Below are positions 1-64,000 of a stretch of DNA of 64,000 nucleotides, piece after piece. This stretch comes from Roseimicrobium gellanilyticum (lineage in GTDB: Bacteria; Verrucomicrobiota; Verrucomicrobiia; Verrucomicrobiales; Verrucomicrobiaceae): positions 404,881 through 468,880 of the forward strand of contig NZ_QNRR01000002.1 of assembly GCF_003315205.1 (NCBI RefSeq), given 5' to 3'. A model generated the notes under the pieces. The model searched no databases. It was not told where the DNA came from and saw nothing but the letters and a program-made list of their open reading frames with translations. The first letter of the stretch is position 1. The number at the start of each line of letters is the position of its first letter. A program made the translations under genes and the position numbers.

Positions 1-2
1 GC

Positions 3-524
3 GACTTGAATGCGGCGACCACGTCCACCATCCGGATGCAACTCCAGTCTGCCACCACCACGACCGACTTCGGGGGAAATGCGATAGGGTCCGCGGGTTA
101 CGTGAGCTTCCTCACCAATGAAGCCAATACGAATGCTGCGTGGAAGAGCCAGGTGACGGGCACCATGGACCATCTCTCGATTGAAGGCTATCTCGGCAAC
201 AACGGGGACGTGACCATTGTGAGTGGAACACAGTTCACCATCAATGCGCTGGGCGGATACATGGGCACCTACGGAGATGTGTTCAATCTGATCGACTGGA
301 CCGGCATCATGACGAGCACCGGCTGGTTGAATGGAGGAGACATTCGTGGTGGTGGCGACCTCGGTGATCTGGACCTTCCCACTCTTACCCTGGGGCTCGA
401 TTGGGATACGCGGTTGTTCGCCTCGCACGGCATACTTCTTGTGGTGCCTGAGCCATCGCGGGCGCTGCTGCTGCTTGGCGGTCTTGGATTTGCGGTTTCG
501 CGCCGCCGCCGGAAGCAGCGTTAA
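3..524 (+). CDS. PEP-CTERM sorting domain protein, 5' end outside window
   Basis: The open frame enters from the left edge, so the N terminus is missing. The visible part is rich in Gly, Asn, Thr and Asp, as in secreted beta-helix or autotransporter-like PEP-CTERM proteins. The last 26 residues form a classic sorting tail: VPEP, a short hydrophobic stretch (ALLLLGGLGFAV) and a basic end (SRRRRKQR). By family knowledge this tail is cleaved by an exosortase and the protein goes to the surface or extracellular matrix. No exosortase gene lies in this window. The function of the body is not recognisable. A terminator follows directly. Confidence 0.85.
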   Translation, partial: DLNAATTSTIRMQLQSATTTTDFGGNAIGSAGYVSFLTNEANTNAAWKSQVTGTMDHLSIEGYLGNNGDVTIVSGTQFTINALGGYMGTYGDVFNLIDWTGIMTSTGWLNGGDIRGGGDLGDLDLPTLTLGLDWDTRLFASHGILLVVPEPSRALLLLGGLGFAVSRRRRKQR

Positions 525-555
525 TCAAACTCGGAAACGCGTATGCAGCCAAACA

Positions 556-590
556 AAAACCGCGGCAGGGGAACTGCTGCGGTTTTTTTG
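556..590. terminator. bidirectional rho-independent terminator
   Basis: A 13-bp stem with one mismatch (AAAACCGCGGCAG against CTGCTGCGGTTTT) has a short loop, followed by seven T on the + strand. The complementary strand also carries a T-rich tail (TTTTTGTTT). It can therefore end both the PEP-CTERM gene on the left and the DUF1552 gene arriving from the right on the minus strand. Confidence 0.85.
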
Positions 591-650
591 CTTTCAGAGC
601 CAGCTTATCTGTTGCCTGCCTCTGTACCCCGGCCACAAGGGCCAGCTCAA

Positions 651-2048
651 TCACACGAGTCCGGGCAGCAAACCAGTGCTGTCGCCAAAGCGATCCGTCT
701 TCACGCCTCCAGCCTGCAGCATGGAGAGGAAGAGATTGCACAGGGGCGTGTCTTTTCCGTAGACGTGGTGCTGGCCGGTCTTGATGCCGCCGCCGTTGCC
801 GGCGAGAAGAATGGGAAGGTTCTTCGGATTGTGGCTGTTCCCATCCCTAAGGCTGGAGCCAAACATCACCAGGCTGTTGTCCAGCAGGTTGCCTTCACCT
901 TCCTTGATGGACTTCATCCGGTCCAGCATGTAGGCGAACTGCTCTGAGTGCCAGATGTTGATCTTCTCGTACTGGGCGAGCTTCTCCTCCTTGCTCTCGT
1001 GGTGGGAGCTTTCGTGGTGACCAAGCTTCACATCCGGAAGGAAGGAGAAATTCTTTCCACTGACCGCCCAGCCAAACATGAAGGACGCGGCCCGGGTGCT
1101 GTCACTCCAGAAGGAGAGCGTGATGAGATCCATCATCAGGCGCGAATGCTCCGTGTGATCCAGGCGCAAGCGACCGCCGGGGTCAGCCTTCACGCCATTC
1201 ATGGCCTTGGAAATGCGCTCATCGAGTTTCGCGATTTCTGCTTTCGCGGCCGGATCGAGATTCTCTCCGGTCGCCACACGTGCGATGTCCGCCTCGATAC
1301 GGCGCTCTACACTGCGGATGCTTTCCAAATACTCATCCAGCTTCTGCTGGTCTTCCTGGCCCACGGTGGAGCGCAGCGCCTTGGCATCAGCGAGCACGAG
1401 GTCCAGCACGCTCTTGTTCTCCATGGCGGAGGCACGGCGCTGGTCGGCGTTTTCACGGAACAGGCGGTCGAAGACAAAACGGGGATTGATCTCCGGGGGC
1501 AGGGGAGAGGTGGGGGTACGCCAGGCGATGTGTGAACCGTAGAGCTGTGTGTAGTTCACATTGAAATCGACACCGCTATGAATCGGCTCCGTGCCGAGCT
1601 CGAGGGAGGCAAAGCGCGTGGCATGGCCGACCTGCTGGGCGTAGAATTGGTCCACGCTCACGCCGCAACGCAGGTCCTTGCCGGTGGTCTTGGCAATCTT
1701 CGTGCCTGTCAGCCAGTTCGCCGTCTTGGCATAGTGGCCATCACCTTCGCGGCAGTTCATGTGGCCCAGCTCGGTGAGCACGTTCATGTTGCCGCGATGA
1801 CGCTCCAGGGGTTGGAGAATGGGGGAGAGCTTGTAGTCCGCGCCCGTGCCTTCGGGCGTCCAGCGATCCTGGCGCACGCCATTGGGCATGAAAATGAAGG
1901 CCATGCGCACGGGGGCCTTTGCCGAGGAAGCTGCACGCACCGTGCTGGGGCTCATGGCATTCAGAAACGGCAGCGCAATGGTCGCGCCCAAGCCACGCAG
2001 TACGCGGCGACGGGAAATGGGACCTCTGGGAATGATGAAAGACGGCAT
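651..2048 (-). CDS. DUF1552 domain protein, Tat-exported
   Basis: A protein of 465 residues from the chosen ATG, MPSFIIPRGPISRRRVLRGLG. The twin-arginine motif SRRRVLRGLG is followed by a hydrophobic stretch ending ALPFLNAMSPSTVRA, so export by Tat is expected. The body has DUF1552 hallmarks such as FIFMPNGVRQDRWTPEG near the N terminus, a central helical segment with QQKLDEYLESIRSVERRI, and a C-terminal NLLDNSLVMFGSSLRDGNSH block. DUF1552 proteins are abundant in Planctomycetes and Verrucomicrobia, usually next to DUF1592-type cytochromes, and belong to the alkaline-phosphatase-like/DUF1501 neighbourhood. Their reaction is unknown. Here no DUF1592 partner is adjacent. The frame extends 18 codons upstream, but the Tat signal favours this start. 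Confidence 0.85.
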   Translation of the reverse strand: MPSFIIPRGPISRRRVLRGLGATIALPFLNAMSPSTVRAASSAKAPVRMAFIFMPNGVRQDRWTPEGTGADYKLSPILQPLERHRGNMNVLTELGHMNCREGDGHYAKTANWLTGTKIAKTTGKDLRCGVSVDQFYAQQVGHATRFASLELGTEPIHSGVDFNVNYTQLYGSHIAWRTPTSPLPPEINPRFVFDRLFRENADQRRASAMENKSVLDLVLADAKALRSTVGQEDQQKLDEYLESIRSVERRIEADIARVATGENLDPAAKAEIAKLDERISKAMNGVKADPGGRLRLDHTEHSRLMMDLITLSFWSDSTRAASFMFGWAVSGKNFSFLPDVKLGHHESSHHESKEEKLAQYEKINIWHSEQFAYMLDRMKSIKEGEGNLLDNSLVMFGSSLRDGNSHNPKNLPILLAGNGGGIKTGQHHVYGKDTPLCNLFLSMLQAGGVKTDRFGDSTGLLPGLV

Positions 2049-2185
2049 TTCGGGGGTGAGAATACTACGGACCCGGTGCGGTGATTGTTGCGCAGGGAGC
2101 ACGCATTGAGCCAGAAATCCAAGACTGCGCTTGGCTGGCCTTGCACGTGGGGATTTTTTGCAGGCGGAGATTAAACCTTGGCGCT

Positions 2186-2494
2186 TCAGCTGCCCCGGAG
2201 GAACCGAATCTCCCGGCGCAGATCTTCCAGCTCATTCATGAGGGTGGTCATCGCGCGAAGCCCGGCGAGATTCATGCCGTACTGCAACCGCAGTTGTTCA
2301 ACGTGCCGCAACCGCAGAATGGCGTCATCGTCAAAGATCCAGCCATCCTCATCGGGCTCACCGACAGGCGAGATGATGCCGTGGCGGCAGTACACGGCAA
2401 TCGTGTGCCTCGGCGTACCGGTGATCTCCGACACCGTTTCAATCGCATAGAACTCATGCGCCGATGCGGAATGAGGCTCGGTGAAGTCAGGCAT
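2186..2494 (-). CDS. cbpM: CbpM-like chaperone modulator (MerR-type HTH)
   Basis: About 102 residues starting MPDFTEPHSASAHEFY. The core ITGTPRHTIAVYCRHGIISPV is a MerR-type helix-turn-helix as in CbpM. It is followed by the C-terminal helix LRLRHVEQLRLQYGMNLAG and a coiled end. In the CbpM family this small protein binds the J domain of CbpA and inhibits its co-chaperone and DNA-binding activities. The gene lies about 70 bp downstream of cbpA on the same strand, the standard order. The frame extends upstream to 2611 into the cbpA 3' end, but the family's usual length supports the ATG at 2494. Confidence 0.85.
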   Translation of the reverse strand: MPDFTEPHSASAHEFYAIETVSEITGTPRHTIAVYCRHGIISPVGEPDEDGWIFDDDAILRLRHVEQLRLQYGMNLAGLRAMTTLMNELEDLRREIRFLRGS

Positions 2495-2562
2495 GATGGA
2501 AGTCGGGTTGGTAGTTCCTGGTGCGCTGTGCGCGGTTCGCAGTTCGCTGTAACGCTGCAAAG

Positions 2563-3579
2563 TCATCCTTGCCTCGGCCGGAAATGCGATGCCTTGGCCA
2601 GGGCCTCCCAATGAGCGCGCTCATCTTCAGTGATGGATGTGGGCAATTGCACATTCGTCACCACATAGAGGTCACCTCGCTCGCCGGTGCGACCCTTGGG
2701 CAGGCCGCGGCCTCGCAGCCGGAGTTGCTGGCCATTCTGGGTGCCGGCAGGAATGCGCAGCTTCAGCTTGTTGCCATCCAGGCTCGGTATCTCCACTTCG
2801 CTGCCCAGCACGGCCTCCCACGGCGCAAGGTCAAGGTCGTGGTAGAGGTCGGACTCTTTGGGCCGGAACTCCGGGTGCGCTGCGAGCCGGATGCGCAGGA
2901 AAAGATCGCCCGGCTCGCCTCCATTGAAACCGGGACCGCCTTTGCCGGGCACTCGAATGCGCCGTCCCTCGCTGGCGCCTGCAGGGATGCGCACGGTGAA
3001 CTCATGCGCCTCCGCTTTGCCCGTGGCCGGATCAACAGTTTGTAGCGAAATGGGCCGCATGGTGCCATCCATGGCCTCCTGTAGCGTGACGAGAATGTCC
3101 CCCTCCACATCGCGACCGCGGTGGGGCTGGTTTGCGGCGGCGTGGAAGAATCCCTCTTCCTCGTCCATCCCACCTCCAAAGCCATAGACTCCACCACCGG
3201 CACTCGCGCCACCGCCGAAGAACTGCTCAAAGAAGTCGCTGAAGCCCGTGCCTCCAAAGTGGAACTCCCGTGCCTGCGTCCCACTCGCACTGCGGGCACC
3301 CCCACGCGCGTTGCCGGTCCATCCCGGGGGTGGGTGGAATCCACCTTCCTGATTCCAGTTCGGTCCGAGGGTGTCGTATTTCTTCCGGTTGTCAGGGTCT
3401 CCGAGAACCTCGTACGCTTCATTGATCTCCTTGAAGCGTTCCTCGGCAGCCTCCTTGTCCTTGGCGACATCGGGATGGTGCTCACGGGCCAGCTTGCGGA
3501 AGGCCTTCTTGATGTCCGCCTCGCTGGCATCGCGTGGCACACCCAGTGTTGTGTAGTAATCCTTGAACTCTACAGCCAT
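2563..3579 (-). CDS. cbpA: CbpA-type J-domain co-chaperone
   Basis: A protein of 338 residues. The N-terminal J domain (residues about 6-70) carries the HPD motif at 35-37 (REHHPDVAKD), which stimulates DnaK ATPase. A Gly/Phe-rich linker follows (about 75-140). Two beta-sandwich substrate-binding domains occupy the C-terminal half (DVEGDILVTLQEAMDGTMR and the later LYHDLDLAPWEAVLGSEVE). There is no CxxCxGxG zinc-finger region, which separates it from DnaJ and places it in the CbpA/DnaJ-B class. It is transcribed with the modulator cbpM. The linker is longer than in E. coli CbpA and is very Gly-rich. Confidence 0.9.
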   Translation of the reverse strand: MAVEFKDYYTTLGVPRDASEADIKKAFRKLAREHHPDVAKDKEAAEERFKEINEAYEVLGDPDNRKKYDTLGPNWNQEGGFHPPPGWTGNARGGARSASGTQAREFHFGGTGFSDFFEQFFGGGASAGGGVYGFGGGMDEEEGFFHAAANQPHRGRDVEGDILVTLQEAMDGTMRPISLQTVDPATGKAEAHEFTVRIPAGASEGRRIRVPGKGGPGFNGGEPGDLFLRIRLAAHPEFRPKESDLYHDLDLAPWEAVLGSEVEIPSLDGNKLKLRIPAGTQNGQQLRLRGRGLPKGRTGERGDLYVVTNVQLPTSITEDERAHWEALAKASHFRPRQG

Positions 3580-3814
3580 GGCGGGAAAGCAATGATATCA
3601 AAGCAAGATACGCCGGGTACGCAATAGACGACCGCACCTGGCTTCAAGGTTCGCAATTCATGCGTAGGGCGGGCGCCGGGATTCTGAATCTTTTGCTACC
3701 GCTTTTCCAGAGTTTTTATGATACACTCACCGTCGGAAGCGGCTCTGCCAACGCTGGCATGCTCCCTGCATCGTTCCGTCCACATCACCACAACCCTTAA
3801 CCCACATTCCAGCC

Positions 3815-4207
3815 ATGTCTGCACTTGCCAATGACTACCAGAGCTGCGAGTTGATCAATCTTGGGTATGATGCAGATGGGCGCGGTCCTTATGTCATCCG
3901 TCAGGAGGGGTATCCTCCGAATACGATGACTTTTGAGGTAGACCGTTACTACCTGCGTCGGGATGGTACCTGGCTCATCAATCTTGCCATGTTTGCCCTG
4001 CCGGAGAATGAGAAGGAGGACTTTGTCTATGAAAGCGTCGAGGCAGTGATTACGCTTTTGGAGGGGCTGACCGGAGATCCCACCGTGGACTATCACCTGC
4101 CCGCTGACAAGACCCTGGCTGAATTGCAAGTGGCTGCGGAGTCGCATTTCACCGGGTTGTGGGGTCGCATTCACCAGCGGCGTGAATCAGACGCTCCGGG
4201 GTTGTGA
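3815..4207 (+). CDS. hypothetical protein, 130 aa
   Basis: A soluble 130-residue protein with no signal peptide or membrane segment. It contains a conserved-looking block NTMTFEVDRYYLRRDGTWLINLAMFALPE and an acidic C-terminal half. The reading frame has strong third-position GC bias and the ATG follows a leader with no strong ribosome-binding site. The family is not recognised. It stands alone, divergent from cbpA across about 235 bp in which nothing else was seen, and about 220 bp upstream of malQ. Function unknown. Confidence 0.7.
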   Translation: MSALANDYQSCELINLGYDADGRGPYVIRQEGYPPNTMTFEVDRYYLRRDGTWLINLAMFALPENEKEDFVYESVEAVITLLEGLTGDPTVDYHLPADKTLAELQVAAESHFTGLWGRIHQRRESDAPGL

Positions 4208-4424
4208 AGGGCCTGCGTTCGACTCCTGGTGTAGGGCGTGCCATGGCCAGGTTGCTCTTTGAACCAGGATGCGCGAAATCTGACATCGGCACCCGATGTT
4301 CGGCTTGGTAGAGGTGCCCGTCTCGAACAGATAATGCGGAAGAGTGCTGCTTGTTGCGGTGCTGCCACCCATGCAAGTCGATGACGAGCATCGATACGCA
4401 TGAGCCATTCATCTGTCACCGCTC

Positions 4425-6137
4425 ATGTCCCGTGTCGATCCCAATTCTCGTCTGGCCGCGCTTCTCGTGCCTGTGTTTGCCATGCGACGTCATGGAGATC
4501 ATGGCATTGGAGATACCGAGGCCGCAAAGGAGACCATTGCCTTTTGCGCGGCACATCAAATCGCAGTGCTCCAGATTTTGCCCATTCACGAGACGGTAGG
4601 TGATCACAGTCCTTATAATCCCATCAGTTCCCGTGCGCTGTCACCGGCTCTGCTGACCCTTTCAGAAGGAGCCGTGCCCGGCATGTCGGCTGCCATTCTG
4701 GCGGAGAAATCACCTGAATCCTGGCTGGCGCAGCTCCGTGCCGGGCCGGTGAAGCACACTGCGGTGCATGCCCTGAAGCTGGAGTGCCTCCTCGCTGCGT
4801 GGCAGGCCTTTTCACATGCGAGCCAGTCACACGCACAGATGAGCGAGTTCGTGGCGTTTGAGGAGACGCATGCCTCGTGGTTGCCGGCATACACATTGTT
4901 CCGGTTGCTTATCGAGGAAAATCATGGGAACACTCATTGGCAGGACTGGAGGCCAGAGCACTGGAGTCAAGCCGCTGCGGAAACATGGCTCGCAGCCCAC
5001 TCCGATCGGGAACGTATGGAGAGCCAGCGACGCGGATTCGCCTTCATCCAGTGGGTGGCCTGGCGGCAATGGAGGGATGTGAAGTCTTTTGCCGACGAGC
5101 ATGGTGTGAAGCTGCTTGGCGAAATGTCATTCGGCGTTTCAAAGTCGAGTGCGGATGCGTGGGCCAATCCGGATCTCTTTGATGTGAACTGGAGCATGGG
5201 CACGCGGCCTGTGGTTTACTTTGATACAAACAAGGACTCGGAGCGCCTTGGGCAGAACTGGGGCCTGCCTCCCTATCGGTGGGAGAATCACCGCTCACGT
5301 GGCTTTGAGTGGCTGCGCGGTCGCATCGAGAGCGAGCGGGAGTTCTTTCACTTCTGCCGTCTCGATCACCTGCGAGGGTACTTCCGTGCTTACATGTTTC
5401 CGTGGTCGGGTGGCGCGAAGCATTCGGAATTCGCAAAGCTGACGGACGCGGAGATCTTGGAACAAACGGGTGGACTCTCTCCGCGGTTCCTGCCGGGGCC
5501 GGATGAAGATCCCACGACGGCCGCCATGAATGATCTGCAGGGGAGAGAAATCATCTCCGTGATGCAGGAGGCTGCAGGTGATATGGGACTCTATGCGGAG
5601 ATCATGGGAGCCATGCCGGACTACATGCGCAAGGCAATCGATGATCTCGGTGTGGCGAACCTCACCTTTCCACTTCTGGAGCGGCAGGAGGATCGAACAC
5701 TGCTGCCGGTGGAAGCCTATCGGAAGCTCAGCCTTGTTTCCTATGCGAACCATGACCACGCACCGCTGGCGGCGCAGTACAGCAGGCTGATCAAAATGGC
5801 TGTAGAAGAGCCGGAGTCGAATGAGGCAAAGGATCTCACGGAGATGCTCAAGCTCGCCGCTTGGCAGGGCGATACACCTCATGAATTGAATGCCGGGCTC
5901 CTGGAGGGGATGCAGCGAGCACTGTTCGCCACGCCGTGTGTGCTGGCAGGCCTGATGTCCAGCGATCTGCTTGGTATTCCGCAGCGGTTCAATCTTCCTG
6001 GCACCTTTGGCGCGGACACTTGGAATGAGCGCCTGGAGCACTCATGGTCGGAGTACGAGGTGCACCCGGTCTACGGTTCCCGCATCAAGAAGGCGGAGGA
6101 ACTCATCGTGGAATCGGGGCGCGCAGCAAGGAGGTAG
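4425..6137 (+). CDS. malQ: 4-alpha-glucanotransferase (GH77, MalQ-like), divergent
   Basis: A protein of 570 residues in the size range of MalQ. GH77 landmarks are SPYNPISSRALSP (62-74), the GVSKSSADAWANPDLF block (237-252), NWGLPPYRW (278-286), the nucleophile in RLDHLRGYF (Asp314), the likely acid/base Glu392 in YAEIMG, and Asp444 in NHDH. Family enzymes move maltodextrin units between glucans in the cytoplasm. Two normally strong motifs are altered. The usual G-D-L-P before the SADAW block reads G-E-M-S here, and the usual A-E-D-L-G reads A-E-I-M-G. The catalytic triad is nevertheless present. No other glycogen or maltose genes are adjacent. Confidence 0.85.
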   Translation: MSRVDPNSRLAALLVPVFAMRRHGDHGIGDTEAAKETIAFCAAHQIAVLQILPIHETVGDHSPYNPISSRALSPALLTLSEGAVPGMSAAILAEKSPESWLAQLRAGPVKHTAVHALKLECLLAAWQAFSHASQSHAQMSEFVAFEETHASWLPAYTLFRLLIEENHGNTHWQDWRPEHWSQAAAETWLAAHSDRERMESQRRGFAFIQWVAWRQWRDVKSFADEHGVKLLGEMSFGVSKSSADAWANPDLFDVNWSMGTRPVVYFDTNKDSERLGQNWGLPPYRWENHRSRGFEWLRGRIESEREFFHFCRLDHLRGYFRAYMFPWSGGAKHSEFAKLTDAEILEQTGGLSPRFLPGPDEDPTTAAMNDLQGREIISVMQEAAGDMGLYAEIMGAMPDYMRKAIDDLGVANLTFPLLERQEDRTLLPVEAYRKLSLVSYANHDHAPLAAQYSRLIKMAVEEPESNEAKDLTEMLKLAAWQGDTPHELNAGLLEGMQRALFATPCVLAGLMSSDLLGIPQRFNLPGTFGADTWNERLEHSWSEYEVHPVYGSRIKKAEELIVESGRAARR

Positions 6138-6177
6138 GCGATGACAAGGAGAGTGTCCTCCGTGCCTTTGGCTTCTT

Positions 6178-6993
6178 TCATCCCAGCAGTGACTGTCCGC
6201 CGTCCACGTAGATTTCCGTGCCAGTGACGTGGGAAGAAGCATCGCTGGCGAGAAACCACACAACGGACGCTACTTGCTCCGCGGTGCCGGATTTTCCGTG
6301 GGTGAGGGGAATGGTGCTGTGGCCGGCCCAATCCGGAAGTTTCTCCGGCTCGAGTCCGCGCTTCTTTGCGGAGTCATCGATGTTCGTGGTGATGGCACCC
6401 GGGCAGATGACGTTCACGCGGACATGATGCTCGGCCCATTCCAGCGAGAGCATCTTGGTGAGCGCCACCTGCGCGGCCTTGGTGCATGAGTAGGCCGTGG
6501 CGCCCAGATTGCTGAAGATGCGTGTGCCATTGATGGAGGAGGTGATGATCACCGAACCGCCGCGTTCCTTCAGCAGTGGTGCGGCATGTTTCAGTGTCAG
6601 GTAGGTGCCCTTGAGATTGATGGAAACGGTATCCTCCCATTCCTTCTCTTTGATCTTCTCGATTGGGGCCCACACCCCGTTGATGCCCGCGTTGGCGACG
6701 ACGATGTCCAGCCGTTTCCATTTCTCCTTCAGCCGGTACATCATGCCACTTATATCGGCCTCGCTTGAGACATCCGCCATGAAGCACTCCGCCACACCGC
6801 CCTCCTCGCGAATCTCGGCTTCGGTCTGCTTCAATTCACTCTCTGTTCTGCCAGCAAGCCCGACAAAGGCTCCGGCCTCTGCCAGCATGAGCGCCGCAGC
6901 CTTGCCAATGCCGGAACCTGCGCCCGTGACCAGAGCCACACGGTCACGCAGAGAATCGTGAGGAACGCTCGTCTGGAGTTTATTGGAGGGCAT
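6178..6993 (-). CDS. SDR family NAD(P)-dependent oxidoreductase
   Basis: A protein of 271 residues with the classical short-chain dehydrogenase layout. The Rossmann motif TGAGSGIG is at 23-30, NAG at 101-103, the catalytic Ser is in the TSS stretch at 151-153, and Tyr168-x3-Lys172 lies in AYSCTKAA. The C-terminal HVTGTEIYVDGGQSLLG ending is typical of classical SDRs. The substrate cannot be read from sequence. It converges with malQ across about 40 bp. The N terminus has about 14 residues before the Rossmann strand, acceptable for this ATG. Confidence 0.9.
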   Translation of the reverse strand: MPSNKLQTSVPHDSLRDRVALVTGAGSGIGKAAALMLAEAGAFVGLAGRTESELKQTEAEIREEGGVAECFMADVSSEADISGMMYRLKEKWKRLDIVVANAGINGVWAPIEKIKEKEWEDTVSINLKGTYLTLKHAAPLLKERGGSVIITSSINGTRIFSNLGATAYSCTKAAQVALTKMLSLEWAEHHVRVNVICPGAITTNIDDSAKKRGLEPEKLPDWAGHSTIPLTHGKSGTAEQVASVVWFLASDASSHVTGTEIYVDGGQSLLG

Positions 6994-7214
6994 TGCGGAA
7001 TGGGAGGGTTCAGGGTCTCAATCCAGATTCGCTGCCGGCCGGAACCGTGCGTCCCTGTCGTGCGCCACACTTCAACTGGAGGCCTGAAAGACGAGTTTCG
7101 TCACGCCGCCCTGGCCGTCGGCTCCCTGCATTTTGGTTGCAAAATCGGATGACAAGACGTCTTGGGACGATATTCTTGCCCTCCACGACGCCTTCCAAAG
7201 GAGGCGACTTCCTT

Positions 7215-7290
7215 GGGGATATAGCTCAGTTGGTAGAGCGTCTCGTTCGCAATGAGAAGGTCAGGGGTTCGAATCCCCTTATCTCCACCA
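7215..7290 (+). tRNA. tRNA-Ala, anticodon CGC
   Basis: A 76-nt cloverleaf folds by hand: 7-bp acceptor stem, D arm GCTC/GAGC, 5-bp anticodon stem with loop TTCGCAA giving anticodon CGC (codon GCG), 5-nt variable region, T arm AGGGG-TTCGAAT-CCCCT, and an encoded CCA end. The third acceptor pair is G3-U70, the alanine identity element, which independently supports the assignment. No integrase or attachment-site duplication is visible beside it. Confidence 0.96.
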
Positions 7291-7307
7291 AGTCACCGGT
7301 TTGTGGG

Positions 7308-8273
7308 CTACCTCCGCCTCCGCGCATCCCACCACACGGCTGCCAGGATGACGCCGCCTTTGATCATGTACTGGAGGGAGAAATGGACGCCGGCCTGATT
7401 GAGGCCCTTGTCGAGAATGCCGATGATGATGGCCCCAAGGAGGGTGCCGGTCATGGTGCCACGTCCACCTTTCAGGCTGGCTCCGCCGACCACGGCGGCG
7501 GCGATGGCATTGAGCTCAAATCCCTGGCCGGAGGCAGGCTCGGCTCCATACAGCTGGGAAGCGTGTATCATGCCTGCAGTGGCCGTGAGCAATGCAGCAA
7601 GGATGTACACAGTTATCTCACACCTTGATACTGGAATGCCGGAATAGAGAGCCGCGAGACGGTTGTCTCCAATCGCGTAGAGATGCCTGCCGAAGACGGT
7701 GAAGTGAAGCATCGCTGCGGTGAGAAGATACACTGACAGCAGGATGAGCACCGGCATGGGAATGGTATCGAAGAGTCGGCCATTCCCGATGAAAAGAAAC
7801 GTCTCCTGTGAGCCCGGCAGGCTGAGGGGGCGGCCTTCATTGAATCGTAGCGCGAGACCGCGAGCCACCAGCATGGTGCCCAACGTCACAATGAAGGCGG
7901 GCATTTGAGTCCTGGACACGGCGACGCCATGAAACAAACCGAAGAGTGATGCGACCGCGAGACCCGCGAGCATGGCAGGAAACACGTTCCAGCCGAGACC
8001 GATGGCCGAGCCATCGGGTGCAGTGGTGTTGACCATGCAGTAGGTGGTGACGGTTCCTACCAACGCCACCAGGGCTCCCACTGACAGATCGATGCCCCCG
8101 ATGAGAATCACCAGCGTCATTCCAAAGGCGAGGATGGAATTCACGCCAATCTGCTGGGCAAGATCCAGAAGGTTGCTGGTGCTGGTGAAGTTTGGGACGA
8201 ATGTCCCGAAGATCGCGAGAAGGATGGCAGTGGCCACGAGCAGCGTGAACTGCTGGCGGAGGAAGGCGTTCAT
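7308..8273 (-). CDS. sugar ABC transporter permease (RbsC family)
   Basis: A 321-residue, very hydrophobic protein with about eight to ten membrane segments. The family signature IGGIDLSVGALVALVG is near residue 60, and the C-terminal NAIAAAVVGGASLKGGRGT block contains the EAA-like loop that contacts the ATPase. RbsC-type permeases form the membrane channel for ribose, other pentoses or related sugars. It lies 39 bp downstream of the binding lipoprotein on the same strand. No ATP-binding subunit is encoded in the operon, so it must borrow one from elsewhere or the operon is incomplete. Confidence 0.9.
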   Translation of the reverse strand: MNAFLRQQFTLLVATAILLAIFGTFVPNFTSTSNLLDLAQQIGVNSILAFGMTLVILIGGIDLSVGALVALVGTVTTYCMVNTTAPDGSAIGLGWNVFPAMLAGLAVASLFGLFHGVAVSRTQMPAFIVTLGTMLVARGLALRFNEGRPLSLPGSQETFLFIGNGRLFDTIPMPVLILLSVYLLTAAMLHFTVFGRHLYAIGDNRLAALYSGIPVSRCEITVYILAALLTATAGMIHASQLYGAEPASGQGFELNAIAAAVVGGASLKGGRGTMTGTLLGAIIIGILDKGLNQAGVHFSLQYMIKGGVILAAVWWDARRRR

Positions 8274-8312
8274 GAAGGCGATACTGAGGGGCTGAGTGGA
8301 GATGATGCGGTC

Positions 8313-9272
8313 CTATTTCAGAAACTCCCCGGCATTCTCCTTCGTCACTGACTTCACAGGAATGCGGATGTCCTTCTCAATGGCATTGCCTGCGAGATGC
8401 TCGTAAGCTTTCTCTGCTGCCACCCGTCCAATCTCCTTGGGGAACTGTGCCGAGGTGGAGTGAATCTTGCCCTCCTTGATGGCGGCGGCAGCTTCACGTG
8501 AGCCGTCCACGGTGACAATCGTGACTTGGGCAGTCTTGCCCGCGGCTTCGATGGCGGAGAATGCACCGAGTGCGCAGGGATCATTGATGGGGAACACGGC
8601 ATCAAGGTCCGGATAGCGGCCGAGTAGGTCGCGCATCACGGGGCGTCCGCCTTCGATGGAGCCCTTGCCCTCCTGAGTATCCAGCAAAGTCATGCCGGGA
8701 TGCTTCGCCATCACTTCCTTGAAACCTGCCACGCGGTCGATGCAGGACTTGGCGGTCGACAGGTGCAGGATGACGACCTTGGCATTGGGCTTCACCTTGG
8801 CGAGTTCTTCGCAAGCAAGGCGACCGGCGCCGATGTTGTCACTGATGACCTGGCAGAGCACGAGCTCCGCATCGCTCACATCTGTGTCCACCACGATGAT
8901 GGGTACGCCTTTGCGCTTCGCCTCGATGAGACTGCCGCGGATGCCCTCCCAGTTCACCGGATTCAGGAAGATGGCAGCCGGATTCTGCTGCAGGACATCG
9001 GAGAGATCGTTCTTCTGCTTCAGGCTGTTGAACTGCGAGTCGAGGGTGACGAGGCGATCTCCCTTCGACTCCACCACCTTCTTGAGACCTTCATTGAGGT
9101 CCACGAAGAAGGGATTGTTCATTGTCATGAAGGAAGCCGCAAACAGGCGGCCTTTCCCGCCACCGCTGCCGCTATCACCAGACGGGGCACCGGGTTTGTC
9201 GCCGGAGGGCGAGCAGGCTGCAAGCAGCGAGAGGGCAGCCAGGGGAAGGATGAGGAGGTGGCGGCGTTTCAT
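8313..9272 (-). CDS. sugar-binding lipoprotein of ABC importer (RbsB family)
   Basis: The chosen start gives MKRRHLLILPLAALSLLAAC, a type II signal peptide with lipobox LAAC, followed by a Ser/Gly-rich linker. The mature part shows the periplasmic-binding-protein type 1 fold: ASFMTMNNPFFVDLNEGLKK, the VVDTDVSDAE hinge region, ISDNIGAGRLACEEL, VFPINDPCALGAFSAIEAAGK, and VTVDGSREAAAAIKEGKIHS near the end. It would deliver a sugar such as ribose to the permease encoded just downstream. The frame begins 20 codons earlier, but that start would destroy the signal peptide. Ligand identity is not determinable. Confidence 0.9.
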   Translation of the reverse strand: MKRRHLLILPLAALSLLAACSPSGDKPGAPSGDSGSGGGKGRLFAASFMTMNNPFFVDLNEGLKKVVESKGDRLVTLDSQFNSLKQKNDLSDVLQQNPAAIFLNPVNWEGIRGSLIEAKRKGVPIIVVDTDVSDAELVLCQVISDNIGAGRLACEELAKVKPNAKVVILHLSTAKSCIDRVAGFKEVMAKHPGMTLLDTQEGKGSIEGGRPVMRDLLGRYPDLDAVFPINDPCALGAFSAIEAAGKTAQVTIVTVDGSREAAAAIKEGKIHSTSAQFPKEIGRVAAEKAYEHLAGNAIEKDIRIPVKSVTKENAGEFLK

Positions 9273-9383
9273 GGCGGAGGGACAGCGGACGCGTGCCCTT
9301 TGTATCGGAAAGCATGCAGCCCTGACCATCAAAAACGCGGGAGTGGGGGCGAAACTCGCGGCGAGCAGGCGGTTCGAGGTCGC

Positions 9384-9416
9384 AAAAAAACGGCACTGCC
9401 GGTGAAGGCAGTGCCG
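9384..9416 (-). terminator. rho-independent terminator of glutamine synthetase
   Basis: A perfect 10-bp stem CGGCACTGCC/GGCAGTGCCG with a 6-nt loop. On the minus strand it is followed by seven T. It sits about 50 nt past the glutamine synthetase stop codon. Confidence 0.9.
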
Positions 9417-9465
9417 CTTGAGTGGTGAATTAGAACCTCAGTTCAATTCAACCGAAGGAACCAAC

Positions 9466-10482
9466 TTAGGCAGTCGGGACTTCGGCGATGGTCTTGAGAA
9501 TGCGGGAGGCAATCTGGTAGGGGTCGCCCTGGCTGTTCGGACGGCGGTCTTCGAGGTAGCCCTTGTAGCCGCTGTTCACGAAGCTGTGGGGGATACGGAT
9601 GGAGGATCCGCGGTCGGCGATGCCGTAGGTGAACTTGTCGATGGACTGCGTTTCGTGCAGGCCGGTCAGACGCAGATGGTTGTCCGGACCATAGACGGCG
9701 ATATGCTCGTCCATGTTCTTCTGGAAGGCGCCCATGAGCTTCTCGAAGTACTCCTTGCCGCCCTTCGTACGCATGTATTCGGTGGAGAAGTTGGAGTGCA
9801 TGCCGGAGCCGTTCCAGTCGCCACGAATGGGCTTGCAGTGGTACTCAACGTCCACGCAATACTTTTCACACAGGCGGTTCAGGAGGTAGCGAGCCATCCA
9901 CACGTCGTCAGCGGCCTTCTTGGAGCCCTTGCCGAAGACCTGGAATTCCCACTGGCCCTTGGCCACTTCGGCGTTGATGCCTTCGTGGTTGATGCCGGCG
10001 TCAAGGCAGAGGTCGAGGTGCTCTTCCACAATCTGGCGGGCGATGTCACCCACGTACTTGTAGCCCACACCCGTGTAGTACGGGCCCTGGGGAGCGGGAT
10101 AGCCTTCTTCCGGGAAGCCGAGGGGACGGCCGTCCTGGTAAAGGAAGTACTCCTGCTCGAAGCCGAACCAGGTGCCTTCGTCATCAAGGATGGTGGCGCG
10201 ATGGTTGGAGGGGTGGGGGGTCGTGCCGTCCGGCATCATGACCTCGCACATCACGAGCACGCCGTTCTTACGGGTCGTGTCGGGATACACCGCTACGGGC
10301 TTGAGCACGCAGTCAGAGCTGCGGCCTTCGGCCTGTTGGGTGGAGCTGCCGTCGAAACCCCAGAGAGGCAGCTCTTCAAGTTTCGGAAAGCTGGCGAATT
10401 CCTTGATTTGGGTCTTGCCGCGGAGATTGGGCACAGGAGTGTAACCGTCGAGCCAGATATATTCCAATTTGTACTTGGCCAT
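9466..10482 (-). CDS. glnII: glutamine synthetase type II (GSII)
   Basis: A protein of 338 residues, the length of eukaryotic-type GSII and much shorter than GSI (about 470). Motifs include LPLWGFDGSST (beta-grasp end), WFGFEQEYFL (metal-binding glutamates), GINAEVAKGQWEFQVF, GDWNGSGMHSNFST, and GSSIRIPHSF with the nucleotide and glutamate-binding residues. It condenses ammonia and glutamate to glutamine using ATP in the cytoplasm. It is monocistronic, with its own terminator. A near-consensus sigma-54 promoter lies about 120 bp upstream, so nitrogen control is likely. The start MAKYKLEYIWLDGY matches the family. Confidence 0.95.
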   Translation of the reverse strand: MAKYKLEYIWLDGYTPVPNLRGKTQIKEFASFPKLEELPLWGFDGSSTQQAEGRSSDCVLKPVAVYPDTTRKNGVLVMCEVMMPDGTTPHPSNHRATILDDEGTWFGFEQEYFLYQDGRPLGFPEEGYPAPQGPYYTGVGYKYVGDIARQIVEEHLDLCLDAGINHEGINAEVAKGQWEFQVFGKGSKKAADDVWMARYLLNRLCEKYCVDVEYHCKPIRGDWNGSGMHSNFSTEYMRTKGGKEYFEKLMGAFQKNMDEHIAVYGPDNHLRLTGLHETQSIDKFTYGIADRGSSIRIPHSFVNSGYKGYLEDRRPNSQGDPYQIASRILKTIAEVPTA

Positions 10483-10601
10483 GGATGGGATGCTTTAGGG
10501 TGTTAGGGTTGGTCTCGTATTTGAACTGAATGCGGGCAATTCACCAGTTTGGAAGCGTTTTCAAGGCTGCCCTTGTTAGTGTTTGCGTTACGCACGGATA
10601 A

Positions 10602-10617
10602 AGCATTTAGCGTGCCA
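10602..10617 (-). promoter_or_regulatory. sigma-54 (-24/-12) promoter for glnII
   Basis: Read on the minus strand the site is TGGCACGCTAAATGCT. It has the invariant GG and GC dinucleotides exactly 10 nt apart and differs from TGGCACG-N4-TTGCW at one base. The predicted transcription start would be near 10592, giving a leader of about 110 nt before the glnII ATG. An 11-bp palindrome, TGCGTTACGCA (10584-10594), overlaps the predicted start and could be an operator. Whether the organism has RpoN and NtrC cannot be seen here. Confidence 0.7.
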
Positions 10618-10747
10618 TGTGCAATTTAAAAATTCATCCTGAGACCATCTTTTTGGGCGCAACGCGGGATCATTCCCAGACACGCTGAAAAGATGCATCC
10701 ACTTTGCGTATTGCCATCATTCCGTGCGGGTGGGAAACTGCCGACCG

Positions 10748-11163
10748 ATGCAGGAGGTGAAAGACACGGTCAGGGCCATGGTGCGAATCGGGTACGACGG
10801 GCGCGTGCACAAGACGTTCCGCGGCCACAACGCGAAGGGGCGCTTTGAGAACGAGGTGCGGGTGCTGAAATACCTGGAGGAAAAGGGGTGCGACTTCGTG
10901 CCCAAGGTGCTCGAAGCAGACCCGGAAACGCTGAAGCTGGTGACCACCAACTGCGGAGCCCGTGTGGAGCACATGTCCGAGGAGAAGATGAAGGAGGTCT
11001 TCGGGAAGCTGGAGCAGTATGGCGTGCGCCATGAGGATGCCTTCCTGCGGAACATCACCTACAATGCCCGGCAAGGACGCTTTTGCGTGATTGACTTCGA
11101 GTTCGCCACCCTCCTAGATGAGCAGCCGCCTTCGCAAGAGGCCACGCTTCCCGCTCCCGCAGC

Positions 11164-11167
<4 letters not shown>
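10748..11167 (+). CDS. minimal protein-kinase-like protein
   Basis: A 139-residue protein that keeps the catalytic skeleton of the protein kinase fold in very short form. There is a candidate beta-3 lysine in VHKTF (Lys22) and an alpha-C glutamate in FENEVRVL. The catalytic loop RHEDAFLRN fits HxDxxxxN (Asp97, Asn102), and the DFG position reads DFE (Asp116). A normal kinase domain is about twice this length; the Gly-rich loop and most of the C lobe are missing, as in the smallest lipopolysaccharide- or RIO/Bud32-like kinases. Its stop overlaps the PP2C start (ATGA), so the two are translationally coupled. A GTG start at 10724 is possible. The target is unknown. Confidence 0.65.
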
Positions 11168-12042
<875 letters not shown>

Positions 12043-12106
12043 GCAAAGTCGGTCGATACGAAAGCCAACCACGCAGTCAGGTGTGGTTGCATCAGTCGCA
12101 CCATCA

Positions 12107-12529
12107 CTATGGTTGGCTGATATACTCATGGATTGCAGAAGCAACCTCTGCCGTCAAAGTCGATACCGCTACGACATGACCATCCTTCTCAAGTCTGGAA
12201 ATGCAGAGTCGGATTGCAGCATCGAGCCGGGACGACAAATATTGGCGAAGCTCTAAATCCGAGAGAGGCTGCCAGCATTCTACCGGGATCTGGATATCAA
12301 TAGTGATATACCGCTGCTTCTTCGCGAATCTCAGTCGTGTAAGCGCTTCTCGTCCGAATTTATGAAGCGAACCATCGACGCGCAGGACAATGCCAAACTC
12401 GTCGATCGCGTCACAGTGAGAACTTGTTACATGACGCGCGAGGCATTGGTAAAGGCGGACCTTGCTCCGTCCAACAGGGCTCGTCTCTGGGCCTCCTCCT
12501 TGACATCCTATGGTGATGTAATCGGGCAT
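12107..12529 (-). CDS. hypothetical protein, 140 aa
   Basis: A soluble 140-residue protein. It has a central block SLHKFGREALTRLRFAKKQRYITIDIQIPVE, split by no obvious motif, and a helical C terminus (LRQYLSSRLDAAIRLCISRL). The family is not recognised; the beta-strand plus helix layout and the DUF2314-ankyrin neighbour recall immunity-type accessory proteins, but that is only an impression. It lies 33 bp downstream of the DUF2314-ankyrin gene on the same strand. By eye its GC and codon use are lower than in flanking genes, suggesting horizontal acquisition of the patch. Confidence 0.65.
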   Translation of the reverse strand: MPDYITIGCQGGGPETSPVGRSKVRLYQCLARHVTSSHCDAIDEFGIVLRVDGSLHKFGREALTRLRFAKKQRYITIDIQIPVECWQPLSDLELRQYLSSRLDAAIRLCISRLEKDGHVVAVSTLTAEVASAIHEYISQP

Positions 12530-12562
12530 TGTTTGGATTGAGAGAGTAAGCGGCCAGTGGGT

Positions 12563-13387
12563 TTATTGCCCCTGCTCGATAGAGTCGGCGACTTCCTGCC
12601 ACCCGATGCTTCTTGCCAGGTATGCAGCATTGCGTCCAGAGGGCGTCCGTGCATCGACGTTCGCTCCATGCTGGACCAATAGCTTCACGATACCCAAGTT
12701 GCCAGCGAGTGCCTCCCGGTGAAGCAGCGTCCATCCCATGTCATCGACGCTGCTTGCGATGGTGACGTCTGACTGGAGTTGGGCCTCGACTTTCGGAAGC
12801 ATGTTGATGCACATGGGATGGTCGTGAAAGGCACTGGGAACTGCTGGCTCTTTCGAGCCGCTGCCGAAAAGACCTGAGAGGAATCCGCCCTTCGGCTTCT
12901 GCTTCGGCTGTCTTTCGACTTCCACTTTCACATCAGAGGGGTCGCCGAAGTCCAGACCCCAGGCATCGTCATGATTCTTGCGGTCCCTGGCGTTCATCCC
13001 GGCTCTCATGAGATTCACGGTGTAGCCCCCATAGGCGCGGCCATCCGCTGTCATCATCCAGTCTTCCAGATGTGTGAAGGGCATCGTGACCGACTGGCCC
13101 GCTTGTACGGAGGTAAGCCAGTTTGGAGAGTTGAGCAGGTTTCCAGTGATACTCTCACCATCGAAGTCCACGTCTCCAACCCACATGTGCTCGTACTCAG
13201 GGTTACCGTCGTTGCGTGCACCATCGGTGAAAGGCAGCTTCACCATGGTCATATCCAGTCCAGGCACGATGCGCCGTCTCTCCCACGAGAGCTCGCGCCA
13301 GAAGAATTTGAAGGAGTCTTGTGCGGCTTTGCAAGCCTGCATCATGGCAGGGTCGCCACCATCGAATATGAATACTGGGGAACTCAT
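12563..13387 (-). CDS. DUF2314 and ankyrin-repeat protein
   Basis: About 274 residues from the ATG giving MSSPVFIFDGGDPAMMQACK. Residues about 20-150 match DUF2314, with VKLPFTDGARN, EHMWVGDVDFDGESITGNLLNSP spread over two strands, and a GYTVNLMRAGM end. A basic low-complexity linker (PKQKPKGGFLSGLFGSGSK) leads to about two ankyrin repeats (MGWTLLHREALAGNLGIVKL, LVQHGANVDARTPSGRNAAY). DUF2314 proteins are of unknown function and often sit in accessory or immunity-like contexts; ankyrins mediate protein binding. No signal peptide. The upstream 28 codons of the open frame lack coding character. Confidence 0.75.
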   Translation of the reverse strand: MSSPVFIFDGGDPAMMQACKAAQDSFKFFWRELSWERRRIVPGLDMTMVKLPFTDGARNDGNPEYEHMWVGDVDFDGESITGNLLNSPNWLTSVQAGQSVTMPFTHLEDWMMTADGRAYGGYTVNLMRAGMNARDRKNHDDAWGLDFGDPSDVKVEVERQPKQKPKGGFLSGLFGSGSKEPAVPSAFHDHPMCINMLPKVEAQLQSDVTIASSVDDMGWTLLHREALAGNLGIVKLLVQHGANVDARTPSGRNAAYLARSIGWQEVADSIEQGQ

Positions 13388-13442
13388 AGCAGTGGATGGG
13401 ATGCCCTCGGGGGATGTAGCCACATTGGTACACCGGCCAGTC

Positions 13443-14021
13443 TCAGACGGCGGAGCGTCGGATGCTCTCATTCTTGTGTTCTGACTGGATTCTATCCGAA
13501 ACCGTTGTGTCGACGGTTACACCTCCCATATTCAGCAGTGCGCGAAACGTCTCCTTGTCGCTGGCATAAATCATCTGCGAACCATGCAGAAATCGGTTTC
13601 CTCGTTCATCTTCCTCGTTTCCGTGCCAGATGAATCCAATTCTGGCAAAGAAGTCTGACGTCCATTCTGTCGCCTCAAGCGACAACTGACATCCTGGAAG
13701 GATACTGGAAATACAGAAAAGACGGGAAAGTAAAATGGACGTTCCAAAACCCATTCGGCATTTGCTTCGTTCCACGATGCCAAAAAGCAGGGACGCGTGA
13801 TAGCCTGATTCAAAGTACGCTATCCCGCCACCGCCGACAATGCGACCGTCGGCTTCGGCAACAACATAGATGACGCTTTCATCACGTATGGTGTTCTTGA
13901 ACAACTCAAAATATCCCAATGGCATATCCACGCCTTCGTGACCTAGGTAGATTCCCTCCATGGTCGAGTAGTCCACATCCTTGATTAGGCGGATATGACA
14001 TTTGCCGAGGTGGGGTTTCAT
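13443..14021 (-). CDS. GNAT-family N-acetyltransferase (putative)
   Basis: About 192 residues from MKPHLGKCHIRLIKDVDYS. The GNAT pattern is visible as VIYVVAEADGRIVGGGGIAYF (strands 2-4) and RMGFGTSILLSRLF in place of the usual R/Q-x-x-G-x-G/A acetyl-CoA loop. ATEWTSDFFARIGFIW matches the strand-5/helix region near the end. The substrate is unknown. It is the third member of the low-GC patch at 12.1-14.0 kb, all on the minus strand. The last 30 residues extend past the expected fold and overlap nothing else. Confidence 0.65.
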   Translation of the reverse strand: MKPHLGKCHIRLIKDVDYSTMEGIYLGHEGVDMPLGYFELFKNTIRDESVIYVVAEADGRIVGGGGIAYFESGYHASLLFGIVERSKCRMGFGTSILLSRLFCISSILPGCQLSLEATEWTSDFFARIGFIWHGNEEDERGNRFLHGSQMIYASDKETFRALLNMGGVTVDTTVSDRIQSEHKNESIRRSAV

Positions 14022-14187
14022 GATCTCAATAGCACATGTTGATGGGCTGAAAGAGTCCGGGGAAACCAGACAGCTCAAGTCGGGAGGCAATCAAATGAGA
14101 AGGATCAGGAATCTGGTAACCTAAGGCGACTTGATCTGTCATTCTTGGTTGCTCTCAGATTCCTGACCAATTCTCTTCCCTGCGCCT

Positions 14188-15549
14188 CTACACCTCCAGC
14201 TTCCAATCTCCACGATACGGCCGCGTTAGCAGCTTCGTGGCGTCTTCGTCTCCGAGGATCACTTCCTTCTCCGCATCCCACTTGATGCTGCGATTGAGGA
14301 TGAGCGAAATCAGTGAGAGGTGACCGGGAGTGGCGCTGCGGTGGGCGGTTTCCACGGGGGTGATGGTGGGCTGGCGGGACTTCACGCAGTCGAGGAAGTT
14401 CCGATGGTGACCGGGACTCTTGTAGAGAGGATTCTTGATGACGTCCTCGCCGAGCTTCGGCGCCTTGAAGGCTTCCACGACCTTGTCGCCTTCGCGCTTT
14501 TGGATCTTCTGCTTGAGCTCGTCCTTGGAGCAATCGAAGCCGCTGCGGTCCACCCACACCCAGCCATCGGTACCGATCCACTTGGTGCCCATCTTGATGT
14601 CGGGATGGCCGCCCGCGATGGTCATGACCACACCGCCGGGGTAGGTGCACTCAGAGCGGTACTTGGTGGCGGTATTCCACACAGACCCGGCAGGTGGGAA
14701 ATCCACCTGAATGGGCTTCACCTCGCTCGGACCGGAGCGATCCATATCCATGCCCCAGTGGGCGATGTCGCAGTGGTGACCGATCCAGTCGAGAAGCTGG
14801 CCGCCGCCGATGTTGTAATTCCAGCGCCAGTTCTTGTGCACGCGGCCTTCGATGTAGTCCTCCATCTGCGACGGACCAATCCAGAAGTTGTAGTCCAGAT
14901 GCGCGGGTGGGGGAGTCACCTGCATCTTGTCCTTCGTTCCGGCGAAGTCGTTGTGGCCGGAGGGAAGGCCCACTTCCACGCGCTGGAGTTTTCCGATGAG
15001 GCCGTTGCGAACGATCTCCGCGGCAATGCGGAAGTTGTCCTGAGAGCGTTGCCAGGAGCCGGTCTGCCAGATTCGATTGTACTTTTGCACTGCCTTCACG
15101 ATCGCCTGCTGCTCTGCGATGGTGCGGGCGAGGGGCTTTTCACCGTAGATGTCCTTGCCGTTCTTCGCCGCTTCCACGGCAGTGAGGGCGTGCCAGTTGT
15201 CCGGCAGAGCGAGCATGACGGTATCGATGTCCTTGCGGGCCATGACCTCGCGGTAGTCGTGGTAGCCCTTGCAGTCGGTGTTCTTGTAGTGGCCGTTGAT
15301 TTTCGTGAGCGCGGCTTCGAGGTTCTTCTTGTCCACGTCACAGGCGGCCACGACCTGGCAATCGGATTCGTTGAGGAAACTGTTGGTGTTTCCCGGGCCC
15401 ATCATGCCCCAGCCGAAAACGGCCATGGTGATCTTCTTGGAGGGCGCGTTCTGCCCAAAAACCGAGGACGGCACGATGGTGGGGAAGCCGATGGCAGCGG
15501 CGCTCGCGGTGAGAAACTGGCGGCGTGTGGGGCGAGGAATGCGTTTCAT
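14188..15549 (-). CDS. Gfo/Idh/MocA oxidoreductase, Tat-exported
   Basis: About 453 residues starting MKRIPRPTRRQFLTASAAA, a twin-arginine signal ending near SSVFGQNAP. The Rossmann part reads ITMAVFGWGMMGPGNTNSF and VVAACDVDKKNLEA. The EKP motif of the family is YGEKPLART, and the C-terminal GFO-type domain contains GGGQLLDWIGHHCDIAHWGMD. Such exported oxidoreductases are a verrucomicrobial/planctomycetal expansion presumed to act on sugars or inositols in the periplasm. It is divergent from the coiled-coil gene at 15655. No partner dehydrogenase or transporter is adjacent. Confidence 0.9.
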   Translation of the reverse strand: MKRIPRPTRRQFLTASAAAIGFPTIVPSSVFGQNAPSKKITMAVFGWGMMGPGNTNSFLNESDCQVVAACDVDKKNLEAALTKINGHYKNTDCKGYHDYREVMARKDIDTVMLALPDNWHALTAVEAAKNGKDIYGEKPLARTIAEQQAIVKAVQKYNRIWQTGSWQRSQDNFRIAAEIVRNGLIGKLQRVEVGLPSGHNDFAGTKDKMQVTPPPAHLDYNFWIGPSQMEDYIEGRVHKNWRWNYNIGGGQLLDWIGHHCDIAHWGMDMDRSGPSEVKPIQVDFPPAGSVWNTATKYRSECTYPGGVVMTIAGGHPDIKMGTKWIGTDGWVWVDRSGFDCSKDELKQKIQKREGDKVVEAFKAPKLGEDVIKNPLYKSPGHHRNFLDCVKSRQPTITPVETAHRSATPGHLSLISLILNRSIKWDAEKEVILGDEDATKLLTRPYRGDWKLEV

Positions 15550-15654
15550 GGCACTGAAAAGCCACAAATCCCCACAGTCTTACAAGAACAAATCACCTCG
15601 GGATCTAACATTTCGCCTTGCGCGCGCGTCGTACCTTTAGGAAGGAGTTTGCTC

Positions 15655-16509
15655 ATGAATCAGGTGCGCGTGTTGTACATGTTGCTGGTCCTGTCTCTGG
15701 CAGGAATGGGAGCCTGGGTCTGGAAGTCCAAGCAGGAGGAGCGTGCGGCCGAGGAGGCGCTCACTCGCGCCGTGGACATGCAGGAGGCAAAACTCGCGGC
15801 TCGCCAGCAGGATGCAGATCGGGCTCTGGCTGAGCAGAAGGCCGAATACGAGGACAAGATCAAGCAGCTCAACGACGCCCATGCCAAGGATCTGGAGGAC
15901 ATCCGCAAGTCCGAGCGTGAACGCATGGCTCAGGCTTTCTCCCAGTTCGGCGACATCCTCGACGGCAATAAGAAGACGCTCGACTACATCAATCTCATCG
16001 AGCAGAAGGTGAAGTCAGGGCAGGAGGTGTCCAAGGCAGAGGCGCAGAGGCTGGCAGTGATTGCCACGGGTCTGACGTACCTGCAGCAGCAGTACAAGAA
16101 ACCCTTCCGCGAATTCACCGAGCTGGAGACCTACCTGGCCAATCGCGCCAATGCCACCCTCGCGGAGCCGGACCAGCGCTTCTCCTTCTTCAAGCGCATG
16201 TTCAGCAAGGAGTACCGCGAGCAGGAGAAGGAATTCCACCGTACGGAGGGGGAGAAGCGCGCCTTCCAGGAGGCGAGTGAGAAATTCGGCGCGGCTTATT
16301 CTGCTGCACAGAAGCAGATGGCGGCCTCGAACATCGACTTCGAAAAGTCCATGACCCAGCTCAACGCGCTCTCCCAGGAGAAGAAGCCGGAAGATCTGGG
16401 CGAGTTCTTCAGCAAGGCGAAGAAGGCCCTGAGCACGCATCAGAAGCTCTTGGACTTCGAGCCGGAACCGACCCCCACGCCGAAGCCTGGTGAGGGACCG
16501 CGTCCGTAG
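15655..16509 (+). CDS. membrane-anchored coiled-coil protein
   Basis: A 284-residue protein. The ATG is preceded by a good ribosome-binding site (GAAGGAG, 15641-15647). One N-terminal hydrophobic segment (VLYMLLVLSLAGMGAWVW) is followed by a long, highly charged coiled coil (about 28-100: QEERAAEEALTRAVDMQEAK onward) and a second helical region. The C terminus is Pro-rich (PEPTPTPKPGEGPRP). It is likely anchored in the inner membrane facing the periplasm. No family recognised. A much longer open frame runs upstream through the antisense of the Gfo/Idh gene and is not coding. Confidence 0.75.
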   Translation: MNQVRVLYMLLVLSLAGMGAWVWKSKQEERAAEEALTRAVDMQEAKLAARQQDADRALAEQKAEYEDKIKQLNDAHAKDLEDIRKSERERMAQAFSQFGDILDGNKKTLDYINLIEQKVKSGQEVSKAEAQRLAVIATGLTYLQQQYKKPFREFTELETYLANRANATLAEPDQRFSFFKRMFSKEYREQEKEFHRTEGEKRAFQEASEKFGAAYSAAQKQMAASNIDFEKSMTQLNALSQEKKPEDLGEFFSKAKKALSTHQKLLDFEPEPTPTPKPGEGPRP

Positions 16510-16562
16510 CTGGAGCGCGGGAATATCTTCCCGATGCTCCATGTGCGAACTGTCCTCTTCGG

Positions 16563-17636
16563 TTATTTTCCCTGCAGTGCGGCGAAGATGATGATCACGA
16601 TCAGCACGGCGATCACCACGAGGGTGACCTTGACCCAGGAGATAGGATACTCACCCGCGACCTTGCCCGTCGCGCCGTTCACGGTGACCTGGTAGGTCTT
16701 GTGACCGTAGTTGTAGGTGAGCAGCCAGACGGGGAGAAGGATATGCTTGAAGGTCTGTGCGGAATAGTCGGCCTGCACGCGGAGATTGCGATGCGTGTCT
16801 CCTGGCACCTGGCTCCCGCACATGCTGCGCACTTCGCCATCCATGCGGGCACGTGAAGCCTGGGCGGCTGCAACGAGGTCGATCTGGTACTGCTCCACCA
16901 CCCACCCGGAAACGTAGCCGGGATCATAGGGCTTCAACTCCGCGGTGGTGGGGAAAGGCTCCAGCTTGGCGAGCAGGTTCTGATGCACGCCTTGGGAAGC
17001 GGGAATGAGCAGGTCATCAAAGAAATGTTCCAAGGCTCCACTGGCATGCTCCCAGCGAATGCGGGTTTCAGATTTCCCATCTGAACCGCGCACGGTGTAG
17101 CGGTAGCCGGCCTCTGCCGTCCAATCCGCAGCCACATGGGCATCAAAGGTCCAATACGGCAGGTACACACCATGCAGTGTATCCGTGAGAGCCTTGTCCT
17201 TGAGATTGTTTGGCGCAAACCAGTGGCTGCCGTACCACTGCCGGATGTCTTCGCGCACTTTGGTGTTGGCGACGGTGAAGGCCAGCAGTCCAGCAGGTCT
17301 TACGGGTGACTTCATGTCATCCACCGCAATGAGAGAAGGGGAGCCACAGAAGTCACAACGTTGTGCCACACGTTTCTCATCGAAGACAGAGATGGCGTTG
17401 CAATTCTGGCAACGCACCGTCTTTTTTTCCGCAGCCCAGCCCCGTTGATCTTCCGGGAGCGCGCGGAGGGCAGCGATGAGGTCATTCTCCTCGACCAAGG
17501 TGCCATCGCTCTTGATCTCCGCAGGTGACTGAGTGCCGCAGAAAGGGCAGACCAGCATCTGTTTGGTGGGATTCCACTCTGCCTCGGCGCCACAGGCAGG
17601 ACAGGGGAATTTGCGGAGGGCGGTGAGCTCGGACAT
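16563..17636 (-). CDS. double zinc-ribbon membrane protein
   Basis: About 357 residues. The N-terminal CPACGAEAEWNPTKQMLVCP has its matching CxxC just after, forming a TFIIB-like zinc ribbon. A second CxxC/CxxC ribbon occurs near residues 75-97 (CQNCN and CDFCG). A long soluble region (LHGVYLPYWTFDAHVAADW and onward) precedes a C-terminal tail anchor (LVVIAVLIVIIIFAAL). Zinc-ribbon proteins of this kind are often encoded next to SPFH proteins of the virion-core-like class, as here (17753). They may act together at the membrane. The start at MSELTALRKFPCPAC puts the ribbon directly at the N terminus. Confidence 0.8.
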   Translation of the reverse strand: MSELTALRKFPCPACGAEAEWNPTKQMLVCPFCGTQSPAEIKSDGTLVEENDLIAALRALPEDQRGWAAEKKTVRCQNCNAISVFDEKRVAQRCDFCGSPSLIAVDDMKSPVRPAGLLAFTVANTKVREDIRQWYGSHWFAPNNLKDKALTDTLHGVYLPYWTFDAHVAADWTAEAGYRYTVRGSDGKSETRIRWEHASGALEHFFDDLLIPASQGVHQNLLAKLEPFPTTAELKPYDPGYVSGWVVEQYQIDLVAAAQASRARMDGEVRSMCGSQVPGDTHRNLRVQADYSAQTFKHILLPVWLLTYNYGHKTYQVTVNGATGKVAGEYPISWVKVTLVVIAVLIVIIIFAALQGK

Positions 17637-17680
17637 TGAAGGGAGGAGAGACGCGGAGGATCGCAAGAGTATTGCGCTCA

Positions 17681-17718
17681 GTCAAAGAAACGTCCCTGCC
17701 ACATGCGACAGGGACGTT
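17681..17718 (-). terminator. rho-independent terminator of the SPFH gene
   Basis: A perfect 10-bp stem AACGTCCCTG/CAGGGACGTT with a 10-nt loop. On the minus strand it is followed by TTTCTTTGAC. It lies between the SPFH gene and the zinc-ribbon gene downstream, so the two may be only partly cotranscribed. Confidence 0.7.
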
Positions 17719-17752
17719 CGGACTTCATGGCGCTGCGTGGCAGGGGACGCGG

Positions 17753-18835
17753 CTAGTGCTTCAGGAACTCGTCCAGAGCTCCGCGGGTCACGCGGTAGGC
17801 ACTGCCGATTTTTTTACCCTTGAGGTCACCGGAGTCGATGCTGGCAATCACGTCCGCCTCAGTCACACCGAGGACTCCTGCGACCTGTGCGGGCGTCAGG
17901 ATTTCCGGCAGACCTGCCCCAGCAGCGGCAGGGGCGCCGGCCGCTGCTGCGGGAGCGCCACCAGGCAGGGGAGGAGGTCCACCACCAGGGCTCAGATTCG
18001 TGGACTTCATCATCTCCTGCGCCATGGCGAAGCCCATGGCCATCTCGGCAGGAGCACCCGCGCCACCACCCTTGGCCATGCCTTCGGCCATCTGGAATTT
18101 GACGTAGTCGTTCAGATTGCCGATCGCGCTCATGCTGGAGCGCTTGTCAATGGCCTGCTCCACTTCCGGCGGCACGCTGGCATTTTCCAGGATGAAGCTG
18201 GTGAACTCGATGCCGTACTTGCTCTGCAGCGCGGGATTGATCGCGGGCAGGAGTGCTTCACCCATTTCCGCGTAGCGGGTGGCGAGGTCCAGCACTGGGA
18301 TCTTCGCAGAGGCCAGGGCGTCGCTGAAGATGCTCACCAGGCGCGAGCGCATGGTATCGGCAAATTCATCCAGACGGAAATGATGGTCGGAGCCGGCCAC
18401 TTCCTTGAGGAAGAGCTTCGGATCCACAATGCGGAAGTCGAAGGTGCCGAAGGCGCGCACACGCACGATGCCGAAGTCCTGGTCGCGCATCATGATGGGG
18501 TTGCTCGTGCCCCACTTGTTCCCCGTGAAGAGACGCGTGGTCACGTAGTACACATCCGCCTTGAAGGGGGACTCAAAGCCATATTTCCAGCCCTTCAGGG
18601 TGCTGAGGATCGGAATATTGTCGGTCGTCAGCGTGTGCTTGCCGGGGCCGAAGGTGTCGCCGAACTGGCCGAGGTACACGAACTGCGCCACTTGCGACTC
18701 GCGCACGATGAGCTGGGCGCCGCGCTTGATTTCCTTGTCCTCGTCCGGGAAGCGCCAGGAGAGCGTATCACGGCTGTCGTCCGTCCACTGGATGATTTCC
18801 AGGAACTGTCCTTTGAGATAATCCATCAGGCCCAT
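17753..18835 (-). CDS. SPFH/virion-core-like protein with C-terminal excisionase-type HTH
   Basis: A protein of 360 residues. Residues about 1-230 match the SPFH (band 7) proteins of the virion-core-like group: MGLMDYLKGQFLEIIQW, QLIVRESQVAQFVYLGQFGD, FGPGKHTLTTDNIPIL, FGTFDFRIVDPKLFL. A Gly/Pro/Ala linker (about 285-305) then leads to an HTH of the excisionase/MerR-like class: LTPAQVAGVLGVTEADVIAS with IGSAYRVTRGALDEFLKH. Usual relatives end in a zinc ribbon or GYF domain, so the DNA-binding-type tail is unusual. In this family the SPFH part oligomerises at membranes. The neighbour at 16563 supplies the zinc ribbons. Confidence 0.85.
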   Translation of the reverse strand: MGLMDYLKGQFLEIIQWTDDSRDTLSWRFPDEDKEIKRGAQLIVRESQVAQFVYLGQFGDTFGPGKHTLTTDNIPILSTLKGWKYGFESPFKADVYYVTTRLFTGNKWGTSNPIMMRDQDFGIVRVRAFGTFDFRIVDPKLFLKEVAGSDHHFRLDEFADTMRSRLVSIFSDALASAKIPVLDLATRYAEMGEALLPAINPALQSKYGIEFTSFILENASVPPEVEQAIDKRSSMSAIGNLNDYVKFQMAEGMAKGGGAGAPAEMAMGFAMAQEMMKSTNLSPGGGPPPLPGGAPAAAAGAPAAAGAGLPEILTPAQVAGVLGVTEADVIASIDSGDLKGKKIGSAYRVTRGALDEFLKH

Positions 18836-18932
18836 GGTCGTATGCGGTTGGAGTTTGAGTGGGGGAGAGTGTGTGACTGTTGACTGCGGATGATGCGTGA
18901 CGCCATGCCACGCTTACCAGTTTCTCTGTTTG

Positions 18933-19796
18933 TCATCCAGCAAAAGAATGTGACGGCGCACCGACCACATCCGTGTGGGCAACGAAGAGACGGCCGGCGA
19001 GTGGCTCTACGTCGCTGCCGGGTGTGCCGGTGGTGATGTAGAGATCCTTCAACTCAGGACCGCCAAAGGCGCATGCGGTGACTTCGCGGCAGGGAAGCGT
19101 CACCTCTGCCAGGACGGCGCCGGTTTTCGGGTCGAAACACTTCACCGCGCTGCCGTGGCAGAATGCGATCCAGAGCCGGTCCTTGGCATCAATCGTCATG
19201 CCGTCCGGGCTGCCCTGATGATCCGTCGTCTTGAAGGCCACTCGCTCATTGCTGATCTTGCCGGAGTTCCCATCGTAGTCGAAGGCGATAACGTTGCGGC
19301 GGGGGGTATCGATATAATACATCGTGCTCTCATCCGCAGTCCACACGATGCCGTTGCTCACGGTCACGGGGCCGTATTTTTTCTCCACGTGGAGATTTGC
19401 GTGCAGACAGTAGAGCGCGCCGGTGGCCTCACGCTGTGGACCCAGGTGCATGGTCCCAGCCCAGAAGCGCCCGGAGGGATCGCACTTCCCGTCATTGAAG
19501 CGGTTCGTGTCGACGGCGGATTCGGGGTCCACGATGGGCGTGGGATAGCCGGTGTTCTCATCCAGGAAGTAAAATCCCTTGTCTCCGGCAAAGACCATGC
19601 CTCCCTTGCGGCGTGGCACCACCGTGCCGACGCGCTGCTTCACTTGCCAGATGCGTTCTTCCCCAGTCTGCGGGTTGAACGCGATAATCTTGTGGGCTTC
19701 GATGTCCACGTACAGCAGGCGGTCACGGTGCCAGATGGCGCCTTCGCCCCAGTGTGAAACGTGTTTGCCGATGGGTTCAGGTGAGGAAATCTTCAT
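18933..19796 (-). CDS. SMP-30/gluconolactonase family protein
   Basis: A protein of 287 residues forming a six-bladed propeller of the regucalcin/lactonase family. The metal ligands are visible: Glu18 in GEGAIW, Asn148 in SNGI and Asp198 in SPDGMTID. The substrate-pocket motif NRFNDGKCDP is at about 98-107. Family members hydrolyse sugar lactones such as gluconolactone or arabinonolactone. No signal peptide, so cytoplasmic. It stands alone, divergent from the heme-domain gene at 19929; the nearby sugar oxidoreductases make a role in sugar oxidation plausible but unproven. Confidence 0.9.
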   Translation of the reverse strand: MKISSPEPIGKHVSHWGEGAIWHRDRLLYVDIEAHKIIAFNPQTGEERIWQVKQRVGTVVPRRKGGMVFAGDKGFYFLDENTGYPTPIVDPESAVDTNRFNDGKCDPSGRFWAGTMHLGPQREATGALYCLHANLHVEKKYGPVTVSNGIVWTADESTMYYIDTPRRNVIAFDYDGNSGKISNERVAFKTTDHQGSPDGMTIDAKDRLWIAFCHGSAVKCFDPKTGAVLAEVTLPCREVTACAFGGPELKDLYITTGTPGSDVEPLAGRLFVAHTDVVGAPSHSFAG

Positions 19797-19928
19797 GCGA
19801 ATACCCTCAGTTTTAGCGGAAAACGAGCGAGTTGCAAATTGGGGAAGTGATCAGAATTCGTGTCAGGCCTCCCGCCAGTAGTGGCCACGTGATTGAAAAA
19901 ATCACGCTTCCAACTCCGTCGATCTGCC

Positions 19929-22868
19929 ATGGCATGTCGGCTTGCTCAGGGTCTGGCTTTTTTACTTGTGTTTCTTGTCGTGGCACCACCAGCCGGTGCC
20001 CAGCTTGCTAATCTTCCACCTGCACCGTCGTGGCTGGAAGGTGGAAAGAGCTACGAGGTGAAGTTCGAGCATCAGGGCAAGCTCTTGATGAGCGTGCTCT
20101 TTGTGGCGGCGGACAGGGAGGTGGAAGTACAGGTGAACGGCACGAACGTAGGTATTGCCAGCGATGCGGCAAAGGCGGCAAGCCTCAATGTCACGAATCA
20201 CATCCGGCAGGGCTCCAACGCGGTTTCGATTCGTGCCAAAGATGGCGGGCCAGTGAAGGTGGCAGCATTGTTGGAACTCAATGGTGACCTCTCAGTGAGG
20301 CGCTGGATCTTCACGGACGCCTCGTGGTCTGCTCCCGGAGGCAATGGTAAGGTGGTGATCGGGAGCTTGACGAACGCTGATCCAGCCACGGATCCTTTCA
20401 ACTTCAAACAGACCTTCGATGCGTACAACAGCTGGCAGCTCGCGAAGCGGGACCAGCAGAGTCAGGCCACCGATCCTTCGGGCTTCAGGTTGCCCCCGGG
20501 GTTCAAGGTGGAACTCATCCGCTCGGCTCTGCCAGAAGAAGGTTCGTGGGTGGCCATGACCTTTGACCCGAAGGGGCGGGCCATTCTTGCCATGGAGAAG
20601 AAGGGCCTGCTCCGCGTGGACCCGGATGGAAAGACTCAAGTCATTGAGGATACTCTTCTGGAGTGCCGTGGTCTGGTGCATGCTCACGGCTACCTCTATG
20701 CGCACGCGAACAACACCAAGGCTCTCTGTCGCCTGCGCGACAACGATGGTGATGGCGTGCTGGAGGAGAAGCAGGAACTCATGCGCACCGAGGGAGGGGT
20801 GGGACATGGTCGCAATCACATCAAGCTAGGCCCCGATGGGAACATCTGGGTGGTGAATGGGAACAATGTGCTGCTGCCCAGCCCGCTCGCGGCTTCATCT
20901 CCCCTGCGCAATTACGCTTCCGATCAGCCGCTGCCGAATCCTTGGGATCCGGTGATGTTTGATGGTACGGTGGAACTCCCCGCCGGTCACGTGCTCTGTG
21001 TGAGTCCGGACGGGAGCACGGTGGAACTCATCGCTGGCGGGTTGCGCAACGCACTCGACATCGCCTTCAATCGCGAGGGTGAGCTATTCACGTTTGATGC
21101 GGATATGGAGCGTGACGTGGGTGCCTCATGGTACATGCCAACCCGGGTGTTGCACGTGGTGTCCGGAGCTGACTTTGGCTGGAGGCGTGGTACAGGGAGG
21201 TTCCCTGCGTGGTATGCGGACACGCTTCCGAGCGTTGTGGACATCGGACTGTCATCGCCCACCGCCATCTTCTTTGGTTATGGCGGCAAGATGCCGGCAA
21301 AATACCAGGACGCGCTTTTCATCTGCGACTGGTCGTATGGTCGCATCATCGCGGTGCATCTCAGGCCCGACGGCGCAACTTACAAGGGAGAACAGGAGAC
21401 TTTTATCACGGGACGCCCGCTCAATGTGACGGATGGCTGCATCGGTCCCGATGGGGCGATGTGGTTTACCACGGGAGGAAGGGGAACGCAGAGCGGCCTG
21501 TATCGCATCACCTACAGAGGTGATGCCGAGATTCCGGCAATGACGAAGAGCGCTGCACCACTCCGCGACCTGCGTCATCGTTTGGAAGCGTTCCATGGTG
21601 GCATTCCCGACGGGCAAGTGGAGGATGCGCTGGCATTGGCGTCCGGCAATCTCGGGCATCAGGACCGCTTCATTCGACACGCTGCACGTCTTGCCCTGGA
21701 GCAGATCCCCCTGGACCTGTGGAAGGAGAAGATACTCAATGAAAAGCAGGCTGGGTCCTGGAAGCACCTCACCGGGCTACTGGCTCTGGCAAGGGTGGGG
21801 GAGCCTGGTATGATGTCTCATGGGATGGTGTCCTTGGAACGGGTGTCATGGAAATCGCTCGACGAGGAGCGGAAACTGGCCGCGCTGCGTGTCATGGGCG
21901 TGATGCTCGCGCGCTGGGGAGATCCAGAAGAGTCCTGCCGCGGAAGACTCCTGGGGCTGCTGGAGTTCCAGTACCCGGCCAAGTCATTTCCAGTGAACCA
22001 GGAGCTTTGCCGGCTGCTGATTCGATTGAAGTCTACCACGGTGTTGGAGAAGAGTGTGAAGCTGCTGGGCGCTGCGAAGACATCGGAAGAGATTCTTTTC
22101 TACCCCCTGCATCTTCGGTATCTCAAGGATGGCTGGAGCATGGCTTCACGACGTGCGGTATTTGAAGCGTTGAATCGCGCGGAAAAGTTCAATGGCGCCA
22201 GTGCTTACTTCAAGGCCATTCAAGACATCCGGAGCGAGCTCGCCGCAGCGACACCTCCCGCGGAAGCTTTGGAGCTTGCGGCTTTGATCCATCTGCCCAA
22301 GCCCGTTGCCCTTGCCCCGCACGCCATGCCTGGTCACACATTCAAGGCGTGGAAGGTCGAAGACCTGGAACCGCGTCTGGCACAGGTGGGGCAGGGGAGA
22401 TCCTTTGAGAGGGGAAAGGCGGCCGCCATCAGCGCACAGTGCGTGTTCTGTCATAAAATGAGCAACGACACGGCCCTGCCCGCAGGTGTGTTCGGCCCGG
22501 AACTCGTGCAGGTATCCGCGCGCTTCAGCCGCCGGGACCTTTTGGATCACATTCTGAATCCTTCAAAGGTCATCGATGAGAAGTTCCTCTTCGTCACCAT
22601 CACGCGAAATGATGGTACTCAGATCACCGGTAGTCTTGAGAGTGAGGATGATGAGCGTGTGACCTTGAAGCCCAATCCGCTGTCGCCCGAGACCGTAGAA
22701 GTGGGCAAGACGCTGGTCAAAAAACGCGAGGTGTCCACCGTTTCCCCCATGCCAGTGGGGCTCGTGAACGGCTTGCGTGTAGAGCAATTGCTGGATCTCC
22801 TTGCGTTCATCGAAGCGGGAGGTGACCCCACACACGCCAACTTCAAAAAGCTTCCTCCTGCGCCATGA
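19929..22868 (+). CDS. PVC-type protein: propeller, HEAT-like and CxxCH heme domains
   Basis: About 979 residues from the ATG giving MACRLAQGLAFLLVFLVVA, a signal peptide ending in PPAGAQ. Regions in order: a beta-sandwich (about 20-170); a membrane-bound-dehydrogenase-type propeller with RLPPGFKVELIRSALPEEGS, GGVGHGRNHIKLGPDGNIW and FICDWSYGRIIAVHL; a helical HEAT-like region (about 560-800); and a C-terminal heme c domain with CVFCH of the Pirellula/Verrucomicrobium type. These proteins are thought to oxidise carbohydrates in the periplasm with electrons passing to the heme. A TTG at 19893 would add 12 residues, but it lies inside a 7-bp hairpin (19888-19906). It is coupled to the next gene by an ATGA overlap. 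Confidence 0.85.
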   Translation: MACRLAQGLAFLLVFLVVAPPAGAQLANLPPAPSWLEGGKSYEVKFEHQGKLLMSVLFVAADREVEVQVNGTNVGIASDAAKAASLNVTNHIRQGSNAVSIRAKDGGPVKVAALLELNGDLSVRRWIFTDASWSAPGGNGKVVIGSLTNADPATDPFNFKQTFDAYNSWQLAKRDQQSQATDPSGFRLPPGFKVELIRSALPEEGSWVAMTFDPKGRAILAMEKKGLLRVDPDGKTQVIEDTLLECRGLVHAHGYLYAHANNTKALCRLRDNDGDGVLEEKQELMRTEGGVGHGRNHIKLGPDGNIWVVNGNNVLLPSPLAASSPLRNYASDQPLPNPWDPVMFDGTVELPAGHVLCVSPDGSTVELIAGGLRNALDIAFNREGELFTFDADMERDVGASWYMPTRVLHVVSGADFGWRRGTGRFPAWYADTLPSVVDIGLSSPTAIFFGYGGKMPAKYQDALFICDWSYGRIIAVHLRPDGATYKGEQETFITGRPLNVTDGCIGPDGAMWFTTGGRGTQSGLYRITYRGDAEIPAMTKSAAPLRDLRHRLEAFHGGIPDGQVEDALALASGNLGHQDRFIRHAARLALEQIPLDLWKEKILNEKQAGSWKHLTGLLALARVGEPGMMSHGMVSLERVSWKSLDEERKLAALRVMGVMLARWGDPEESCRGRLLGLLEFQYPAKSFPVNQELCRLLIRLKSTTVLEKSVKLLGAAKTSEEILFYPLHLRYLKDGWSMASRRAVFEALNRAEKFNGASAYFKAIQDIRSELAAATPPAEALELAALIHLPKPVALAPHAMPGHTFKAWKVEDLEPRLAQVGQGRSFERGKAAAISAQCVFCHKMSNDTALPAGVFGPELVQVSARFSRRDLLDHILNPSKVIDEKFLFVTITRNDGTQITGSLESEDDERVTLKPNPLSPETVEVGKTLVKKREVSTVSPMPVGLVNGLRVEQLLDLLAFIEAGGDPTHANFKKLPPAP

Positions 22869-23977
22869 GCAAGAAATACCGGGTAGGCATCATTGGCTCC
22901 ACGAACAAGGGCAACTACGGCCATGGCATGGACACGGCATTCCAGGGAGTGGATGCATTCGAGCTAGTGGCTCTTGCGGACGATGATCCTGCCGGACTGG
23001 CTGCCACCGGGAAGCGGCTGGGCATCGCGCGCCAGTATGCGGACTACCGTGAGATGCTTGGCAAAGAGAAGCTGGACATCGTTGGCATCGGTCCTCGTTG
23101 GCTGACACAGCGAGTCGCCATGGTCACTGCGGCTGCAGAAGTGGGTTGCCATGTGTTCGTGGAAAAGCCGCTCGCAGCGTCGCTGAAGGATTCAGACGTA
23201 ATGCTGGCAGCCTGCGAACGCGCGAAGGTGAAAGCCATGATGGCGCACCAGCTCCATGTGCTGCCTCCCGTGAGGCAGGCATTTGCCGAGATCAAATCAG
23301 GCAAGTACGGCAAGGTGTTGCGCATGTATGGCCAGCCCTCCGATGATGCTCGTGGAGGTGGGGAAGAGTTGATTGTCCATGGCACGCACTTTTTCGATCT
23401 CATGGTCGATCTGGCGGGTCCACCGCGCTGGGTGAGTGCGCATCTCGCGATGGGGGAGCGTGACGTAACCCTCGCAGACAAGCGCGAAGGCCGCGAACCC
23501 ATCGGCCCCATTGCGGGAGACTCCTGCGCAGTGATGATTGGCTTTGAGCACGGGGTGCGTGGATTCTGGAATTCCACAGCAAACCTCGATGCCGGCGGAG
23601 TCATCTACGGCCTGCTCATCCAGTGTGAAAAGGGAACGATCCACATGCGACCCAGTGGTGAGATCTACATCTATCCCGGACCTGTGATTGAGCCGGAGAA
23701 CGAGAAGCGTGCCTGGCAAAAGTTGTGGGTGGAGTCCTGGCATTTCACGCCCGAGCATCAGCTGCGACCGCTGAAGGACTTTGTCCATAGGGGAAACAAG
23801 CTACTACTGGAGGGATTCCTGGCGGCCATTGAGAAAGATGCCGAGCCACCTGCGAGCATGCGGACAGCAGGCTACATTACGGAAATCATCCAGGGTGCCT
23901 ATGCCTCTCACCTTGCCGGAGGGAAACGTCTGGCCATTCCGCTGGAAGATAGAAAACATCCGCTGGAGGTGGCGTGA
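22865..23977 (+). CDS. Gfo/Idh/MocA family oxidoreductase
   Basis: A protein of 370 residues without a signal peptide. N-terminal Rossmann strand YRVGIIGSTNKGNYGHGMD, acidic strand-2 end LVALADDDP, and the EKP motif HVFVEKPLAAS. The C-terminal domain has GGEELIVHGTHFFDLMVDLA. Its ATG overlaps the stop of the heme-domain gene (ATGA), so the pair is translated together. That places a cytoplasmic NAD(P)-dependent sugar-type oxidoreductase beside a periplasmic heme protein, suggesting successive steps in degrading one carbohydrate. The GSTNKGNYG loop replaces the common GxGxxG, a known variation. Confidence 0.88.
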   Translation: MSKKYRVGIIGSTNKGNYGHGMDTAFQGVDAFELVALADDDPAGLAATGKRLGIARQYADYREMLGKEKLDIVGIGPRWLTQRVAMVTAAAEVGCHVFVEKPLAASLKDSDVMLAACERAKVKAMMAHQLHVLPPVRQAFAEIKSGKYGKVLRMYGQPSDDARGGGEELIVHGTHFFDLMVDLAGPPRWVSAHLAMGERDVTLADKREGREPIGPIAGDSCAVMIGFEHGVRGFWNSTANLDAGGVIYGLLIQCEKGTIHMRPSGEIYIYPGPVIEPENEKRAWQKLWVESWHFTPEHQLRPLKDFVHRGNKLLLEGFLAAIEKDAEPPASMRTAGYITEIIQGAYASHLAGGKRLAIPLEDRKHPLEVA

Positions 23978-24009
23978 CGCATCGCTTGATCCTGCAAGGC
24001 GATGGACAG

Positions 24010-26310
24010 TTATGTGGGCGATACCACGGTCTTGCCTGATGGGTCCCACTCCACGCCCAGCGCAAGGTTCTGTTCCTGCGGATTGGCCACCAGCCACTCC
24101 GCCACAGGAGTGGTGACGAGTTCTTCGATGCGGCGCTGCAAGGGGCGAGCTCCGTACACCGGGTCGAAGCCGCGCTCACTGACCACACGAATCATGGTAT
24201 CACTGATGCGCAGCGAGATGCTGCGGTCACGCAACCCCTCGCGTTCTTCGAGGCTGGCGAGTTCGCGCCGGGCGATCTGTTCCACGGCCTCCTTGTTGAG
24301 CGGATCAAAGGTTACCACCTGATCCAAGCGGTTGAAGAATTCGGGACGGAAGAACTGGGTGACGGCTGCACTGTCCACTCGTGCGCCCTCTGTGAGGGCA
24401 TCCGGTGTGAAGCCGGGCGCGCCACCTTTGCGTGTGCCCAGATTGGACGTCATGATGATGACGGTGCTGCGGAACCATGTGGTGCGTCCCAGGGCATCTG
24501 TGAGCCTCCCTTCCTCGAAGACATTCATCAGCGTGTCGAAGACCTCCGGGGATGCTTTCTCCACCTCGTCGAAGAGAAGCACGCCGAACGGATTCTGCCG
24601 CATGCGCTTCACCAGGTCGGAAGGCTCGCCGAAGGGATCTCCCAGCAGGCGGCGCGCGGCGTCGTAGCCGCTGTACTCGCTCATGTCGAGTCTCACGAGA
24701 CGGTCGGTGGCCTTGCGATTGGGAAAGAGGTAGTCGCCGAGCAGCTTCGCGAGCTGTGTCTTGCCGGTCCCGGTGGGGCCGGTGAAAAGGAGCACGGCGA
24801 GCGGGCGATCCGGATCGTTCAGACCTGCCTTGAATTTCAAGACCGCCCGGCACACGGCATCTACCGCATGCGGTTGCGAGACAAGGCGCTCGCTGAACCA
24901 GCCCTGCAGCGCGGTAGGATTGAGCAGGCGGCTTTCGTCGAGCAGTTCCTCGGGTAAGCCCGTGGCTGCGGCGAAGCCACGCCGCACGTCGGTGAGGTGG
25001 ACTACTCCTGCGCCGTGCTCCTGCGCCTTCGCCGCGGCATCGTTCATGTAGGTGAGCGGTGTGGCGGGAAACCCCGCATAGGGAAGGAAACGACGGCAAA
25101 GACGTCCTGCCTCACTCGCCGCTTCCTGGACGAACTCCAGGCGATGCTTCGCGCTGAGAGTCACGGCAGCGTGTTGCAGGATCGATTTCTCACTCTCTGC
25201 CGACAGCGCATCCAGTCTGACCATGCTGAAGGCATCGAGGAAGGATGGTAGAGTACGCTCACAGGCTTCTACCTCCTCTGGTGTGGCCTCCACCACCACG
25301 CGTAGCTCCTGGAATCGGAGATAAGGCACGAGAAAAGCGGCCAGACTGCTCTCAGGCGTGGTGCCGCCCAGGCGCATGAGTTCCTGCAGGCTCTCAATAC
25401 ACAGAACTCCATTCACATCCCGGATCTCGCGGATGACGTCCTCCAGTCTTTCCTGCCACTGGCCCAGCCAGCGCATACCGGCGATGATACGCGCGCCACT
25501 GGTAATCCAGAACCGATGCTCCTTCGCGCTGTCCTCCTCTTCTGTGGCCGTGAAGCGCGAGAGACGGCGGATGGCCTCCAGTAGTACTGCGCTCTTGCCA
25601 CAACCGGACTTGCCCACGAGCAGGATGTTCCCGGTCTTCTGTGCCAGGCGGTTGGCAAGGTCATTGATGGGCAGTTCCCGCTCCAGGGGCCATGTACGCA
25701 CAGTTCGCCGCAGCGCGACTGCATCAACCGGATCGGCGATCTGGACGAGGGAATCCGCTTCCATGCGAAATGCCCTCTCTTTTCGACGTCGGGGGCTGAA
25801 TGAGATGGCATCCAACACACAAGGGCCGGGCGGGAGGAAGCGTAGCAGTTGAGCTGGTGTGAGCCCTTTCAGAGCTTGTCTCGCGTAGTGCAGCGCCATC
25901 TCATCGACACGTTCGCCACTGCTCACATCGAATTCGACATCGAGTCCCGGAATGAGCGCGCAAATCAGACCGCTTTCGCGTTTGCCCACCACGTAGGGAA
26001 GTCTCAGCGTCACCGGTTCGGCGCAGGGCACAACGCGCCTTCTGCCCGTGGGTCCGGGAGGGGTGGTGTATTCCGGCACGGCCTGAATTTTCACCGTGCG
26101 CAGGGTGGGCTCCAGAAAGTCCGGCTCCGGCAACGCGTCATTCTCGCTGCCGTCTACGCCACGCAGATAGTCCTTCAGCTCATGCAGCACGGCTCCACGC
26201 GAGGGGCCGCTTGCAGTTCCCGAGCTGGAGAGTTCATCCAGAAGGCGGCCGCTCCACAGGTCTTCGCGAGCCTGCCAGAGGACGAGGGGGTATCGATAGG
26301 TGCGCGGCAT
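24010..26310 (-). CDS. ClpB-like double-AAA+ ATPase A (766 aa)
   Basis: Third gene of the AAA+ operon. Residues about 1-215 are an unrecognised N-terminal domain, not Clp-N. Ring 1 (D1) has Walker A GKSGCGKS (233-240), but Walker B reads VLCIES (302-307) instead of hhhhDE, and no Arg finger is seen. Ring 2 (D2) is canonical ClpB: Walker A GPTGTGKT (511-518), Walker B LLFDE (Asp581, Glu582), sensor 1 TSN, Arg finger Arg661 in PEFFNRLD, and sensor 2 GAR (720-722). There is no middle-domain coiled coil. Probably an unfoldase or remodeller powered by D2. The ATG at 26310 follows the stop of the upstream gene by one base; an in-frame start at 26361 is less likely. Confidence 0.85.
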   Translation of the reverse strand: MPRTYRYPLVLWQAREDLWSGRLLDELSSSGTASGPSRGAVLHELKDYLRGVDGSENDALPEPDFLEPTLRTVKIQAVPEYTTPPGPTGRRRVVPCAEPVTLRLPYVVGKRESGLICALIPGLDVEFDVSSGERVDEMALHYARQALKGLTPAQLLRFLPPGPCVLDAISFSPRRRKERAFRMEADSLVQIADPVDAVALRRTVRTWPLERELPINDLANRLAQKTGNILLVGKSGCGKSAVLLEAIRRLSRFTATEEEDSAKEHRFWITSGARIIAGMRWLGQWQERLEDVIREIRDVNGVLCIESLQELMRLGGTTPESSLAAFLVPYLRFQELRVVVEATPEEVEACERTLPSFLDAFSMVRLDALSAESEKSILQHAAVTLSAKHRLEFVQEAASEAGRLCRRFLPYAGFPATPLTYMNDAAAKAQEHGAGVVHLTDVRRGFAAATGLPEELLDESRLLNPTALQGWFSERLVSQPHAVDAVCRAVLKFKAGLNDPDRPLAVLLFTGPTGTGKTQLAKLLGDYLFPNRKATDRLVRLDMSEYSGYDAARRLLGDPFGEPSDLVKRMRQNPFGVLLFDEVEKASPEVFDTLMNVFEEGRLTDALGRTTWFRSTVIIMTSNLGTRKGGAPGFTPDALTEGARVDSAAVTQFFRPEFFNRLDQVVTFDPLNKEAVEQIARRELASLEEREGLRDRSISLRISDTMIRVVSERGFDPVYGARPLQRRIEELVTTPVAEWLVANPQEQNLALGVEWDPSGKTVVSPT

Positions 26311-26311
26311 G

Positions 26312-29300
26312 TCAGACGGGATGATGATTGGGTGTATCAGGAATGGATGCCGGCTGGCCATAGCAGACTGCCATGGCCATGTCCCCTGTTTCCTGATTGG
26401 CGCCGGAGATCAGCAGTCCGGTACGCAGATCCAGCAGCCAGGCTCTGAAGTACAACCAGGTGATCTGATTTTCAGAGGACTCCGGAGGTGTCTCGCCGGT
26501 GCGCCAGGCCTTCACGGTGGTCAATTCGGATTGGGCCGTCCAACACGAGGCCTTCACACCGGTGGTCGCAGCCACCAGACCTTCCAGACCGGGGCCATCC
26601 ACAATGCGAATGGCTTTTTTGTTGGAAACGAGAACCACTTCGGCCAAGGCTGCTCCGCACCATTCGAGCGACGCGACCTGGTTCTGCGGCCAGGCTTCGT
26701 CATCTTCTGTGACTTCCTCAATGTAAGCAAAGTTGTCGATGCCGATGGTCCAGGAACTCGTGTGCGCCATGGACTCGTGACAGACGGAGATCAGGTGGCG
26801 AGCCCTCCAGAGCAAGCGCAGCAGGCCAGCGTGGATCGCGTCCAAGGGCACTGCCTGATCCAATATCTCGGTGATGGCATGGTCAGCGAAGCGTTGCGAG
26901 ATTAAGCGCTGGAGGAGATGCTCCACCACTTCGCGAGGCAGCACATGCAGCTTGTCCTTGGCGCGGACTGGCTCACCGGACTTTGCGCGTGACGTGGCAG
27001 CACGCTGGCGGGCGCGGTTCTCGCGTTCAAGTGTGTCCTCCAGCCGCTCGAGACCTTTTCGTATCACGGAGCATTCGTCACGGAGGCGGAAGTACCAGGC
27101 GCGTCGTCGTGAGATGGTCCCGTCCTCTTCTTGATCAAACTTCCAACCATCGAGGCGTTCCTCGGCTTCGGTAATCAAGTCCAAGGATTCATCGAGAAGA
27201 TCCAGCATCTCATCAACGGTGATGGCGGCGGAAATGGTGAAGAGAAGGGGAGTCTGCTCCTGCGCCCTCAGGTCGAATGATAACGCTCCATCGATACCCA
27301 TGGTCACCCTGGCCTTCAGCGCCTCCCCTGAGCCCACGGAAGCCATACGCGCAGCCAGCGGCTCGACCAGGAGTGTCTCCACGGCGCGACGTAGTGACCG
27401 GGCACCGTACGCTGTTTGGTGGCCCTTTTCTGCCAGGAACTGGATGGCATCGTCTTCCAGGGACACATCCACCTGCCGATCGGACAGGCCCTGCCGAGTC
27501 ATGGCTCGCTGCGCCATGACTTGCGCCAGCTTCTCGATATCTTCCCGGCGAAGTTCGTGGAAGGGTACAATGCGATCCAGACGGTTGAAAAACTCAGGGC
27601 GGAAGAATTTCTCCGCAGCCTGTCGGTAGGCCTCGGCATCTTCCGTGGTGGCATGGCCAAAGCCGAGGCGTTGCCTGGACTGGCGGGCCCCGATGTTTGA
27701 GGTGAGGATGATGATGCAGTTGCAGAAGTCTGTGGTCTGTCCCTGTGCATCCGTGAGACGCCCTTCACCCAGCACTTGGAGCAGCAGATCGAAAACGTCG
27801 GGATGAGCCTTTTCCACCTCGTCGAAGAGCAGCAGTGTGAAGGGCTGGCGGCGTACGCGGGAGGTGAGCAGACCGCCGCGCCCCGGGCCGCCAATGAGGC
27901 GGATGGCCGCGTCATCACCGGTGTATTCGTTCAGGTCGAATCGAACCATGCGATCCTCACTCTGGAAGACTGTCTTCGCCAGCATCTTGGCGCATTCTGT
28001 CTTGCCCACACCGGTGGGGCCCAGGAAGAGCAGCGAACCCAGCGGGCGAAGAGGATCCTGCACTTCGGCTGACGCCATGAGGATGATGTCCATCATGGCC
28101 TCGACGGCGGCTGTCTGGCCCATGATGTTTCCAGAGAATCGCCAGCGGAGATCCTCCCGGCCGAAGGATTCGCCATCAAGCGATTCGCCCTTGAGCAACT
28201 CGAGACTGATCCCATGCCGGTCGGCGAACCACTCCAGAACTTGAGAGGCCGTGGTGGCTTTGTCCTGTTGGAAGCTGTTCGTTGCGGACTTGTACGTATT
28301 CGCCAGTGCCTGGAGCATCTCCACCGCTTTTCCCGGGAATGCCTTTGCCCGGCCAAATCGCTGCTGGAGGCGGATGACTTCTGGGAGCACCTCCGGCGAG
28401 AAATTGCACTCAGGTGGCAGCTCCTGCATGGTGCGTACCAGGATGCGCAGGGTGGCGTCATCGCCCATCTCCCGGACATGAATGACCTGGAACTGGCTCG
28501 CGAACGATCGATCGATTTCCCGCAATCTCCCCCAAGCCTCCGGAGTGGCCTCAGCCAGCACCGGAATGGGTTCGTGTTCCTGTCGGGCCTTGAGCACATG
28601 GCCGAGTGTGAGGTCGCTTCCTGAGGAACGCCCGGCTTCGAAGAGGCCGAGCAGATCATCGAGCACCAGGATATGCCGGTCCTTGCGAATACTGCTGAGC
28701 ATCGCCGTCCAGCGTTCTTCCCACTGGCCGAGGTAGGACATGCCACTGATCACCCGCTGTGGAGACACCAGCCAGTACTGGCCGCGGCGGCCCGTGCTGG
28801 CGGCTTCCAGTGATTTGCGCACGCATTCATGAATGATGGCAGTCTTCCCGGCTTTTGGCCGGCCTACCAGCACGACCATGGGTGTCCGCACACTGATGCG
28901 GCGGAAGCTCGCCCAAAGCTGTGCCACCTCCGCTTCCCGGAGCAGTGCACGCTGCAGATCCTGGGGATAAAGCCGATCAAGGCACCGGCCCACCTTGTGC
29001 AGTTCACGCTCCCCATCCATGGGCGTGTCATCAATGTATGACGCGTGCCTGGATCCCGGAATCGGAAGGCGCTGGTTTCCCGTGAGCGCCACGGGAAGGT
29101 GAACGACGTGCGGCTGGCCCCCGGAGAACCAATCACTCGGATCAAAAGCGTCCTCCGCCTCCTTCTCCAATTGCCGGAAGTGAGCAGTCAGGATCCGTGT
29201 GGCCACATCGCGCAGTTGGGTGCCGCTGGGCCACTCGAAGCTGAGGCCTCCTCTAGACAAATGCACGAGTCTTCGCCCGGCGTTTTCAAACACCACGGCA

Positions 29301-29599
29301 AAGAACGCACCGTCGACCGAGCGCTTCTTGAGCTCGATACGAAGTTTCAGCAGGTGACTCGTAGTCGGAGGACAGAAGCTCCATGGGAGCAGGTCACGAT
29401 GGTCGGGCGACACGGTCGTCTCCAGCAACAGGCGACCAAGGCGTCCGCCAAGTTGTGCCAGGGCGCGGTCCTCCCGCAGGTCCATTTCATCCTTGAACGC
29501 GCCAGCGGCAGCAAAGACGGGCCGGGCACGAAAACGCGTGATGCCGTGAGCATCGCGATAGTGGTCCACGCATACGGGAATGGTGAGGGTGAACTTCAT
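26312..29599 (-). CDS. ClpB-like double-AAA+ ATPase B with C-terminal extension (1095 aa)
   Basis: Middle gene of the AAA+ operon. The N domain (about 1-225) is unlike Clp-N. D1 has Walker A GRPKAGKT (246-253), Walker B LVLDD (311-315, second acid Asp rather than Glu), and the ClpB-like GQWEERW loop. The D1 Arg-finger position reads SQFQVIHV, so the finger is absent. D2 is complete: GPTGVGKT (527-534), LLFDE (Asp593, Glu594), PEFFNRLD (Arg673), GARSL (sensor 2 Arg734). Residues 750-1095 form an extra region with a charged coiled coil (about 795-870) and a beta-rich end. The ATG overlaps the stop of gene C by ATGA. Confidence 0.85.
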   Translation of the reverse strand: MKFTLTIPVCVDHYRDAHGITRFRARPVFAAAGAFKDEMDLREDRALAQLGGRLGRLLLETTVSPDHRDLLPWSFCPPTTSHLLKLRIELKKRSVDGAFFAVVFENAGRRLVHLSRGGLSFEWPSGTQLRDVATRILTAHFRQLEKEAEDAFDPSDWFSGGQPHVVHLPVALTGNQRLPIPGSRHASYIDDTPMDGERELHKVGRCLDRLYPQDLQRALLREAEVAQLWASFRRISVRTPMVVLVGRPKAGKTAIIHECVRKSLEAASTGRRGQYWLVSPQRVISGMSYLGQWEERWTAMLSSIRKDRHILVLDDLLGLFEAGRSSGSDLTLGHVLKARQEHEPIPVLAEATPEAWGRLREIDRSFASQFQVIHVREMGDDATLRILVRTMQELPPECNFSPEVLPEVIRLQQRFGRAKAFPGKAVEMLQALANTYKSATNSFQQDKATTASQVLEWFADRHGISLELLKGESLDGESFGREDLRWRFSGNIMGQTAAVEAMMDIILMASAEVQDPLRPLGSLLFLGPTGVGKTECAKMLAKTVFQSEDRMVRFDLNEYTGDDAAIRLIGGPGRGGLLTSRVRRQPFTLLLFDEVEKAHPDVFDLLLQVLGEGRLTDAQGQTTDFCNCIIILTSNIGARQSRQRLGFGHATTEDAEAYRQAAEKFFRPEFFNRLDRIVPFHELRREDIEKLAQVMAQRAMTRQGLSDRQVDVSLEDDAIQFLAEKGHQTAYGARSLRRAVETLLVEPLAARMASVGSGEALKARVTMGIDGALSFDLRAQEQTPLLFTISAAITVDEMLDLLDESLDLITEAEERLDGWKFDQEEDGTISRRRAWYFRLRDECSVIRKGLERLEDTLERENRARQRAATSRAKSGEPVRAKDKLHVLPREVVEHLLQRLISQRFADHAITEILDQAVPLDAIHAGLLRLLWRARHLISVCHESMAHTSSWTIGIDNFAYIEEVTEDDEAWPQNQVASLEWCGAALAEVVLVSNKKAIRIVDGPGLEGLVAATTGVKASCWTAQSELTTVKAWRTGETPPESSENQITWLYFRAWLLDLRTGLLISGANQETGDMAMAVCYGQPASIPDTPNHHPV

Positions 29600-32500
29600 G
29601 CCAGGGCCTCCCCGAGTGTGATGGCGCGCAAGGACTGCAGCAGCCAGTCCTCCTGAAACCGGCCATCCTTGCGCGCGTTTTCCGAGCCCTCACGGACGAT
29701 CTGCTTCACGGGATCATACTGGCGGCAGATGGTGCCAGACTCCAGATCGGGCAGACCCACCAATTCCTGCAGTGGCACCGTAAGCTGGCCGAGGTGCTGC
29801 ATGTTCTCCCCCGGCACCCGCACTTCGAGGCGGCAAGCCCAGTCGACCGGGTTCTGCCTGTTCTTGGTCTGGGTGTCAGCCTTCTTTGCAGCGGCTTCCT
29901 CCTCCTTGGACTTGCGCCGTGATTTGGAGAGGTGAAGACCATCCTCATGCTTCAGATGCATGTTGGCGTGGGCCCCTTCAATCCAGAGGGCGATGGCGCT
30001 TACGGATTCCACATCCTTGGTCCACAGCGTCGCCTGTTCTTTCACGGAGGGAGGTGAGTCCGCGAGGACATGGAGTCCATCCTCGGTCAGCAATCGCGCC
30101 GGCGTCTTTTTGTAGAAGAGACCGACACGCACAGATGCCTTGAGTGAGGCAGCGACATCATGATACACCCGTGCGAAGTCGAAGAGTTCGGAGCCGGGCT
30201 GTCCCCGCATAAAGAAGATCAATCGCTTCGGCGGAGGCTGCCAGAGCGCATAAGCTTCCAGCACCAGGTCCTCCCAGCCGGTCATGGTCAGAGGTTCGCG
30301 GGCGCGGAGGATCTCCAGTTGGTCCTGATGCAGAGCGACAATGAGCGCTTCTTCTCTCGCAAATTGTGTGTTGGCTTCGTTCTGCATCTGCGTGAGACAG
30401 GTCTTCAGTCGGTCCAGTTCCGGGTCATGACCCATCCACGTATTCTTGCTGCGCCTGCTGGCGCGGTCCTTCATGCGTTGCGCCCGCAGCTTCTGTTCCA
30501 AGAGCCGCACCTTGCCCCGAAGGCCGTTGGTCATGGTTGAGATCAGCAGACGTTGGTATGCCCGACGGAGGCGGGCTGCATCAAAGGTACGCGACTGGAG
30601 ATCCGAGCGCGAAAAGTGCGCGGCCTCTGACGTGACTTCGCGTGTACTCCAGTCCGGGCGGATGACTTCGATGGCAGGTCGCCCGTCCGGCCCGAGTTCG
30701 GCCTGTATCGAGTAGGGGCCATGGGTGTGCATCACTTTGTCGGAAAGAGGAGCGAGCAATTCCTCCGCAATACGACGTTTCAGCGGTCGCGCACCATAGC
30801 GGGGATCGTAGCCCTTCGCGGCCAGATGCCGCAGCAAAGGTTCGCTCACCTCCAGACGCAGCTTGCGGCTGGCAAAACCGGAGCGGAGAGACACGGCATC
30901 AACCTCACGACGCGTCAGCGAAAGCACCACTTCCTCCGAGAGCGGTCGGTAGGGCACGATGCGGTCAATGCGGTTGAACATTTCAGGGCGCAGCGCCTTC
31001 TGCACTGCGGAGGTGAAGTGCTCCACGGCATCCTGGAGTCCGCTGCCACTGACGTCGAAGCCCAATCGCCCACGTGAGTATTCCTGCGCACCGAGGTTGG
31101 AGGTCATGATGACCACACAATTGCTGAAGTCCGCCGTGCGTCCGGCTGCGTCGGTGAGTCTTGCTTCGCCAAGTACTTGGAGCAACAGATCAAACACGGC
31201 CGCATCGGCCTTCTCAAACTCATCCAGCAGCAGCACGTTGAATGGCTGCTCACGCACGGCGGCGGTAAGGATGCCCTCCTTGCCGCCGTGGCTGCCATTC
31301 ACCAGGCGTTGCGCGCTCCAGGGCTGGCCGTATTCGCTCATGTCCAGACGGATCATGCGCTCAGGACTCTGGAAGAGAAACTCGGCGAGGGCCTTCGCCA
31401 TCTCTGTCTTGCCCGTGCCGGTGGGTCCGGTGAAAAGCAGTGATGCCAGCGGTCTGCCGGGGCGGGTGAGTCCCGCCTTCAACTGCGCAATCACACTGGT
31501 GATGACTTCCACGGCGGCGTCCTGCCCCTGCACCCGGCGCTGAAACCAGGCGCGTGTAGCCGCGAGGTCGAGTGGCTGTTGTGGATCCAGCAGATGGCGT
31601 GGCATGCCTGTTTCACTGGAGAAGGCGGCGAACACCTCTGCCTCTTCAATGAGCGTGTTCTTCTCCGCACCTTCGTGAAGGCGCTGCATGAAGCGAAGCG
31701 GTGCTCCGGGGAAGGCGGCGTAACCCATGAAGCGATGATGCAGGGCAGCGATGCGTTGCAAGGCCTCGCGCGTGAAGCGTCCACGATCACGCCCCATTTT
31801 GATGGAGGTGGAGAGCAGGATCGCCTGTTCCGCTTCGCGTGAGGGCTCCTCTACTTTCATGATGCGGAAAGCCTCACTGAGACGTGGGTCATTTTTCTCA
31901 ATCACGGCCATCTGCTCAGGTGTGCACTCCACGATCACCTGGATGTCCCGGCGTATGAGATAGGGGCGCAGGAAACTCGCAATGCTTTCCGAGCCTGCCG
32001 AACTCTGGCCCACGTTCATCAGCTCAAAGAGGTTTCCCAGGAAGAAGATCACCGGTCTTTGTTTCGCAGACTCCACCAGATCCCGGCACCGCTTTTGCCA
32101 CATGCCAAAGCCGCATGCTCCCGCGATCAAACGCGAACCGCTGCTGCGGTAGAAGGCTTTCTCACCAAGCTTATGGTCACCCCTGCGCAGCACCAGCTCC
32201 TGCACGAGGGCCGTCTTGCCCACGCCGCCGGGGCCCACCAGCAGAATGCTGGGTTTGTCCGGGAGCGAGAGCAGACGCGCAAGGTGCGCGAGCGTGGTCT
32301 GCACCTCATACGCCTGCGCCAGGAAGGGCTCCTCCATGCGCGTGCAAAGCTGCTCTACCACATCTGTGGCCTTTTCGGTGGCGTTCAGGCGCTTCCAGCG
32401 ATCACGTGCGGATTCGAGCGACGGCGTCCAGGGAATGGATTGCAACTTGAAATCGCCGCGCTGCAGCAGGGCCATCTGCAGGTGGGAGGTATTCCATCCG

Positions 32501-32934
32501 TCACGCTTGATGGCGGAGAGCGCATGCTCCTTGAGCATGTCGGGGAGGGCATTCCGACTTGGCGCGATCACAGAGATCGACAGAGCGGGAAGCACCGCGA
32601 TCATCTGGCCGCTCTGCTCCCACACCAGCGCATCGAGCCGGATGTCCATCGCCTCCTTCCATGCTTCCGTGCGTTTGCCTGGTATCACCGAGAGTTCCAC
32701 GGTGGTCATCTCGGGCTCGCCGAGCACCACCCGTCTGCTGATCTCATCAAGGGGCAGTGCTTTGAGCAATTCTTCACCGACATCAAGCAAAGCGAAACGC
32801 GCGCGCCGCTCGCGATGCGCCAGCGTGGACAGCCCTGGAAATAGCAGGAATTCGATGAACAGCTGCGACGCGCCCTCCGCACTGTCTTCCAGGGTGCGGG
32901 TGACAAGATGCAGTGTGGCAGAGACTTCAGGCAT
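29596..32934 (-). CDS. ClpB-like double-AAA+ ATPase C with release-factor-like tail (1112 aa)
   Basis: First AAA+ gene of the operon. The N domain (about 1-190) is unrecognised. D1 has Walker A GPGGVGKT (234-241), but Walker B is lost (IFFLG at 296-300), as is the Arg finger. D2 is intact: GPTGTGKT (503-510), LLLDE (Asp571, Glu572), PEMFNRID (Arg655), GARPL (sensor 2 Arg716). After D2 a coiled coil (about 805-875) precedes a domain in which IEGAHANMHLKHEDGLHLS (985-1003) resembles the G-x-x-A-x-x-x-L-K-x-E-x-G-V-H-R block of peptide-chain release factors. No GGQ motif follows. The release-factor link is an eye-level match. Confidence 0.83.
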   Translation of the reverse strand: MPEVSATLHLVTRTLEDSAEGASQLFIEFLLFPGLSTLAHRERRARFALLDVGEELLKALPLDEISRRVVLGEPEMTTVELSVIPGKRTEAWKEAMDIRLDALVWEQSGQMIAVLPALSISVIAPSRNALPDMLKEHALSAIKRDGWNTSHLQMALLQRGDFKLQSIPWTPSLESARDRWKRLNATEKATDVVEQLCTRMEEPFLAQAYEVQTTLAHLARLLSLPDKPSILLVGPGGVGKTALVQELVLRRGDHKLGEKAFYRSSGSRLIAGACGFGMWQKRCRDLVESAKQRPVIFFLGNLFELMNVGQSSAGSESIASFLRPYLIRRDIQVIVECTPEQMAVIEKNDPRLSEAFRIMKVEEPSREAEQAILLSTSIKMGRDRGRFTREALQRIAALHHRFMGYAAFPGAPLRFMQRLHEGAEKNTLIEEAEVFAAFSSETGMPRHLLDPQQPLDLAATRAWFQRRVQGQDAAVEVITSVIAQLKAGLTRPGRPLASLLFTGPTGTGKTEMAKALAEFLFQSPERMIRLDMSEYGQPWSAQRLVNGSHGGKEGILTAAVREQPFNVLLLDEFEKADAAVFDLLLQVLGEARLTDAAGRTADFSNCVVIMTSNLGAQEYSRGRLGFDVSGSGLQDAVEHFTSAVQKALRPEMFNRIDRIVPYRPLSEEVVLSLTRREVDAVSLRSGFASRKLRLEVSEPLLRHLAAKGYDPRYGARPLKRRIAEELLAPLSDKVMHTHGPYSIQAELGPDGRPAIEVIRPDWSTREVTSEAAHFSRSDLQSRTFDAARLRRAYQRLLISTMTNGLRGKVRLLEQKLRAQRMKDRASRRSKNTWMGHDPELDRLKTCLTQMQNEANTQFAREEALIVALHQDQLEILRAREPLTMTGWEDLVLEAYALWQPPPKRLIFFMRGQPGSELFDFARVYHDVAASLKASVRVGLFYKKTPARLLTEDGLHVLADSPPSVKEQATLWTKDVESVSAIALWIEGAHANMHLKHEDGLHLSKSRRKSKEEEAAAKKADTQTKNRQNPVDWACRLEVRVPGENMQHLGQLTVPLQELVGLPDLESGTICRQYDPVKQIVREGSENARKDGRFQEDWLLQSLRAITLGEALA

Positions 32935-33003
32935 GAGCGCGCATCCAACACGAAGCCCGCGAAAAATGCCAGCGCCTTTGAGCGTGATTCGCGAAGACGT
33001 GGC

Positions 33004-34296
33004 TCACACCATCGGCGCGTCCTCACCCAGGGCAGGGGAGGCGTGTCCGGTCTTCGCTTTGATTCGAACTTCGGGAATGGTCAGTAGCACGATGGTTGAG
33101 ATCGCCGCGAATGTGCCACATAGGGTGACCAGCGCGAAGAAGCTCTGCGTGGCACTGTAGAGCAAGCCTCCTATCTGAACTGCAGTCATCAGGCTGATGG
33201 CCTGGCAGAAGCCCATGATGGATTGATAGGTGGGGCGACGACGATGCGGACACAGTTCCGCCACAAAAGTGAGGTCTCCCACTCGCTCAGCGAAGACACC
33301 GAAACCCCAGATGAAGAACACCACGAGAAAGCCCGTGAAGTTCGTAATCCACGGCAGGGAAACACAGAGGGCCAGGCAGAGCACCCGCGAGAACAGCATC
33401 ACGATGCGTCCGCCATGCCGATTGCCCCACCAGCCCGCGAATACATTTCCGAAGAGCGCTCCAATCATCTGCGCCAGGAGCAGATGCCCCGCGTCCGCCG
33501 TACCACGACCGGTCACCGTGAGCGCGTGAATGCTCAGGAAGGCCACCAGCATGAGGTACCCAGTGCCGGTGAACCGCACGAGGATGAAGCGTTTCAATTT
33601 CGGCTGTGACTTGAGAAGGCCCGGCAGCTCCCGCAGATAGGTGCCATAGGAAGGTCGGGGGAGCCGGAGCAAATTGGTTCCCACGGCCTCCTTCATGCTC
33701 CACTGCGAGATGGCAGAGAGGAACAGAAAGCCAAAGCAGATCAGATGGAGCCACGCATATCCCTGCACCCCGGGATGATGGGTGAACATCCAGTGAATCA
33801 CCGGCCCTGCAGAGAGCCCAACGATCCCCTGGATGAGATACCGGATGGCCCAGCCGGAGGCACGCAGATGTTCCGGGATCATGCGCGTCACCATTTCCAT
33901 CCACGCTTGCACGGCAACGCCGCCGACCAATCCCGAGATGATGGGCGTAAGCACCACCACTGGCAGAATGAAGCCCGCCGCCTGCGGTGCCAATAGCATG
34001 AAGATACCGGCGATGAGGTAAGGCAGGCGTTGCAAGACCCCAAAGCCGCACACGAACGGTTTGTGCCGGTGTAGCTGCTCTACATACGGTGCAGAGATTA
34101 AACCCGGCAGAGCGAACATGGCTGGAAGGATCACCGGCAGCAGCGCGATGAGCCAGTCGGGCCCGCCGAGGTTCTTCACGAACACCGGCAACACCGTCTC
34201 CGGTGCCAGGAATGCCAGGCCCGCCATGTAGAACCCGCCCTCCAGGCAGTGCATCCAGAAGTTGCGGCGTAGGTGCGGAGGGTGAGGGCTCGACAT
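33004..34296 (-). CDS. MFS transporter
   Basis: About 430 residues with roughly twelve hydrophobic segments, typical of the major facilitator superfamily. Recognisable parts are the first helix FWMHCLEGGFYMAGLAFLAP, the second LIALLPVILPAMFALPGLIS, and a second-half loop WWGNRHGGRIVMLFSRVL resembling the MFS loop 8-9 motif. Cargo unknown. It lies 69 bp upstream of the first AAA+ gene on the same strand, so it may share their transcript. The frame begins 23 codons earlier, but MSSPHPPHLRRNFW is the better N terminus for a polytopic protein. Confidence 0.85.
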   Translation of the reverse strand: MSSPHPPHLRRNFWMHCLEGGFYMAGLAFLAPETVLPVFVKNLGGPDWLIALLPVILPAMFALPGLISAPYVEQLHRHKPFVCGFGVLQRLPYLIAGIFMLLAPQAAGFILPVVVLTPIISGLVGGVAVQAWMEMVTRMIPEHLRASGWAIRYLIQGIVGLSAGPVIHWMFTHHPGVQGYAWLHLICFGFLFLSAISQWSMKEAVGTNLLRLPRPSYGTYLRELPGLLKSQPKLKRFILVRFTGTGYLMLVAFLSIHALTVTGRGTADAGHLLLAQMIGALFGNVFAGWWGNRHGGRIVMLFSRVLCLALCVSLPWITNFTGFLVVFFIWGFGVFAERVGDLTFVAELCPHRRRPTYQSIMGFCQAISLMTAVQIGGLLYSATQSFFALVTLCGTFAAISTIVLLTIPEVRIKAKTGHASPALGEDAPMV

Positions 34297-34406
34297 CAGT
34301 GGGTGGCTGTCAGTCAGCGTGCGGACAGCGCAAACGAAGCGGAGGGACAGGCCTCTTGCAAACAAGAGTTCACTCGAAAGGTGGACGACGTTTCGCTCTG
34401 ACTAAC

Positions 34407-35612
34407 TCATCGATCCTTCGTGGGCGAATTGGCTGACTTTATTTTGAAGTGATATTCGCCGGGAGCCGCCAACCCCACACCGTCGCTTTCATAGTCTTCT
34501 CCATTTACAAGCGAATCGCCCGACTCTGTTTTGCGGACATCGAAGAACCGCACCCAAGGACCTTCGGCCTGGATTTGCCACCGCCCCGAGGCGTCTGTCG
34601 TGGCACTGCTAATATTGTGGGAATCACTCCAAGTCTTCGGCGTGGAGTTGTGAGAGACCCCTGCAGTCACCACAAGCCCAGCCTGAGGTTTACCAGACGC
34701 GTCGGTGACGGTGCCGAAGTAGCGATACTTTGGGGCTTCAGGGGCGACCTCAATCCTCAAGTGCATACTCGTATCGGAGGAGAGCTCCGGGAGGGTGATG
34801 GAGCCGCCCACCCAGCGTGTGGAGGTCTGGCCTGAAGCATGCAATGCCACCTGCGTGCGGCTCCAGTAGCCTTCGCCCTCCATGGAGAGTGAACAGGCTG
34901 CGGGGTACACGTTCTGCAGCTTGAATCTTCCTTCGGCATCGGACACGGCAGTTACCATGAACACTTCTCCACCGGCGCCTGTATGGCTTCCGATGTGCAA
35001 GTCATGGGTGGCCGAGATGGTGTGGCCCTGCAATGGCTTGCCATCAGGGGTGACGACGACTCCGGTGACTGTGCGCCCCTTCACTAGGTGCATGGTGACC
35101 TCCTCTGTCTCGTCAGTGAAGAGCTGTTCGTCGTTCGCATGCGCATCCCATTCATTCTCCTCTTCTTCGTGGGCCCCCTTGCGCGTCACGCCGTGAAAAA
35201 TGGGAGGGCTCACGGCACGGCGGCCATCTGGTATATCCACCACAAAGTAAAATCTCCCATCACGAGGCACCGTGTAGCCCCACGGTTTTTCAGAGACTGA
35301 AAAGCGGGCGAGTATCTTGCCTTGGGCATTTGTGGTGAATCTCCACCAGGGCCCGTGGTCTTTCGAGACAGAGTCGTCCAATGCTGGCCAGCGACCGCCC
35401 CGCCGCATGCCGTACAGGTCCACAGGCACACTGGCGACAGGCTGGTCATTCTCGTCCAGCAGTGTCACGTGGAATTCGCGCACTCGTCCGGATTCATAGT
35501 TGACGATGGGGGTGGGGGGCTTGGGGAATTCCGGTTCCAAGTCGGCAGCCATGGAAGGAAACGCTCCGGTAAAGCCTGCAAAAAAGAGGAGGATAAACGG
35601 GCAAGTTCTCAT
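34407..35612 (-). CDS. secreted protein with carboxypeptidase-regulatory-like repeats
   Basis: A protein of 401 residues with an N-terminal signal peptide (MRTCPFILLFFAGFTGAFP). Two or three Ig-like modules of the carboxypeptidase regulatory-like class follow: VTLLDENDQPVASVPVDLYG, VTGVVVTPDGKPLQGHTISA with SDAEGRFKLQNVYP, and GTVTDASGKPQAGLVVTAG with TTDASGRWQIQA. Such modules are structural or binding domains and give no enzyme activity by themselves. The same modules appear in the M56 protein at 52597. Probably periplasmic. It is separated by about 110 bp from the MFS gene. Confidence 0.8.
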   Translation of the reverse strand: MRTCPFILLFFAGFTGAFPSMAADLEPEFPKPPTPIVNYESGRVREFHVTLLDENDQPVASVPVDLYGMRRGGRWPALDDSVSKDHGPWWRFTTNAQGKILARFSVSEKPWGYTVPRDGRFYFVVDIPDGRRAVSPPIFHGVTRKGAHEEEENEWDAHANDEQLFTDETEEVTMHLVKGRTVTGVVVTPDGKPLQGHTISATHDLHIGSHTGAGGEVFMVTAVSDAEGRFKLQNVYPAACSLSMEGEGYWSRTQVALHASGQTSTRWVGGSITLPELSSDTSMHLRIEVAPEAPKYRYFGTVTDASGKPQAGLVVTAGVSHNSTPKTWSDSHNISSATTDASGRWQIQAEGPWVRFFDVRKTESGDSLVNGEDYESDGVGLAAPGEYHFKIKSANSPTKDR

Positions 35613-35686
35613 GCTCGTGAATGGGTAAAGGAGGTGCGCGGCAAGGGTGGGGGCTCATCCTAAGAGTCCCGGTATACAGCCCACGC

Positions 35687-35723
35687 CACTCCCGCACATT
35701 ATACGCGGGGTGATTGGTTTTTT
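35687..35723 (+). terminator. terminator-like hairpin in leader of the two-component operon
   Basis: Arms CACTCCCGC and GCGGGGTG around a 9-nt loop, then ATTGG and six T. It lies 90 bp before the response-regulator ATG, with no plus-strand gene upstream to terminate. It could be an attenuator in the operon leader or a chance structure. Confidence 0.35.
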
Positions 35724-35813
35724 ACGGAGCCTTTACAGAAATGAACGGGTGCCGGTGGGAGCTTGTCTTGTCCCGTTCAGTTTCCTCGTGTTACAGTAGC
35801 CAAATACCCCGCC

Positions 35814-36545
35814 ATGCCCTCCCGTACCGTACTTGTCGTGGAAGATGACGCCGCCATCCGCCGTGGCGTCCAGGACGCGCTCCAGTTTGCGGGCTATACC
35901 ACCCTGACTGCCGCCGATGGCAAGGAAGGTGCTCGTCTCGCGCTGACCGCCACCTTTGATCTCATGCTGCTGGATCTCGTGCTGCCGCACGCCAGCGGGT
36001 TCGATATCCTCAAAGCCCTGCGCGCCGAGCGTCCCGGCACCCCGGTCATCATCCTTTCCGCGCGAGGTGAGGAGAATGATCGCGTGCGCGGCCTGCGTCT
36101 CGGTGCGGATGACTACGTGGTGAAACCCTTCAGTGTGCGTGAACTGCTCGCCCGGGTGGATGCCGTACTGCGCCGCGCGCCGGAGCGCCAGCCGGTGCAG
36201 GAGAAGGCAAAACTGCCCTGCGGCACGGCGGACTTTGCCACCGGTGAATTGCGCTACTCGGATGGCACTCGAACCGAACTCTCCGACCGCGAACGTGATC
36301 TGCTGAGGTACTTCTCCCAGAACCGTGGTCGCGTCGTCTCGCGGGATGAACTGCTCCAGCACGTGTGGCGTATCACTCCCAATCATACGGAGACCCGCAC
36401 GGTGGACATGCATGTGGCGAACCTCCGGCAAAAGCTGAAGGATGATGCCTCCGCACCCATGCTCATCGTGACGGTGCGCGGCAAGGGGTATCGCTTTGAT
36501 GGAGGAAACAGTCCCGCTGTGAATGGAGCGGAAGTCCAGGCATGA
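35814..36545 (+). CDS. OmpR/PhoB-family response regulator
   Basis: About 243 residues from MPSRTVLVVEDDAAIR. The receiver domain has the acidic pair (Asp11, Asp12), phospho-acceptor Asp54 in LLDLVLP, and the conserved Lys in DDYVVKPFS. A winged-helix DNA-binding domain follows, with TELSDRERDLLRYFSQNRGR, VVSRDELLQHVW and VDMHVANLRQKLKDD. It regulates transcription when phosphorylated by the coupled kinase. The stop overlaps the kinase ATG (ATGA), fixing the partnership. Targets are unknown. Confidence 0.92.
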   Translation: MPSRTVLVVEDDAAIRRGVQDALQFAGYTTLTAADGKEGARLALTATFDLMLLDLVLPHASGFDILKALRAERPGTPVIILSARGEENDRVRGLRLGADDYVVKPFSVRELLARVDAVLRRAPERQPVQEKAKLPCGTADFATGELRYSDGTRTELSDRERDLLRYFSQNRGRVVSRDELLQHVWRITPNHTETRTVDMHVANLRQKLKDDASAPMLIVTVRGKGYRFDGGNSPAVNGAEVQA

Positions 36546-38986
36546 ATCGTCCCGTCTACACCTGGCTGGTTTTCCTCGGTTGTCTCGCCCTGCTGATAGG
36601 GGGGATGGGGTGGGTGACTGTGCACACGCTGAGACTCGAGCGGGAAAGGCAACATGCGGCCCAAGAAGCGGCGAACAAGGAACGCGTACGCCTTGCCCTG
36701 TGGCGGCTCGATTTCCAGGCCAGTACGCTGGTGATTCGTGAGAACGCCCGCCCCCCGGAAGCCTTCCGCGCCTTCCACGCGCCGGAGGGATTCTTCAATC
36801 GGGACAACACGGAAGTGAAGAAGGGAGAGGTGCTCGCGCCGTCGCCGCTCCTCGGAGTTCCACCAGATCTGGTGATGCTCCATTTCCAACTTGATGGTCA
36901 GGGAAAGGCGAGTTCCCCCCAAGCGCCATCCGGCAATGCGCGGACGTTGGCGCTGCAAAACTATCTGGAGCCGGGAGATATCCAGAATGCGGAGACGCGT
37001 CTGCAGCAGCTTCGCGCTCTGTTGGCCAAGCCGGGCAATGGCGCGCGCGTCGGCGCTCCCCAGGTGTCCCAGAGCAATGGTGCGCGTGGCGACCTGAGTG
37101 CGGCGCCAGGGGCCTGGAGCAACGGGCAGATGCTGTGCGCGTGGAACTCCTTTGACTCCAAGAATATGAATGTGGTGTCCGGTACGCTGGTCTTGGAGTC
37201 CGCTGCCAAACCGACTACACCGCCACCTGCACCGACCAAGGCCTTGGAGCCCAACCTGGGGCAGGGCGGATACATCCAGCAAGGCTCGCTGGCATACGAG
37301 AATACCCTCCGCAAAAACGCCGTGGAATCCCAGAAGGTGGAGACGCTGCCCCAGCAGATCCAGACGAAGGAAAAGGCGATGTCGCAGGTGAGGAGCAAGA
37401 ATTCCACGGAAGGAAAGGAGAGCGCCTCGTCATATTCATTCAAACTTCCTTCTGCTCCTGACGCCAAACAGGAGGCCAAGAAGCACAATGCCGACATCAC
37501 TGCCTCCGACTTGGAAGGCACCAGCAGCGCCGGAGGGTTTGTAACCGGGCAGAAACCGGCGATCGCCGCAGCGAGGCAGAAGGAGCAACAGGGAGTGTCG
37601 GAGAAGCCAGCGGACCGTTCGCAGATGGATCACGCTTTGCCCTCACAACCGTCAAATCCGCAAATGGAGGTCGCGGAAGCCAAGAAGGCCGACATGAGAG
37701 GGACGCTCGGTAGCATCCAACAACCCTCGTTTCCGGATCCCAATGCCCAGGTGGCGACCAATGCGGGAACCCTCGCATCCAACTCGCAGATCGCAGTGAA
37801 TGCGCCTGTCCCTACTTTGCCGGTGGCTCCCATTACGGCACCTGCTGCTCCTGCCGCACCACAGGAAATGCCACATGAAGCGCCGCCGACTACACCGCCG
37901 CCTGTTGCTACCGCGAAGCCGCTTCAGGGGTTCTGGATTGAGGATACGCTGCTGCTTACACGCGAGGCCACGCTCGACGGAGCCCGGGTCCTGCAAGGGG
38001 TCTGGCTGGACTGGCCAAAGCTGCGTGACCAATGGCTGGCGCAGGTAAGCGACCTTTTCCCTCAGGCGATGCTTGTTCCTGCCCCCAATGCGTTGCCGGA
38101 CCAGCCAGTGCTCGATGATCCGCTGCGCCTCGCTTCTTTGCCGGTGAGACTGGTGACGGGTCCCCTGGCAGTGGCGCCTTCACCGTTCTGGACGCCCATG
38201 CGCTCCGCCCTCGTCGTGGCGTGGCTGTGTGTGGGGCTCGCGGGGCTTGCGGTAGGAGCGGTGCTCTTTGGCACGGTGGCATTGAGCGAGCGCCGCGCCG
38301 CCTTCGTCTCCGCCGTTACGCATGAGCTGCGCACCCCCCTCACCACGTTCCGCCTGTATTCGGAGATGCTAGCCAGTGGCATGGTACGGGATGAGGATCA
38401 GAAGAAAAACTACCTCGGTACCTTGGAGGCTGAGGCAGGGAGATTGAGCCACCTGGTGGAGAATGTACTCGCCTATGCCCGCATTGAGAGGGGGAGCGCG
38501 CGTGCTCAGGTGGAGAGCGTGAGCATTGGAGAGGTGCTGGACCGCGTGGTGCCGCGTTTGCGTCAGCGGGCGGAGCAGGCTGGCATGGAGATCGCCGTGG
38601 ATGCCAATGAGGAGGAGCGCAAGACGTTGCTGCGTGTGGACGTGGCGGCGCTGGAGCAGATTCTTTTCAACCTCGTGGACAACGCCTGCAAGTACGCCGC
38701 ACCCCGCGCGGCGGACAAGACCATCCATGTGCAAGCCTCTACCAAAGGTCCGCTCGCCATGCTGCGCGTACGCGATCATGGTGCTGGCATCGCGCCTCAG
38801 GAGCGTCGTCGCGTATTCCGCCCCTTCCATAAGAGTGCAGACAAGGCGGCGCACTCCGCTCCGGGTGTGGGTCTGGGACTGGCCTTGTGTGAGCGCCTGA
38901 GCAAGGCGCTGGGTGGCCGGCTGAGCCTGGAGAAGGCGCCGGTTGGCAGTGGTGCGAGCTTTGTGTTGGAGCTGCCGCGGGTGTGA
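36542..38986 (+). CDS. sensor histidine kinase with a very long periplasmic region
   Basis: A protein of 814 residues. The first membrane helix is at about 6-28 and the second at about 553-580. The HisKA domain starts with AVTHELRTPL (phospho-acceptor His594), then the N box LFNLVDNACKYAAP, G1 RVRDHGAGIA and G2 GVGLGLALCERLSKALGG. The region between the helices is about 520 residues, much longer than in common sensors. It is dominated by Ala, Pro, Gln and Lys low-complexity sequence in its middle (about 210-460), with no recognised sensor fold. It forms an operon with the response regulator through an ATGA overlap. Signal unknown. Confidence 0.9.
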   Translation: MNRPVYTWLVFLGCLALLIGGMGWVTVHTLRLERERQHAAQEAANKERVRLALWRLDFQASTLVIRENARPPEAFRAFHAPEGFFNRDNTEVKKGEVLAPSPLLGVPPDLVMLHFQLDGQGKASSPQAPSGNARTLALQNYLEPGDIQNAETRLQQLRALLAKPGNGARVGAPQVSQSNGARGDLSAAPGAWSNGQMLCAWNSFDSKNMNVVSGTLVLESAAKPTTPPPAPTKALEPNLGQGGYIQQGSLAYENTLRKNAVESQKVETLPQQIQTKEKAMSQVRSKNSTEGKESASSYSFKLPSAPDAKQEAKKHNADITASDLEGTSSAGGFVTGQKPAIAAARQKEQQGVSEKPADRSQMDHALPSQPSNPQMEVAEAKKADMRGTLGSIQQPSFPDPNAQVATNAGTLASNSQIAVNAPVPTLPVAPITAPAAPAAPQEMPHEAPPTTPPPVATAKPLQGFWIEDTLLLTREATLDGARVLQGVWLDWPKLRDQWLAQVSDLFPQAMLVPAPNALPDQPVLDDPLRLASLPVRLVTGPLAVAPSPFWTPMRSALVVAWLCVGLAGLAVGAVLFGTVALSERRAAFVSAVTHELRTPLTTFRLYSEMLASGMVRDEDQKKNYLGTLEAEAGRLSHLVENVLAYARIERGSARAQVESVSIGEVLDRVVPRLRQRAEQAGMEIAVDANEEERKTLLRVDVAALEQILFNLVDNACKYAAPRAADKTIHVQASTKGPLAMLRVRDHGAGIAPQERRRVFRPFHKSADKAAHSAPGVGLGLALCERLSKALGGRLSLEKAPVGSGASFVLELPRV

Positions 38987-39022
38987 GGGGGATGCCTGGC
39001 GGTACTGGTGCCGCCACCACCT

Positions 39023-40183
39023 TTACGCTGTCGCTTTATTGCGCTCTTCTTTCACCACCAGTTGGATGAAGTGCAGTTTTCGCAGTACCGGGCGTGACAT
39101 GATAAAAGGATAGAAATCCTGCTGTCCCATGCTGCGTGCGAGTTCATTGAGCGCGGTCACCAATTCCATCCAGGAGTTTACCAGCGAGAGCACGCGTTTC
39201 GCGTCCGCATCTTCTGGATCATAGAGATCCTCCATTTTGAAAGGTTCGATATCGGCCTCGATGTCTTCGCCTTTCATGCCGAAGCCCAGCGCGGTGTTGA
39301 GGCTGTCCACGAGATGCAGGTAATGTGCGAAGCACTCGGCCCAGTCCTCCCAGGGGTGCACGGAGGCGTAGGCACTGATGTGCCGGTCTCGCCAGTCGGG
39401 CGGGGGACCGTTCTCGTAGTTGCGGCGCAGCGCGGCAGCGTAGTCCTCACGTTCGTCGCCGAAGAGTTCGCGGAATCTGTCCTGCCACTGCGTGCCTGAG
39501 ATCAAGCGGTCCCAGTAATAGTGACCGATCTCATGCCGGAAATGTCCGAGGAGTGTGCGGTATGGCTCGCGCATTTCATAGCGGGTCTTCTCGCGCACCG
39601 AGTCATCGGCTTCTTCGACATTGAGCGTGATGAGCCCGTTGCCATGGCAGGTCATGACTCGGGGACCTTCCGGAGGGGAACGGAGGAAGTCGAACATCAC
39701 TCCGTACTCCGGAGCCTCCTCGACCTTCGATTGAACTGGCAATCCGAGCGAGAGGAGCTGCGCGACGAGGCGACGTTTGGCAATCTCAATGGAACGCCAA
39801 TAGCGGCAGTTGTCCGCGTCCGAGAGATTCGGGATCGTTCGGTTCAGCCGGCAGGACACACACAAATCCGAGGGATGCTCCGCCGGGACCAGCCAGTTGC
39901 AGCCAGCGGCCGTGTCGAGATTCGCACAACGCCGGTACGCAGGAGCTTCGGGTGCTTCACCGTGCAGCAGCCAGGTGCCTTCCTTGGGGCCGGGTAGCAG
40001 CGCGCGCACCTCCGCGAGATCAGGGTCGTAGCCAAGTGGCGCCTTGCAGGCGAGGCACAGGCTGTTGCGGAAAAAGATGGGCCGCTTGCACTGGCAGCGA
40101 TACGTGTGACCGCTTCTCGGGCTGTCGGGGCTGCGCCATACTTCGGCGAGGTGTTTTGCGATGTTTTCAACCAGCGCTTTCAT
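39023..40183 (-). CDS. zinc-ribbon putative metallopeptidase (DUF2248-like)
   Basis: About 386 residues from MKALVENIAKHLAEVW. An N-terminal zinc ribbon has CQCKRPIFFRNSLCLACKAP (four Cys), with further Cys pairs near 90-120. The peptidase motif is HFRHEIGHYYW, i.e. HExxH, with a later glutamate in WEDWAECFAHYLH likely completing the zinc site. This matches the putative zinc-binding metallopeptidase group found with zinc-ribbon_6 domains. Substrate unknown. No signal peptide. The open frame extends 113 codons upstream antisense to the Gfo/Idh gene; that part lacks family similarity. It converges on the kinase gene. Confidence 0.85.
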   Translation of the reverse strand: MKALVENIAKHLAEVWRSPDSPRSGHTYRCQCKRPIFFRNSLCLACKAPLGYDPDLAEVRALLPGPKEGTWLLHGEAPEAPAYRRCANLDTAAGCNWLVPAEHPSDLCVSCRLNRTIPNLSDADNCRYWRSIEIAKRRLVAQLLSLGLPVQSKVEEAPEYGVMFDFLRSPPEGPRVMTCHGNGLITLNVEEADDSVREKTRYEMREPYRTLLGHFRHEIGHYYWDRLISGTQWQDRFRELFGDEREDYAAALRRNYENGPPPDWRDRHISAYASVHPWEDWAECFAHYLHLVDSLNTALGFGMKGEDIEADIEPFKMEDLYDPEDADAKRVLSLVNSWMELVTALNELARSMGQQDFYPFIMSRPVLRKLHFIQLVVKEERNKATA

Positions 40184-40343
40184 GGGGGCGAGATTTGACT
40201 GATGCTGGTGGAGCGGAGGCTTCCGCTCAATAGGACCTATGTCCGATGTTCCCGGGCGCAGCAGTTTGGCTTCGCACGTGCCCAATGTTTGCGGCATTTC
40301 CCTTGCCCAGCAGGGGAGGCCCCCTCTACACTCGGCCACTGCC

Positions 40344-41777
40344 ATGAAATCCGCTTCCACTACCGACTCCGCACCTCGCACGTCACGTCGTCGTTTCCTT
40401 GCGCAATCTGTCGCCGCGTTGGGATTCCCCACCATCATTCCCGCCACGGCTTTGGGGAAGGGGAGACCTGCCCCCTCGGAGCGCATCAATGTGGGTGTCT
40501 TCGGCTGGGGCACGATTGCCACTCACTGGACGGGTAATTTCCTGAACAATGAGAAGTGCCAGGTCATCGCTGTGGCAGATCCGGTGAAGGAAGGCACGAA
40601 CTACGGCTACAGCGGCGAGATGAAAGGGGGCCGTGAAGTGGGCAAAGGCATCATCGACAAGCACTACTCGACCTTCTCCAAGAAGGCCTCCAAGAGCTGC
40701 ACCGCCTATGCCGACTTCCGCGAGATGGTGGAAAAGGAAGATCTCGATGCCGTGCAGATCTGCACACCAGACCACTGGCACTGCTACCAGACCGTGATGT
40801 GCGCGCGCAAAGGCATCCACCTCTACGGACAGAAGCCTCTCTCGCTCACCATTGGTGAAGGACGTCAGATGGTGGAAGAGGTGAACAAGGCCGGCGTCAC
40901 CTGGCAGACCGGCAGCCAGCAGCGCAGTGAGTTGTATTTCCGAATGGCCTGCGAGTTCGTGCGCAACGGTCGCATTGGCAAGGTGAAGCGAGTGCGCATC
41001 GGTCTTCCTGGTGGGCACAAGGACTGGAACAAGTGGGGCAATCGCACCGCACCTGAAGCTCCCCCTGCGGACTTTGATTATGATATGTGGCTTGGACCGG
41101 CCTCACAGATGGAGTATCGCCCGGCTCTGCTGCCTCTGAACTGGAGGCACAACTTCAACTTCTCCGGCGGCATGATCACTGACTTCGGTGCACACCATAT
41201 CGATATCGCCCAGTGGGGTATGGATCGTGAAAACACCGGTCCCGTGGAGTTGAAGAACATCAAGGGCGACATGCCACCCAAGGATGCACTCTACAACACC
41301 GCAACCGCGTTCCACTATGAAGCCGTCTTCGACGACGGACTCACTTATGTGATCGCGGATGAGTCTGAGAAGATCATGCCCGAAGTAGCGGCGCTGGAGA
41401 AGGATCCCGCCAAGTTCAGCCACTCCGGCATCTTCTTCGAAGGTGAAGGTGGCAAGTGGATCTGGGTGAACCGTGGCAAGCTGCAGGCCAGCTCCCGTGA
41501 AATCCTGGCGGACAAGATTCGTCCCGAGGAAATCCACCTCTACGAGAGCAAGGATCACACGGACAATTTCCTGGATTGCGTGTACTCCGGCAAGCCGGTG
41601 GTGGCTCCCATCGAAGCGGCGCACCGCACCATCAGTATTTCCCATATGGGGAATATTGCGCTGCGTCTCGGCCGCACCAGCATCAAGTGGGATCCGAAGG
41701 CGGAGAAGTTCGGCGACGATGCCGAGGCCAATGCCATGCTGACGCGCGAGTACAGGAAACCTTGGACCCTCGCGTGA
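40344..41777 (+). CDS. Gfo/Idh/MocA oxidoreductase, Tat-exported
   Basis: About 477 residues with the Tat signal SRRRFLAQSVAALGFPTIIP near residue 15. Rossmann strand INVGVFGWGTIATHWTGNF, strand-2 end VIAVADP, and a GQKPLSLTI block in place of EKP. The C-terminal domain contains FSGGMITDFGAHHIDIAQWG. It is a relative of the exported oxidoreductase at 14188 and probably acts on sugars in the periplasm. The last bases overlap the GTG of the next gene (GTGA), so the two are coupled. The ATG at 40344 is chosen because it gives a normal Tat n-region. Confidence 0.9.
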   Translation: MKSASTTDSAPRTSRRRFLAQSVAALGFPTIIPATALGKGRPAPSERINVGVFGWGTIATHWTGNFLNNEKCQVIAVADPVKEGTNYGYSGEMKGGREVGKGIIDKHYSTFSKKASKSCTAYADFREMVEKEDLDAVQICTPDHWHCYQTVMCARKGIHLYGQKPLSLTIGEGRQMVEEVNKAGVTWQTGSQQRSELYFRMACEFVRNGRIGKVKRVRIGLPGGHKDWNKWGNRTAPEAPPADFDYDMWLGPASQMEYRPALLPLNWRHNFNFSGGMITDFGAHHIDIAQWGMDRENTGPVELKNIKGDMPPKDALYNTATAFHYEAVFDDGLTYVIADESEKIMPEVAALEKDPAKFSHSGIFFEGEGGKWIWVNRGKLQASSREILADKIRPEEIHLYESKDHTDNFLDCVYSGKPVVAPIEAAHRTISISHMGNIALRLGRTSIKWDPKAEKFGDDAEANAMLTREYRKPWTLA

Positions 41778-43009
41778 TCCGGCCGTTGGCACGTCTTGCC
41801 ATCTATCTGCTGCTGTGCCTGCTCGGGCGCACGGTCATGGGCCATCCCTTTGATGGGGATGGCACAGGTCCGCCACGTGCAGGCAGCAGCAATGTGCAGG
41901 CTTACCTTTACATGGAGCCCTACACCTGCCGGGTGGAGTGCCTTGTGTGGATGCCTGCTGTTCTCGGGATGCTGAACTTGCCGCCCGGTACGGAGATGGT
42001 CCTGCCGGATGCGGTGAAGCAGCAGGTGTTGGAGAAGGCCCGTGTCGAGGCAGCGCCATGGTGCGCGCTGCGCATCGATGGCTTGGAGGTGAAGCCGGAG
42101 CGGCAGGGGCTGGAGATCCTCAAGGGCATGCCTGGCAACAGCGACCAAATCAAGCCCGACGAAGCCGTAGCCGTGATGGACACGATGTTGGGCATGTCGT
42201 GGGAGTTTCATGCGCCCGCGAATGTGGGCCAAGTGGAGCTGGAATGGCGTGGCTTTCGTGGCGAAGTGCAAGTCATACCGGTCACCGTGATCTATGGGCC
42301 GACGATGGAGGCAGGCATCTTCCTCACGCCCAAAGCACCTTCCTCCGTGTGGAAGAATGAAGGACGTATCCCTCCCGCGCCGCCTCTCGCGCAGGTGCCC
42401 ATGGTGGATGCGGTGTGGGTGAATTTGCCGGTCGCGCTGCTCATCTCTGGAGTGGTCGTGCTGATTGCGCTGGTGTGGATATGGCGGAGTCCGGGAAAGG
42501 GGATGGCACGTGTTCTCAAGCCATCTGCCTTCGCGGCTATCGTCTGCGTAGGGGCGTGGACGTTCGCTCCGCACAAGTGGTCCGCCAGACTTTCCCCAGG
42601 CAAAACTCCCACCCAGGAGGAAGCGGGAAAGATTCTCGATGCCCTGTTGCGGAATACCTATCGTGCATTCGATCAGAGCAGCGAGTCTGCCATCTATGAC
42701 GTGTTGGCCCGCAGTGTGCATGGTCCGCTGCTGGAGAAGCTTTATCTCCAAACCGTGCGCGCCCTGACGCTGGAGGGCATGGATGGTACGCGAGTGAAGG
42801 TCACTGACATGGCGGTGAACATCGACCGTGTGCTGCCACAACAGGATGGCTTCATCGCCGAAGGGCAGTGGACTGCTGTAGGAACCGTGGGACACTGGGG
42901 CCACATGCACCAGCGTATCAATCGCTATACCGCGCGACTGACGCTGGAGCCCATTGGCAACGCATGGAAGATCACGGGCTTGGAAGTGCTGGAAGAGCGC
43001 CGCATGTAG
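41774..43009 (+). CDS. membrane protein of unknown function, coupled to Gfo/Idh gene
   Basis: About 411 residues starting at a GTG that overlaps the previous stop (GTGA), giving MIRPLARLAIYLLLCLLGRTVMG, a signal peptide or anchor. A periplasmic domain of about 180 residues follows (YLYMEPYTCRVECLVWMPAV near its start). Next come two membrane segments (VNLPVALLISGVVVLIALVW and SAFAAIVCVGAWTF). The C-terminal domain of about 150 residues ends in TARLTLEPIGNAWKITGLEV, which looks like an NTF2-type fold. No family named with confidence. The coupling suggests it works with the exported oxidoreductase. The frame upstream of 41774 runs through that gene and is not coding. Confidence 0.75.
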   Translation: MIRPLARLAIYLLLCLLGRTVMGHPFDGDGTGPPRAGSSNVQAYLYMEPYTCRVECLVWMPAVLGMLNLPPGTEMVLPDAVKQQVLEKARVEAAPWCALRIDGLEVKPERQGLEILKGMPGNSDQIKPDEAVAVMDTMLGMSWEFHAPANVGQVELEWRGFRGEVQVIPVTVIYGPTMEAGIFLTPKAPSSVWKNEGRIPPAPPLAQVPMVDAVWVNLPVALLISGVVVLIALVWIWRSPGKGMARVLKPSAFAAIVCVGAWTFAPHKWSARLSPGKTPTQEEAGKILDALLRNTYRAFDQSSESAIYDVLARSVHGPLLEKLYLQTVRALTLEGMDGTRVKVTDMAVNIDRVLPQQDGFIAEGQWTAVGTVGHWGHMHQRINRYTARLTLEPIGNAWKITGLEVLEERRM

Positions 43010-43022
43010 CGGGGTGCCAGCG

Positions 43023-43051
43023 TAAAAAAAGCGGCGACCGAAGTCGCCGCT
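43023..43051 (-). terminator. rho-independent terminator of the DUF882 gene
   Basis: An 8-bp perfect stem AGCGGCGA/TCGCCGCT with a CCGAAG loop. On the minus strand it is followed by seven T. It lies 40 nt past the stop of the DUF882 gene. Confidence 0.88.
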
Positions 43052-43090
43052 CTCCAAGTGTGTTTATGGAACAGTTCGCTGTAGCAGGGT

Positions 43091-43771
43091 TCAGCCCTGC
43101 CAGTCCGCGTTCTTGCCGCGGGTATCGATGTGTGTGAAGCCCGGATAGCGCCCGATGCCGCCTTTGAAAAAGCCTTGGGAGCGGAGTGTTTCCGCAGCCT
43201 GCACGACCTTGGAGGGAGCACAGTCAAAGTGCAGATCCAGCGCTACGTTCAGCATGTGCTGGGACTGCGTCGCGGCACCCGTGCAGGCCGCATTGTATGC
43301 GGGACTGCGGTAGGCACTGATCACGGCCTTCAGAGGCACGCCAAGCTGCTGGCGAAGCTTGTCCGCGACCTTGAGCGTCGGAGGCATTTTGGTCCAGAGC
43401 TCACGGGGTGGAAGGGAGTTCTTCACCTTGCCGCGCACCTTGTAGTGGGGCATGAGCACCTCAACAGGCTTGATAAAGATGAGGCCGAGCCCCGCGAGGA
43501 AGGTCTCATATTCCTTGCCCATCTTGTCCAGTTCGGTGGACGTCGGGGTGCTGTCTTTTTCTTCATGACCTTCTCCAGGCTTGCTGGTTCCAGTCTTGGT
43601 ACCGGTGGCCTCCTTACCGAAGAGCCAGGAAGTCTGGCCAAAGGCGAGGGTTCCTCCTGCGAGTGCTCCGAAGAGCGATTTCACCATGCGGCGTCTTCCG
43701 AAAAGCATATCATGAGATGCCTGGGAAGAAGTGTGCGGTGCGTACTGTTGCAAGGGCTGTTCCTGTTCCAT
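43091..43771 (-). CDS. DUF882/YcbK-like M15 peptidase family protein (copy 1)
   Basis: About 226 residues from MEQEQPLQQYAPHTSS. A Tat-like segment GRRRMVKSLFGALAGG suggests export. The C-terminal domain has the M15_3 pattern: SAYRSPAYNAAC, then SQHMLNVALDLHF with the zinc His and Asp, and GGIGRYPGFTHIDTRG with the HxD pair. YcbK-type proteins are murein-related, close to D,D-carboxy- or endopeptidases. The twin at 44022 has the same architecture, so this is a tandem duplication. It carries its own terminator. Confidence 0.85.
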   Translation of the reverse strand: MEQEQPLQQYAPHTSSQASHDMLFGRRRMVKSLFGALAGGTLAFGQTSWLFGKEATGTKTGTSKPGEGHEEKDSTPTSTELDKMGKEYETFLAGLGLIFIKPVEVLMPHYKVRGKVKNSLPPRELWTKMPPTLKVADKLRQQLGVPLKAVISAYRSPAYNAACTGAATQSQHMLNVALDLHFDCAPSKVVQAAETLRSQGFFKGGIGRYPGFTHIDTRGKNADWQG

Positions 43772-43886
43772 GTCGTAGACGCGTCCGGAAGGTTCGATCT
43801 CTTTCGACCTGCATCGGAGGCCCATGTATGACAGGCGGTGCTAATCGTTGTTCACAGAATTTTTGCGCTTATCTGAGATTCTTTTA

Positions 43887-43909
43887 TTTTGTCCACAAAG
43901 TGGTCAAAA
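43887..43909. other. dyad-symmetric element between the two DUF882 genes
   Basis: Arms TTTTGTCCAC and GTGGTCAAAA (one mismatch) flank AAA in an AT-rich stretch. It lies about 115 bp upstream of the copy-1 ATG and about 110 bp past the copy-2 stop. It could be an operator or a weak terminator for copy 2. The rest of 43772-44021 shows nothing else recognisable. Confidence 0.4.
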
Positions 43910-44021
43910 TATGCTCGATGCAGCCGCAAGATGTGCGCGATCCACAAATGAAACAGGGTGCGTTTTGCGAGGTGCAGGCAATGTGCACGCAACTATTTTC
44001 AGCCGACAAGCTGGTTATCGA

Positions 44022-44723
44022 TCACCAGTCTGCATTCGTGCCTCGAGCATCGATATGCGTGAATCCTGCATATCGCCCGATGCCACCCTTGAAGAAGCCC
44101 TTCAATCGAAGCGCCTCGGCTGCCTTCACCACCTGAGCGGGCGGGCAATCATAGACGAGGTCGAGTGCAAAGTTCTGCATGTGGAACGATGAACGCGCTG
44201 CACCAGGACAGGCGGCATTGTATGCCGGGCAGCGATACGCGCTCACGATGGCGTCCAGGCGGGCGCCAAGCTGATGCCGTACTTCATCCGCAACCCTCAG
44301 TGTTGTGGCGATGTTGGGCCAGATCTCCCGTGGTGGCAGGCAATTTGCCACGGTGCCACGCATCTTGAAGTGAGGTCGAATCACCTCCATGGGGGTGATA
44401 TGCCGCAGATGCAGCGCGGTCAAAAAGGTCTCATAGTCGCGGCCATCGGCATCTAGTACGATGGGGACTGTCCGGGCAGGGTGTTCCGCCACCTCCCGTC
44501 GCCGGCGCACGCTGGGGTGCTCTTTGATGTTGTCCCAAACGCGCTGCATGGCCGCCGCAAATTCCTTTTGGCGATTCCCGGCAATCCATGGGTAGCCAAA
44601 GTATCCGAGAGCCCCACCCAACGCCGTCCCCACCAGGCCTTTTACCACCAGTCGTCTCGCCACGCTTTCATCCGGCAAACGCGGAGACGGGTGAGCTGTC
44701 GGAGTGGACGCTTTCTTCGACAT
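44022..44723 (-). CDS. DUF882/YcbK-like M15 peptidase family protein (copy 2)
   Basis: About 233 residues from MSKKASTPTAHPSPRLPD. A Tat-like segment VARRLVVKGLVGTALGGAL is followed by a 60-residue charged linker. The domain parallels copy 1 closely: SAYRCPAYNAACPGAA, SSFHMQNFALDLVYDC and GGIGRYAGFTHIDARG, with zinc ligands conserved. The two differ mainly in the linker and signal. Expected to act on peptidoglycan in the periplasm. The longer open frame to 44816 would bury the export signal, so the ATG at 44723 is preferred. Confidence 0.85.
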   Translation of the reverse strand: MSKKASTPTAHPSPRLPDESVARRLVVKGLVGTALGGALGYFGYPWIAGNRQKEFAAAMQRVWDNIKEHPSVRRRREVAEHPARTVPIVLDADGRDYETFLTALHLRHITPMEVIRPHFKMRGTVANCLPPREIWPNIATTLRVADEVRHQLGARLDAIVSAYRCPAYNAACPGAARSSFHMQNFALDLVYDCPPAQVVKAAEALRLKGFFKGGIGRYAGFTHIDARGTNADW

Positions 44724-44851
44724 GGGTTGGGGGAGTGATGCCAGCCATCCGCGGCCACACCGGCCTGCGAGCAGAGCGTGAGTTTGAGACAGCAGGACGA
44801 GCCTGCTGTTCAGCATTTGTTCCGCAGCTTGGTGGCAGGAAGCCCCTGCCT

Positions 44852-46216
44852 TTATCGACGATCCCGGCCACGCTGACCGGAGCCTGAGTTTCGGCCACCT
44901 CCGTCGCGATGTCTTCCACCACCACCGCCACCGCCACCACTTCGGCTTCCACCTTGGCTGCTCCTGGCACCACCGTCGCCCGATGAGGGACCCCGGCGCC
45001 GACTGTAGTTGTGAAGAACCTTTGGTTTCTGCTCACGCTCCCGAGCTTCTGGCTGTGCTGCAGCGGAAGGCTGTGCACTGTAGTCGAAGCCTTCTGCTTT
45101 CTTCCTCAGCAGACCCCGTCCAATGAAACGCTCCAGCGAACGCAGCGCAGACTGGTCTTCAGAGGTGACGAAGCTCAGTGCATCACCGATGGCCTGTGCG
45201 CGTCCCGTGCGACCAATGCGGTGCACGTAGTCTTCCGCATGCATGGGGAAGTCGTAGTTCACCACGTGCGAAATGCCATCCACGTCGATGCCGCGCGCTG
45301 CGATGTCCGTCGCAACCAGGACTCGTGCAGCACCACTCTTGAAGTCTGCCAGCGCGCGCAGGCGCTGGTTCTGGGAGCGGTTCGCGTGCAGCGTTGCCGT
45401 CTTGATGCCCTTGCCTTCCAGGAAGCGGGCGAGACGGTCGGCGGCGTGCTTCATTTTGCTGAAGACCAGCACCATGTTGAAGCTGGGATCTTTCAGCAAA
45501 TGCAGCAGCAGGCCGGGCTTCAGGTGTTTCGGCACCTCATACACGTACTGGGTGACTGTTTCGGCGGGATTGGAGCGGCGTCCGATTTGCACCTGCTTCG
45601 GACGGTATTGGAACTCGTGGGTGAGAGTTTCGATTTCCTTGGAAAGCGTGGCGGAGAAGAGCAGGGTCTGCCTCTTGGGCGGGAGTTCCTTGATAATCTG
45701 GCGCATGGTCGGCAGGAAGCCCATGTCCAGCATGCGGTCGGCCTCGTCGAGCACCAGGTGCTGCAGGCCGCGGAAGTCTCCATGACGCTGCCTCATGAGG
45801 TCCTGCAAACGTCCCGGAGTGGCAATGATGATGTGCGCACCGGTGCGCAAGGCTTCGATCTGGGGGCGCTCGCCCACACCGCCGAAGACGGTGGCCACAC
45901 GCAGGGACAGATACTTGGCGTAGCCCTTCACGTTCTCCTCAATCTGCACGGCGAGCTCGCGTGTGGGAGCGAGGATGAGCGTCTTGATACCCCGGGCCGG
46001 GCTCTGATTGGCAGGAGCGTAGGCCGCGATTCTCGAAAGCAGTGGCAGGGTGAAGGCGGCCGTCTTGCCGGTGCCCGTTTGGGCAATGCCAATGACGTCA
46101 TGACCGGCGAGTACCTCCGGGATGGCTGCGGATTGGATGGGCGTGGGCTCGGTGTAGCCGGCGTCGCTGATGGCTTTGATGATACGGGCGTCGAGGCCCA
46201 GGGCACGGAATGGCAT
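44852..46216 (-). CDS. rhlE: DEAD-box RNA helicase (RhlE-like)
   Basis: A protein of 454 residues. Q motif GYTEPTPIQSAAIP, Walker A AQTGTGKT, PTRELAVQI, the DEAD box VLDEADRMLDMGF, SAT in LLFSATLS, and the C-terminal helicase motifs VATDIAARGIDVDG and HRIGRTGRAQ. The last 55 residues are Gly/Arg/Ser-rich (RGG-like), typical for binding structured RNA. Expected to help ribosome assembly or mRNA turnover in the cytoplasm. It is monocistronic. Subfamily assignment to RhlE rests on overall pattern and the MGFLPTMRQII segment. Confidence 0.9.
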   Translation of the reverse strand: MPFRALGLDARIIKAISDAGYTEPTPIQSAAIPEVLAGHDVIGIAQTGTGKTAAFTLPLLSRIAAYAPANQSPARGIKTLILAPTRELAVQIEENVKGYAKYLSLRVATVFGGVGERPQIEALRTGAHIIIATPGRLQDLMRQRHGDFRGLQHLVLDEADRMLDMGFLPTMRQIIKELPPKRQTLLFSATLSKEIETLTHEFQYRPKQVQIGRRSNPAETVTQYVYEVPKHLKPGLLLHLLKDPSFNMVLVFSKMKHAADRLARFLEGKGIKTATLHANRSQNQRLRALADFKSGAARVLVATDIAARGIDVDGISHVVNYDFPMHAEDYVHRIGRTGRAQAIGDALSFVTSEDQSALRSLERFIGRGLLRKKAEGFDYSAQPSAAAQPEAREREQKPKVLHNYSRRRGPSSGDGGARSSQGGSRSGGGGGGGGRHRDGGGRNSGSGQRGRDRR

Positions 46217-46279
46217 GAGCCGGCCACTATCCGCCAGATTCAGCTTCTGGCACGGTATTTCGCCATGTCGCGCGTTTTG

Positions 46280-47029
46280 TCAGCCATCCGCGGGTGTGGC
46301 GGACTCTCCCGGCGGCTCCACCACACGTTTCTTCTGAAGCCAGCGGGCGATGATGACGCAAAGCAGCGCCCACGTGGTCCCAGCGCACCAGCCTGCCAGC
46401 ACATCCGTGGGGAAGTGAACGCCCAGGTAGACTCGCGTGGTGCCCACCATTACCGTGATGAAAAGGGCCGTGAAAAGGAAGAAGGCCTTCACTTTGCGAT
46501 CCTTGGTCGTGCGTGCGAGCAAGGCTCCCAAAGTGAGATAGATCACCGCGGAGAGCATGGAATGCCCGCTGGGAAAACTCATGCTGGTGACCTCTGTGAG
46601 GTGCGGGACCACAGAGGGGCGCGCGCGTTGGAAGAGACCCTTTAGCGTGGTGCTGATGAGCGCGCCACCTAGAGAGGCGCACAGCACCAGCACGGCAGAG
46701 CCCCATTTTCTCCTCAGCAGCAGGAACGCGAGCACAATGAGGACTATCAATGTAAGAACCGCAGCGCCACCCAGAGCGGTGAGATCTCCCACCACAGTAG
46801 GCATCCATTTCGGGCCAATGCCGGTGTTAAGGTCCCCGGGTACGCGAAAGGCACGGAGGATGACTGCATCGAAGTGGTCCGTCTCCGCGTCCATCACCTC
46901 GTCCGCGACCTCGGAGAACGCCCAGATACTGCCCACCAGCCCGAGCACTGCGAGCAGCATGCCCATTTCCAGCAGTCCCTGCTTCGCCAGATAGTCCCGG
47001 ACTTGTTGAAAAAGCGTGACCTTCTTCAT
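46280..47029 (-). CDS. PAP2-family membrane phosphatase
   Basis: About 249 residues from MKKVTLFQQVRDYLAKQG, with about six membrane helices. The three phosphatase motifs are present: KGLFQRARPSV (KxxxxxxRP), SFPSGHSML (PSGH) and TRVYLGVHFPTDVLAGW (SR-like/H-x3-D). It would hydrolyse a lipid phosphate such as undecaprenyl pyrophosphate or phosphatidic acid at the outer face of the inner membrane. It stands alone. The C-terminal tail is short and charged. A TTG ten codons upstream is less likely. Confidence 0.88.
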   Translation of the reverse strand: MKKVTLFQQVRDYLAKQGLLEMGMLLAVLGLVGSIWAFSEVADEVMDAETDHFDAVILRAFRVPGDLNTGIGPKWMPTVVGDLTALGGAAVLTLIVLIVLAFLLLRRKWGSAVLVLCASLGGALISTTLKGLFQRARPSVVPHLTEVTSMSFPSGHSMLSAVIYLTLGALLARTTKDRKVKAFFLFTALFITVMVGTTRVYLGVHFPTDVLAGWCAGTTWALLCVIIARWLQKKRVVEPPGESATPADG

Positions 47030-47082
47030 ACGGACCTGTCGATGCGGTCCCCGAAGCAATCAAGGGCGGTGATGGTTCCCAT

Positions 47083-48045
47083 TCAGCGTTTGGCCTTCTG
47101 CACTTGGGCATTGATTTGTTTCAGCCGTTCCTCCCAGGTGATGGTCACGAAGCCTTTGGGGGCTTGCTGGGGTTTCATGGTGCCTGGCTTGAGCGGGGCA
47201 GTTGATACAACCTCGGAGGTCCTCATCGATACCCCCCGGTAGCTGTTGGTATACTTTCCAGCGAGGAAGGGCCACTGCGGTGACACTGAAGTTCCGGCCA
47301 CGGGCTGGATGCAGTCCAGCTGCGATTCATTCGAGTCATAAGTCCGGAGGCAGATGCAGCGGTAGGAGGGAAGGGCGAAGACGGCGTGCAGACTCAGTTT
47401 ACCTTTTGCTCTTAGGGCAAGAGTAACCTCCGTCGCCGTGGCGTTCTCAATTGACCAGCTGAGTTCCGCGGGTTCGGACGTGGCGACGGCGGCACGATAC
47501 CGATCGACAAAAAATACAGGGAGGAGTGCAAACGCGGTGCCGTACGGGGAATAGGTCTTCACCTGGGTCACGAACATTCTCGTGGAGTGTTGGGCCTCGG
47601 CGTGCCCTCGAGTGGCATGGCCAAATTGTTCCAGATGGAGATTCCCTTCAATGGTGTGCCCCACGTAGTACTCGGTTCGGCTGGCAAATTGCACGCGCAC
47701 TGGCGAGTTTTTGATCGTCACGAAGTTTGCCGCCATGGTGGGAGCTGTGCGCGTGGGTCTGGAGCCGGCTTGGGAAACTGCTGGGACAATGTTGCCGCCG
47801 GCGTCGAAGGCAGGTTCCCGGCCATTCGTGAGATACTCCTTGGGCGGAGGGACTGCAGAGTGTCGGATGTCAAACGTGGTATTGCCCATGGAAGCCACCT
47901 GCTCACCAATGATCTTCAGGACTTCCTCTGGAGTCGGCGCGCCGGCAGGCGGAGTTCCAGGCCCTGGGGGCGCCTGTGCCGGGAGGGTAGCTGCCATGCC
48001 GAGGGTCAAAACGCAGACCAAGATGTGAGGTGAAGGCCATTTCAT
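47083..48045 (-). CDS. secreted protein of unknown function, 320 aa
   Basis: Starts MKWPSPHILVCVLTLGMAATLPAQ, a clear signal peptide, followed by a Pro/Gly-rich stretch. The mature part is mostly beta-rich (VRVQFASRTEYYVGHTIEGN, LSWSIENATATEVTLALRAK) with three Cys. A short basic C terminus (QINAQVQKAKR) ends the protein. No family recognised. It resembles the secreted protein at 56788 only in general make-up. It is divergent from the siderophore-receptor gene across the 273-bp iron-operator region. Confidence 0.7.
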   Translation of the reverse strand: MKWPSPHILVCVLTLGMAATLPAQAPPGPGTPPAGAPTPEEVLKIIGEQVASMGNTTFDIRHSAVPPPKEYLTNGREPAFDAGGNIVPAVSQAGSRPTRTAPTMAANFVTIKNSPVRVQFASRTEYYVGHTIEGNLHLEQFGHATRGHAEAQHSTRMFVTQVKTYSPYGTAFALLPVFFVDRYRAAVATSEPAELSWSIENATATEVTLALRAKGKLSLHAVFALPSYRCICLRTYDSNESQLDCIQPVAGTSVSPQWPFLAGKYTNSYRGVSMRTSEVVSTAPLKPGTMKPQQAPKGFVTITWEERLKQINAQVQKAKR

Positions 48046-48210
48046 AGGGTGCAGGCGGGCGGGGAGCAGCACGATGGATTTGGTGTGATGTACCCGAGAA
48101 CCATAGCGTCCCACGGGCTTGTCGCGCAACCAAGAAACGGTGCCATGGAGGCCTCCGGCAGTTCCGGGCGAGCATTTTGTAAAGGGAGCAAAGAATTGTG
48201 ATTGACTGGT

Positions 48211-48287
48211 GCTGCGATCCAGTCTCAATGAACGTGAGACTCAGACGCAATTGCGAATACCCTTCGCTTATTGAGACTGAGTCTTGG
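48211..48287. promoter_or_regulatory. cluster of Fur-like operator sites upstream of siderophore receptor
   Basis: Three related elements are seen: GTGAGACTCAGACGCAA (48234-48250), TTGAGACTGAGTCTTGG (48271-48287), and on the other strand TTGAGACTGGATCGCAG (48212-48228). The first and last also form a perfect inverted repeat, AGTCTCA/TGAGACT, with a 7-nt spacer (48221-48241). The first differs by 2 of 17 bases from a site before tonB (61657-61673). A TTGACT hexamer at 48202 could be the -35 box. Position before a TonB-dependent receptor suggests an iron repressor such as Fur. Confidence 0.55.
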
Positions 48288-48318
48288 CACCAATACTCCA
48301 CTAGACTCAAACCAACAC

Positions 48319-50619
48319 ATGAAGAGACGCAGCTCCCGCAGCAAGTCCTCCGTTCGCAGCCATGCGACCGAGGGCCTTGCCGTTACTACGACGCTCCTTT
48401 GCGCTGCCGGCAATCTCGCCGCGCAGACCGCTCCCGCTCCCGCAGCTCCCGCTGCCAGCACCACGCTTCCCCCGGTGATCGTGGAAGGCTCGCAGGACAA
48501 GGTTTACAAGCCCGAGCGTGTCGAGTCCCCCAAGATTCAGGGACCCCTTCGCGACGTTCCCCAGACCATCACCGTCATCCCGGAAGCGGTCATCAAGGAA
48601 CAGAACGCGACCTCTCTCCGCGACGTGCTTCGCAACGTGCCTGGTATCTCCATCCAGGCGGGTGAAGGTGGCGGCGGTCCTGCTGGTGACAACCTTTCCA
48701 TCCGTGGCTTCAACGCCAAGACCGACATCTTCGTGGACAACGTCCGCGACTTCGGTGGCTACACCCGTGACCCCTTCAACTTTGAGCAGGTGGAAGTCTT
48801 CAAGGGACCTTCCTCCTCGAACGCTGGCCGTGGATCCACCGGTGGTTCCATCAACCTCGTCTCCAAGTCCGCGCAGCTGCAGCCCTTCTACGCAGCAGAC
48901 GTGGGCGGCGGCACGGATAACTACTTCCGCGCCACGCTGGACATCAACCAGCCTCTCTGGACCAACCAGACCCCTGGCACGCCTGCTCCCGCTCCCGTGT
49001 CCGGCAAGGGTGTGGTGAACGTCTCCGGCAAGGGTGCGAAGTCCGTGGCTCCTGTGGCTCCTGGCCCGGAAACCGGCGCTGCGCTGCGCCTGAATGGCCT
49101 CTACCATCACGCAGACATCCCCGGCCGTGACTACGTGGAAGATGAACGCTGGGGCGTCGCTGGCTCCCTCGTCTTCGGTCTTGGTACGGACACCCGTCTT
49201 ACCCTGAACTATTTCCACCTCGAGCAGGACAACCAGCCTGACTACGGCATCCCGTGGGTGCCAGACACTGTCACCAGCCTGAGCAAGTATGCGAACAAGG
49301 CCGCTCCCGTGCCGTTCCACAACTACTACGGCCTGACGGACCGCGACTACGAAGAAATCAGCACGGATATCGGCACCGCCATCTTCGAGCATGACTTCTC
49401 GGAGACGCTCAAGTTCCGCAGCCTGTTCCGCGTGGGCCGCACGACTCGTGACTCCGTGATCTCCGCGCCGCGCTTCGCCGGCACGGGCACCACGCTGAAC
49501 CATCAGTTCCAATCCCGCGACCAGGAAGACACCATCTACTCGAACCAGACCGACATCGTCGCGGACTTCGAGACGGGTGCCCTCAGGCACACCCTGACCG
49601 CCGGCTTCGAGCTGACGCGTGAAGAATCCGAGAACCGCGCTCGCGCCACGGACACCGTGCCGCAGTCCGATCTCTTCCACCCGAACCCGACCCAGAACTG
49701 GACCGGCCGCATTTTCCACACGGGCGCCTACTCGGCTGCTGACGTGGACTCCGCTGCCCTCTACCTGTTCGACAAAGTCGCGATCGGTGACCACTGGGAA
49801 ATCAACGGCGGTCTCCGCTGGGACTACCTCGAAACCGAATTCACTGACGGCCATGCTGATGGCGGTTCGGACACCTACAATCGTGATGACAGCCTGCTGA
49901 GCTGGCGCGCCGCCCTGGTTTACAAGCCAGTGGAAATCGGCAGCATCTACTTCGCGTATGGCACCTCGTTCAACCCGGCCACCGAACTGCTCACCAGCAG
50001 TTCCGCCTCGGCCGTCGTGAACCAGTTCAACACCGATCCGGAAGAAAACCGCAGCTACGAGCTGGGCACCAAGTGGGACCTTCTCGATGAGAAGCTCTCC
50101 ATCACGGCGTCCCTTTTCCGCACGGAAAAGACCAATGCCCGTACCGCGGATCCCGCTGACCCCACCGCCTTTGAACTCTCGGGCGAGCAGGTCGTGCAGG
50201 GCTTCGAAATCGGTCTTGCCGGTCAGATCACGGACAACTGGCGCGTCTTCGCTGGCTACACCTATCTCGACAGCGAGATCGAAGCCTCGAAGAACCCGCT
50301 GGAAGTTGGCAACAACGTGCCCAACACCCCTGAGAACTCCTTCAGCCTCTGGACGGTCTATGACCTGCCTTACGGCTTCCAGATCGGTGGGGGCGCACAG
50401 TACGTGGGCAGCCGCTACAACAACAACCTGAACCAGCGTGAAGCTCCGGATTACTGGACCTTCGACGCGATGCTGGGCTACCAGGTGAACGAAAACATCG
50501 CCATCCGTCTGAACGTGTACAACCTCGCCGACGAGGACTACATCGATCGCGTGGGTGGTGGTCACTTCGTCCCCGGACCTGGTCGTTCGGCGGTGATTTC
50601 GCTCAACGTGAAGTTCTAA
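48319..50619 (+). CDS. TonB-dependent siderophore receptor (Fiu-like)
   Basis: A protein of 766 residues with an N-terminal basic signal region (MKRRSSRSKSSVRSHATEGL) and signal cleavage near NLAAQ. The plug domain has VPQTITVIPEAVIKEQ, LRDVLRNVPGISIQAG, LSIRGFNAKTDIFVDNVRD and VEVFKGPSSSNAGRG. A beta-barrel follows and ends in an aromatic-terminated strand (ISLNVKF), as needed for outer-membrane insertion. Catecholate-type receptors of this group import ferric siderophores using TonB-ExbB-ExbD energy. Operon: 15 bp before the PiuC-type hydroxylase gene. Putative iron operators lie upstream. Confidence 0.93.
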   Translation: MKRRSSRSKSSVRSHATEGLAVTTTLLCAAGNLAAQTAPAPAAPAASTTLPPVIVEGSQDKVYKPERVESPKIQGPLRDVPQTITVIPEAVIKEQNATSLRDVLRNVPGISIQAGEGGGGPAGDNLSIRGFNAKTDIFVDNVRDFGGYTRDPFNFEQVEVFKGPSSSNAGRGSTGGSINLVSKSAQLQPFYAADVGGGTDNYFRATLDINQPLWTNQTPGTPAPAPVSGKGVVNVSGKGAKSVAPVAPGPETGAALRLNGLYHHADIPGRDYVEDERWGVAGSLVFGLGTDTRLTLNYFHLEQDNQPDYGIPWVPDTVTSLSKYANKAAPVPFHNYYGLTDRDYEEISTDIGTAIFEHDFSETLKFRSLFRVGRTTRDSVISAPRFAGTGTTLNHQFQSRDQEDTIYSNQTDIVADFETGALRHTLTAGFELTREESENRARATDTVPQSDLFHPNPTQNWTGRIFHTGAYSAADVDSAALYLFDKVAIGDHWEINGGLRWDYLETEFTDGHADGGSDTYNRDDSLLSWRAALVYKPVEIGSIYFAYGTSFNPATELLTSSSASAVVNQFNTDPEENRSYELGTKWDLLDEKLSITASLFRTEKTNARTADPADPTAFELSGEQVVQGFEIGLAGQITDNWRVFAGYTYLDSEIEASKNPLEVGNNVPNTPENSFSLWTVYDLPYGFQIGGGAQYVGSRYNNNLNQREAPDYWTFDAMLGYQVNENIAIRLNVYNLADEDYIDRVGGGHFVPGPGRSAVISLNVKF

Positions 50620-50634
50620 GACAAAGGTTAAGTA

Positions 50635-51327
50635 ATGCTGATCCGCATCCCTGACGTTCTAAACGCAGAACAAGTCGCGCACGCGCGGCAGGTGCTGGAC
50701 CAGGCAGAGTGGACTGATGGCCGGGTAACCGCCGGTCATCAGTCTGCCAAGACCAAGGACAACATGCAGATTCCTGAGGGGCATCCCGCCGCGAAGGAAC
50801 TGGGTGGCATGATCCTGGATGCCTTGAGCCGCAACCCCCTCTTCCTGTCTTCGGCGCTTCCGCTGAAGATTTTCCCCCCTTTGTTCAATCGCTACACCGG
50901 AGGCCAGTCCTTCGGCACGCATGTGGACAATGCCATCCGCCAGGTGCCGGGCACCCCGCTGCGCATTCGCACGGACTTGTCCGCCACCCTCTTCTTCGCA
51001 GGTCCCGAAGAATATGACGGTGGTGAGCTGTGCATCGAAGACATGTACGGCGTGCAGCGCGTGAAGCTGCCTGCTGGTCACATGGTGCTCTATCCCGCGA
51101 CCAGCCTGCATCACGTGACCCCTGTCACGCGTGGCGCGCGCATCTGCTCCTTCTTCTGGCTGCAGAGCATGATCCGCGACGACATGCAGCGTTCGCTGCT
51201 GTTCGACCTCGACCTCGCCATCCAGCGTCTGGGCCGTGACCTTCCAGGCAATGATGTGGTGGAGAAGACGAACGTGCAGCTCACGGGCGTATATCACAAC
51301 TTGATCCGCCAGTGGGCGGAGATGTAA
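50635..51327 (+). CDS. piuC: Fe(II)/2-oxoglutarate PKHD-type hydroxylase (YbiX/PiuC)
   Basis: A protein of 230 residues, the usual length. The ligands are His96 and Asp98 in FGTHVDNAI and a distal His (159/160) in [14 protein letters not shown], whose Arg binds 2-oxoglutarate. The [19 protein letters not shown] opening is typical of this family. YbiX/PiuC genes usually follow catecholate siderophore receptors, and an iron-release or siderophore-modifying role has been proposed. Here it follows the receptor gene directly. Cytoplasmic. Confidence 0.92.
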
Positions 51328-51350
51328 GAGTCCATTCCTAAATTCAACAC

Positions 51351-51404
51351 AGGCCGCTTCAGATGGGCACTCCGCGCCGGAGTACACATCGAGAGCGGCC
51401 TTTT
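51351..51404 (+). terminator. nested hairpin with T-run between piuC and PepSY gene
   Basis: Outer arms AGGCCGCT and AGCGGCCT enclose an inner hairpin, ACTCC-GCGCC-GGAGT (51369-51383), followed by TTTT at about 51401. It starts 24 nt after the piuC stop and ends about 30 nt before the PepSY ATG. It can work as a terminator or as partial attenuation lowering PepSY expression. Confidence 0.6.
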
Positions 51405-51436
51405 CCACTCTCAAGCCCCCATTCATTTCCGACATC

Positions 51437-52576
51437 ATGCTTCGCGTCCTTCGCAGCCTGTTCTTCTGGTCGCACCTCGTGGCCGGCGTTGTTGCCGGAC
51501 TGATCATCCTCGTGATGGCAGTCACGGGTGTGATCATGACTTATGAACGACAGATCCTGGAGTGGGCGGATGGATACCATGTCACCGCCACACAGAAAGC
51601 GAGTGGCATTTCAATGGAGCAACTTTTGGGCCGCATGGGCGAACGTGCCAAGGATGGCCCGGCGCCCTCTGGCGTGATGATCCTCTCGGAGGAAAGCTCC
51701 GCTGTGGCCGTGAATCTCGGCCGTGAGAAACAAATCTACGTGCATCCCGAAAGCGGCGACCTGCTGGGCGAGGGGAATCCCGGCCTGCGTGGCTTTTTCA
51801 AGTTCGTACTCGGCCTGCATCGCTGGCTCGCCGCGCAGGGCGACTACAAGGACATCGGTGGCAACATCACCAAGGCTGCGAACGTGGCTTTCCTGCTTCT
51901 GATGCTCACCGGTGTCTATCTCTGGTGGCCCAAGCACTGGACATGGCGCGCCTTTCACATGCGCTCCACCATGAACTTCAGGATTCATGGCAAGGCCCGT
52001 CATTGGAACTGGCACCACGCCCTTGGCTTCTGGGGTATCCTCCCGCTTTCCATCATTGCGCTCACCGGACTCATCATGTCCTACGGCTGGGCAAACAATC
52101 TTCTCTATTCAATCACCGGTACTGAAGCGCCTCCGCCGCGCCAGGCACCTCCCGGTGGTGGCAAGGGAGGTGGCGCACCACCCAAGCCGAATCCGGAGCA
52201 GTGGAAAGGTCTCGATGCGGCTTGGAAACTCGCGGAAGCCAAGGTGCCCGGATGGGAGAGCATCCAGATAAAACTTCCCGAGAAGCCCGGTGCTTCCGCT
52301 GCCTTCACCATTTCCACTTCGCATCGCGGACGCCCCGATCTGAAATCCACGCTCACTATCGATCTCAAGACCGGCGCAGAGTCTTCCTATGAAACTTTTG
52401 CGGACTACAACACGGGCCGCAAGCTGCGCCTGTGGTCACGCTGGGTGCACACCGGTGAAGCCGGCGGCTGGATTGGGCAAACGCTCGCAGGCCTCGCTTC
52501 ACTCGCTGCCGCTCTCCTCGTGTGGACCGGTCTGGCTCTCACGTGGAAGCGCTTCTTCAAGAAGAAGCAGGCGTAG
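51437..52576 (+). CDS. PepSY-associated TM protein (iron-uptake-linked)
   Basis: A protein of 379 residues. The first helix is LVAGVVAGLIILVMAVTGVI with the family's SLFFWSHL entry motif. A PepSY-type periplasmic part, the central helices NVAFLLLMLTGVYLWWPKHW and ALGFWGILPLSIIALTGLIM, a Pro/Gly-rich loop, and a last helix near the C terminus (SLAAALLVWTGLALTWKRFF) follow. Family members are common beside siderophore receptors and are thought to reduce or handle ferric complexes at the inner membrane. It ends 20 bp from the convergent M56 gene. Its 3' 108 bp recur in degraded form at 56684. Confidence 0.9.
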   Translation: MLRVLRSLFFWSHLVAGVVAGLIILVMAVTGVIMTYERQILEWADGYHVTATQKASGISMEQLLGRMGERAKDGPAPSGVMILSEESSAVAVNLGREKQIYVHPESGDLLGEGNPGLRGFFKFVLGLHRWLAAQGDYKDIGGNITKAANVAFLLLMLTGVYLWWPKHWTWRAFHMRSTMNFRIHGKARHWNWHHALGFWGILPLSIIALTGLIMSYGWANNLLYSITGTEAPPPRQAPPGGGKGGGAPPKPNPEQWKGLDAAWKLAEAKVPGWESIQIKLPEKPGASAAFTISTSHRGRPDLKSTLTIDLKTGAESSYETFADYNTGRKLRLWSRWVHTGEAGGWIGQTLAGLASLAAALLVWTGLALTWKRFFKKKQA

Positions 52577-52596
52577 AGGGAAAAAGGGACCATCGT

Positions 52597-55500
52597 TCAC
52601 TTTATCTCCAGCGGTGGCAGTTCGTACACTGGCACTCCCGTCATCTGGATGCGGGGAGGGGAGGTCTTGTTGGATGACTCTTTCTCGACGAACGTGGGTG
52701 TGCCCACGGCAGAGGCGGGGATGGTGAAGGGATGATCGATCGTGGCGAGAACGACGGAGGGCTTGTCGCGAGGGGTCCCCGCGGGCCAGCCTTTGATGTT
52801 GCCAGTGAGGCGGTAGCTGCCAGCCCCGAGCTTCTGGAGATGGATGACCTCGGGTGTGTTTCCCTGGGCGTCCTTCTTCTTGTAGGTCACGTGGCCATTC
52901 CACACATCCTCGACGAGGCGCTTCCTGTCCTCTGGGAGCAAGAATCCATCATCTTCCGTGCCGTCCCACACGACCTTCAATTGGTGGCGGGAGTCCGTCG
53001 CGGCTCCGGGAGGAAGCTTCAGAGGAAGAGCGGGCTCACACCATTTCCAGAGTGTGCTGGTGTCAATTTTCGTCTGTTCACCAGCCTTCAGCGGGAATAC
53101 CAGGGGGGCTGCGCCATACATGTCGTAGCTGATGGCCAGCTTGTAGAGGCCCGGTATCATGCGAGCACCTTCCTGCACCTGTGTCTTCGCATTGGGCTTT
53201 GGCAGTTCATGAAATCCATCAATAATTCCAGGGCTGTTCTCAACCACGGCATACAACATGACCATGGTCTTCGCACGGAGATCGGCAGGGATGCCCCGAA
53301 GATCGAGATCAAGCACGGCCCAAGGGGTGAGAGTGATGGTGTCGTCCCCACGAACTTTTCCGGGTTCAATCACGCCCCAGCCTGAGGGGTGGACAGCCAC
53401 CAGTCCAAACTCGTCCACTTCAGGCGCGACTGAAGCAACGCCATCCGTGTCGGCGCGGAAGAAGCAGTCATCGCCTACCGGCCCGTCGAGTGCGCTGAAA
53501 TCACCGTTCGTGACGCGCGCGGCACCATTGCGCACATTGTTCCAGCTCACCTTGGCTCCTGCAGCAGGCTGACCATCGGGCTGGCGCACCTGGATTTTCA
53601 GCTGCGGAGTTTTCTTGAGTTTGATGTTCCATGTGACCTCACCGGAGATCTCATCAATGGGTTCCGTAAGGAAGGGGCGATACCCATCTGCCGAGATGCG
53701 AAGAAGACGGCGGAACTCGCCATTCCTTCCGCGATCTGATGAGAAGAGGAACTTCCCATCCGTGCCCTGCATGGTGCCACTGCTCCACCAGACCCAACTG
53801 CGATGTCCGGCCTCCTTCCAACCAGGGAATTCGCGCACATCTCCAGGCACAATCTTGAATGAGGGTATCGGAGCGCCCGTGTCCGCATCGACCACGGTGC
53901 CGATGATTTGGGAAAGCTTCTCGAGGACGACTTTGATTTCCTGATCTCCGGGAGTGATGACGAAACCCCGATTGTCGCGATGACCTTCCGCGCCAAAGAA
54001 GTCCCATGAGATCGCGACGTCTGGCGCATGTTTCCACGTAAAGGTCCCGTCCTTTCCAGTGGTGAAACGATAGTTCAAGACACGAGGGCCATTCTGTTTG
54101 GGATTGGTCCCTCGCCATTCGTCGGGCGCGGCCATCGCACCTGCGATGGGATCACCCTTTGCGTTTACCACTCGAACCTTCAACTCCTTGCCCTTGTTCA
54201 GCGTGAGGACGACCGGTGCACCATCGCCAGCGGAGCTCAGGTGGGTTAGATAGGGGGCATAACCTTTGGCGGTAACGGTGGCCATCACGCTCTCGCCCTT
54301 CCTGGCATTGCCGATGCGGAACGTGCCGTCATCGTTGGTCTTGTACTCAGGATAAGTGGTGCTGTCTGAACCAGACTCGCCCAGCACGATGGTGCCCTTG
54401 ACGGGCTTCCCTGCGTCATCCACGACCTTCCCTGTGATGACCGCGCCGCGCTGCACGATGGTCTCACCACGGTTTTCATAGAACGGCAGCACTTCATCTC
54501 CTTTGGGATACTTTTTCAGAGGGATGATGTCCGAATGCTCGATCGCGAGTGAGAAACTTTTTCTGCCAGGAGGCGCTTCGGTGAAAGTCCATCGACCATT
54601 GGCATCCGTGGGCACGCGACGTTCCCAGATATCAGGAAAGATTTCCTGCGTGGCGCCACCCATGTTGGACCCGCGCATGATGAGCGCGATTTGCGCGCCA
54701 GACACAGGCTTGCCGTCGGCATCCTTCACGATGCCTCCGATGGGAACCGCCTTGGGAAGGGGAAGATCCAGCGTGTCCGGTGGGGTGAACGAAGGTTGAT
54801 CCAAGTGCCAGAAGATGACTGTGGGGACGCGGCCCTCTTTGCGCACACGGATCGCAAAACCGACGGAGCTGTCGGGCCGTTGGGGTGGCAGGTTGAGGGT
54901 CGCCCGGCCTTTGTCGTCAGTCGTCACCTCGTGCACAAATTTCCCTGACTTCAGTGCAAGCTTCACGCCTGCGATGGGATCGCGAGTCTTGTCGTCGAAT
55001 ATGTGCAGAGTGGTGGTGGCAGGCCAGCCCACAGTGAGAGCGGCTTTGATCTCCTGGACCGGCTCGGCAGCCCGAAGAAGGCCGAGGAATGTGATCACCA
55101 GGAGGGCAATGATGCCGAGCTTCCGACTGGCACGGCTTCCGCCAATCCAGTGGGCGATCAATGCCACACGACGACGCACCCCGGCGACAGAAGCTGCCAT
55201 GCCGAGCAGTCCAGGCTCGCCGACCCTCCATGGGCTGACGCGGCCTGGGAGCCGATCCACAAGATCCAGCAAGGTATCCCCATAGGCGCGGGCCTCATCT
55301 TGCGCGAGACGGGAGAGCATCCACTCATCGCAGGAAGCCTCAGCCTCCTCCCGCAAACGGTGATGCGCCAGCCAGAGCAGGGGATTGAACCAGTGCAGCA
55401 CAAGGAGGGCACTGGTCAGAAGCTGCCACAGAAGATCATGACGACGCCAGTGCGCCAGCTCGTGTCCCAGGACCATGCGTAGAGTCTGAGGGGGCACAGA

Positions 55501-56178
55501 TTCTGCGAAGCCGGGAGGCAGTAGGATGCGTGGCCTCCACAGGCCGGCGAGGGATGGCACACGGACTGCGGAGCAAAGTTCCACCTCGGGAACACGGCGC
55601 AGACGCAGACTGCGACCGACGTCCTGAAGCAGGGACTTCAATCCGTCCGGGGCTGGTGAAGAAGCACGTCGCAGCGAGAGATGGAGCCGGAAGGAACGCC
55701 AGCATCCCATCACCAACATGATGGACACACCCAGCACCCAGGTCATCAGTAGGAGTGTTCGCGCACTCGGAAGGGAGAACGCCGGGGCTGCCGATGGTGC
55801 CTTATCCACTTTGGCTCCTCGCGAGGAAGATGATGACAACGCTACCGCAGGAGACTCAGCGGAAGAAGATGGTACGGGGGATGAACTGGTTGGCGTCGCT
55901 GTGTTGGTTCGCTCTTGGTGTGTGGCAACGTCTGATTGCGTGGCGGGGGAGACCTGAGCAGTGGTGATCGGCTTTGAGGGAATCACGGGAAGACCGGGAA
56001 GCAGCAGGCGCACGAACACCAGCAGCCAGAACGCATGCCGCCATGAAGCGGACAGGCGTCGCCGCAAGAAGAAGCACGCCAGCAATACGAGCAGCGCGAG
56101 GATGGCGGCATCCGCCGACTGCTGAAGCAGCAACGGAATGGGCCGGGAGAAAAGGTCGCTGAGCCAGTGTGTCTTCAT
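52597..56178 (-). CDS. M56 (BlaR1-type) metallopeptidase with carboxypeptidase-regulatory repeats
   Basis: A protein of 1193 residues. The N-terminal part is the BlaR1/MecR1 membrane peptidase: helices near 25-60 and 140-160, zinc motif VLGHELAHWRRHD (His239, Glu240, His243) and EEAEASCDEWML. A helix near 353-370 leads to about 800 periplasmic residues of carboxypeptidase-regulatory-like modules (GGIVKDADGKPVSGAQIALI, ITGKVVDDAGKPVKGTIVLG, IGTVVDADTGAPIPSFKIV and others). In BlaR1 the outer part is a penicillin sensor; here it is replaced. The BlaI repressor gene lies 21 bp upstream on the same strand. Expected action: signal-induced cleavage of that repressor. Confidence 0.88.
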   Translation of the reverse strand: MKTHWLSDLFSRPIPLLLQQSADAAILALLVLLACFFLRRRLSASWRHAFWLLVFVRLLLPGLPVIPSKPITTAQVSPATQSDVATHQERTNTATPTSSSPVPSSSAESPAVALSSSSSRGAKVDKAPSAAPAFSLPSARTLLLMTWVLGVSIMLVMGCWRSFRLHLSLRRASSPAPDGLKSLLQDVGRSLRLRRVPEVELCSAVRVPSLAGLWRPRILLPPGFAESVPPQTLRMVLGHELAHWRRHDLLWQLLTSALLVLHWFNPLLWLAHHRLREEAEASCDEWMLSRLAQDEARAYGDTLLDLVDRLPGRVSPWRVGEPGLLGMAASVAGVRRRVALIAHWIGGSRASRKLGIIALLVITFLGLLRAAEPVQEIKAALTVGWPATTTLHIFDDKTRDPIAGVKLALKSGKFVHEVTTDDKGRATLNLPPQRPDSSVGFAIRVRKEGRVPTVIFWHLDQPSFTPPDTLDLPLPKAVPIGGIVKDADGKPVSGAQIALIMRGSNMGGATQEIFPDIWERRVPTDANGRWTFTEAPPGRKSFSLAIEHSDIIPLKKYPKGDEVLPFYENRGETIVQRGAVITGKVVDDAGKPVKGTIVLGESGSDSTTYPEYKTNDDGTFRIGNARKGESVMATVTAKGYAPYLTHLSSAGDGAPVVLTLNKGKELKVRVVNAKGDPIAGAMAAPDEWRGTNPKQNGPRVLNYRFTTGKDGTFTWKHAPDVAISWDFFGAEGHRDNRGFVITPGDQEIKVVLEKLSQIIGTVVDADTGAPIPSFKIVPGDVREFPGWKEAGHRSWVWWSSGTMQGTDGKFLFSSDRGRNGEFRRLLRISADGYRPFLTEPIDEISGEVTWNIKLKKTPQLKIQVRQPDGQPAAGAKVSWNNVRNGAARVTNGDFSALDGPVGDDCFFRADTDGVASVAPEVDEFGLVAVHPSGWGVIEPGKVRGDDTITLTPWAVLDLDLRGIPADLRAKTMVMLYAVVENSPGIIDGFHELPKPNAKTQVQEGARMIPGLYKLAISYDMYGAAPLVFPLKAGEQTKIDTSTLWKWCEPALPLKLPPGAATDSRHQLKVVWDGTEDDGFLLPEDRKRLVEDVWNGHVTYKKKDAQGNTPEVIHLQKLGAGSYRLTGNIKGWPAGTPRDKPSVVLATIDHPFTIPASAVGTPTFVEKESSNKTSPPRIQMTGVPVYELPPLEIK

Positions 56179-56199
56179 CGAGTGGGAAGAGAAAAGGGA

Positions 56200-56607
56200 C
56201 TACGATTTCTTCCGTGAGGAGGCTTTGGCTTCCGCCTCATCAAGCAGGGCGCGAAGGTCGCTGATCTCCTTCTTGCCGAGCTTCTCCTCATCAACGCAGT
56301 GGGCGAGGAGCGGAGTGAGCGCGCCACCGAAGAAGCGATCCAGAAACTCACGGGTAGCGTGTCTCAATCCCTCCTTACGCGGGACGGCGGGCATGAAGAC
56401 ATGAGCGCGCTGGTCGCGGCTGCGTTTCACCCAGCCTTTTGCCTCGAGGCGCTCAAGCTGCACCAGGAGGGTGTTGCGTGTGATGGATTCATCACGTTCC
56501 GCATTGCAGGCATCGAGCAGTTCATTGACGCGCACCTCCTGGAGATCCCAGAGGTGACGCATGATTTCCGATTCGGCAGGAGAAAGCCGGGACAGGAGTT
56601 TTGCCAT
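56200..56607 (-). CDS. BlaI/MecI-family transcriptional repressor
   Basis: About 135 residues from MAKLLSRLSPAESEIMRHLW. Winged helix with VRVNELLDACNAERDESITR, NTLLVQLERLEAKGWVKR and SRDQRAHVFMPAV, the standard BlaI layout; the C-terminal half provides the dimer helices. It normally represses its own operon until the M56 partner cleaves it. The two palindromes just upstream are likely its operators. The first gene of the pair with 52597. The open frame runs ten codons further upstream into the first operator, which argues against the longer start. Confidence 0.92.
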   Translation of the reverse strand: MAKLLSRLSPAESEIMRHLWDLQEVRVNELLDACNAERDESITRNTLLVQLERLEAKGWVKRSRDQRAHVFMPAVPRKEGLRHATREFLDRFFGGALTPLLAHCVDEEKLGKKEISDLRALLDEAEAKASSRKKS

Positions 56608-56620
56608 GATTTGGATTTTA

Positions 56621-56673
56621 CCGACAAAAGTCGGCAAATGGCAAGATCAAATCACCGACATTTGTCGGTGATT
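56621..56673. promoter_or_regulatory. twin palindromic operators of the BlaI-type repressor
   Basis: Site 1 is CCGACAAAAGTCGG (56621-56634). Site 2 is a perfect 24-bp palindrome with 11-bp arms (56650-56673), containing CCGACATTTGTCGG at its core. Both share CCGAC-N4-GTCGG. They lie 14 and 43 bp upstream of the repressor ATG. BlaI-family repressors bind as dimers to paired dyads in this position. Confidence 0.75.
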
Positions 56674-56683
56674 GGGGCAGTGG

Positions 56684-56791
56684 GTGGATTGGGCAGACGC
56701 TTGGGGGACTTGCTTCGCTGGCTGCTGCCCTTCTCGGTGGACCGGCTTGGCGCTCACGTGGAAGCGCTTCTTAAAGAAGCGGCGGGCCTAG
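56684..56791 (+). pseudogene. degraded copy of the PepSY gene 3' end
   Basis: 108 bp align with 52469-52579 at roughly 80% identity by eye, including GGATTGGGCA, TGGACCGG and CTCACGTGGAAGCGCTTCTT. It encodes WIGQTLGGLASLAAALL, then a one-base deletion shifts the frame, after which TGLALTWKRFLKK can be read up to a TAG. The rest of the gene is missing. The TAG overlaps the minus-strand stop of the next gene (CTAG, 56788-56791). It marks a direct repeat on both sides of the BlaI/M56 module. Confidence 0.75.
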
Positions 56792-57726
56792 GGGATGCCT
56801 TCTTCTTCGCTGAGGGTGCGGTATCCGATGGGTTCCTTGAAATCCTTGTATCCTTCTGGCCCGACTTCCCTGGATTCGAGGAACTCCCAGGTGCGCTGCA
56901 TCGGGACCTCGGAGTGGGTCCATACCGCTGGCTGAAAGGGGAGACCTGGAACGGTTTTCCACGGGGCAGAAGACTCCATTGTTTCCAGAACTTTCCCATT
57001 GGAGTCTTCAACAGTCAGCTTGCTGCAGGCGTAGTGGGGAAGGGTAAATCTCGCTCGCAAAGTCTGGCTGTCCTGGAGTGGGAATGTCACCTCGACATTG
57101 GAATCATCCTGGGAGACGACCGATGCTTTGCTTTCCGATGAACTTCCTTTCTTTTTGAGGATATGGATGATGGCGAGTGGTGGGCAAGCGCTCAGGGTGT
57201 TGTACAGGACATTGCTCTTGCTGGTGAGGTCGACTGACCGCGAGGAATGTTCGATGATTCGGTGTTGTCCAAAAACTTCGCCGACATACTCCGATCTCAA
57301 GGTCAGCTTGTCATCGTCCAGCACGTGCTTGGAACCATAAAACTGGGCATAGCCGTGACATCGCAGTGCCCAGACTGCATAGCTCAGGCTGGCTTGGCGG
57401 TAGTGTTTTTCGGAGCTTTTGGCGTTTGAAATCTCCATCTCCAGACGCTTCGCTTCAAGCTCGCTGGAGGGGGAGGTGGCTTGCAGTTTCCTGGCATCTT
57501 CGGCGAACTTGTCTGCCAGCTTCGGCATGGGGGCTCTTACAAGAGTCAACTTCCACTTCAGTTCCAAGGTGGACACGTACTTCAGTTGTTCTTCGAGAGT
57601 TTGCACCAACTGCTCAGCAGTGACGGGTTGCTTCGCTGGCACCTGTTGTGCCCTTGCGATGCCGGGCGCGGTTCCAAGAAGTACGGCCACAGCCACTGCG
57701 AGAAGATAAGAAGCTGCCTGCATCAT
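56788..57726 (-). CDS. secreted protein of unknown function, 312 aa
   Basis: Signal peptide ASYLLAVAVAVLLGTAPGIA ending near ARAQQ. The mature part begins with a helical segment (VTAEQLVQTLEEQLKYVSTL), then a mixed region with KYRQ-type basic patches, and beta-strands near NVEVTFPLQDSQTLRARFTL. Composition and size resemble outer-membrane lipoprotein-sorting or DUF1571-like proteins, but no motif is decisive. It ends on the CTAG shared with the PepSY remnant. An ATG one codon downstream is equally possible. Confidence 0.7.
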   Translation of the reverse strand: MMQAASYLLAVAVAVLLGTAPGIARAQQVPAKQPVTAEQLVQTLEEQLKYVSTLELKWKLTLVRAPMPKLADKFAEDARKLQATSPSSELEAKRLEMEISNAKSSEKHYRQASLSYAVWALRCHGYAQFYGSKHVLDDDKLTLRSEYVGEVFGQHRIIEHSSRSVDLTSKSNVLYNTLSACPPLAIIHILKKKGSSSESKASVVSQDDSNVEVTFPLQDSQTLRARFTLPHYACSKLTVEDSNGKVLETMESSAPWKTVPGLPFQPAVWTHSEVPMQRTWEFLESREVGPEGYKDFKEPIGYRTLSEEEGIP

Positions 57727-57759
57727 GGTGGTATCAATTGCGGCGGTTGCTTCATTGTC

Positions 57760-58093
57760 TTAGCAAATGGGGATGGGCATGGCCATGACAATCTGACCGG
57801 GCGCGATTTTGACTGCCGTGTGACGCACTACATGCCAGCCGCGGAGGCGCAGGCTGTAGCAGACATCCAGAGCTGGTGATCCTCCGCCATTGCGTGGGCT
57901 GGCTGATACATCTGCTCGAAGAGATGTCTCGCCGCTTCGAAGGCCGGGACGGAGATGGGTGGCAGAGAGACGGGACTGTCTTCCTTCTGGGCCTGTCCTT
58001 CTCCGCCGCGGCGGCGATCAATTGCTGGAGCGCCATTGCATCCAGCGACGTTGCCGGGCGGGGGGCTGAGTCAGACATGGGGTCTTTCTCCAT
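57760..58093 (-). pseudogene. possible frameshifted small gene in the 57.7-58.2 kb gap
   Basis: The 522-bp gap before the channel gene has coding-like composition on the minus strand, split over three frames. The segments are MSDSAPRPATSLDAMALQQL, then (other frame) PPISVPAFEAARHLFEQMYQ, then (third frame) GWHVVRHTAVKIAPGQIVMA followed by a TAA at 57760. Each piece shows the GC3 bias of real genes here, so two frameshifts in an old gene is a reasonable reading; chance is not excluded. No family recognised. Nothing else is visible in 57727-58248. Confidence 0.3.
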
Positions 58094-58248
58094 TCGCTGC
58101 AAATCGTCCTGTTGCAATGCAACGTGTGCGAATTCGTGGGTCGGTGTGGCTTTTCGTGGAGCTTGTAGCGGCACAAGGATTCGACCTCTGGTTCCTTTGC
58201 GATTCAAGGAGTTGCAGAACGCGGGAGCACGGCGCAGGTTGTGGTTTC

Positions 58249-59970
58249 ATGAAGGCCCTCGTTTCCGTCATCGCCTCGATCGTGGGGGACCGTGCCAGCC
58301 GCGCCAACCTGAAAGCACTGCTCAATCTGCTGCTCATCCTGCTTGGCCTGGTCACCGTGTTCAGCGTGCTGTTTCACGTGATCATGCTGATGGAAGGCCG
58401 GACGCACTCGTGGATGACTGGGTTTTACTGGACCTGCACAGTCATGACCACCCTTGGCTTCGGCGACATCACCTTCACGAGCGATCTGGGGCGGATGTTT
58501 TCCGTCGTGGTGCTGGTGACCGGCGTGATCTTTCTGCTGGTGCTCCTGCCGTTTACCTTCATCGAGTTCTTTTACGCGCCGTGGATGCGCGCGCAGGCAA
58601 TGGCCAAAGCCCCACGCGAGTTGCCCAAGGAAACGCAGAATCATGTGCTGCTGACCTGCTACGATGCCGTGGCTTCATCACTGATACCGATGCTGGAGAA
58701 GTACGGCCACTCCTACGTGGTCCTGTGCCCGACGGTCTCCGAGGCCCTGGAACTGGATGAGCGCGGCATCCGAGCCGCCGTGGGGGAGCTCGATGATCCG
58801 GAAACGTATCGCAAAATGCGCATCGAGCAGGCGGCCATGCTCGTCACCACACGTGGCGATATGGTCAATGCGAGCGTGACCTTCACTGCGCGTGAGCTCG
58901 CGCCTCATCTGCCCATCGTGGCCTCAGCGCAGACGCAGTCATCACGTGACGTGCTGGAACTGGCCGGTGCCACCCACGTGTTGCGGCTGGAGGAAATCAT
59001 GGGCAACACGCTGGCCCGGCGCGTGAGTATCCGGGACTCTGACGCCCATGTGATCGGCAAGCTCGACGACTTGCTGATTGCCGAGGCGGCGGCAGCGGGC
59101 ACCGCACTGGTGGGGGGAACGCTGGCCTCCAGCCAGATTCGCGCGCGCACCGGCATCAGCGTCATCGGCACCTGGAATCGTGGTGCGCTGCAGCCCGCCG
59201 AGGCGCAGCAGCCGATTATGGAGGAAACGGTGCTCTTTGTGGCTGGTACACGAGTGCAATTGGACAAGTTCAACTCCAGCTTCACGTCACTTGCGAGCGA
59301 AAAACCGAGAGTGCTCATTGTTGGTGGGGGCAAAGTGGGCCGCGCTACCTACCGTGCGCTGCGCGAGCTCGACATCTGCACCACCACGATCATCGAAAAA
59401 TCGCCGGAGCGTGTCCAATCCATTCCCGAGGCCATCATTGGCGATGCCACTGAGATGGAGGTTTTGAAGCGGGCCGACGCGCGCTCGGCCAGCACTTTGA
59501 TCATCACCACGCATGATGATGACACCAATGTGGCACTGACCATCTTCTTCCGTCGCCTGCGCAGCAATTGGCAGATCCTTACGCGCAGCACGCTGGATCG
59601 GAATGTGTCCACGTTGCTGCGTGCCGGGGCTGACCTGGTGCTGTCTTACGCCTCCATGGGCGCGAACACGATTCTCAACGTGCTGCGTGGTTCGGACTGC
59701 CTGCTGCTGGCGGAGGGCGTGAATATCTTCCCCGTCTCCATTCCCGCTGCCATGGCCGGGCAAAAGTTGTCAGATTTGGACCTGCGCTCCCTCACTGGCT
59801 GTACCGTGATTGCTGTAGAGGAGCACGGCCGGCGTGTGGTCAATCCACCAGCGGAATACTGCTTGCCCGATTCTGGTCGCATGTTTCTCATCGGCACCAT
59901 GACTGCCGAGGAACAGTTCCTGAAAGCATTCCCTCCGACCATGAGTCAGGGCAGGAAGCGGCGAAAGTGA
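58249..59970 (+). CDS. potassium channel with two RCK/TrkA-N domains
   Basis: About 573 residues from MKALVSVIASIVGDRASR. Two membrane helices (about 22-47 and 80-105) flank a pore whose filter reads TTLGFGD (67-73), a TxGFGD variant. A first RCK-like domain follows (HVLLTCYDAVASSLIPMLEK), then a TrkA-C-like region. A second RCK has the Rossmann motif VLIVGGGKVGRATYRAL near residue 355, then a final TrkA-C domain. It would conduct K+ through the inner membrane, gated by a ligand on the RCK ring. The frame runs about 98 codons upstream without family similarity. Confidence 0.9.
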   Translation: MKALVSVIASIVGDRASRANLKALLNLLLILLGLVTVFSVLFHVIMLMEGRTHSWMTGFYWTCTVMTTLGFGDITFTSDLGRMFSVVVLVTGVIFLLVLLPFTFIEFFYAPWMRAQAMAKAPRELPKETQNHVLLTCYDAVASSLIPMLEKYGHSYVVLCPTVSEALELDERGIRAAVGELDDPETYRKMRIEQAAMLVTTRGDMVNASVTFTARELAPHLPIVASAQTQSSRDVLELAGATHVLRLEEIMGNTLARRVSIRDSDAHVIGKLDDLLIAEAAAAGTALVGGTLASSQIRARTGISVIGTWNRGALQPAEAQQPIMEETVLFVAGTRVQLDKFNSSFTSLASEKPRVLIVGGGKVGRATYRALRELDICTTTIIEKSPERVQSIPEAIIGDATEMEVLKRADARSASTLIITTHDDDTNVALTIFFRRLRSNWQILTRSTLDRNVSTLLRAGADLVLSYASMGANTILNVLRGSDCLLLAEGVNIFPVSIPAAMAGQKLSDLDLRSLTGCTVIAVEEHGRRVVNPPAEYCLPDSGRMFLIGTMTAEEQFLKAFPPTMSQGRKRRK

Positions 59971-60133
59971 GACCGCTGCGGACATGATCGCGGCCGGCTC
60001 GACATTGACCCTGTGGACGGCATAGAACCCGCAATTGAGCCGCCTGAGATCGCCGCGCCCTTGAGGTTGGCGTCCACAGAAGAATGCCCCATGGGTGATA
60101 TACCAACTGATCAGGGGGCTGGTGAGCACCATG

Positions 60134-60153
60134 GCATCCACCGACGTTGCCGG
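60134..60153. repeat. 20-bp sequence repeated on both sides of the channel gene
   Basis: GCATCCACCGACGTTGCCGG here matches 58038-58057 at 19 of 20 bases, same orientation. In the minus-strand reading both encode PATS-x-DAM. It may be the trace of a duplicated small gene. The gap 59971-60226 shows, besides this, only the hairpin at 60174. Confidence 0.5.
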
Positions 60154-60173
60154 ACAGGTGGTGATCCTCATCC

Positions 60174-60202
60174 AATCCGCCGGAGACCCGGCGGATTGTT
60201 TT
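60174..60202 (+). terminator. rho-independent terminator downstream of the channel gene
   Basis: A perfect 10-bp stem AATCCGCCGG/CCGGCGGATT with an AGAC tetraloop, followed by GTTTTCTCC. It lies about 200 bp past the channel stop and 25 bp before the 3' end of the convergent helical-repeat gene. Confidence 0.7.
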
Positions 60203-60226
60203 CTCCTTGTGAACGGCTGTTTCCTA

Positions 60227-61624
60227 TCACACCACCACGGGGTCGCTCGAACCAAGATACTGCTCGCGCAATTCCTGCAGGCGCTTGTCCGCCGCATGCA
60301 GGTCGCTTACGATCTCCACTAGAGATGCGCGTTCCTGCACGCTGGCCCCACGGGCGCGCTGCTCAATGTTCAGCGCAGCATCCCAGATCACGGAACCGGC
60401 GAGGTGATGCATTTCCTCTGAGGTGACCGGTGCACCAGGCGATTGCTCTGGGTCCAGGCATTCAAGGATGAACTCGGCAAGGAAGTGTGGCTGACGGATG
60501 AAGAAGACGCGCACGCCGAAGCGGAACAATTCCACGGCCATGAGGCGGAAGCCCTCCAGCCCGCGCTGCTCCCAGAGACGCTCCAGAGCCATGCCTTCAT
60601 CCACGGTGTCGGTGACTTCCGTGATCCATTCATCGACCTCCGGCGCATCGGGCGGTGTGCGATCCAGCATGGTGGCCAGCGCACGGCACAGCAGGTGGCG
60701 TGCTTTGATGCTCACTTCCGTGGAAAGCAGATCTTCCTTCTCAAAGTGCTGTACGTGCGCAATTGCCTTGCGCGCTTCTTCTGCGACTTGCCCGGCTTGC
60801 TCGCGACCTTGCTCCATGAGGGCTGCGGCGTGGCACATCATGGCACATCCCATGGTGCCGTGGTACTCCATGGAATCCTTTTGCGTGTGGAGCTCCATCA
60901 TGGCAGTGGCCGAGGCGAAGGACTTGATGGCCTCCGCCACGCCTTCGGGCGAGTTCTGAGCCATGAGCGCGTGGCCTCGATTCATGTAAGCCACGGCATA
61001 GCGCACGATGAAGGGCGGATGGTCAAAGCCTGCCAGTTCCTCCAGGCACTGGACCGCTTCATCATAGGAGCGTATGGCCTCTTGCAGGTCCTCCGGTTGG
61101 CCTAGGCGTGTCAGGGCGTCCCCACGATTCATGCATGCGGCAGCCAAGCCCCAGCGGACACTGTGCATGTCCCGAGGCAGGGTCCTGCGGTACGCAGCCG
61201 ATTTTTCAAACCAGGTCACCGCTTCACGCAATGTAGTCGCGTCATCAGATTGCAGGAGGGCGATTCCCTTGTTCGTCATGATATTGGCCGCAAGCTGGTG
61301 GTCAAACGGGGTGGCATCCTCAGGCATCGCAACAGTCGCCACTGCCGCGAGGCCGTGTTCGTAGGAGGCAAGTGCCTCTGTGCGACCCTCGGGCGTTCGC
61401 AGGTCTCGCTGGGCATTCCCACGGCACAGCAGAATCCGGCCGGCAAGGAGCGGGGCCGGGCCGAACTCGTTTTTCGAAGTGATGCCCAACGCCTTCAACC
61501 CCTCGTCGGCGCGGGCAATGGATTCACGACATGCGGCCGGGGAACCCTGGCCATGGAGCTGCTCCGCCTGTTCGAGTAGAGAGGCAGCTTTTGTAAGATC
61601 GGGGGATTTGGTTTCGGTTTGCAC
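60227..61624 (-). CDS. TPR-like helical-repeat protein
   Basis: A protein of 465 residues, nearly all helical. Repeats of about 34-40 residues are visible: LLAGRILLCRGNAQRDLRTP, LAANIMTNKGIALLQSDDAT, GLAAACMNRGDALTRLGQPE and AVAYMNRGHALMAQNSPEGV, each with the small-residue pattern of TPR helices. The C-terminal 150 residues are helical without repeats. No signal peptide. Likely a cytoplasmic scaffold. It is divergent from tonB, so its promoter region overlaps the operator-like site at 61657. Confidence 0.75.
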   Translation of the reverse strand: MQTETKSPDLTKAASLLEQAEQLHGQGSPAACRESIARADEGLKALGITSKNEFGPAPLLAGRILLCRGNAQRDLRTPEGRTEALASYEHGLAAVATVAMPEDATPFDHQLAANIMTNKGIALLQSDDATTLREAVTWFEKSAAYRRTLPRDMHSVRWGLAAACMNRGDALTRLGQPEDLQEAIRSYDEAVQCLEELAGFDHPPFIVRYAVAYMNRGHALMAQNSPEGVAEAIKSFASATAMMELHTQKDSMEYHGTMGCAMMCHAAALMEQGREQAGQVAEEARKAIAHVQHFEKEDLLSTEVSIKARHLLCRALATMLDRTPPDAPEVDEWITEVTDTVDEGMALERLWEQRGLEGFRLMAVELFRFGVRVFFIRQPHFLAEFILECLDPEQSPGAPVTSEEMHHLAGSVIWDAALNIEQRARGASVQERASLVEIVSDLHAADKRLQELREQYLGSSDPVVV

Positions 61625-61656
61625 AAGGAAGAACTAATTGGCTGGATTCACTGAAA

Positions 61657-61673
61657 TTGAGACGCAGACGCAA
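61657..61673. promoter_or_regulatory. Fur-like operator upstream of tonB
   Basis: TTGAGACGCAGACGCAA differs at only two positions from 48234-48250 before the siderophore receptor. It lies 33 bp from the start of the divergent repeat-protein gene and about 140 bp before the chosen tonB ATG. It suggests common iron control of receptor and energiser. Confidence 0.55.
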
Positions 61674-61814
61674 CTTGACGCAACCGCTCTCCGTTCTACT
61701 CTTTCGCCCTGCTTGAAACTGTCAACTGTACCTCCACCTGTTTCTCATTCCGCTGCGCCGCCACTCCGGGTGCCGCAGTTCGGAGGGATCAGGTCTGAGC
61801 TGGTGCGCTATACG

Positions 61815-62561
61815 ATGCAGTCTGGCCGCATCGGAGCGCGCATGTGGCTTGCTTGTGCCAATGCGATCCTTGCCAGCTTCCTGGTAACCGGCAGCATTGG
61901 CCTGTACCAGCCTGCATTTGAGTTGAGCCTCTACGAAGAGGGGAACACGGACAAGGATGCCAATGACGAAACCATGGGCGGCATGGTGGAACTGCAGTCT
62001 GATTCCGTAGAGCAGGAAGTGGTGCCACCTGAAGAAGTGGTGGAAGAGGTCGTGCCGGAGGAAGTGGTCGTGGAGGAGCAGGTGCCCGAAATGGTGGAGC
62101 CCGTGATTCCCGAGAATGTGATCTTCCCCGTGCCTGAAAAGCAGGAGATCATTGAGCCGATCAAGATGGTGGAGGTGAAGCCCAAGCCGGAACCAAAACC
62201 GAGACCCAAGCCCGCTGCGCCGCGTCCCAGACCAGCAACCGTGCAGTCCACCGGCACTGGCACTGGCAGTGGCGCCACGGGCGCGGGGCAGGGGATGCGC
62301 ACCGGCGGCGCCGGTAGCAGGGGCAAGCGTCCCGCTCCGCCCTATCCTTCTTGGGCACGCAGCAAGGGAGTGTCCGGCAGTCCCAAGTTTGTCATCGTCT
62401 GTGACGCCACTGGCACCATCTCCTCCATTCGTGTGCTGGTCACCAGTGGAAATGCCGAGCTGGATAGCTACGCGTCCAGCTGGATTCAGCGCCGCTGGCG
62501 TTTCCCCGCCGGTGCGCCCACGACGTACAACGTTCCCTTCCATTTCGTGCTCCGCCGCTAA
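61815..62561 (+). CDS. tonB: TonB-type energy transducer
   Basis: About 248 residues from MQSGRIGARMWLACANAILA, one N-terminal membrane anchor. A periplasmic region rich in Glu, Val and Pro follows (QEVVPPEEVVEEVVPEEVVV), with a Lys-Pro stretch (KPKPEPKPRPKPAAPRPRPA). The C-terminal TonB domain has RPAPPYPSWARSKGVSGSP and ISSIRVLVTSGNAELDSYAS. It carries proton-motive energy to outer-membrane receptors. First gene of tonB-exbB-exbD. The start is uncertain: upstream TTG (61713) and GTG (61770, 61806) codons are in frame, and the open frame reaches 61638 across the operator-like site. Confidence 0.85.
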   Translation: MQSGRIGARMWLACANAILASFLVTGSIGLYQPAFELSLYEEGNTDKDANDETMGGMVELQSDSVEQEVVPPEEVVEEVVPEEVVVEEQVPEMVEPVIPENVIFPVPEKQEIIEPIKMVEVKPKPEPKPRPKPAAPRPRPATVQSTGTGTGSGATGAGQGMRTGGAGSRGKRPAPPYPSWARSKGVSGSPKFVIVCDATGTISSIRVLVTSGNAELDSYASSWIQRRWRFPAGAPTTYNVPFHFVLRR

Positions 62562-62581
62562 GATACCCGCCAGTTAAGTTA

Positions 62582-63244
62582 ATGATCATCGATACCACTC
62601 CCATCCTCGGCAATGCCATCGTGGAACTCATCCATGACGGTGGCCCCATCATGTACCCCATCCTGCTGACGGCGGTGGTGGCCATCTGCATCCTTGCGGA
62701 GCGTATCACATGGTGGGTGCGCCTCACCGGACGCCGGAGTCCGAAGCGTTTGGAGGCCGTGTACGCTGCGATTGAGGAAGGAAACATGAAGGAAGCCATC
62801 CAGCTTTCCCGCAACTCGACGGACCCGGTCATCCGCATGATACACCATGGGTTGAACCATCATCACAGCTCTCTGCAGGGCGCGCTCGAAGTGGCCGCAG
62901 GACTGGAAATGCAGAAGGCGGGCCGCTTCCTGAATGCCATGGATACCATCGTGACGCTCGGGCCGCTGCTTGGTCTCCTGGGTACGGTGACCGGCATCAT
63001 GGGTTCCTTCACCTCCATTGGTGACAGTGAACTCGCTGTGGAAAAGGTGACCGGTGGTATCGGTGAAGCCCTCATCGCCACGGCCGCAGGCCTCGGCATC
63101 GCCATCACCACGCTCATTCCCCTGAACTACTTCCACTCCCGCCTGGCGAAGTTCCAGTTCGACCTTGAAGCTGCCGCCACCAACGTGACGGTGCTCGTGG
63201 CGCAGAATGAAGCGGAGCAGAAGAGCCTTGGATATACGGCGTAA
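62582..63244 (+). CDS. exbB: ExbB/TolQ-family proton channel
   Basis: A protein of 220 residues with three membrane helices: PIMYPILLTAVVAICILAE, TLGPLLGLLGTVTGIMGSF (the most conserved helix, with its TxxGLLGTVxGM pattern) and ATAAGLGIAITTLIPLNYF. It forms the pentameric channel through which protons power TonB. The gene starts 20 bp after tonB and precedes exbD by 24 bp. Assignment to ExbB rather than TolQ rests on the tonB neighbour. Confidence 0.92.
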   Translation: MIIDTTPILGNAIVELIHDGGPIMYPILLTAVVAICILAERITWWVRLTGRRSPKRLEAVYAAIEEGNMKEAIQLSRNSTDPVIRMIHHGLNHHHSSLQGALEVAAGLEMQKAGRFLNAMDTIVTLGPLLGLLGTVTGIMGSFTSIGDSELAVEKVTGGIGEALIATAAGLGIAITTLIPLNYFHSRLAKFQFDLEAAATNVTVLVAQNEAEQKSLGYTA

Positions 63245-63268
63245 CTTTTTGCAGAGTCTCCCGAGCTC

Positions 63269-63805
63269 ATGAAGCTACGCTCTCCCATTCCCCAGAAGAA
63301 GGCGCGACTGGAGATCATTCCGTTGATCGACATCATGTTCTTCCTGCTTGCCTCGTTCATGCTCGTCAGCCTGACGATGGCCAAGCAACAGACCATCAAG
63401 GTCTCCCTGCCCACTGCCACCACGGCCAAGACGGATTTCAAGCCGGATATGATCAATCTCGCGGTGGATGCCAGTGGCAACTACTTCATGGACACCAATC
63501 GCATGACACTGCCGGACTTGGAAAAAGCGTTGTTCGAGAAGTTCCGGGCCAATGCCGAGACGCCCGTGTACATCAGCGGTGATGCCAATGCCCGTCATGG
63601 TTCCATGGTCCAGGTTCTCGATACTGTGCGTCGCGTCGGCTTCCAGAAGGTGGCTTTCCAGACCAAGGCTCCTGACATAGCAAAGGCTACGGGTGCTCCT
63701 GCAACGCCTGCTGCTCCCGGTGCTGCCTCCCCGGCCGCCCCAGCCCCCGCATCATCAGCGGCTCCCGCTCCTGCTCCTACACCAGCACCCGCACCTGCCC
63801 AGTAA
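63269..63805 (+). CDS. exbD: ExbD/TolR-family protein with Ala/Pro-rich tail
   Basis: A protein of 178 residues. The single helix IPLIDIMFFLLASFMLVSL contains the proton-carrying Asp near residue 25. The periplasmic domain ends near VRRVGFQKVAFQT. After about residue 140 a tail of Ala and Pro with Thr and Ser follows (about 40 residues), not present in most ExbD proteins. It partners ExbB in the channel. The gap to the next ATG is 6 bp. Confidence 0.92.
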   Translation: MKLRSPIPQKKARLEIIPLIDIMFFLLASFMLVSLTMAKQQTIKVSLPTATTAKTDFKPDMINLAVDASGNYFMDTNRMTLPDLEKALFEKFRANAETPVYISGDANARHGSMVQVLDTVRRVGFQKVAFQTKAPDIAKATGAPATPAAPGAASPAAPAPASSAAPAPAPTPAPAPAQ

Positions 63806-63811
63806 GTAGTC

Positions 63812-64000
63812 ATGACGAAGTTTCTTGGAGTATTGTTGGGAGTGTTGATACTTGGTATTTGCGGTCTTTGCGCCAAGCAGTGGGTCCGCGAAACCGAGCT
63901 CCACACCAGCCTGAAAGCGGTGGAAGCGCTGCTAGATGACGAAGTGGCCAAGCATCGTGCTACGGCGGAAAAGGCGGCAGCTTGGGAAAAGGAAATCAAA
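63812..64000 (+). CDS. membrane-anchored coiled-coil protein, cut by window end
   Basis: The ATG lies 6 bp after the exbD stop. The 63 visible residues start MTKFLGVLLGVLILGICGLC, one membrane anchor, then a charged helix (LHTSLKAVEALLDDEVAKHR and on) that looks like a coiled coil. There is no stop before the window ends. Operon position suggests a link to the TonB system, but no family can be named from this fragment. Confidence 0.65.
   Translation, partial: MTKFLGVLLGVLILGICGLCAKQWVRETELHTSLKAVEALLDDEVAKHRATAEKAAAWEKEIK

Follow-up and report, generated by a model that had tools for sequence, protein, structure and literature searches.

The window analysed here is a stretch of 64,000 nucleotides from Roseimicrobium gellanilyticum (Verrucomicrobiota; contig NZ_QNRR01000002.1), and it carries on its minus strand an operon of three tandem open reading frames, which we call A, B and C (1112, 1095 and 766 aa, respectively; Table 1). 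The A/B junction is an ATGA overlap, and C starts 1 bp past the TGA stop codon of B, such that the close spacing described in an earlier sequence-only reading of this DNA is confirmed by the ORF coordinates. A mechanical ORF list gives C as 783 aa, beginning at an in-frame ATG within B. We take the protein to be 766 aa because its orthologues begin at that position. The genes flanking the trio are metabolic or regulatory, the flanks vary between genomes, and no conserved fourth gene was found at the trio locus. Protein kinases recur close to A in several planctomycete loci; they are abundant in Planctomycetota generally and do not recur near A elsewhere, and were thus rejected as part of the system.

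Table 1. Genes, domains and motifs of the operon (positions within the window).
Feature	Position	Strand	Description
gene A	29596..32934	-	1112 aa; predicted HicB-like N domain, degenerate D1 AAA+, intact D2 AAA+, release-factor-like C domain
A N domain	32305..32934	-	homologous to N domains of B and C
A D1 Walker B site FFLGNL	32029..32046	-	acidic pair gone
A D2 Walker B LLLDEFEK	31210..31233	-	intact
A release-factor-like domain	29599..30636	-	coiled coil and domain 2/4 superdomain; domain 3 absent
A IEGAHANMHLKHEDGLH	29932..29982	-	counterpart of release-factor 'G..AY..L..E.GVHR' block
A RQYDPVKQIVREG	29686..29724	-	counterpart of release-factor domain 4 'RSYV....VKD'
gene B	26312..29599	-	1095 aa; layout as A, release-factor-like C domain more divergent
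B N domain	28940..29599	-	profile comparison with A and C
B D1 Walker B site LVLDDL	28652..28669	-	Glu to Asp
B D2 Walker B LLFDEVEK	27809..27832	-	intact
B release-factor-like domain	26315..27292	-	RF2 first in profile search of PDB, E 5e-8
B LDLRTGLL	26411..26434	-	counterpart of RF2 domain 4 'KD.RTG'
gene C	24010..26310	-	766 aa; N domain, D1, D2; without release-factor domain
C N domain	25651..26310	-	AlphaFold model resembles HicB antitoxin
C D1 Walker B site LCIESL	25387..25404	-	catalytic Glu gone
C D2 Walker B LLFDEVEK	24556..24579	-	intact

All three products are Clp/Hsp100-type double-AAA+ ATPases, each with two AAA+ modules (PF07724, 1e-33 to 1e-43, plus D2-small). Their AAA+ cores are 36-38% identical in pairwise comparison, which bears out the proposal that they are paralogous. 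The same reading had denied them both hallmarks of the ClpB disaggregase, and rightly so: Pfam shows no Clp-N domain in any of the three, and the distance from one Walker A motif to the next (269-281 aa) is too short to accommodate the middle-domain coiled coil; in the ClpB encoded by this genome it is 400. The best NCBIfam scores lie far under the curated cut-offs for ClpB (319 against 1232 bits), ClpA (311 against 993) and ClpV (239 against 885), so equivalog status is denied in each case. Coupled with the lack of secretion or protease genes among the scanned neighbours, these scores led us to reject a type VI ClpV or ClpA/P identity, in agreement with the initial suspicion that such loci do not fit. 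Furthermore, A, B and C form a clade separate from ClpB, ClpA and ClpC.

The D1 ATPase sites of A, B and C are degenerate. Each has lost the Walker B glutamate (Table 1), and the D1 Arg fingers are missing in all three, so none has the residues of an active D1 ATPase. D2 of each protein keeps Walker A, Walker B, sensor 1 and sensor 2. The aromatic GYVG pore loop of D2 is deleted in every sequence displayed of A, B, C and a sister family, D, that is described below, and this loss argues against ordinary threading of substrate. The aromatic residue of the D1 loop is retained in nearly all B and C sequences. Thus, the proteins resemble ClpB, ClpA and ClpC of the HCLR clade in the order of D1 and D2, in the PF07724 and D2-small modules and in the intact D2 Walker motifs and sensors, but differ from them in the missing Clp-N and middle domains, the loss of the D1 glutamate and Arg fingers, the deleted D2 loop, the release-factor tail on A and B, and the existence of three obligate paralogues.

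The N domains had been described as completely different, a claim contradicted by profile comparisons between A and C (E 6e-10 over 206 columns), A and B (2e-6) and B and C (8e-5). Judged by these comparisons, one homologous N domain is common to the three proteins. Single-sequence Pfam searches of the N domains returned nothing relevant. An AlphaFold model of the C N domain matches a HicB antitoxin (Z 8.3, 80 of 85 residues, 2.7 Å), and we predict a HicB-like fold for these domains. Profile matches to HicB families are not significant, so HicB membership by sequence was rejected and the likeness is limited to predicted structure. In contrast to a HicB antitoxin, the modules here stand in tandem on an ATPase, and no HicA partner was seen.

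The C-terminal extensions were initially judged to be wholly different and unrecognizable. C indeed has none, but A and B end in divergent versions of one release-factor-like module, comprising domains 1, 2 and 4 of RF1/RF2 without the catalytic GGQ domain. When a profile of the A tail built from 20 genomes is compared with 177,635 PDB sequences, RF2 (2ihr) ranks first (E 2e-6), and the two align in collinear blocks from which the GGQ region is absent. For the B tail, RF2 is the sole significant match (E 5e-8) and the alignment likewise skips the GGQ domain, which identifies the domain 2/4 superdomain of B at the level of profiles. For A, the same superdomain is also recognized in an AlphaFold model of the window's own tail (pLDDT 78). 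Foldseek returned 18 matches to this model at E<1e-3, all of them release factors (RF1/RF2); it scores Z 12-14 against RF1/RF2 and superposes about 147 residues at 3.0 Å on RF1 103-346, skipping domain 3. Single-sequence Pfam searches of both tails gave nothing relevant, and the link becomes visible only through profiles, D relatives and predicted structure.

Family D consists of single-gene homologues in Planctomycetota and Acidobacteriota, in which PF03462 passes the Pfam gathering cut-off behind two AAA+ modules. D aligns with release factors over 333 columns (E 7.5e-35). It is matched in turn by the tail of A (E 2e-11) and that of B (7e-10), whereas the N domains, run as a negative control in the same comparison, give 0.1-0.6. 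Domain 3 of D-type proteins is degenerate, and GGQ is missing from the corresponding site in A, in B and in all of the roughly 40 D-type proteins. A and D likewise show no stop-codon recognition motif (PxT or SPF) where it would align. Therefore, the module shares with RF1/RF2 (and PrfH) the fold of domains 1, 2 and 4, but here it is fused to an AAA+ ATPase, has lost domain 3 or keeps it in degenerate form, and has no conserved PxT/SPF. D-type relatives are single genes at every locus examined. No D was found at E<=1e-110 in 388 genomes of Verrucomicrobiota, although this search had no known positive and is hence weak.

The trio itself is conserved in three phyla (Verrucomicrobiota, Planctomycetota and Acidobacteriota), far beyond chance. 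It occurs in the same order, with differing flanks, in 9 of 68 genomes of the family. B is present in 16 of 16 genomes checked. Thirteen of these have an intact C, one has it split, and in two it is a fragment or lies at a contig end. Of 102 genomes of Gemmatales, 22 have A and 20 of those 22 also have C, which is never seen without A. In many planctomycetes the three genes are dispersed over the chromosome. The sequence-only reading had held that scattered or single genes would speak against it; scattering does occur, but the partners of a dispersed gene are found at other loci of that genome. The three genes are thus one obligate set, co-occurring even when unlinked. The distance matrices of A, B and C are closely correlated (r 0.88-0.98). 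Mirrored trees are partly due to shared inheritance. The proteins have a common origin, which the sequences trace to one triplication, either before the phyla diverged or before the set spread.

Given this co-occurrence and the coupling of the genes, we consider it probable that A, B and C form a hetero-ring. The earlier idea of a fixed complex thus gains strong, if indirect, support from the retention of the set when unlinked and from the mirrored trees, while the complex itself is something we infer. Clp/Hsp100 rings are normally homo-hexamers, and three separate homo-hexameric chaperones that are merely co-inherited would be in keeping with this custom, with the intact D2 site in every subunit and with the single-gene state of the D-type relatives. 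We regard such an arrangement as quite unlikely, given the strict co-occurrence that includes unlinked cases, the translational coupling in the window, the mirrored trees and the loss of D1 Arg fingers from all three proteins.

Our best explanation, to which we give slightly less than an even chance as a whole, is a hetero-oligomeric AAA+ remodeller that dead release-factor domains bring to ribosomes. In such a machine, A, B and C would be three non-redundant paralogous subunits of one Clp/Hsp100-type assembly, with ATP hydrolysis carried out by D2 in each subunit. D1 would bind nucleotide but be hydrolytically dead, and might serve in assembly or regulation, as in Pex1/Pex6. The release-factor modules of A and B would most likely dock at or close to the ribosomal A site, where they would neither decode a stop codon nor release a peptide. 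The ATPase ring would then remodel or clear a ribosome-bound substrate, which could be a nascent chain, a stalled complex or a trapped factor, and the HicB-like N domains would probably take up substrate or adaptors. Considered separately, docking of the A and B modules on the ribosome seems to us marginally favoured, and a part in the quality control of ribosomes or of translation is a tentative proposal.

Several features complicate this explanation. Most release-factor surface residues, as well as PxT/SPF, are not conserved in the module, which may therefore have lost ribosome binding. The module also sits on the face formed by D2, from which substrate normally leaves a Clp ring, and simple extraction from the ribosome thus fits poorly. 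C, which has no release-factor module, also counts against the best explanation. One alternative is a hetero-oligomeric disaggregase or remodeller acting off the ribosome, in which the release-factor fold is reused as a structural arm or adaptor-binding module. The loss of both the stop-codon-recognition and GGQ elements, the retention of core residues only, and the high divergence of these domains (mostly 10-21% identity between homologues and the window's own) are all consistent with such reuse. However, A, B and nearly all D-type proteins keep the domain 2/4 superdomain with its E.G.H core over deep divergence, and this retention suggests selection on the shape itself. We judge the off-ribosome alternative unlikely.

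A defence or conflict role, in which the trio would attack translation or shield it when phages infect the cell, might be suspected from the patchy distribution of the trio in its family and from the predicted HicB-like fold, and a precedent exists in PrfH-RtcB, a repair/conflict operon with a release-factor paralogue (PMC6514570, PMC9223846). Nevertheless, PADLOC models match the generic AAA core only, the flanking genes are metabolic or regulatory, and a scan of IMG/VR viral contigs gave no match. Furthermore, no plasmid record covers 80% of A and no phage record covers 80% of B, and the chromosomal dispersal of the genes in many planctomycetes is unlike that of defence cassettes. Membership of a known anti-phage system was rejected on the PADLOC, viral contig and plasmid/phage results, and we consider a defence role very unlikely.

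Release factors and Clp unfoldases are both textbook families, but no published fusion of an AAA+ protein with a release factor was found in the open-access journal literature searched, and within that literature the initial impression that no such layout had been described still stands. Pex1/Pex6 is a heteromeric type II AAA+ with a degenerate D1, and by analogy the trio may likewise combine paralogous double-AAA+ subunits with an inactive D1 and an active D2. Pex1/Pex6 differs in belonging to the classic AAA clade, in being eukaryotic and peroxisomal and in having no release-factor domain, and its heteromer is established whereas that of A/B/C is proposed. We know of no other naturally heteromeric Clp-type ring, and the A/B/C set would be the first. 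Inactive or specialized folds of the release-factor type do serve as ribosome A-site ligands (PMC6514570). ArfB, PrfH-RtcB and the catalytically inactive Dom34/Pelota resemble the A and B tails in this respect, but none of them is part of a Clp ATPase.

The GGQ-less release-factor tails of A and B suggest that the trio may be a previously undescribed machine acting on ribosomes. If its tails do dock there, bacteria of three phyla would possess an unstudied ATP-driven machine directed at translation, possibly the bacterial equivalent in function of what p97/Cdc48 does for ribosome quality control in eukaryotes. The fullest version of this proposal is a first heteromeric Hsp100 ring that remodels ribosomes and is kept on stalled or idle ones by dead release-factor domains, with single-gene relatives in Planctomycetota and Acidobacteriota forming a wider family. 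Such a ring would open a new route for ribosome rescue or nascent-chain extraction. This version is speculative, and we hold it to be a possibility that falls well short of probable. The D-type relatives allow a ready comparison of the one-gene form with the three-gene form.

The genes A, B and C (the trio) encode paralogous double-AAA+ ATPases that constitute an obligate set of three, and two of them (A and B) carry release-factor modules that lack GGQ, the catalytic motif of release factor (RF) domain 3. The sequence-only reading had described three tandem AAA+ genes joined by an ATGA overlap and a 1-bp gap, and this is indeed the arrangement in the window, where A is followed by B across the overlap and B by C across the gap. 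The genome (8 Mb, 60% GC) belongs by its named close relatives, Verrucomicrobium and Prosthecobacter, and by a PVC-type heme-binding protein with Verrucomicrobiaceae. It has canonical Clp genes elsewhere (L001 and L002) that group among the family's ClpB-type and ClpC-type members. A, B and C score far under the curated score of every named Clp family. An MFS transporter gene immediately precedes A, and a carboxypeptidase-regulatory-like domain protein (34407-35612, minus strand) is encoded upstream of the transporter. The PVC-type heme-binding protein, a CxxCH protein (TIGR02603/TIGR02604), is encoded at 19893-22868 (plus strand), and a GFO/IDH/MocA oxidoreductase comes after it.

Coordinates of the trio in the window and of loci of the sister family D
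Feature	Position	Strand	Type
A (1112 aa)	29596-32934	minus	double-AAA+, Clp/Hsp100 type
B (1095 aa)	26312-29599	minus	double-AAA+, Clp/Hsp100 type
C (766 aa)	24010-26310	minus	double-AAA+, Clp/Hsp100 type
D-family loci	L200:6051-9551, L201:4941-8483, L202:2175-5726, L204-L231, L238-L249

When the AAA+ core is placed in a maximum-likelihood tree, each of the three genes forms a single clade (98-100% SH-aLRT support), and the three clades join in one that is separate from ClpB/ClpC. This clade structure, the identical deepest split repeated within all three clades, and the correlation of their pairwise distances (r 0.88-0.98) together indicate that one triplication predated the spread of the set.

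The trio is present in 9 of 68 family genomes, always in the order A-B-C, with identities ranging from 100% down to about 38-40% and with neighbours that vary by lineage. A scan of 85,000 species yielded 30 loci in Verrucomicrobiota, Planctomycetota and Acidobacteriota. All three genes adjoin at many of these, and at others, mainly in planctomycetes, A, B or C is located elsewhere. When 16 genomes with a member apart were searched, B was present in every one, and C was intact in 13 and split in two in another (G462). Of the remaining two genomes, one has a fragment of C (L073, G455) and in the other the contig stops inside B (L078, G457). Among 102 Gemmatales genomes, A occurs in 22, of which 20 have a full or contig-edge C (on a contig separate from A in about a dozen), and such a C was found in no genome lacking A. 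Full-length A is present in 6 of 396 Acidobacteriota genomes. Given these co-occurrence counts, A, B and C may scatter yet remain one set. Scattering in relatives, which had been named beforehand as evidence against a fixed set, thus does occur in planctomycetes, but loss of set membership does not accompany it.

Other arrangements were also encountered. An acidobacterium (G1318) has a long B-like gene (L241:2-3709, minus strand) and a short C-like gene (L242:1616-4234, minus strand) side by side; the pair looks like a two-gene relative of the trio. In one Gemmataceae genome (G450:C14:35066-39229), the gene immediately ahead of C, about 870 bp away, is a further Clp-type AAA+ gene (872-aa frame). 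One protein family recurs near A at planctomycete loci (L066:13338-15194, L068:4315-6171, L069:18936-20588, L077:7372-8658, L085:308-3640 and L089:402-2111), sitting between A and B in L066 and L068. All three members tested (L068, L077 and L089) are Ser/Thr protein kinases. The recurrence near A may simply mirror how common kinases are in planctomycetes.

The C-terminal extensions of A and B are related to release factors. An A-tail profile built from 20 genomes and searched against all PDB sequences matched bacterial RF2 best (E 2e-6), and RF1 as well, through collinear blocks equivalent to domain 1/2, the ‘E.G.H’ block and domain 4. The last two are separated by about 36 positions in A versus about 110 in RF2, where this stretch holds the GGQ domain. 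A separate search with the B tail found RF2 as the only significant family (E 5e-8), with the GGQ domain again skipped. For the structure predicted (pLDDT 78) for the A tail encoded in the window, the 41 top fold-match rows are release factors (Z 12.3-14.3), as are all 18 Foldseek matches below 1e-3. Elsewhere in the window's genome, a very weak PCRF match (E 0.11, 14 bits) in a 940-aa frame (L057; G000:C3:66317-66574) is probably due to chance.

The sister family D, first found in four Gemmatales genomes without A and C, is encoded by a single gene whose product joins HEAT repeats to two AAA+ modules and the full release-factor layout. All three D proteins tested score above the gathering threshold of Pfam PCRF, and sequences such as AKGR occupy the GGQ position in the alignment. 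Roughly 27 to 30 of 392 Planctomycetota genomes carry D-type genes, and D-like genes are also present in Acidobacteriota; no D-type protein examined from these phyla has GGQ at the right place. A release-factor profile matches 26 of 28 Planctomycetota proteins examined, down to E 5e-29. The others are L208, cut by a contig end or frame, and L230, a B orthologue (B profile score 1224 bits) placed within B in a larger tree. The D loci represent a broader group of Clp-type ATPases, each encoded by one gene and ending in a GGQ-less release-factor C-terminus. Profile comparisons (single-comparison E-values) close the chain from tail to D to RF: D versus RF gives 7.5e-35, the A and B tails give 2e-11 and 7e-10 versus D and 1.5e-8 and 6e-5 versus RF, and N domains used as negative controls give 0.1-0.6.

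The N domains of A, B and C, previously thought to differ completely, prove homologous by profile comparison. In the AlphaFold model of the C N domain, a helix follows each of two beta-rich units, and HicB antitoxins and HicB-like proteins are the model's only matches clear of background (Z 8.3, 80 residues). This is a resemblance of fold only, because sequence and profile searches lend no support and Foldseek returned no significant E-value for the model. The same units (25651-26310, minus strand) resemble RF domain 3 too weakly (Z 4-5, about 55 residues) to interpret. The ClpB middle domain, which the sequence-only reading had not recognised, is absent, judged by spacing. In D1, the first AAA+ module, Walker A is retained, the Walker B Glu is lost from the trio and from D alike, and the Arg fingers are lost from the trio. 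The second, D2, retains Walker A, Walker B, sensor 1 and sensor 2, and its GYVG pore loop is deleted in all sequences displayed. Judged by sequence, one ATPase layer is dead and one is live.

The trio is related to Clp/Hsp100 in its core but does not match ClpB, ClpA or ClpV, and the A/B tail is related to release factors but departs from them on both GGQ and stop-codon features. The parts of the system are known, but no description of the AAA+/release-factor fusion or of the obligate set of three was found in the open-access literature. The portions consulted of a review of release-factor evolution (PMC6514570) and of a survey of NTP-dependent conflict systems (PMC7159879) make no mention of such proteins.

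Our hypothesis for the function of the trio begins with assembly. Three non-redundant paralogues that remain a set while their genes disperse usually signal a shared complex, and on this basis A, B and C would form a single hetero-oligomer. Because the ribosome-facing superdomain is kept and the catalytic domain is removed or degenerate, the A/B tails probably dock on the ribosome without peptide release, and ATP hydrolysis by D2 would then remodel something there. Pex1/Pex6, with several paralogues and a dead D1, and inactive RF-fold rescue factors such as Dom34 are comparisons in mode of action, and both are analogies rather than memberships. The position of the tails, on what is normally the exit side of Clp rings, fits awkwardly with simple threading, as does the missing D2 pore loop; full extraction and a mechanism that rearranges, levers or grips through the D1 loops are for these reasons equally likely.

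Follow-up and report, generated by a model that had tools for sequence, protein, structure and literature searches.

The best-described relatives of the proteins reported here are the HSP100-type ATPases ClpA, ClpC and ClpB, with which the three products of our locus, A, B and C, have two AAA+ modules in common. The fold of A compares with ClpA at Z 34.1 (rmsd 9.5 over 534 residues) and with ClpC at Z 33.7 (rmsd 9.8 over 552 residues); fold searches with the B model returned Clp chains only and have no bearing on the B tail. ClpC and ClpA share with A/B/C the ring-2 catalytic residues and a Gly-Phe loop, but A/B/C differ in lacking a detectable Clp N-domain, the ring-1 Walker B Glu, the Arg finger, the ring-2 GYVG loop and the middle-domain insertion, in the extra tails of B and C, and in being three paralogs. 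NCBIfam equivalog cut-offs are not reached (best 319 bits vs. 1232.1 for ClpB, and 310.8 vs. 993.15 for ClpA).

Two eukaryotic systems resemble the locus in other respects, and both belong to different AAA+ branches, Pex1/Pex6 to the classic AAA branch and Cdc48 likewise outside that of the Clps. In Pex1/Pex6, a type II AAA heterohexamer, D1 is inactive and ATP-bound and D2 is active, according to excerpts of PMC10518020; A/B/C are alike by sequence in their degenerate ATP-binding ring 1, active ring 2 and several paralogs, whereas Pex1/Pex6 keeps its ring-2 pore loops and has no release-factor tail. In the ribosome quality control system Vms1-Cdc48, an AAA+ ATPase is paired with a protein of the release-factor type (excerpts of PMC6514570); its likeness to B and C is one of analogy only, and it differs in that Vms1 and Cdc48 are separate proteins and the release-factor fold is unrelated. 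Searches of the open-access PMC literature brought up no description of A/B/C-type proteins, and excerpts of PMC7159879 and PMC8195603 contained nothing on them.

The window, the whole 64,000-nucleotide stretch of DNA that we analysed, contains an operon of three related ring-shaped ATPases of the Clp type, in the minus-strand order C, B, A:

29596..32934, minus strand: gene C, 1112 aa; new N-domain, probably dead AAA+ ring 1, predicted active AAA+ ring 2, release-factor-like tail
26312..29599, minus strand: gene B, 1095 aa; architecture as gene C
24010..26310, minus strand: gene A, 766 aa; N-domain, ring 1 and ring 2, without a tail

The start of A (26310) was taken from orthologues; its longest open reading frame starts at 26361. 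A Clp N-domain was matched neither in 10 N-terminal segments scanned alone nor among 16 families of full-length B, and the 10 segments gave no Pfam family of note; a HicB-like strand-helix repeat in the N-domains was a mere impression and was dropped. A defence system was also rejected, the PADLOC matches (DolB and PDC-M37B) being generic and confined to ring 2 (DolB 132-289 of 375 for C).

Distribution and descent of the three paralogs

All family members form one clade relative to ClpB and ClpC (100/100), and A, B and C each form a clade of their own. Of 21 sampled genomes of the order with a match to the first half of A, 19 carry all of A, B and C, and the triple is also found, usually as a set, in Planctomycetes and a 'Deltaproteobacteria' lineage; the contig scan, made with generic ring-2 patterns, gives "at least" figures and not a census. 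A lies on a different contig from C-B in four genomes that still hold all three genes (G076, G091, G179 and G195), and two planctomycete loci (L236 and L240) show only C or only A. Within the limits set, 72,556 plasmid and 50,697 phage records gave no match, which likewise tells against a defence system. Neighbour genes are held in common only between near relatives, and no translation link among them is shared across lineages. Among more distant lineages, X1 is related to C in one tree (93/87), a relation absent from a smaller tree; X2 is the nearest relative of B; and the data are compatible with X3 grouping with A (p 0.437).

One genome, G071, has a single-gene relative whose ring 1 is probably dead, whose GYVG loop is missing and whose tail scores above the Pfam PCRF cut-off; a second such gene is absent from this genome, which is 83% complete. 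The existence of such a single-gene form speaks against a mixed ring being indispensable in the family. It favours, as does the ability of A to stand apart from C-B, three ClpC-like chaperones that each form homohexamers of their own, with ring 1 dead and with different clients, the tails serving as client adaptors only. The prevalence of the complete trio and the long maintenance of distinct Walker B states in the three paralogs make that reading unlikely; judged from the sequences, a mixed A/B/C oligomer is the arrangement towards which we lean, with modest confidence.

The first ring

The ring-1 features of the window proteins are as follows:

32212..32235, minus strand: C Walker A GPGGVGKT (234-241), intact
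32029..32052, minus strand: C Walker B strand VIFFLGNL (295-302), with G300-N301 in place of the catalytic pair
31921..31929, minus strand: C E336-C-T338, invariant Glu two before the retained sensor-1 Thr
31870..31875, minus strand: C Arg-finger positions, E354-A355
28841..28864, minus strand: B Walker A GRPKAGKT (246-253), intact
28655..28660, minus strand: B Walker B pair D314-D315
28508..28510, minus strand: B R364, candidate displaced Arg finger, invariant in B proteins
28493..28498, minus strand: B Arg-finger positions, S368-Q369
25591..25614, minus strand: A Walker A GKSGCGKS (233-240), intact
25390..25395, minus strand: A Walker B pair E306-S307, right after predicted strand 301-305
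25282..25290, minus strand: A E341-A-T343, invariant Glu two before the sensor-1 Thr
25231..25236, minus strand: A Arg-finger positions, D359-A360

Motifs were counted in an alignment of 118 family members (112 orthologues of A, B or C and 6 more distant proteins) and 16 reference Clps. The ring-1 Walker A Lys is kept throughout the family (118/118); the Walker B catalytic Glu is present in 0/118 members vs. 16/16 references; and the two Arg-finger positions hold Arg in 0/112 and 2/112 orthologues vs. 16/16 references at each. This loss is not due to chance. The preliminary description had already proposed that ring 1 of each paralog keeps Walker A and lacks an Arg finger at DAFSMV (A), SQFQVI (B) and EAFRIM (C), and our alignment, in which these strings fall on the double-arginine finger of ClpB/ClpC, bears it out and extends the degeneration to the whole family. 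Its Walker B pairs hold for A (E-S) and B (D-D); the "LG" given for C is one residue off, the aligned pair being G-N. An alternative placement elsewhere in ring 1 finds no favour in the alignment or in the predicted secondary structure of A, where strand 301-305 stops exactly at E306-S307 and D359-A360 end the helix preceding the next strand. The pairs are characteristic of each paralog (for A mostly E-N/S, for B mostly D-D, for C mostly G-N), and these states are common to lineages from different phyla.

The decay had been described as parallel in the three paralogs. Loss of the catalytic Glu needs one change on the tree and is therefore shared, not parallel, so that independent decay of the entire active site in each of the three paralogs is rejected as far as this residue is concerned. 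The Arg-finger states need four changes, a count by which losses and regains are indistinguishable; as lineage X1 retains the first finger Arg and lineage X2 the second, the finger may have been lost stepwise.

We consider it likely, from these residues, that ring 1 is inactive; it probably binds nucleotide without hydrolysing it, as originally suggested. B appears to be the least degraded copy, with its D-D pair and a displaced conserved Arg, in line with the earlier idea of B as a possible partly active partner. Two candidate substitutes for the lost residues are present in ring 1: a Glu that precedes the sensor-1 Thr by two residues (in 118/118 family members; 16/16 references have Ala), and Arg364, which is specific to B (37/37 B proteins), precedes the second finger position by five residues and is replaced by Pro in A (37/37) and C (37/38). 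These residues could restore some hydrolysis: ring 1 would then still be a weak ATPase, the Glu replacing that of Walker B and Arg364 replacing the finger of a neighbour, a reading to which the Arg of X2 at the old finger position also lends itself. However, the Walker B Asp is mostly gone as well in A and C, and the finger would be supplied by B only; we regard such relocated catalysis as improbable.

The second ring

Ring 2 of the window proteins has the following features:

31405..31428, minus strand: C Walker A GPTGTGKT (503-510)
31264..31308, minus strand: C pore-loop region (543-557), without GYVG, loop shortened
31219..31224, minus strand: C Walker B D571-E572
31057..31065, minus strand: C L624-G-F626, at the ClpC ClpP-docking-loop position
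27998..28021, minus strand: B Walker A GPTGVGKT (527-534)
27818..27823, minus strand: B Walker B D593-E594
27659..27667, minus strand: B L645-G-F647, at the ClpP-docking-loop position
24757..24780, minus strand: A Walker A GPTGTGKT (511-518)
24565..24570, minus strand: A Walker B D581-E582
24409..24417, minus strand: A P632-G-F634, at the ClpP-docking-loop position

The window proteins have Walker A, a D-E Walker B, an Asn-Arg finger and a Gly-Ala-Arg sensor 2, in agreement with the preliminary description, and the Walker A Lys, Walker B Asp and Glu, and sensor-2 Arg are each present in 118/118 members. The GYVG pore loop is found in 0/118 vs. 16/16 references; given this loss of the substrate-gripping loop, ring 2 is not to be assumed an ordinary threading motor. 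At the ClpP-docking position, a hydrophobic-Gly-Phe loop is aligned across the family (Gly 117/118, Phe 109/118). Neither loop had featured in the preliminary description, nor had the tails described below.

Docking of ClpP by ring 2, to which the retained loop points, is conceivable and in our view rather doubtful. An ordinary ClpP-coupled unfoldase variant, with ring 2 docking ClpP and the ring-1 pore loops passively gripping the chain, would suit that loop, a host genome encoding a ClpP plus normal ClpC and ClpB, and the ring-1 aromatic pore residue (A 37/37; C 33/38, as Phe/Tyr shifted by one residue), but it is improbable: the GYVG loss speaks against ordinary threading into ClpP, and ClpB depended on Tyr653 of pore loop 2 for disaggregation, according to excerpts of PMC6593972.

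Release-factor-like tails and the proposed machine

The tails of C and B lie at:

29890..30540, minus strand: C tail (about 799-1015), coiled coil and a domain like the PCRF domain of release factors
26345..27217, minus strand: B tail (about 795-1085), helical hairpin and release-factor-like domain

At the profile level, both tails resemble release factor 2. Searched against the PDB, the C-tail profile found release factor 2 in each of its 22 best rows except row 10, which is MITSUBA-1; these 21 rows have E 3.3e-4 to 0.019. The B-tail profile found release factor 2 in all of its best 7 rows (best E 0.0033). By hhalign against 21 cellular release factors, the C tail gave E 1e-7, compared with at least 0.38 for its reversed sequence and for 5 shuffled versions, and the B tail gave a weak match (E 0.0011). 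The coiled coil and PCRF region of release factor 2, a class I release factor, align in order with the C tail, and the distal R-x-Y region follows weakly; the family tails differ from it in their very low identity and their fusion to AAA+ modules. In single-sequence Pfam searches, neither C nor B of the window matched PCRF; with E allowed up to 1, PCRF came up in 2/35 C tails and 0/34 B tails, and PCRF stands above the cut-off only in G071 and below it in X1 and X3. The peptidyl-hydrolase motif GGQ is not conserved (5/75 tails), and therefore no peptide release is expected.

The tails hint at an undescribed ribosome-linked machine, and the ribosome as target is plausible, if somewhat short of an even chance. 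That A/B/C form a hetero-oligomeric ATPase, with a scaffold ring over a motor ring and RF2-like tails aimed at ribosomes, comes close to evenly balanced in our judgement. We tentatively propose, as a possibility below that balance, an undescribed three-subunit double-ring AAA+ machine, with an ATP-locked scaffold ring, a motor ring without the usual gripping loop, and catalytically silent RF2-like tails leading to ribosomes. Its logic would be a bacterial parallel to that of Pex1/Pex6 and Vms1-Cdc48. On the first of these two readings, A, B and C would be ancient, separately specialised subunits of one ClpA/ClpC-type machine; ring 1 would be a non-hydrolysing ATP-binding scaffold, at most assisted by B, that sets the subunit order; ring 2 would consume ATP and power movement; the B and C tails would take the machine to ribosomes, where something would be remodelled or extracted; and the hydrophobic-Gly-Phe loops may allow ring 2 to dock ClpP or another partner.

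A conserved dead first ring in this bacterial triple would represent a second, independent case of the split between scaffold and motor roles in a double ring. If the tails bind ribosomes, ribosome rescue or quality control in bacteria would gain an ATP-driven double-ring machine.

Three double-AAA+ genes and their fold

Three large genes lie on the minus strand of the window in the order C, B, A, and each encodes two AAA+ modules (ring 1 and ring 2) of the ClpA/ClpC type:

29596-32934, minus, gene C
26312-29599, minus, gene B
24010-26310, minus, gene A (766 aa), taken with this extent because its orthologues, which set the start, begin at its residue 18

The second module of all three matches Pfam AAA_2 and ClpB_D2-small, and the ClpA and ClpB models span both modules with scores far under their equivalog cut-offs. 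AlphaFold models of A and B (mean pLDDT 83.1 and 79.5) match Clp/HSP100 chains across both modules: residues 188-765 of A match ClpA 6w20 (Z 34.1, rmsd 9.5 over 534 residues), and residues 195-780 of B match ClpC 9gi1 (Z 28.9, rmsd 12.0 over 563 residues); with such large rmsd across two flexibly linked modules, these comparisons support only the fold. Another short AAA_2 protein (331-aa frame; G000:C1:1144140-1144619) is encoded elsewhere in the same genome, and one stretch of the window has an open frame on each strand (48271-50619, plus, 782 aa; 48307-50565, minus, 752 aa).

Catalytic residues and pore loops of the two rings

We counted residues in 118 proteins, made up of 37 A, 37 B and 38 C sequences and two from each of the more distant lineages X1, X2 and X3; 16 reference Clps served for comparison. 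As the preliminary description stated, ring 1 retains Walker A (Lys in 118/118); its catalytic Glu is found in 0/118. The position is occupied by N (21), S (14) or D (2) in A; by D (35) or N (2) in B; by N (26), S (7), Q (2) or one each of G, A and P in C; and by N and D in X1, D in both X2, and S and G in X3. The preceding Walker B position is mostly E in A (28/37), D in B (32/37) and G in C (36/38). Among A, B and C, the first finger Arg is present in 0/112 and the second in 2/112 (A of genomes G177 and G179), whereas all 16 reference Clps carry D, E, R and R at the Walker B pair and the two finger positions. The reported loss of the Arg finger holds for the three paralogs but not throughout the family, as the first Arg is retained in X1 and the second in X2 (2/2 each).

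Aligned to the genome's own ClpB and ClpC, the segment between Walker B and the Arg finger is almost gap-free. The alignment places E-S in A and D-D in B at the Walker B pair of the window's proteins, as first described, but G-N rather than LG in C; the finger positions read D-A, S-Q and E-A, respectively. The A model puts the Walker B strand at 301-305 and ends a helix with the finger positions, ahead of strand 361-365, a predicted placement like that of a normal AAA+ module. The sensor-1 Thr of ring 1 is mostly retained, and two residues before it stands Glu in 118/118 family members vs. Ala in 16/16 references. Residue 364 of B is Arg in 37/37; the aligned residue is Pro in A (37/37) and C (37/38).

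Ring 2 keeps its catalytic residues, in agreement with the preliminary description: Walker A Lys, Walker B Asp and Glu, and sensor-2 Arg are each present in 118/118, sensor-1 Asn in 117/118, and the finger Arg in 117/118, the remaining one being a gap. The substrate-gripping GYVG loop of ring 2, in contrast, is present in 0/118 vs. 16/16 references, and the aligned stretch spans 12-15 residues (21 in one A) vs. 18. In ring 1 the pore-loop aromatic stands at the aligned position in A (37/37) and mostly in B (31/37); in C it is shifted one residue downstream (Phe/Tyr, 33/38). For ClpB, PMC6593972 gives R331/R332 and R756 as finger residues, E279/E678 as those of Walker B and Y251/Y653 as the pore tyrosines. 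The rings thus appear split: a catalysis-less ring 1 retains pore-loop aromatics, and a catalytic ring 2 lacks the pore loop. At the position of the ClpP-docking loop of ClpC, the family has Gly in 117/118 and Phe in 109/118.

In a tree of ring-2 sequences (79 rows, pore loop excluded), all family members separate from the Clps (100/100), and A, B and C each form one clade (100/96, 99/86 and 100/97). Because one change on this tree suffices for loss of the ring-1 Glu, it is best read as a single ancestral event rather than the parallel decay originally proposed; the paralog-specific Walker B states are likewise best read as fixed early. Presence of either finger Arg takes four changes, which may be losses or regains, and the finger Arg was perhaps lost in steps.

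Distribution and release-factor-like tails

By its gene content the window is probably verrucomicrobial. The A-B-C set occurs in 9/68 genomes of the window's family. In its order, 21/386 sampled genomes match the first half of A, and 19 carry all three genes; the exceptions are G100, with A alone carrying two stops, and G213, with C alone on a 3.4-kb contig. In G100 the stop codons split A into two open frames (L090:4075-5979), a pseudogene or a sequencing error. A phylum-wide sample yielded 3/387 matching genomes, all from the window's own family. A Pirellulaceae MAG (L099) carries the full set in the order C-B-A, and 24/392 genomes of its phylum have an A-type match. Of 18 loci fetched from that phylum, 15 carry the complete triple in one place, the B frame being broken in one of them. 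L235 ends at a contig edge; only A was seen at L240 and only C at L236, where A is on a different contig. The set was also found in L100, from a small lineage whose record reads Deltaproteobacteria NP119; 5/5 genomes of its phylum group match, the weakest scoring like ordinary Clps. Six related planctomycete genomes have, upstream of the triple, a large gene for a phosphatase-like regulator, by eye of SpoIIE/RsbU type (L229:951-4214 and five related loci). CRISPR type I-like genes (by eye) lie downstream on one planctomycete contig (L099:16681-21322) and were not seen as a common neighbour of the triple.

B and C extend roughly 300-370 residues past ring 2. When a profile of 35 C tails was run against all PDB sequences, 21 of the 22 top rows were release factor 2 (E 3.3e-4 to 0.019) and the other, row 10, was MITSUBA-1; the matches cover the coiled-coil and PCRF regions. 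Unrelated coiled coils rank next, and release factor 1 comes in at 0.35. With a profile of 34 B tails, the 7 top rows were all release factor 2, the lowest E being 0.0033. Compared by hhalign with release factors of relatives (21 sequences), C tails reached E 1e-7 over 177 columns vs. 0.38 to 0.94 for a reversed copy and five shuffles; X1 reached 8.4e-10, X3 0.0012 and B only 0.0011, and B tails matched C tails at 6.8e-7. Counting against the link, a Pfam PCRF search found no match in the window's own B or C tails and, at E up to 1, matched 2/35 C and 0/34 B tails. GGQ occurs in 5/75 tails and is unconserved. The link appears clearest in a single-gene relative from genome G071:

L270:5321-9211, 1296 aa, tail above the Pfam PCRF cut-off (28.2 bits)

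Its ring 1 is dead (Walker B D-R), and it lacks GYVG, yet its ring-2 loop is of unshortened length. Its N-terminal region is unrelated and contains, by eye, a likely membrane helix. A second family member was not found in this genome (83% complete).

A possible ribosome-directed machine

Open-access literature searches found no description of such proteins, and the available part of a survey of release-factor evolution (PMC6514570) mentions AAA+ only as the Vms1 partner Cdc48. Given the conserved Walker A, the lost catalysis and the precedent of Pex1/Pex6, in which D1 is reported to bind ATP but to be catalytically inactive, D2 being the working ring (PMC10518020), we think that ring 1 of A, B and C may serve, as first suggested, as an ATP-holding scaffold, with ring 2 as the ATP-burning ring. 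Because the genes co-occur and the three copies hold distinct conserved states, we also think that A, B and C could form a mixed ring and together act as one machine. The B and C tails are our reason for thinking that ribosomes may be its target; silent release-factor-like tails would aim the machine at them.
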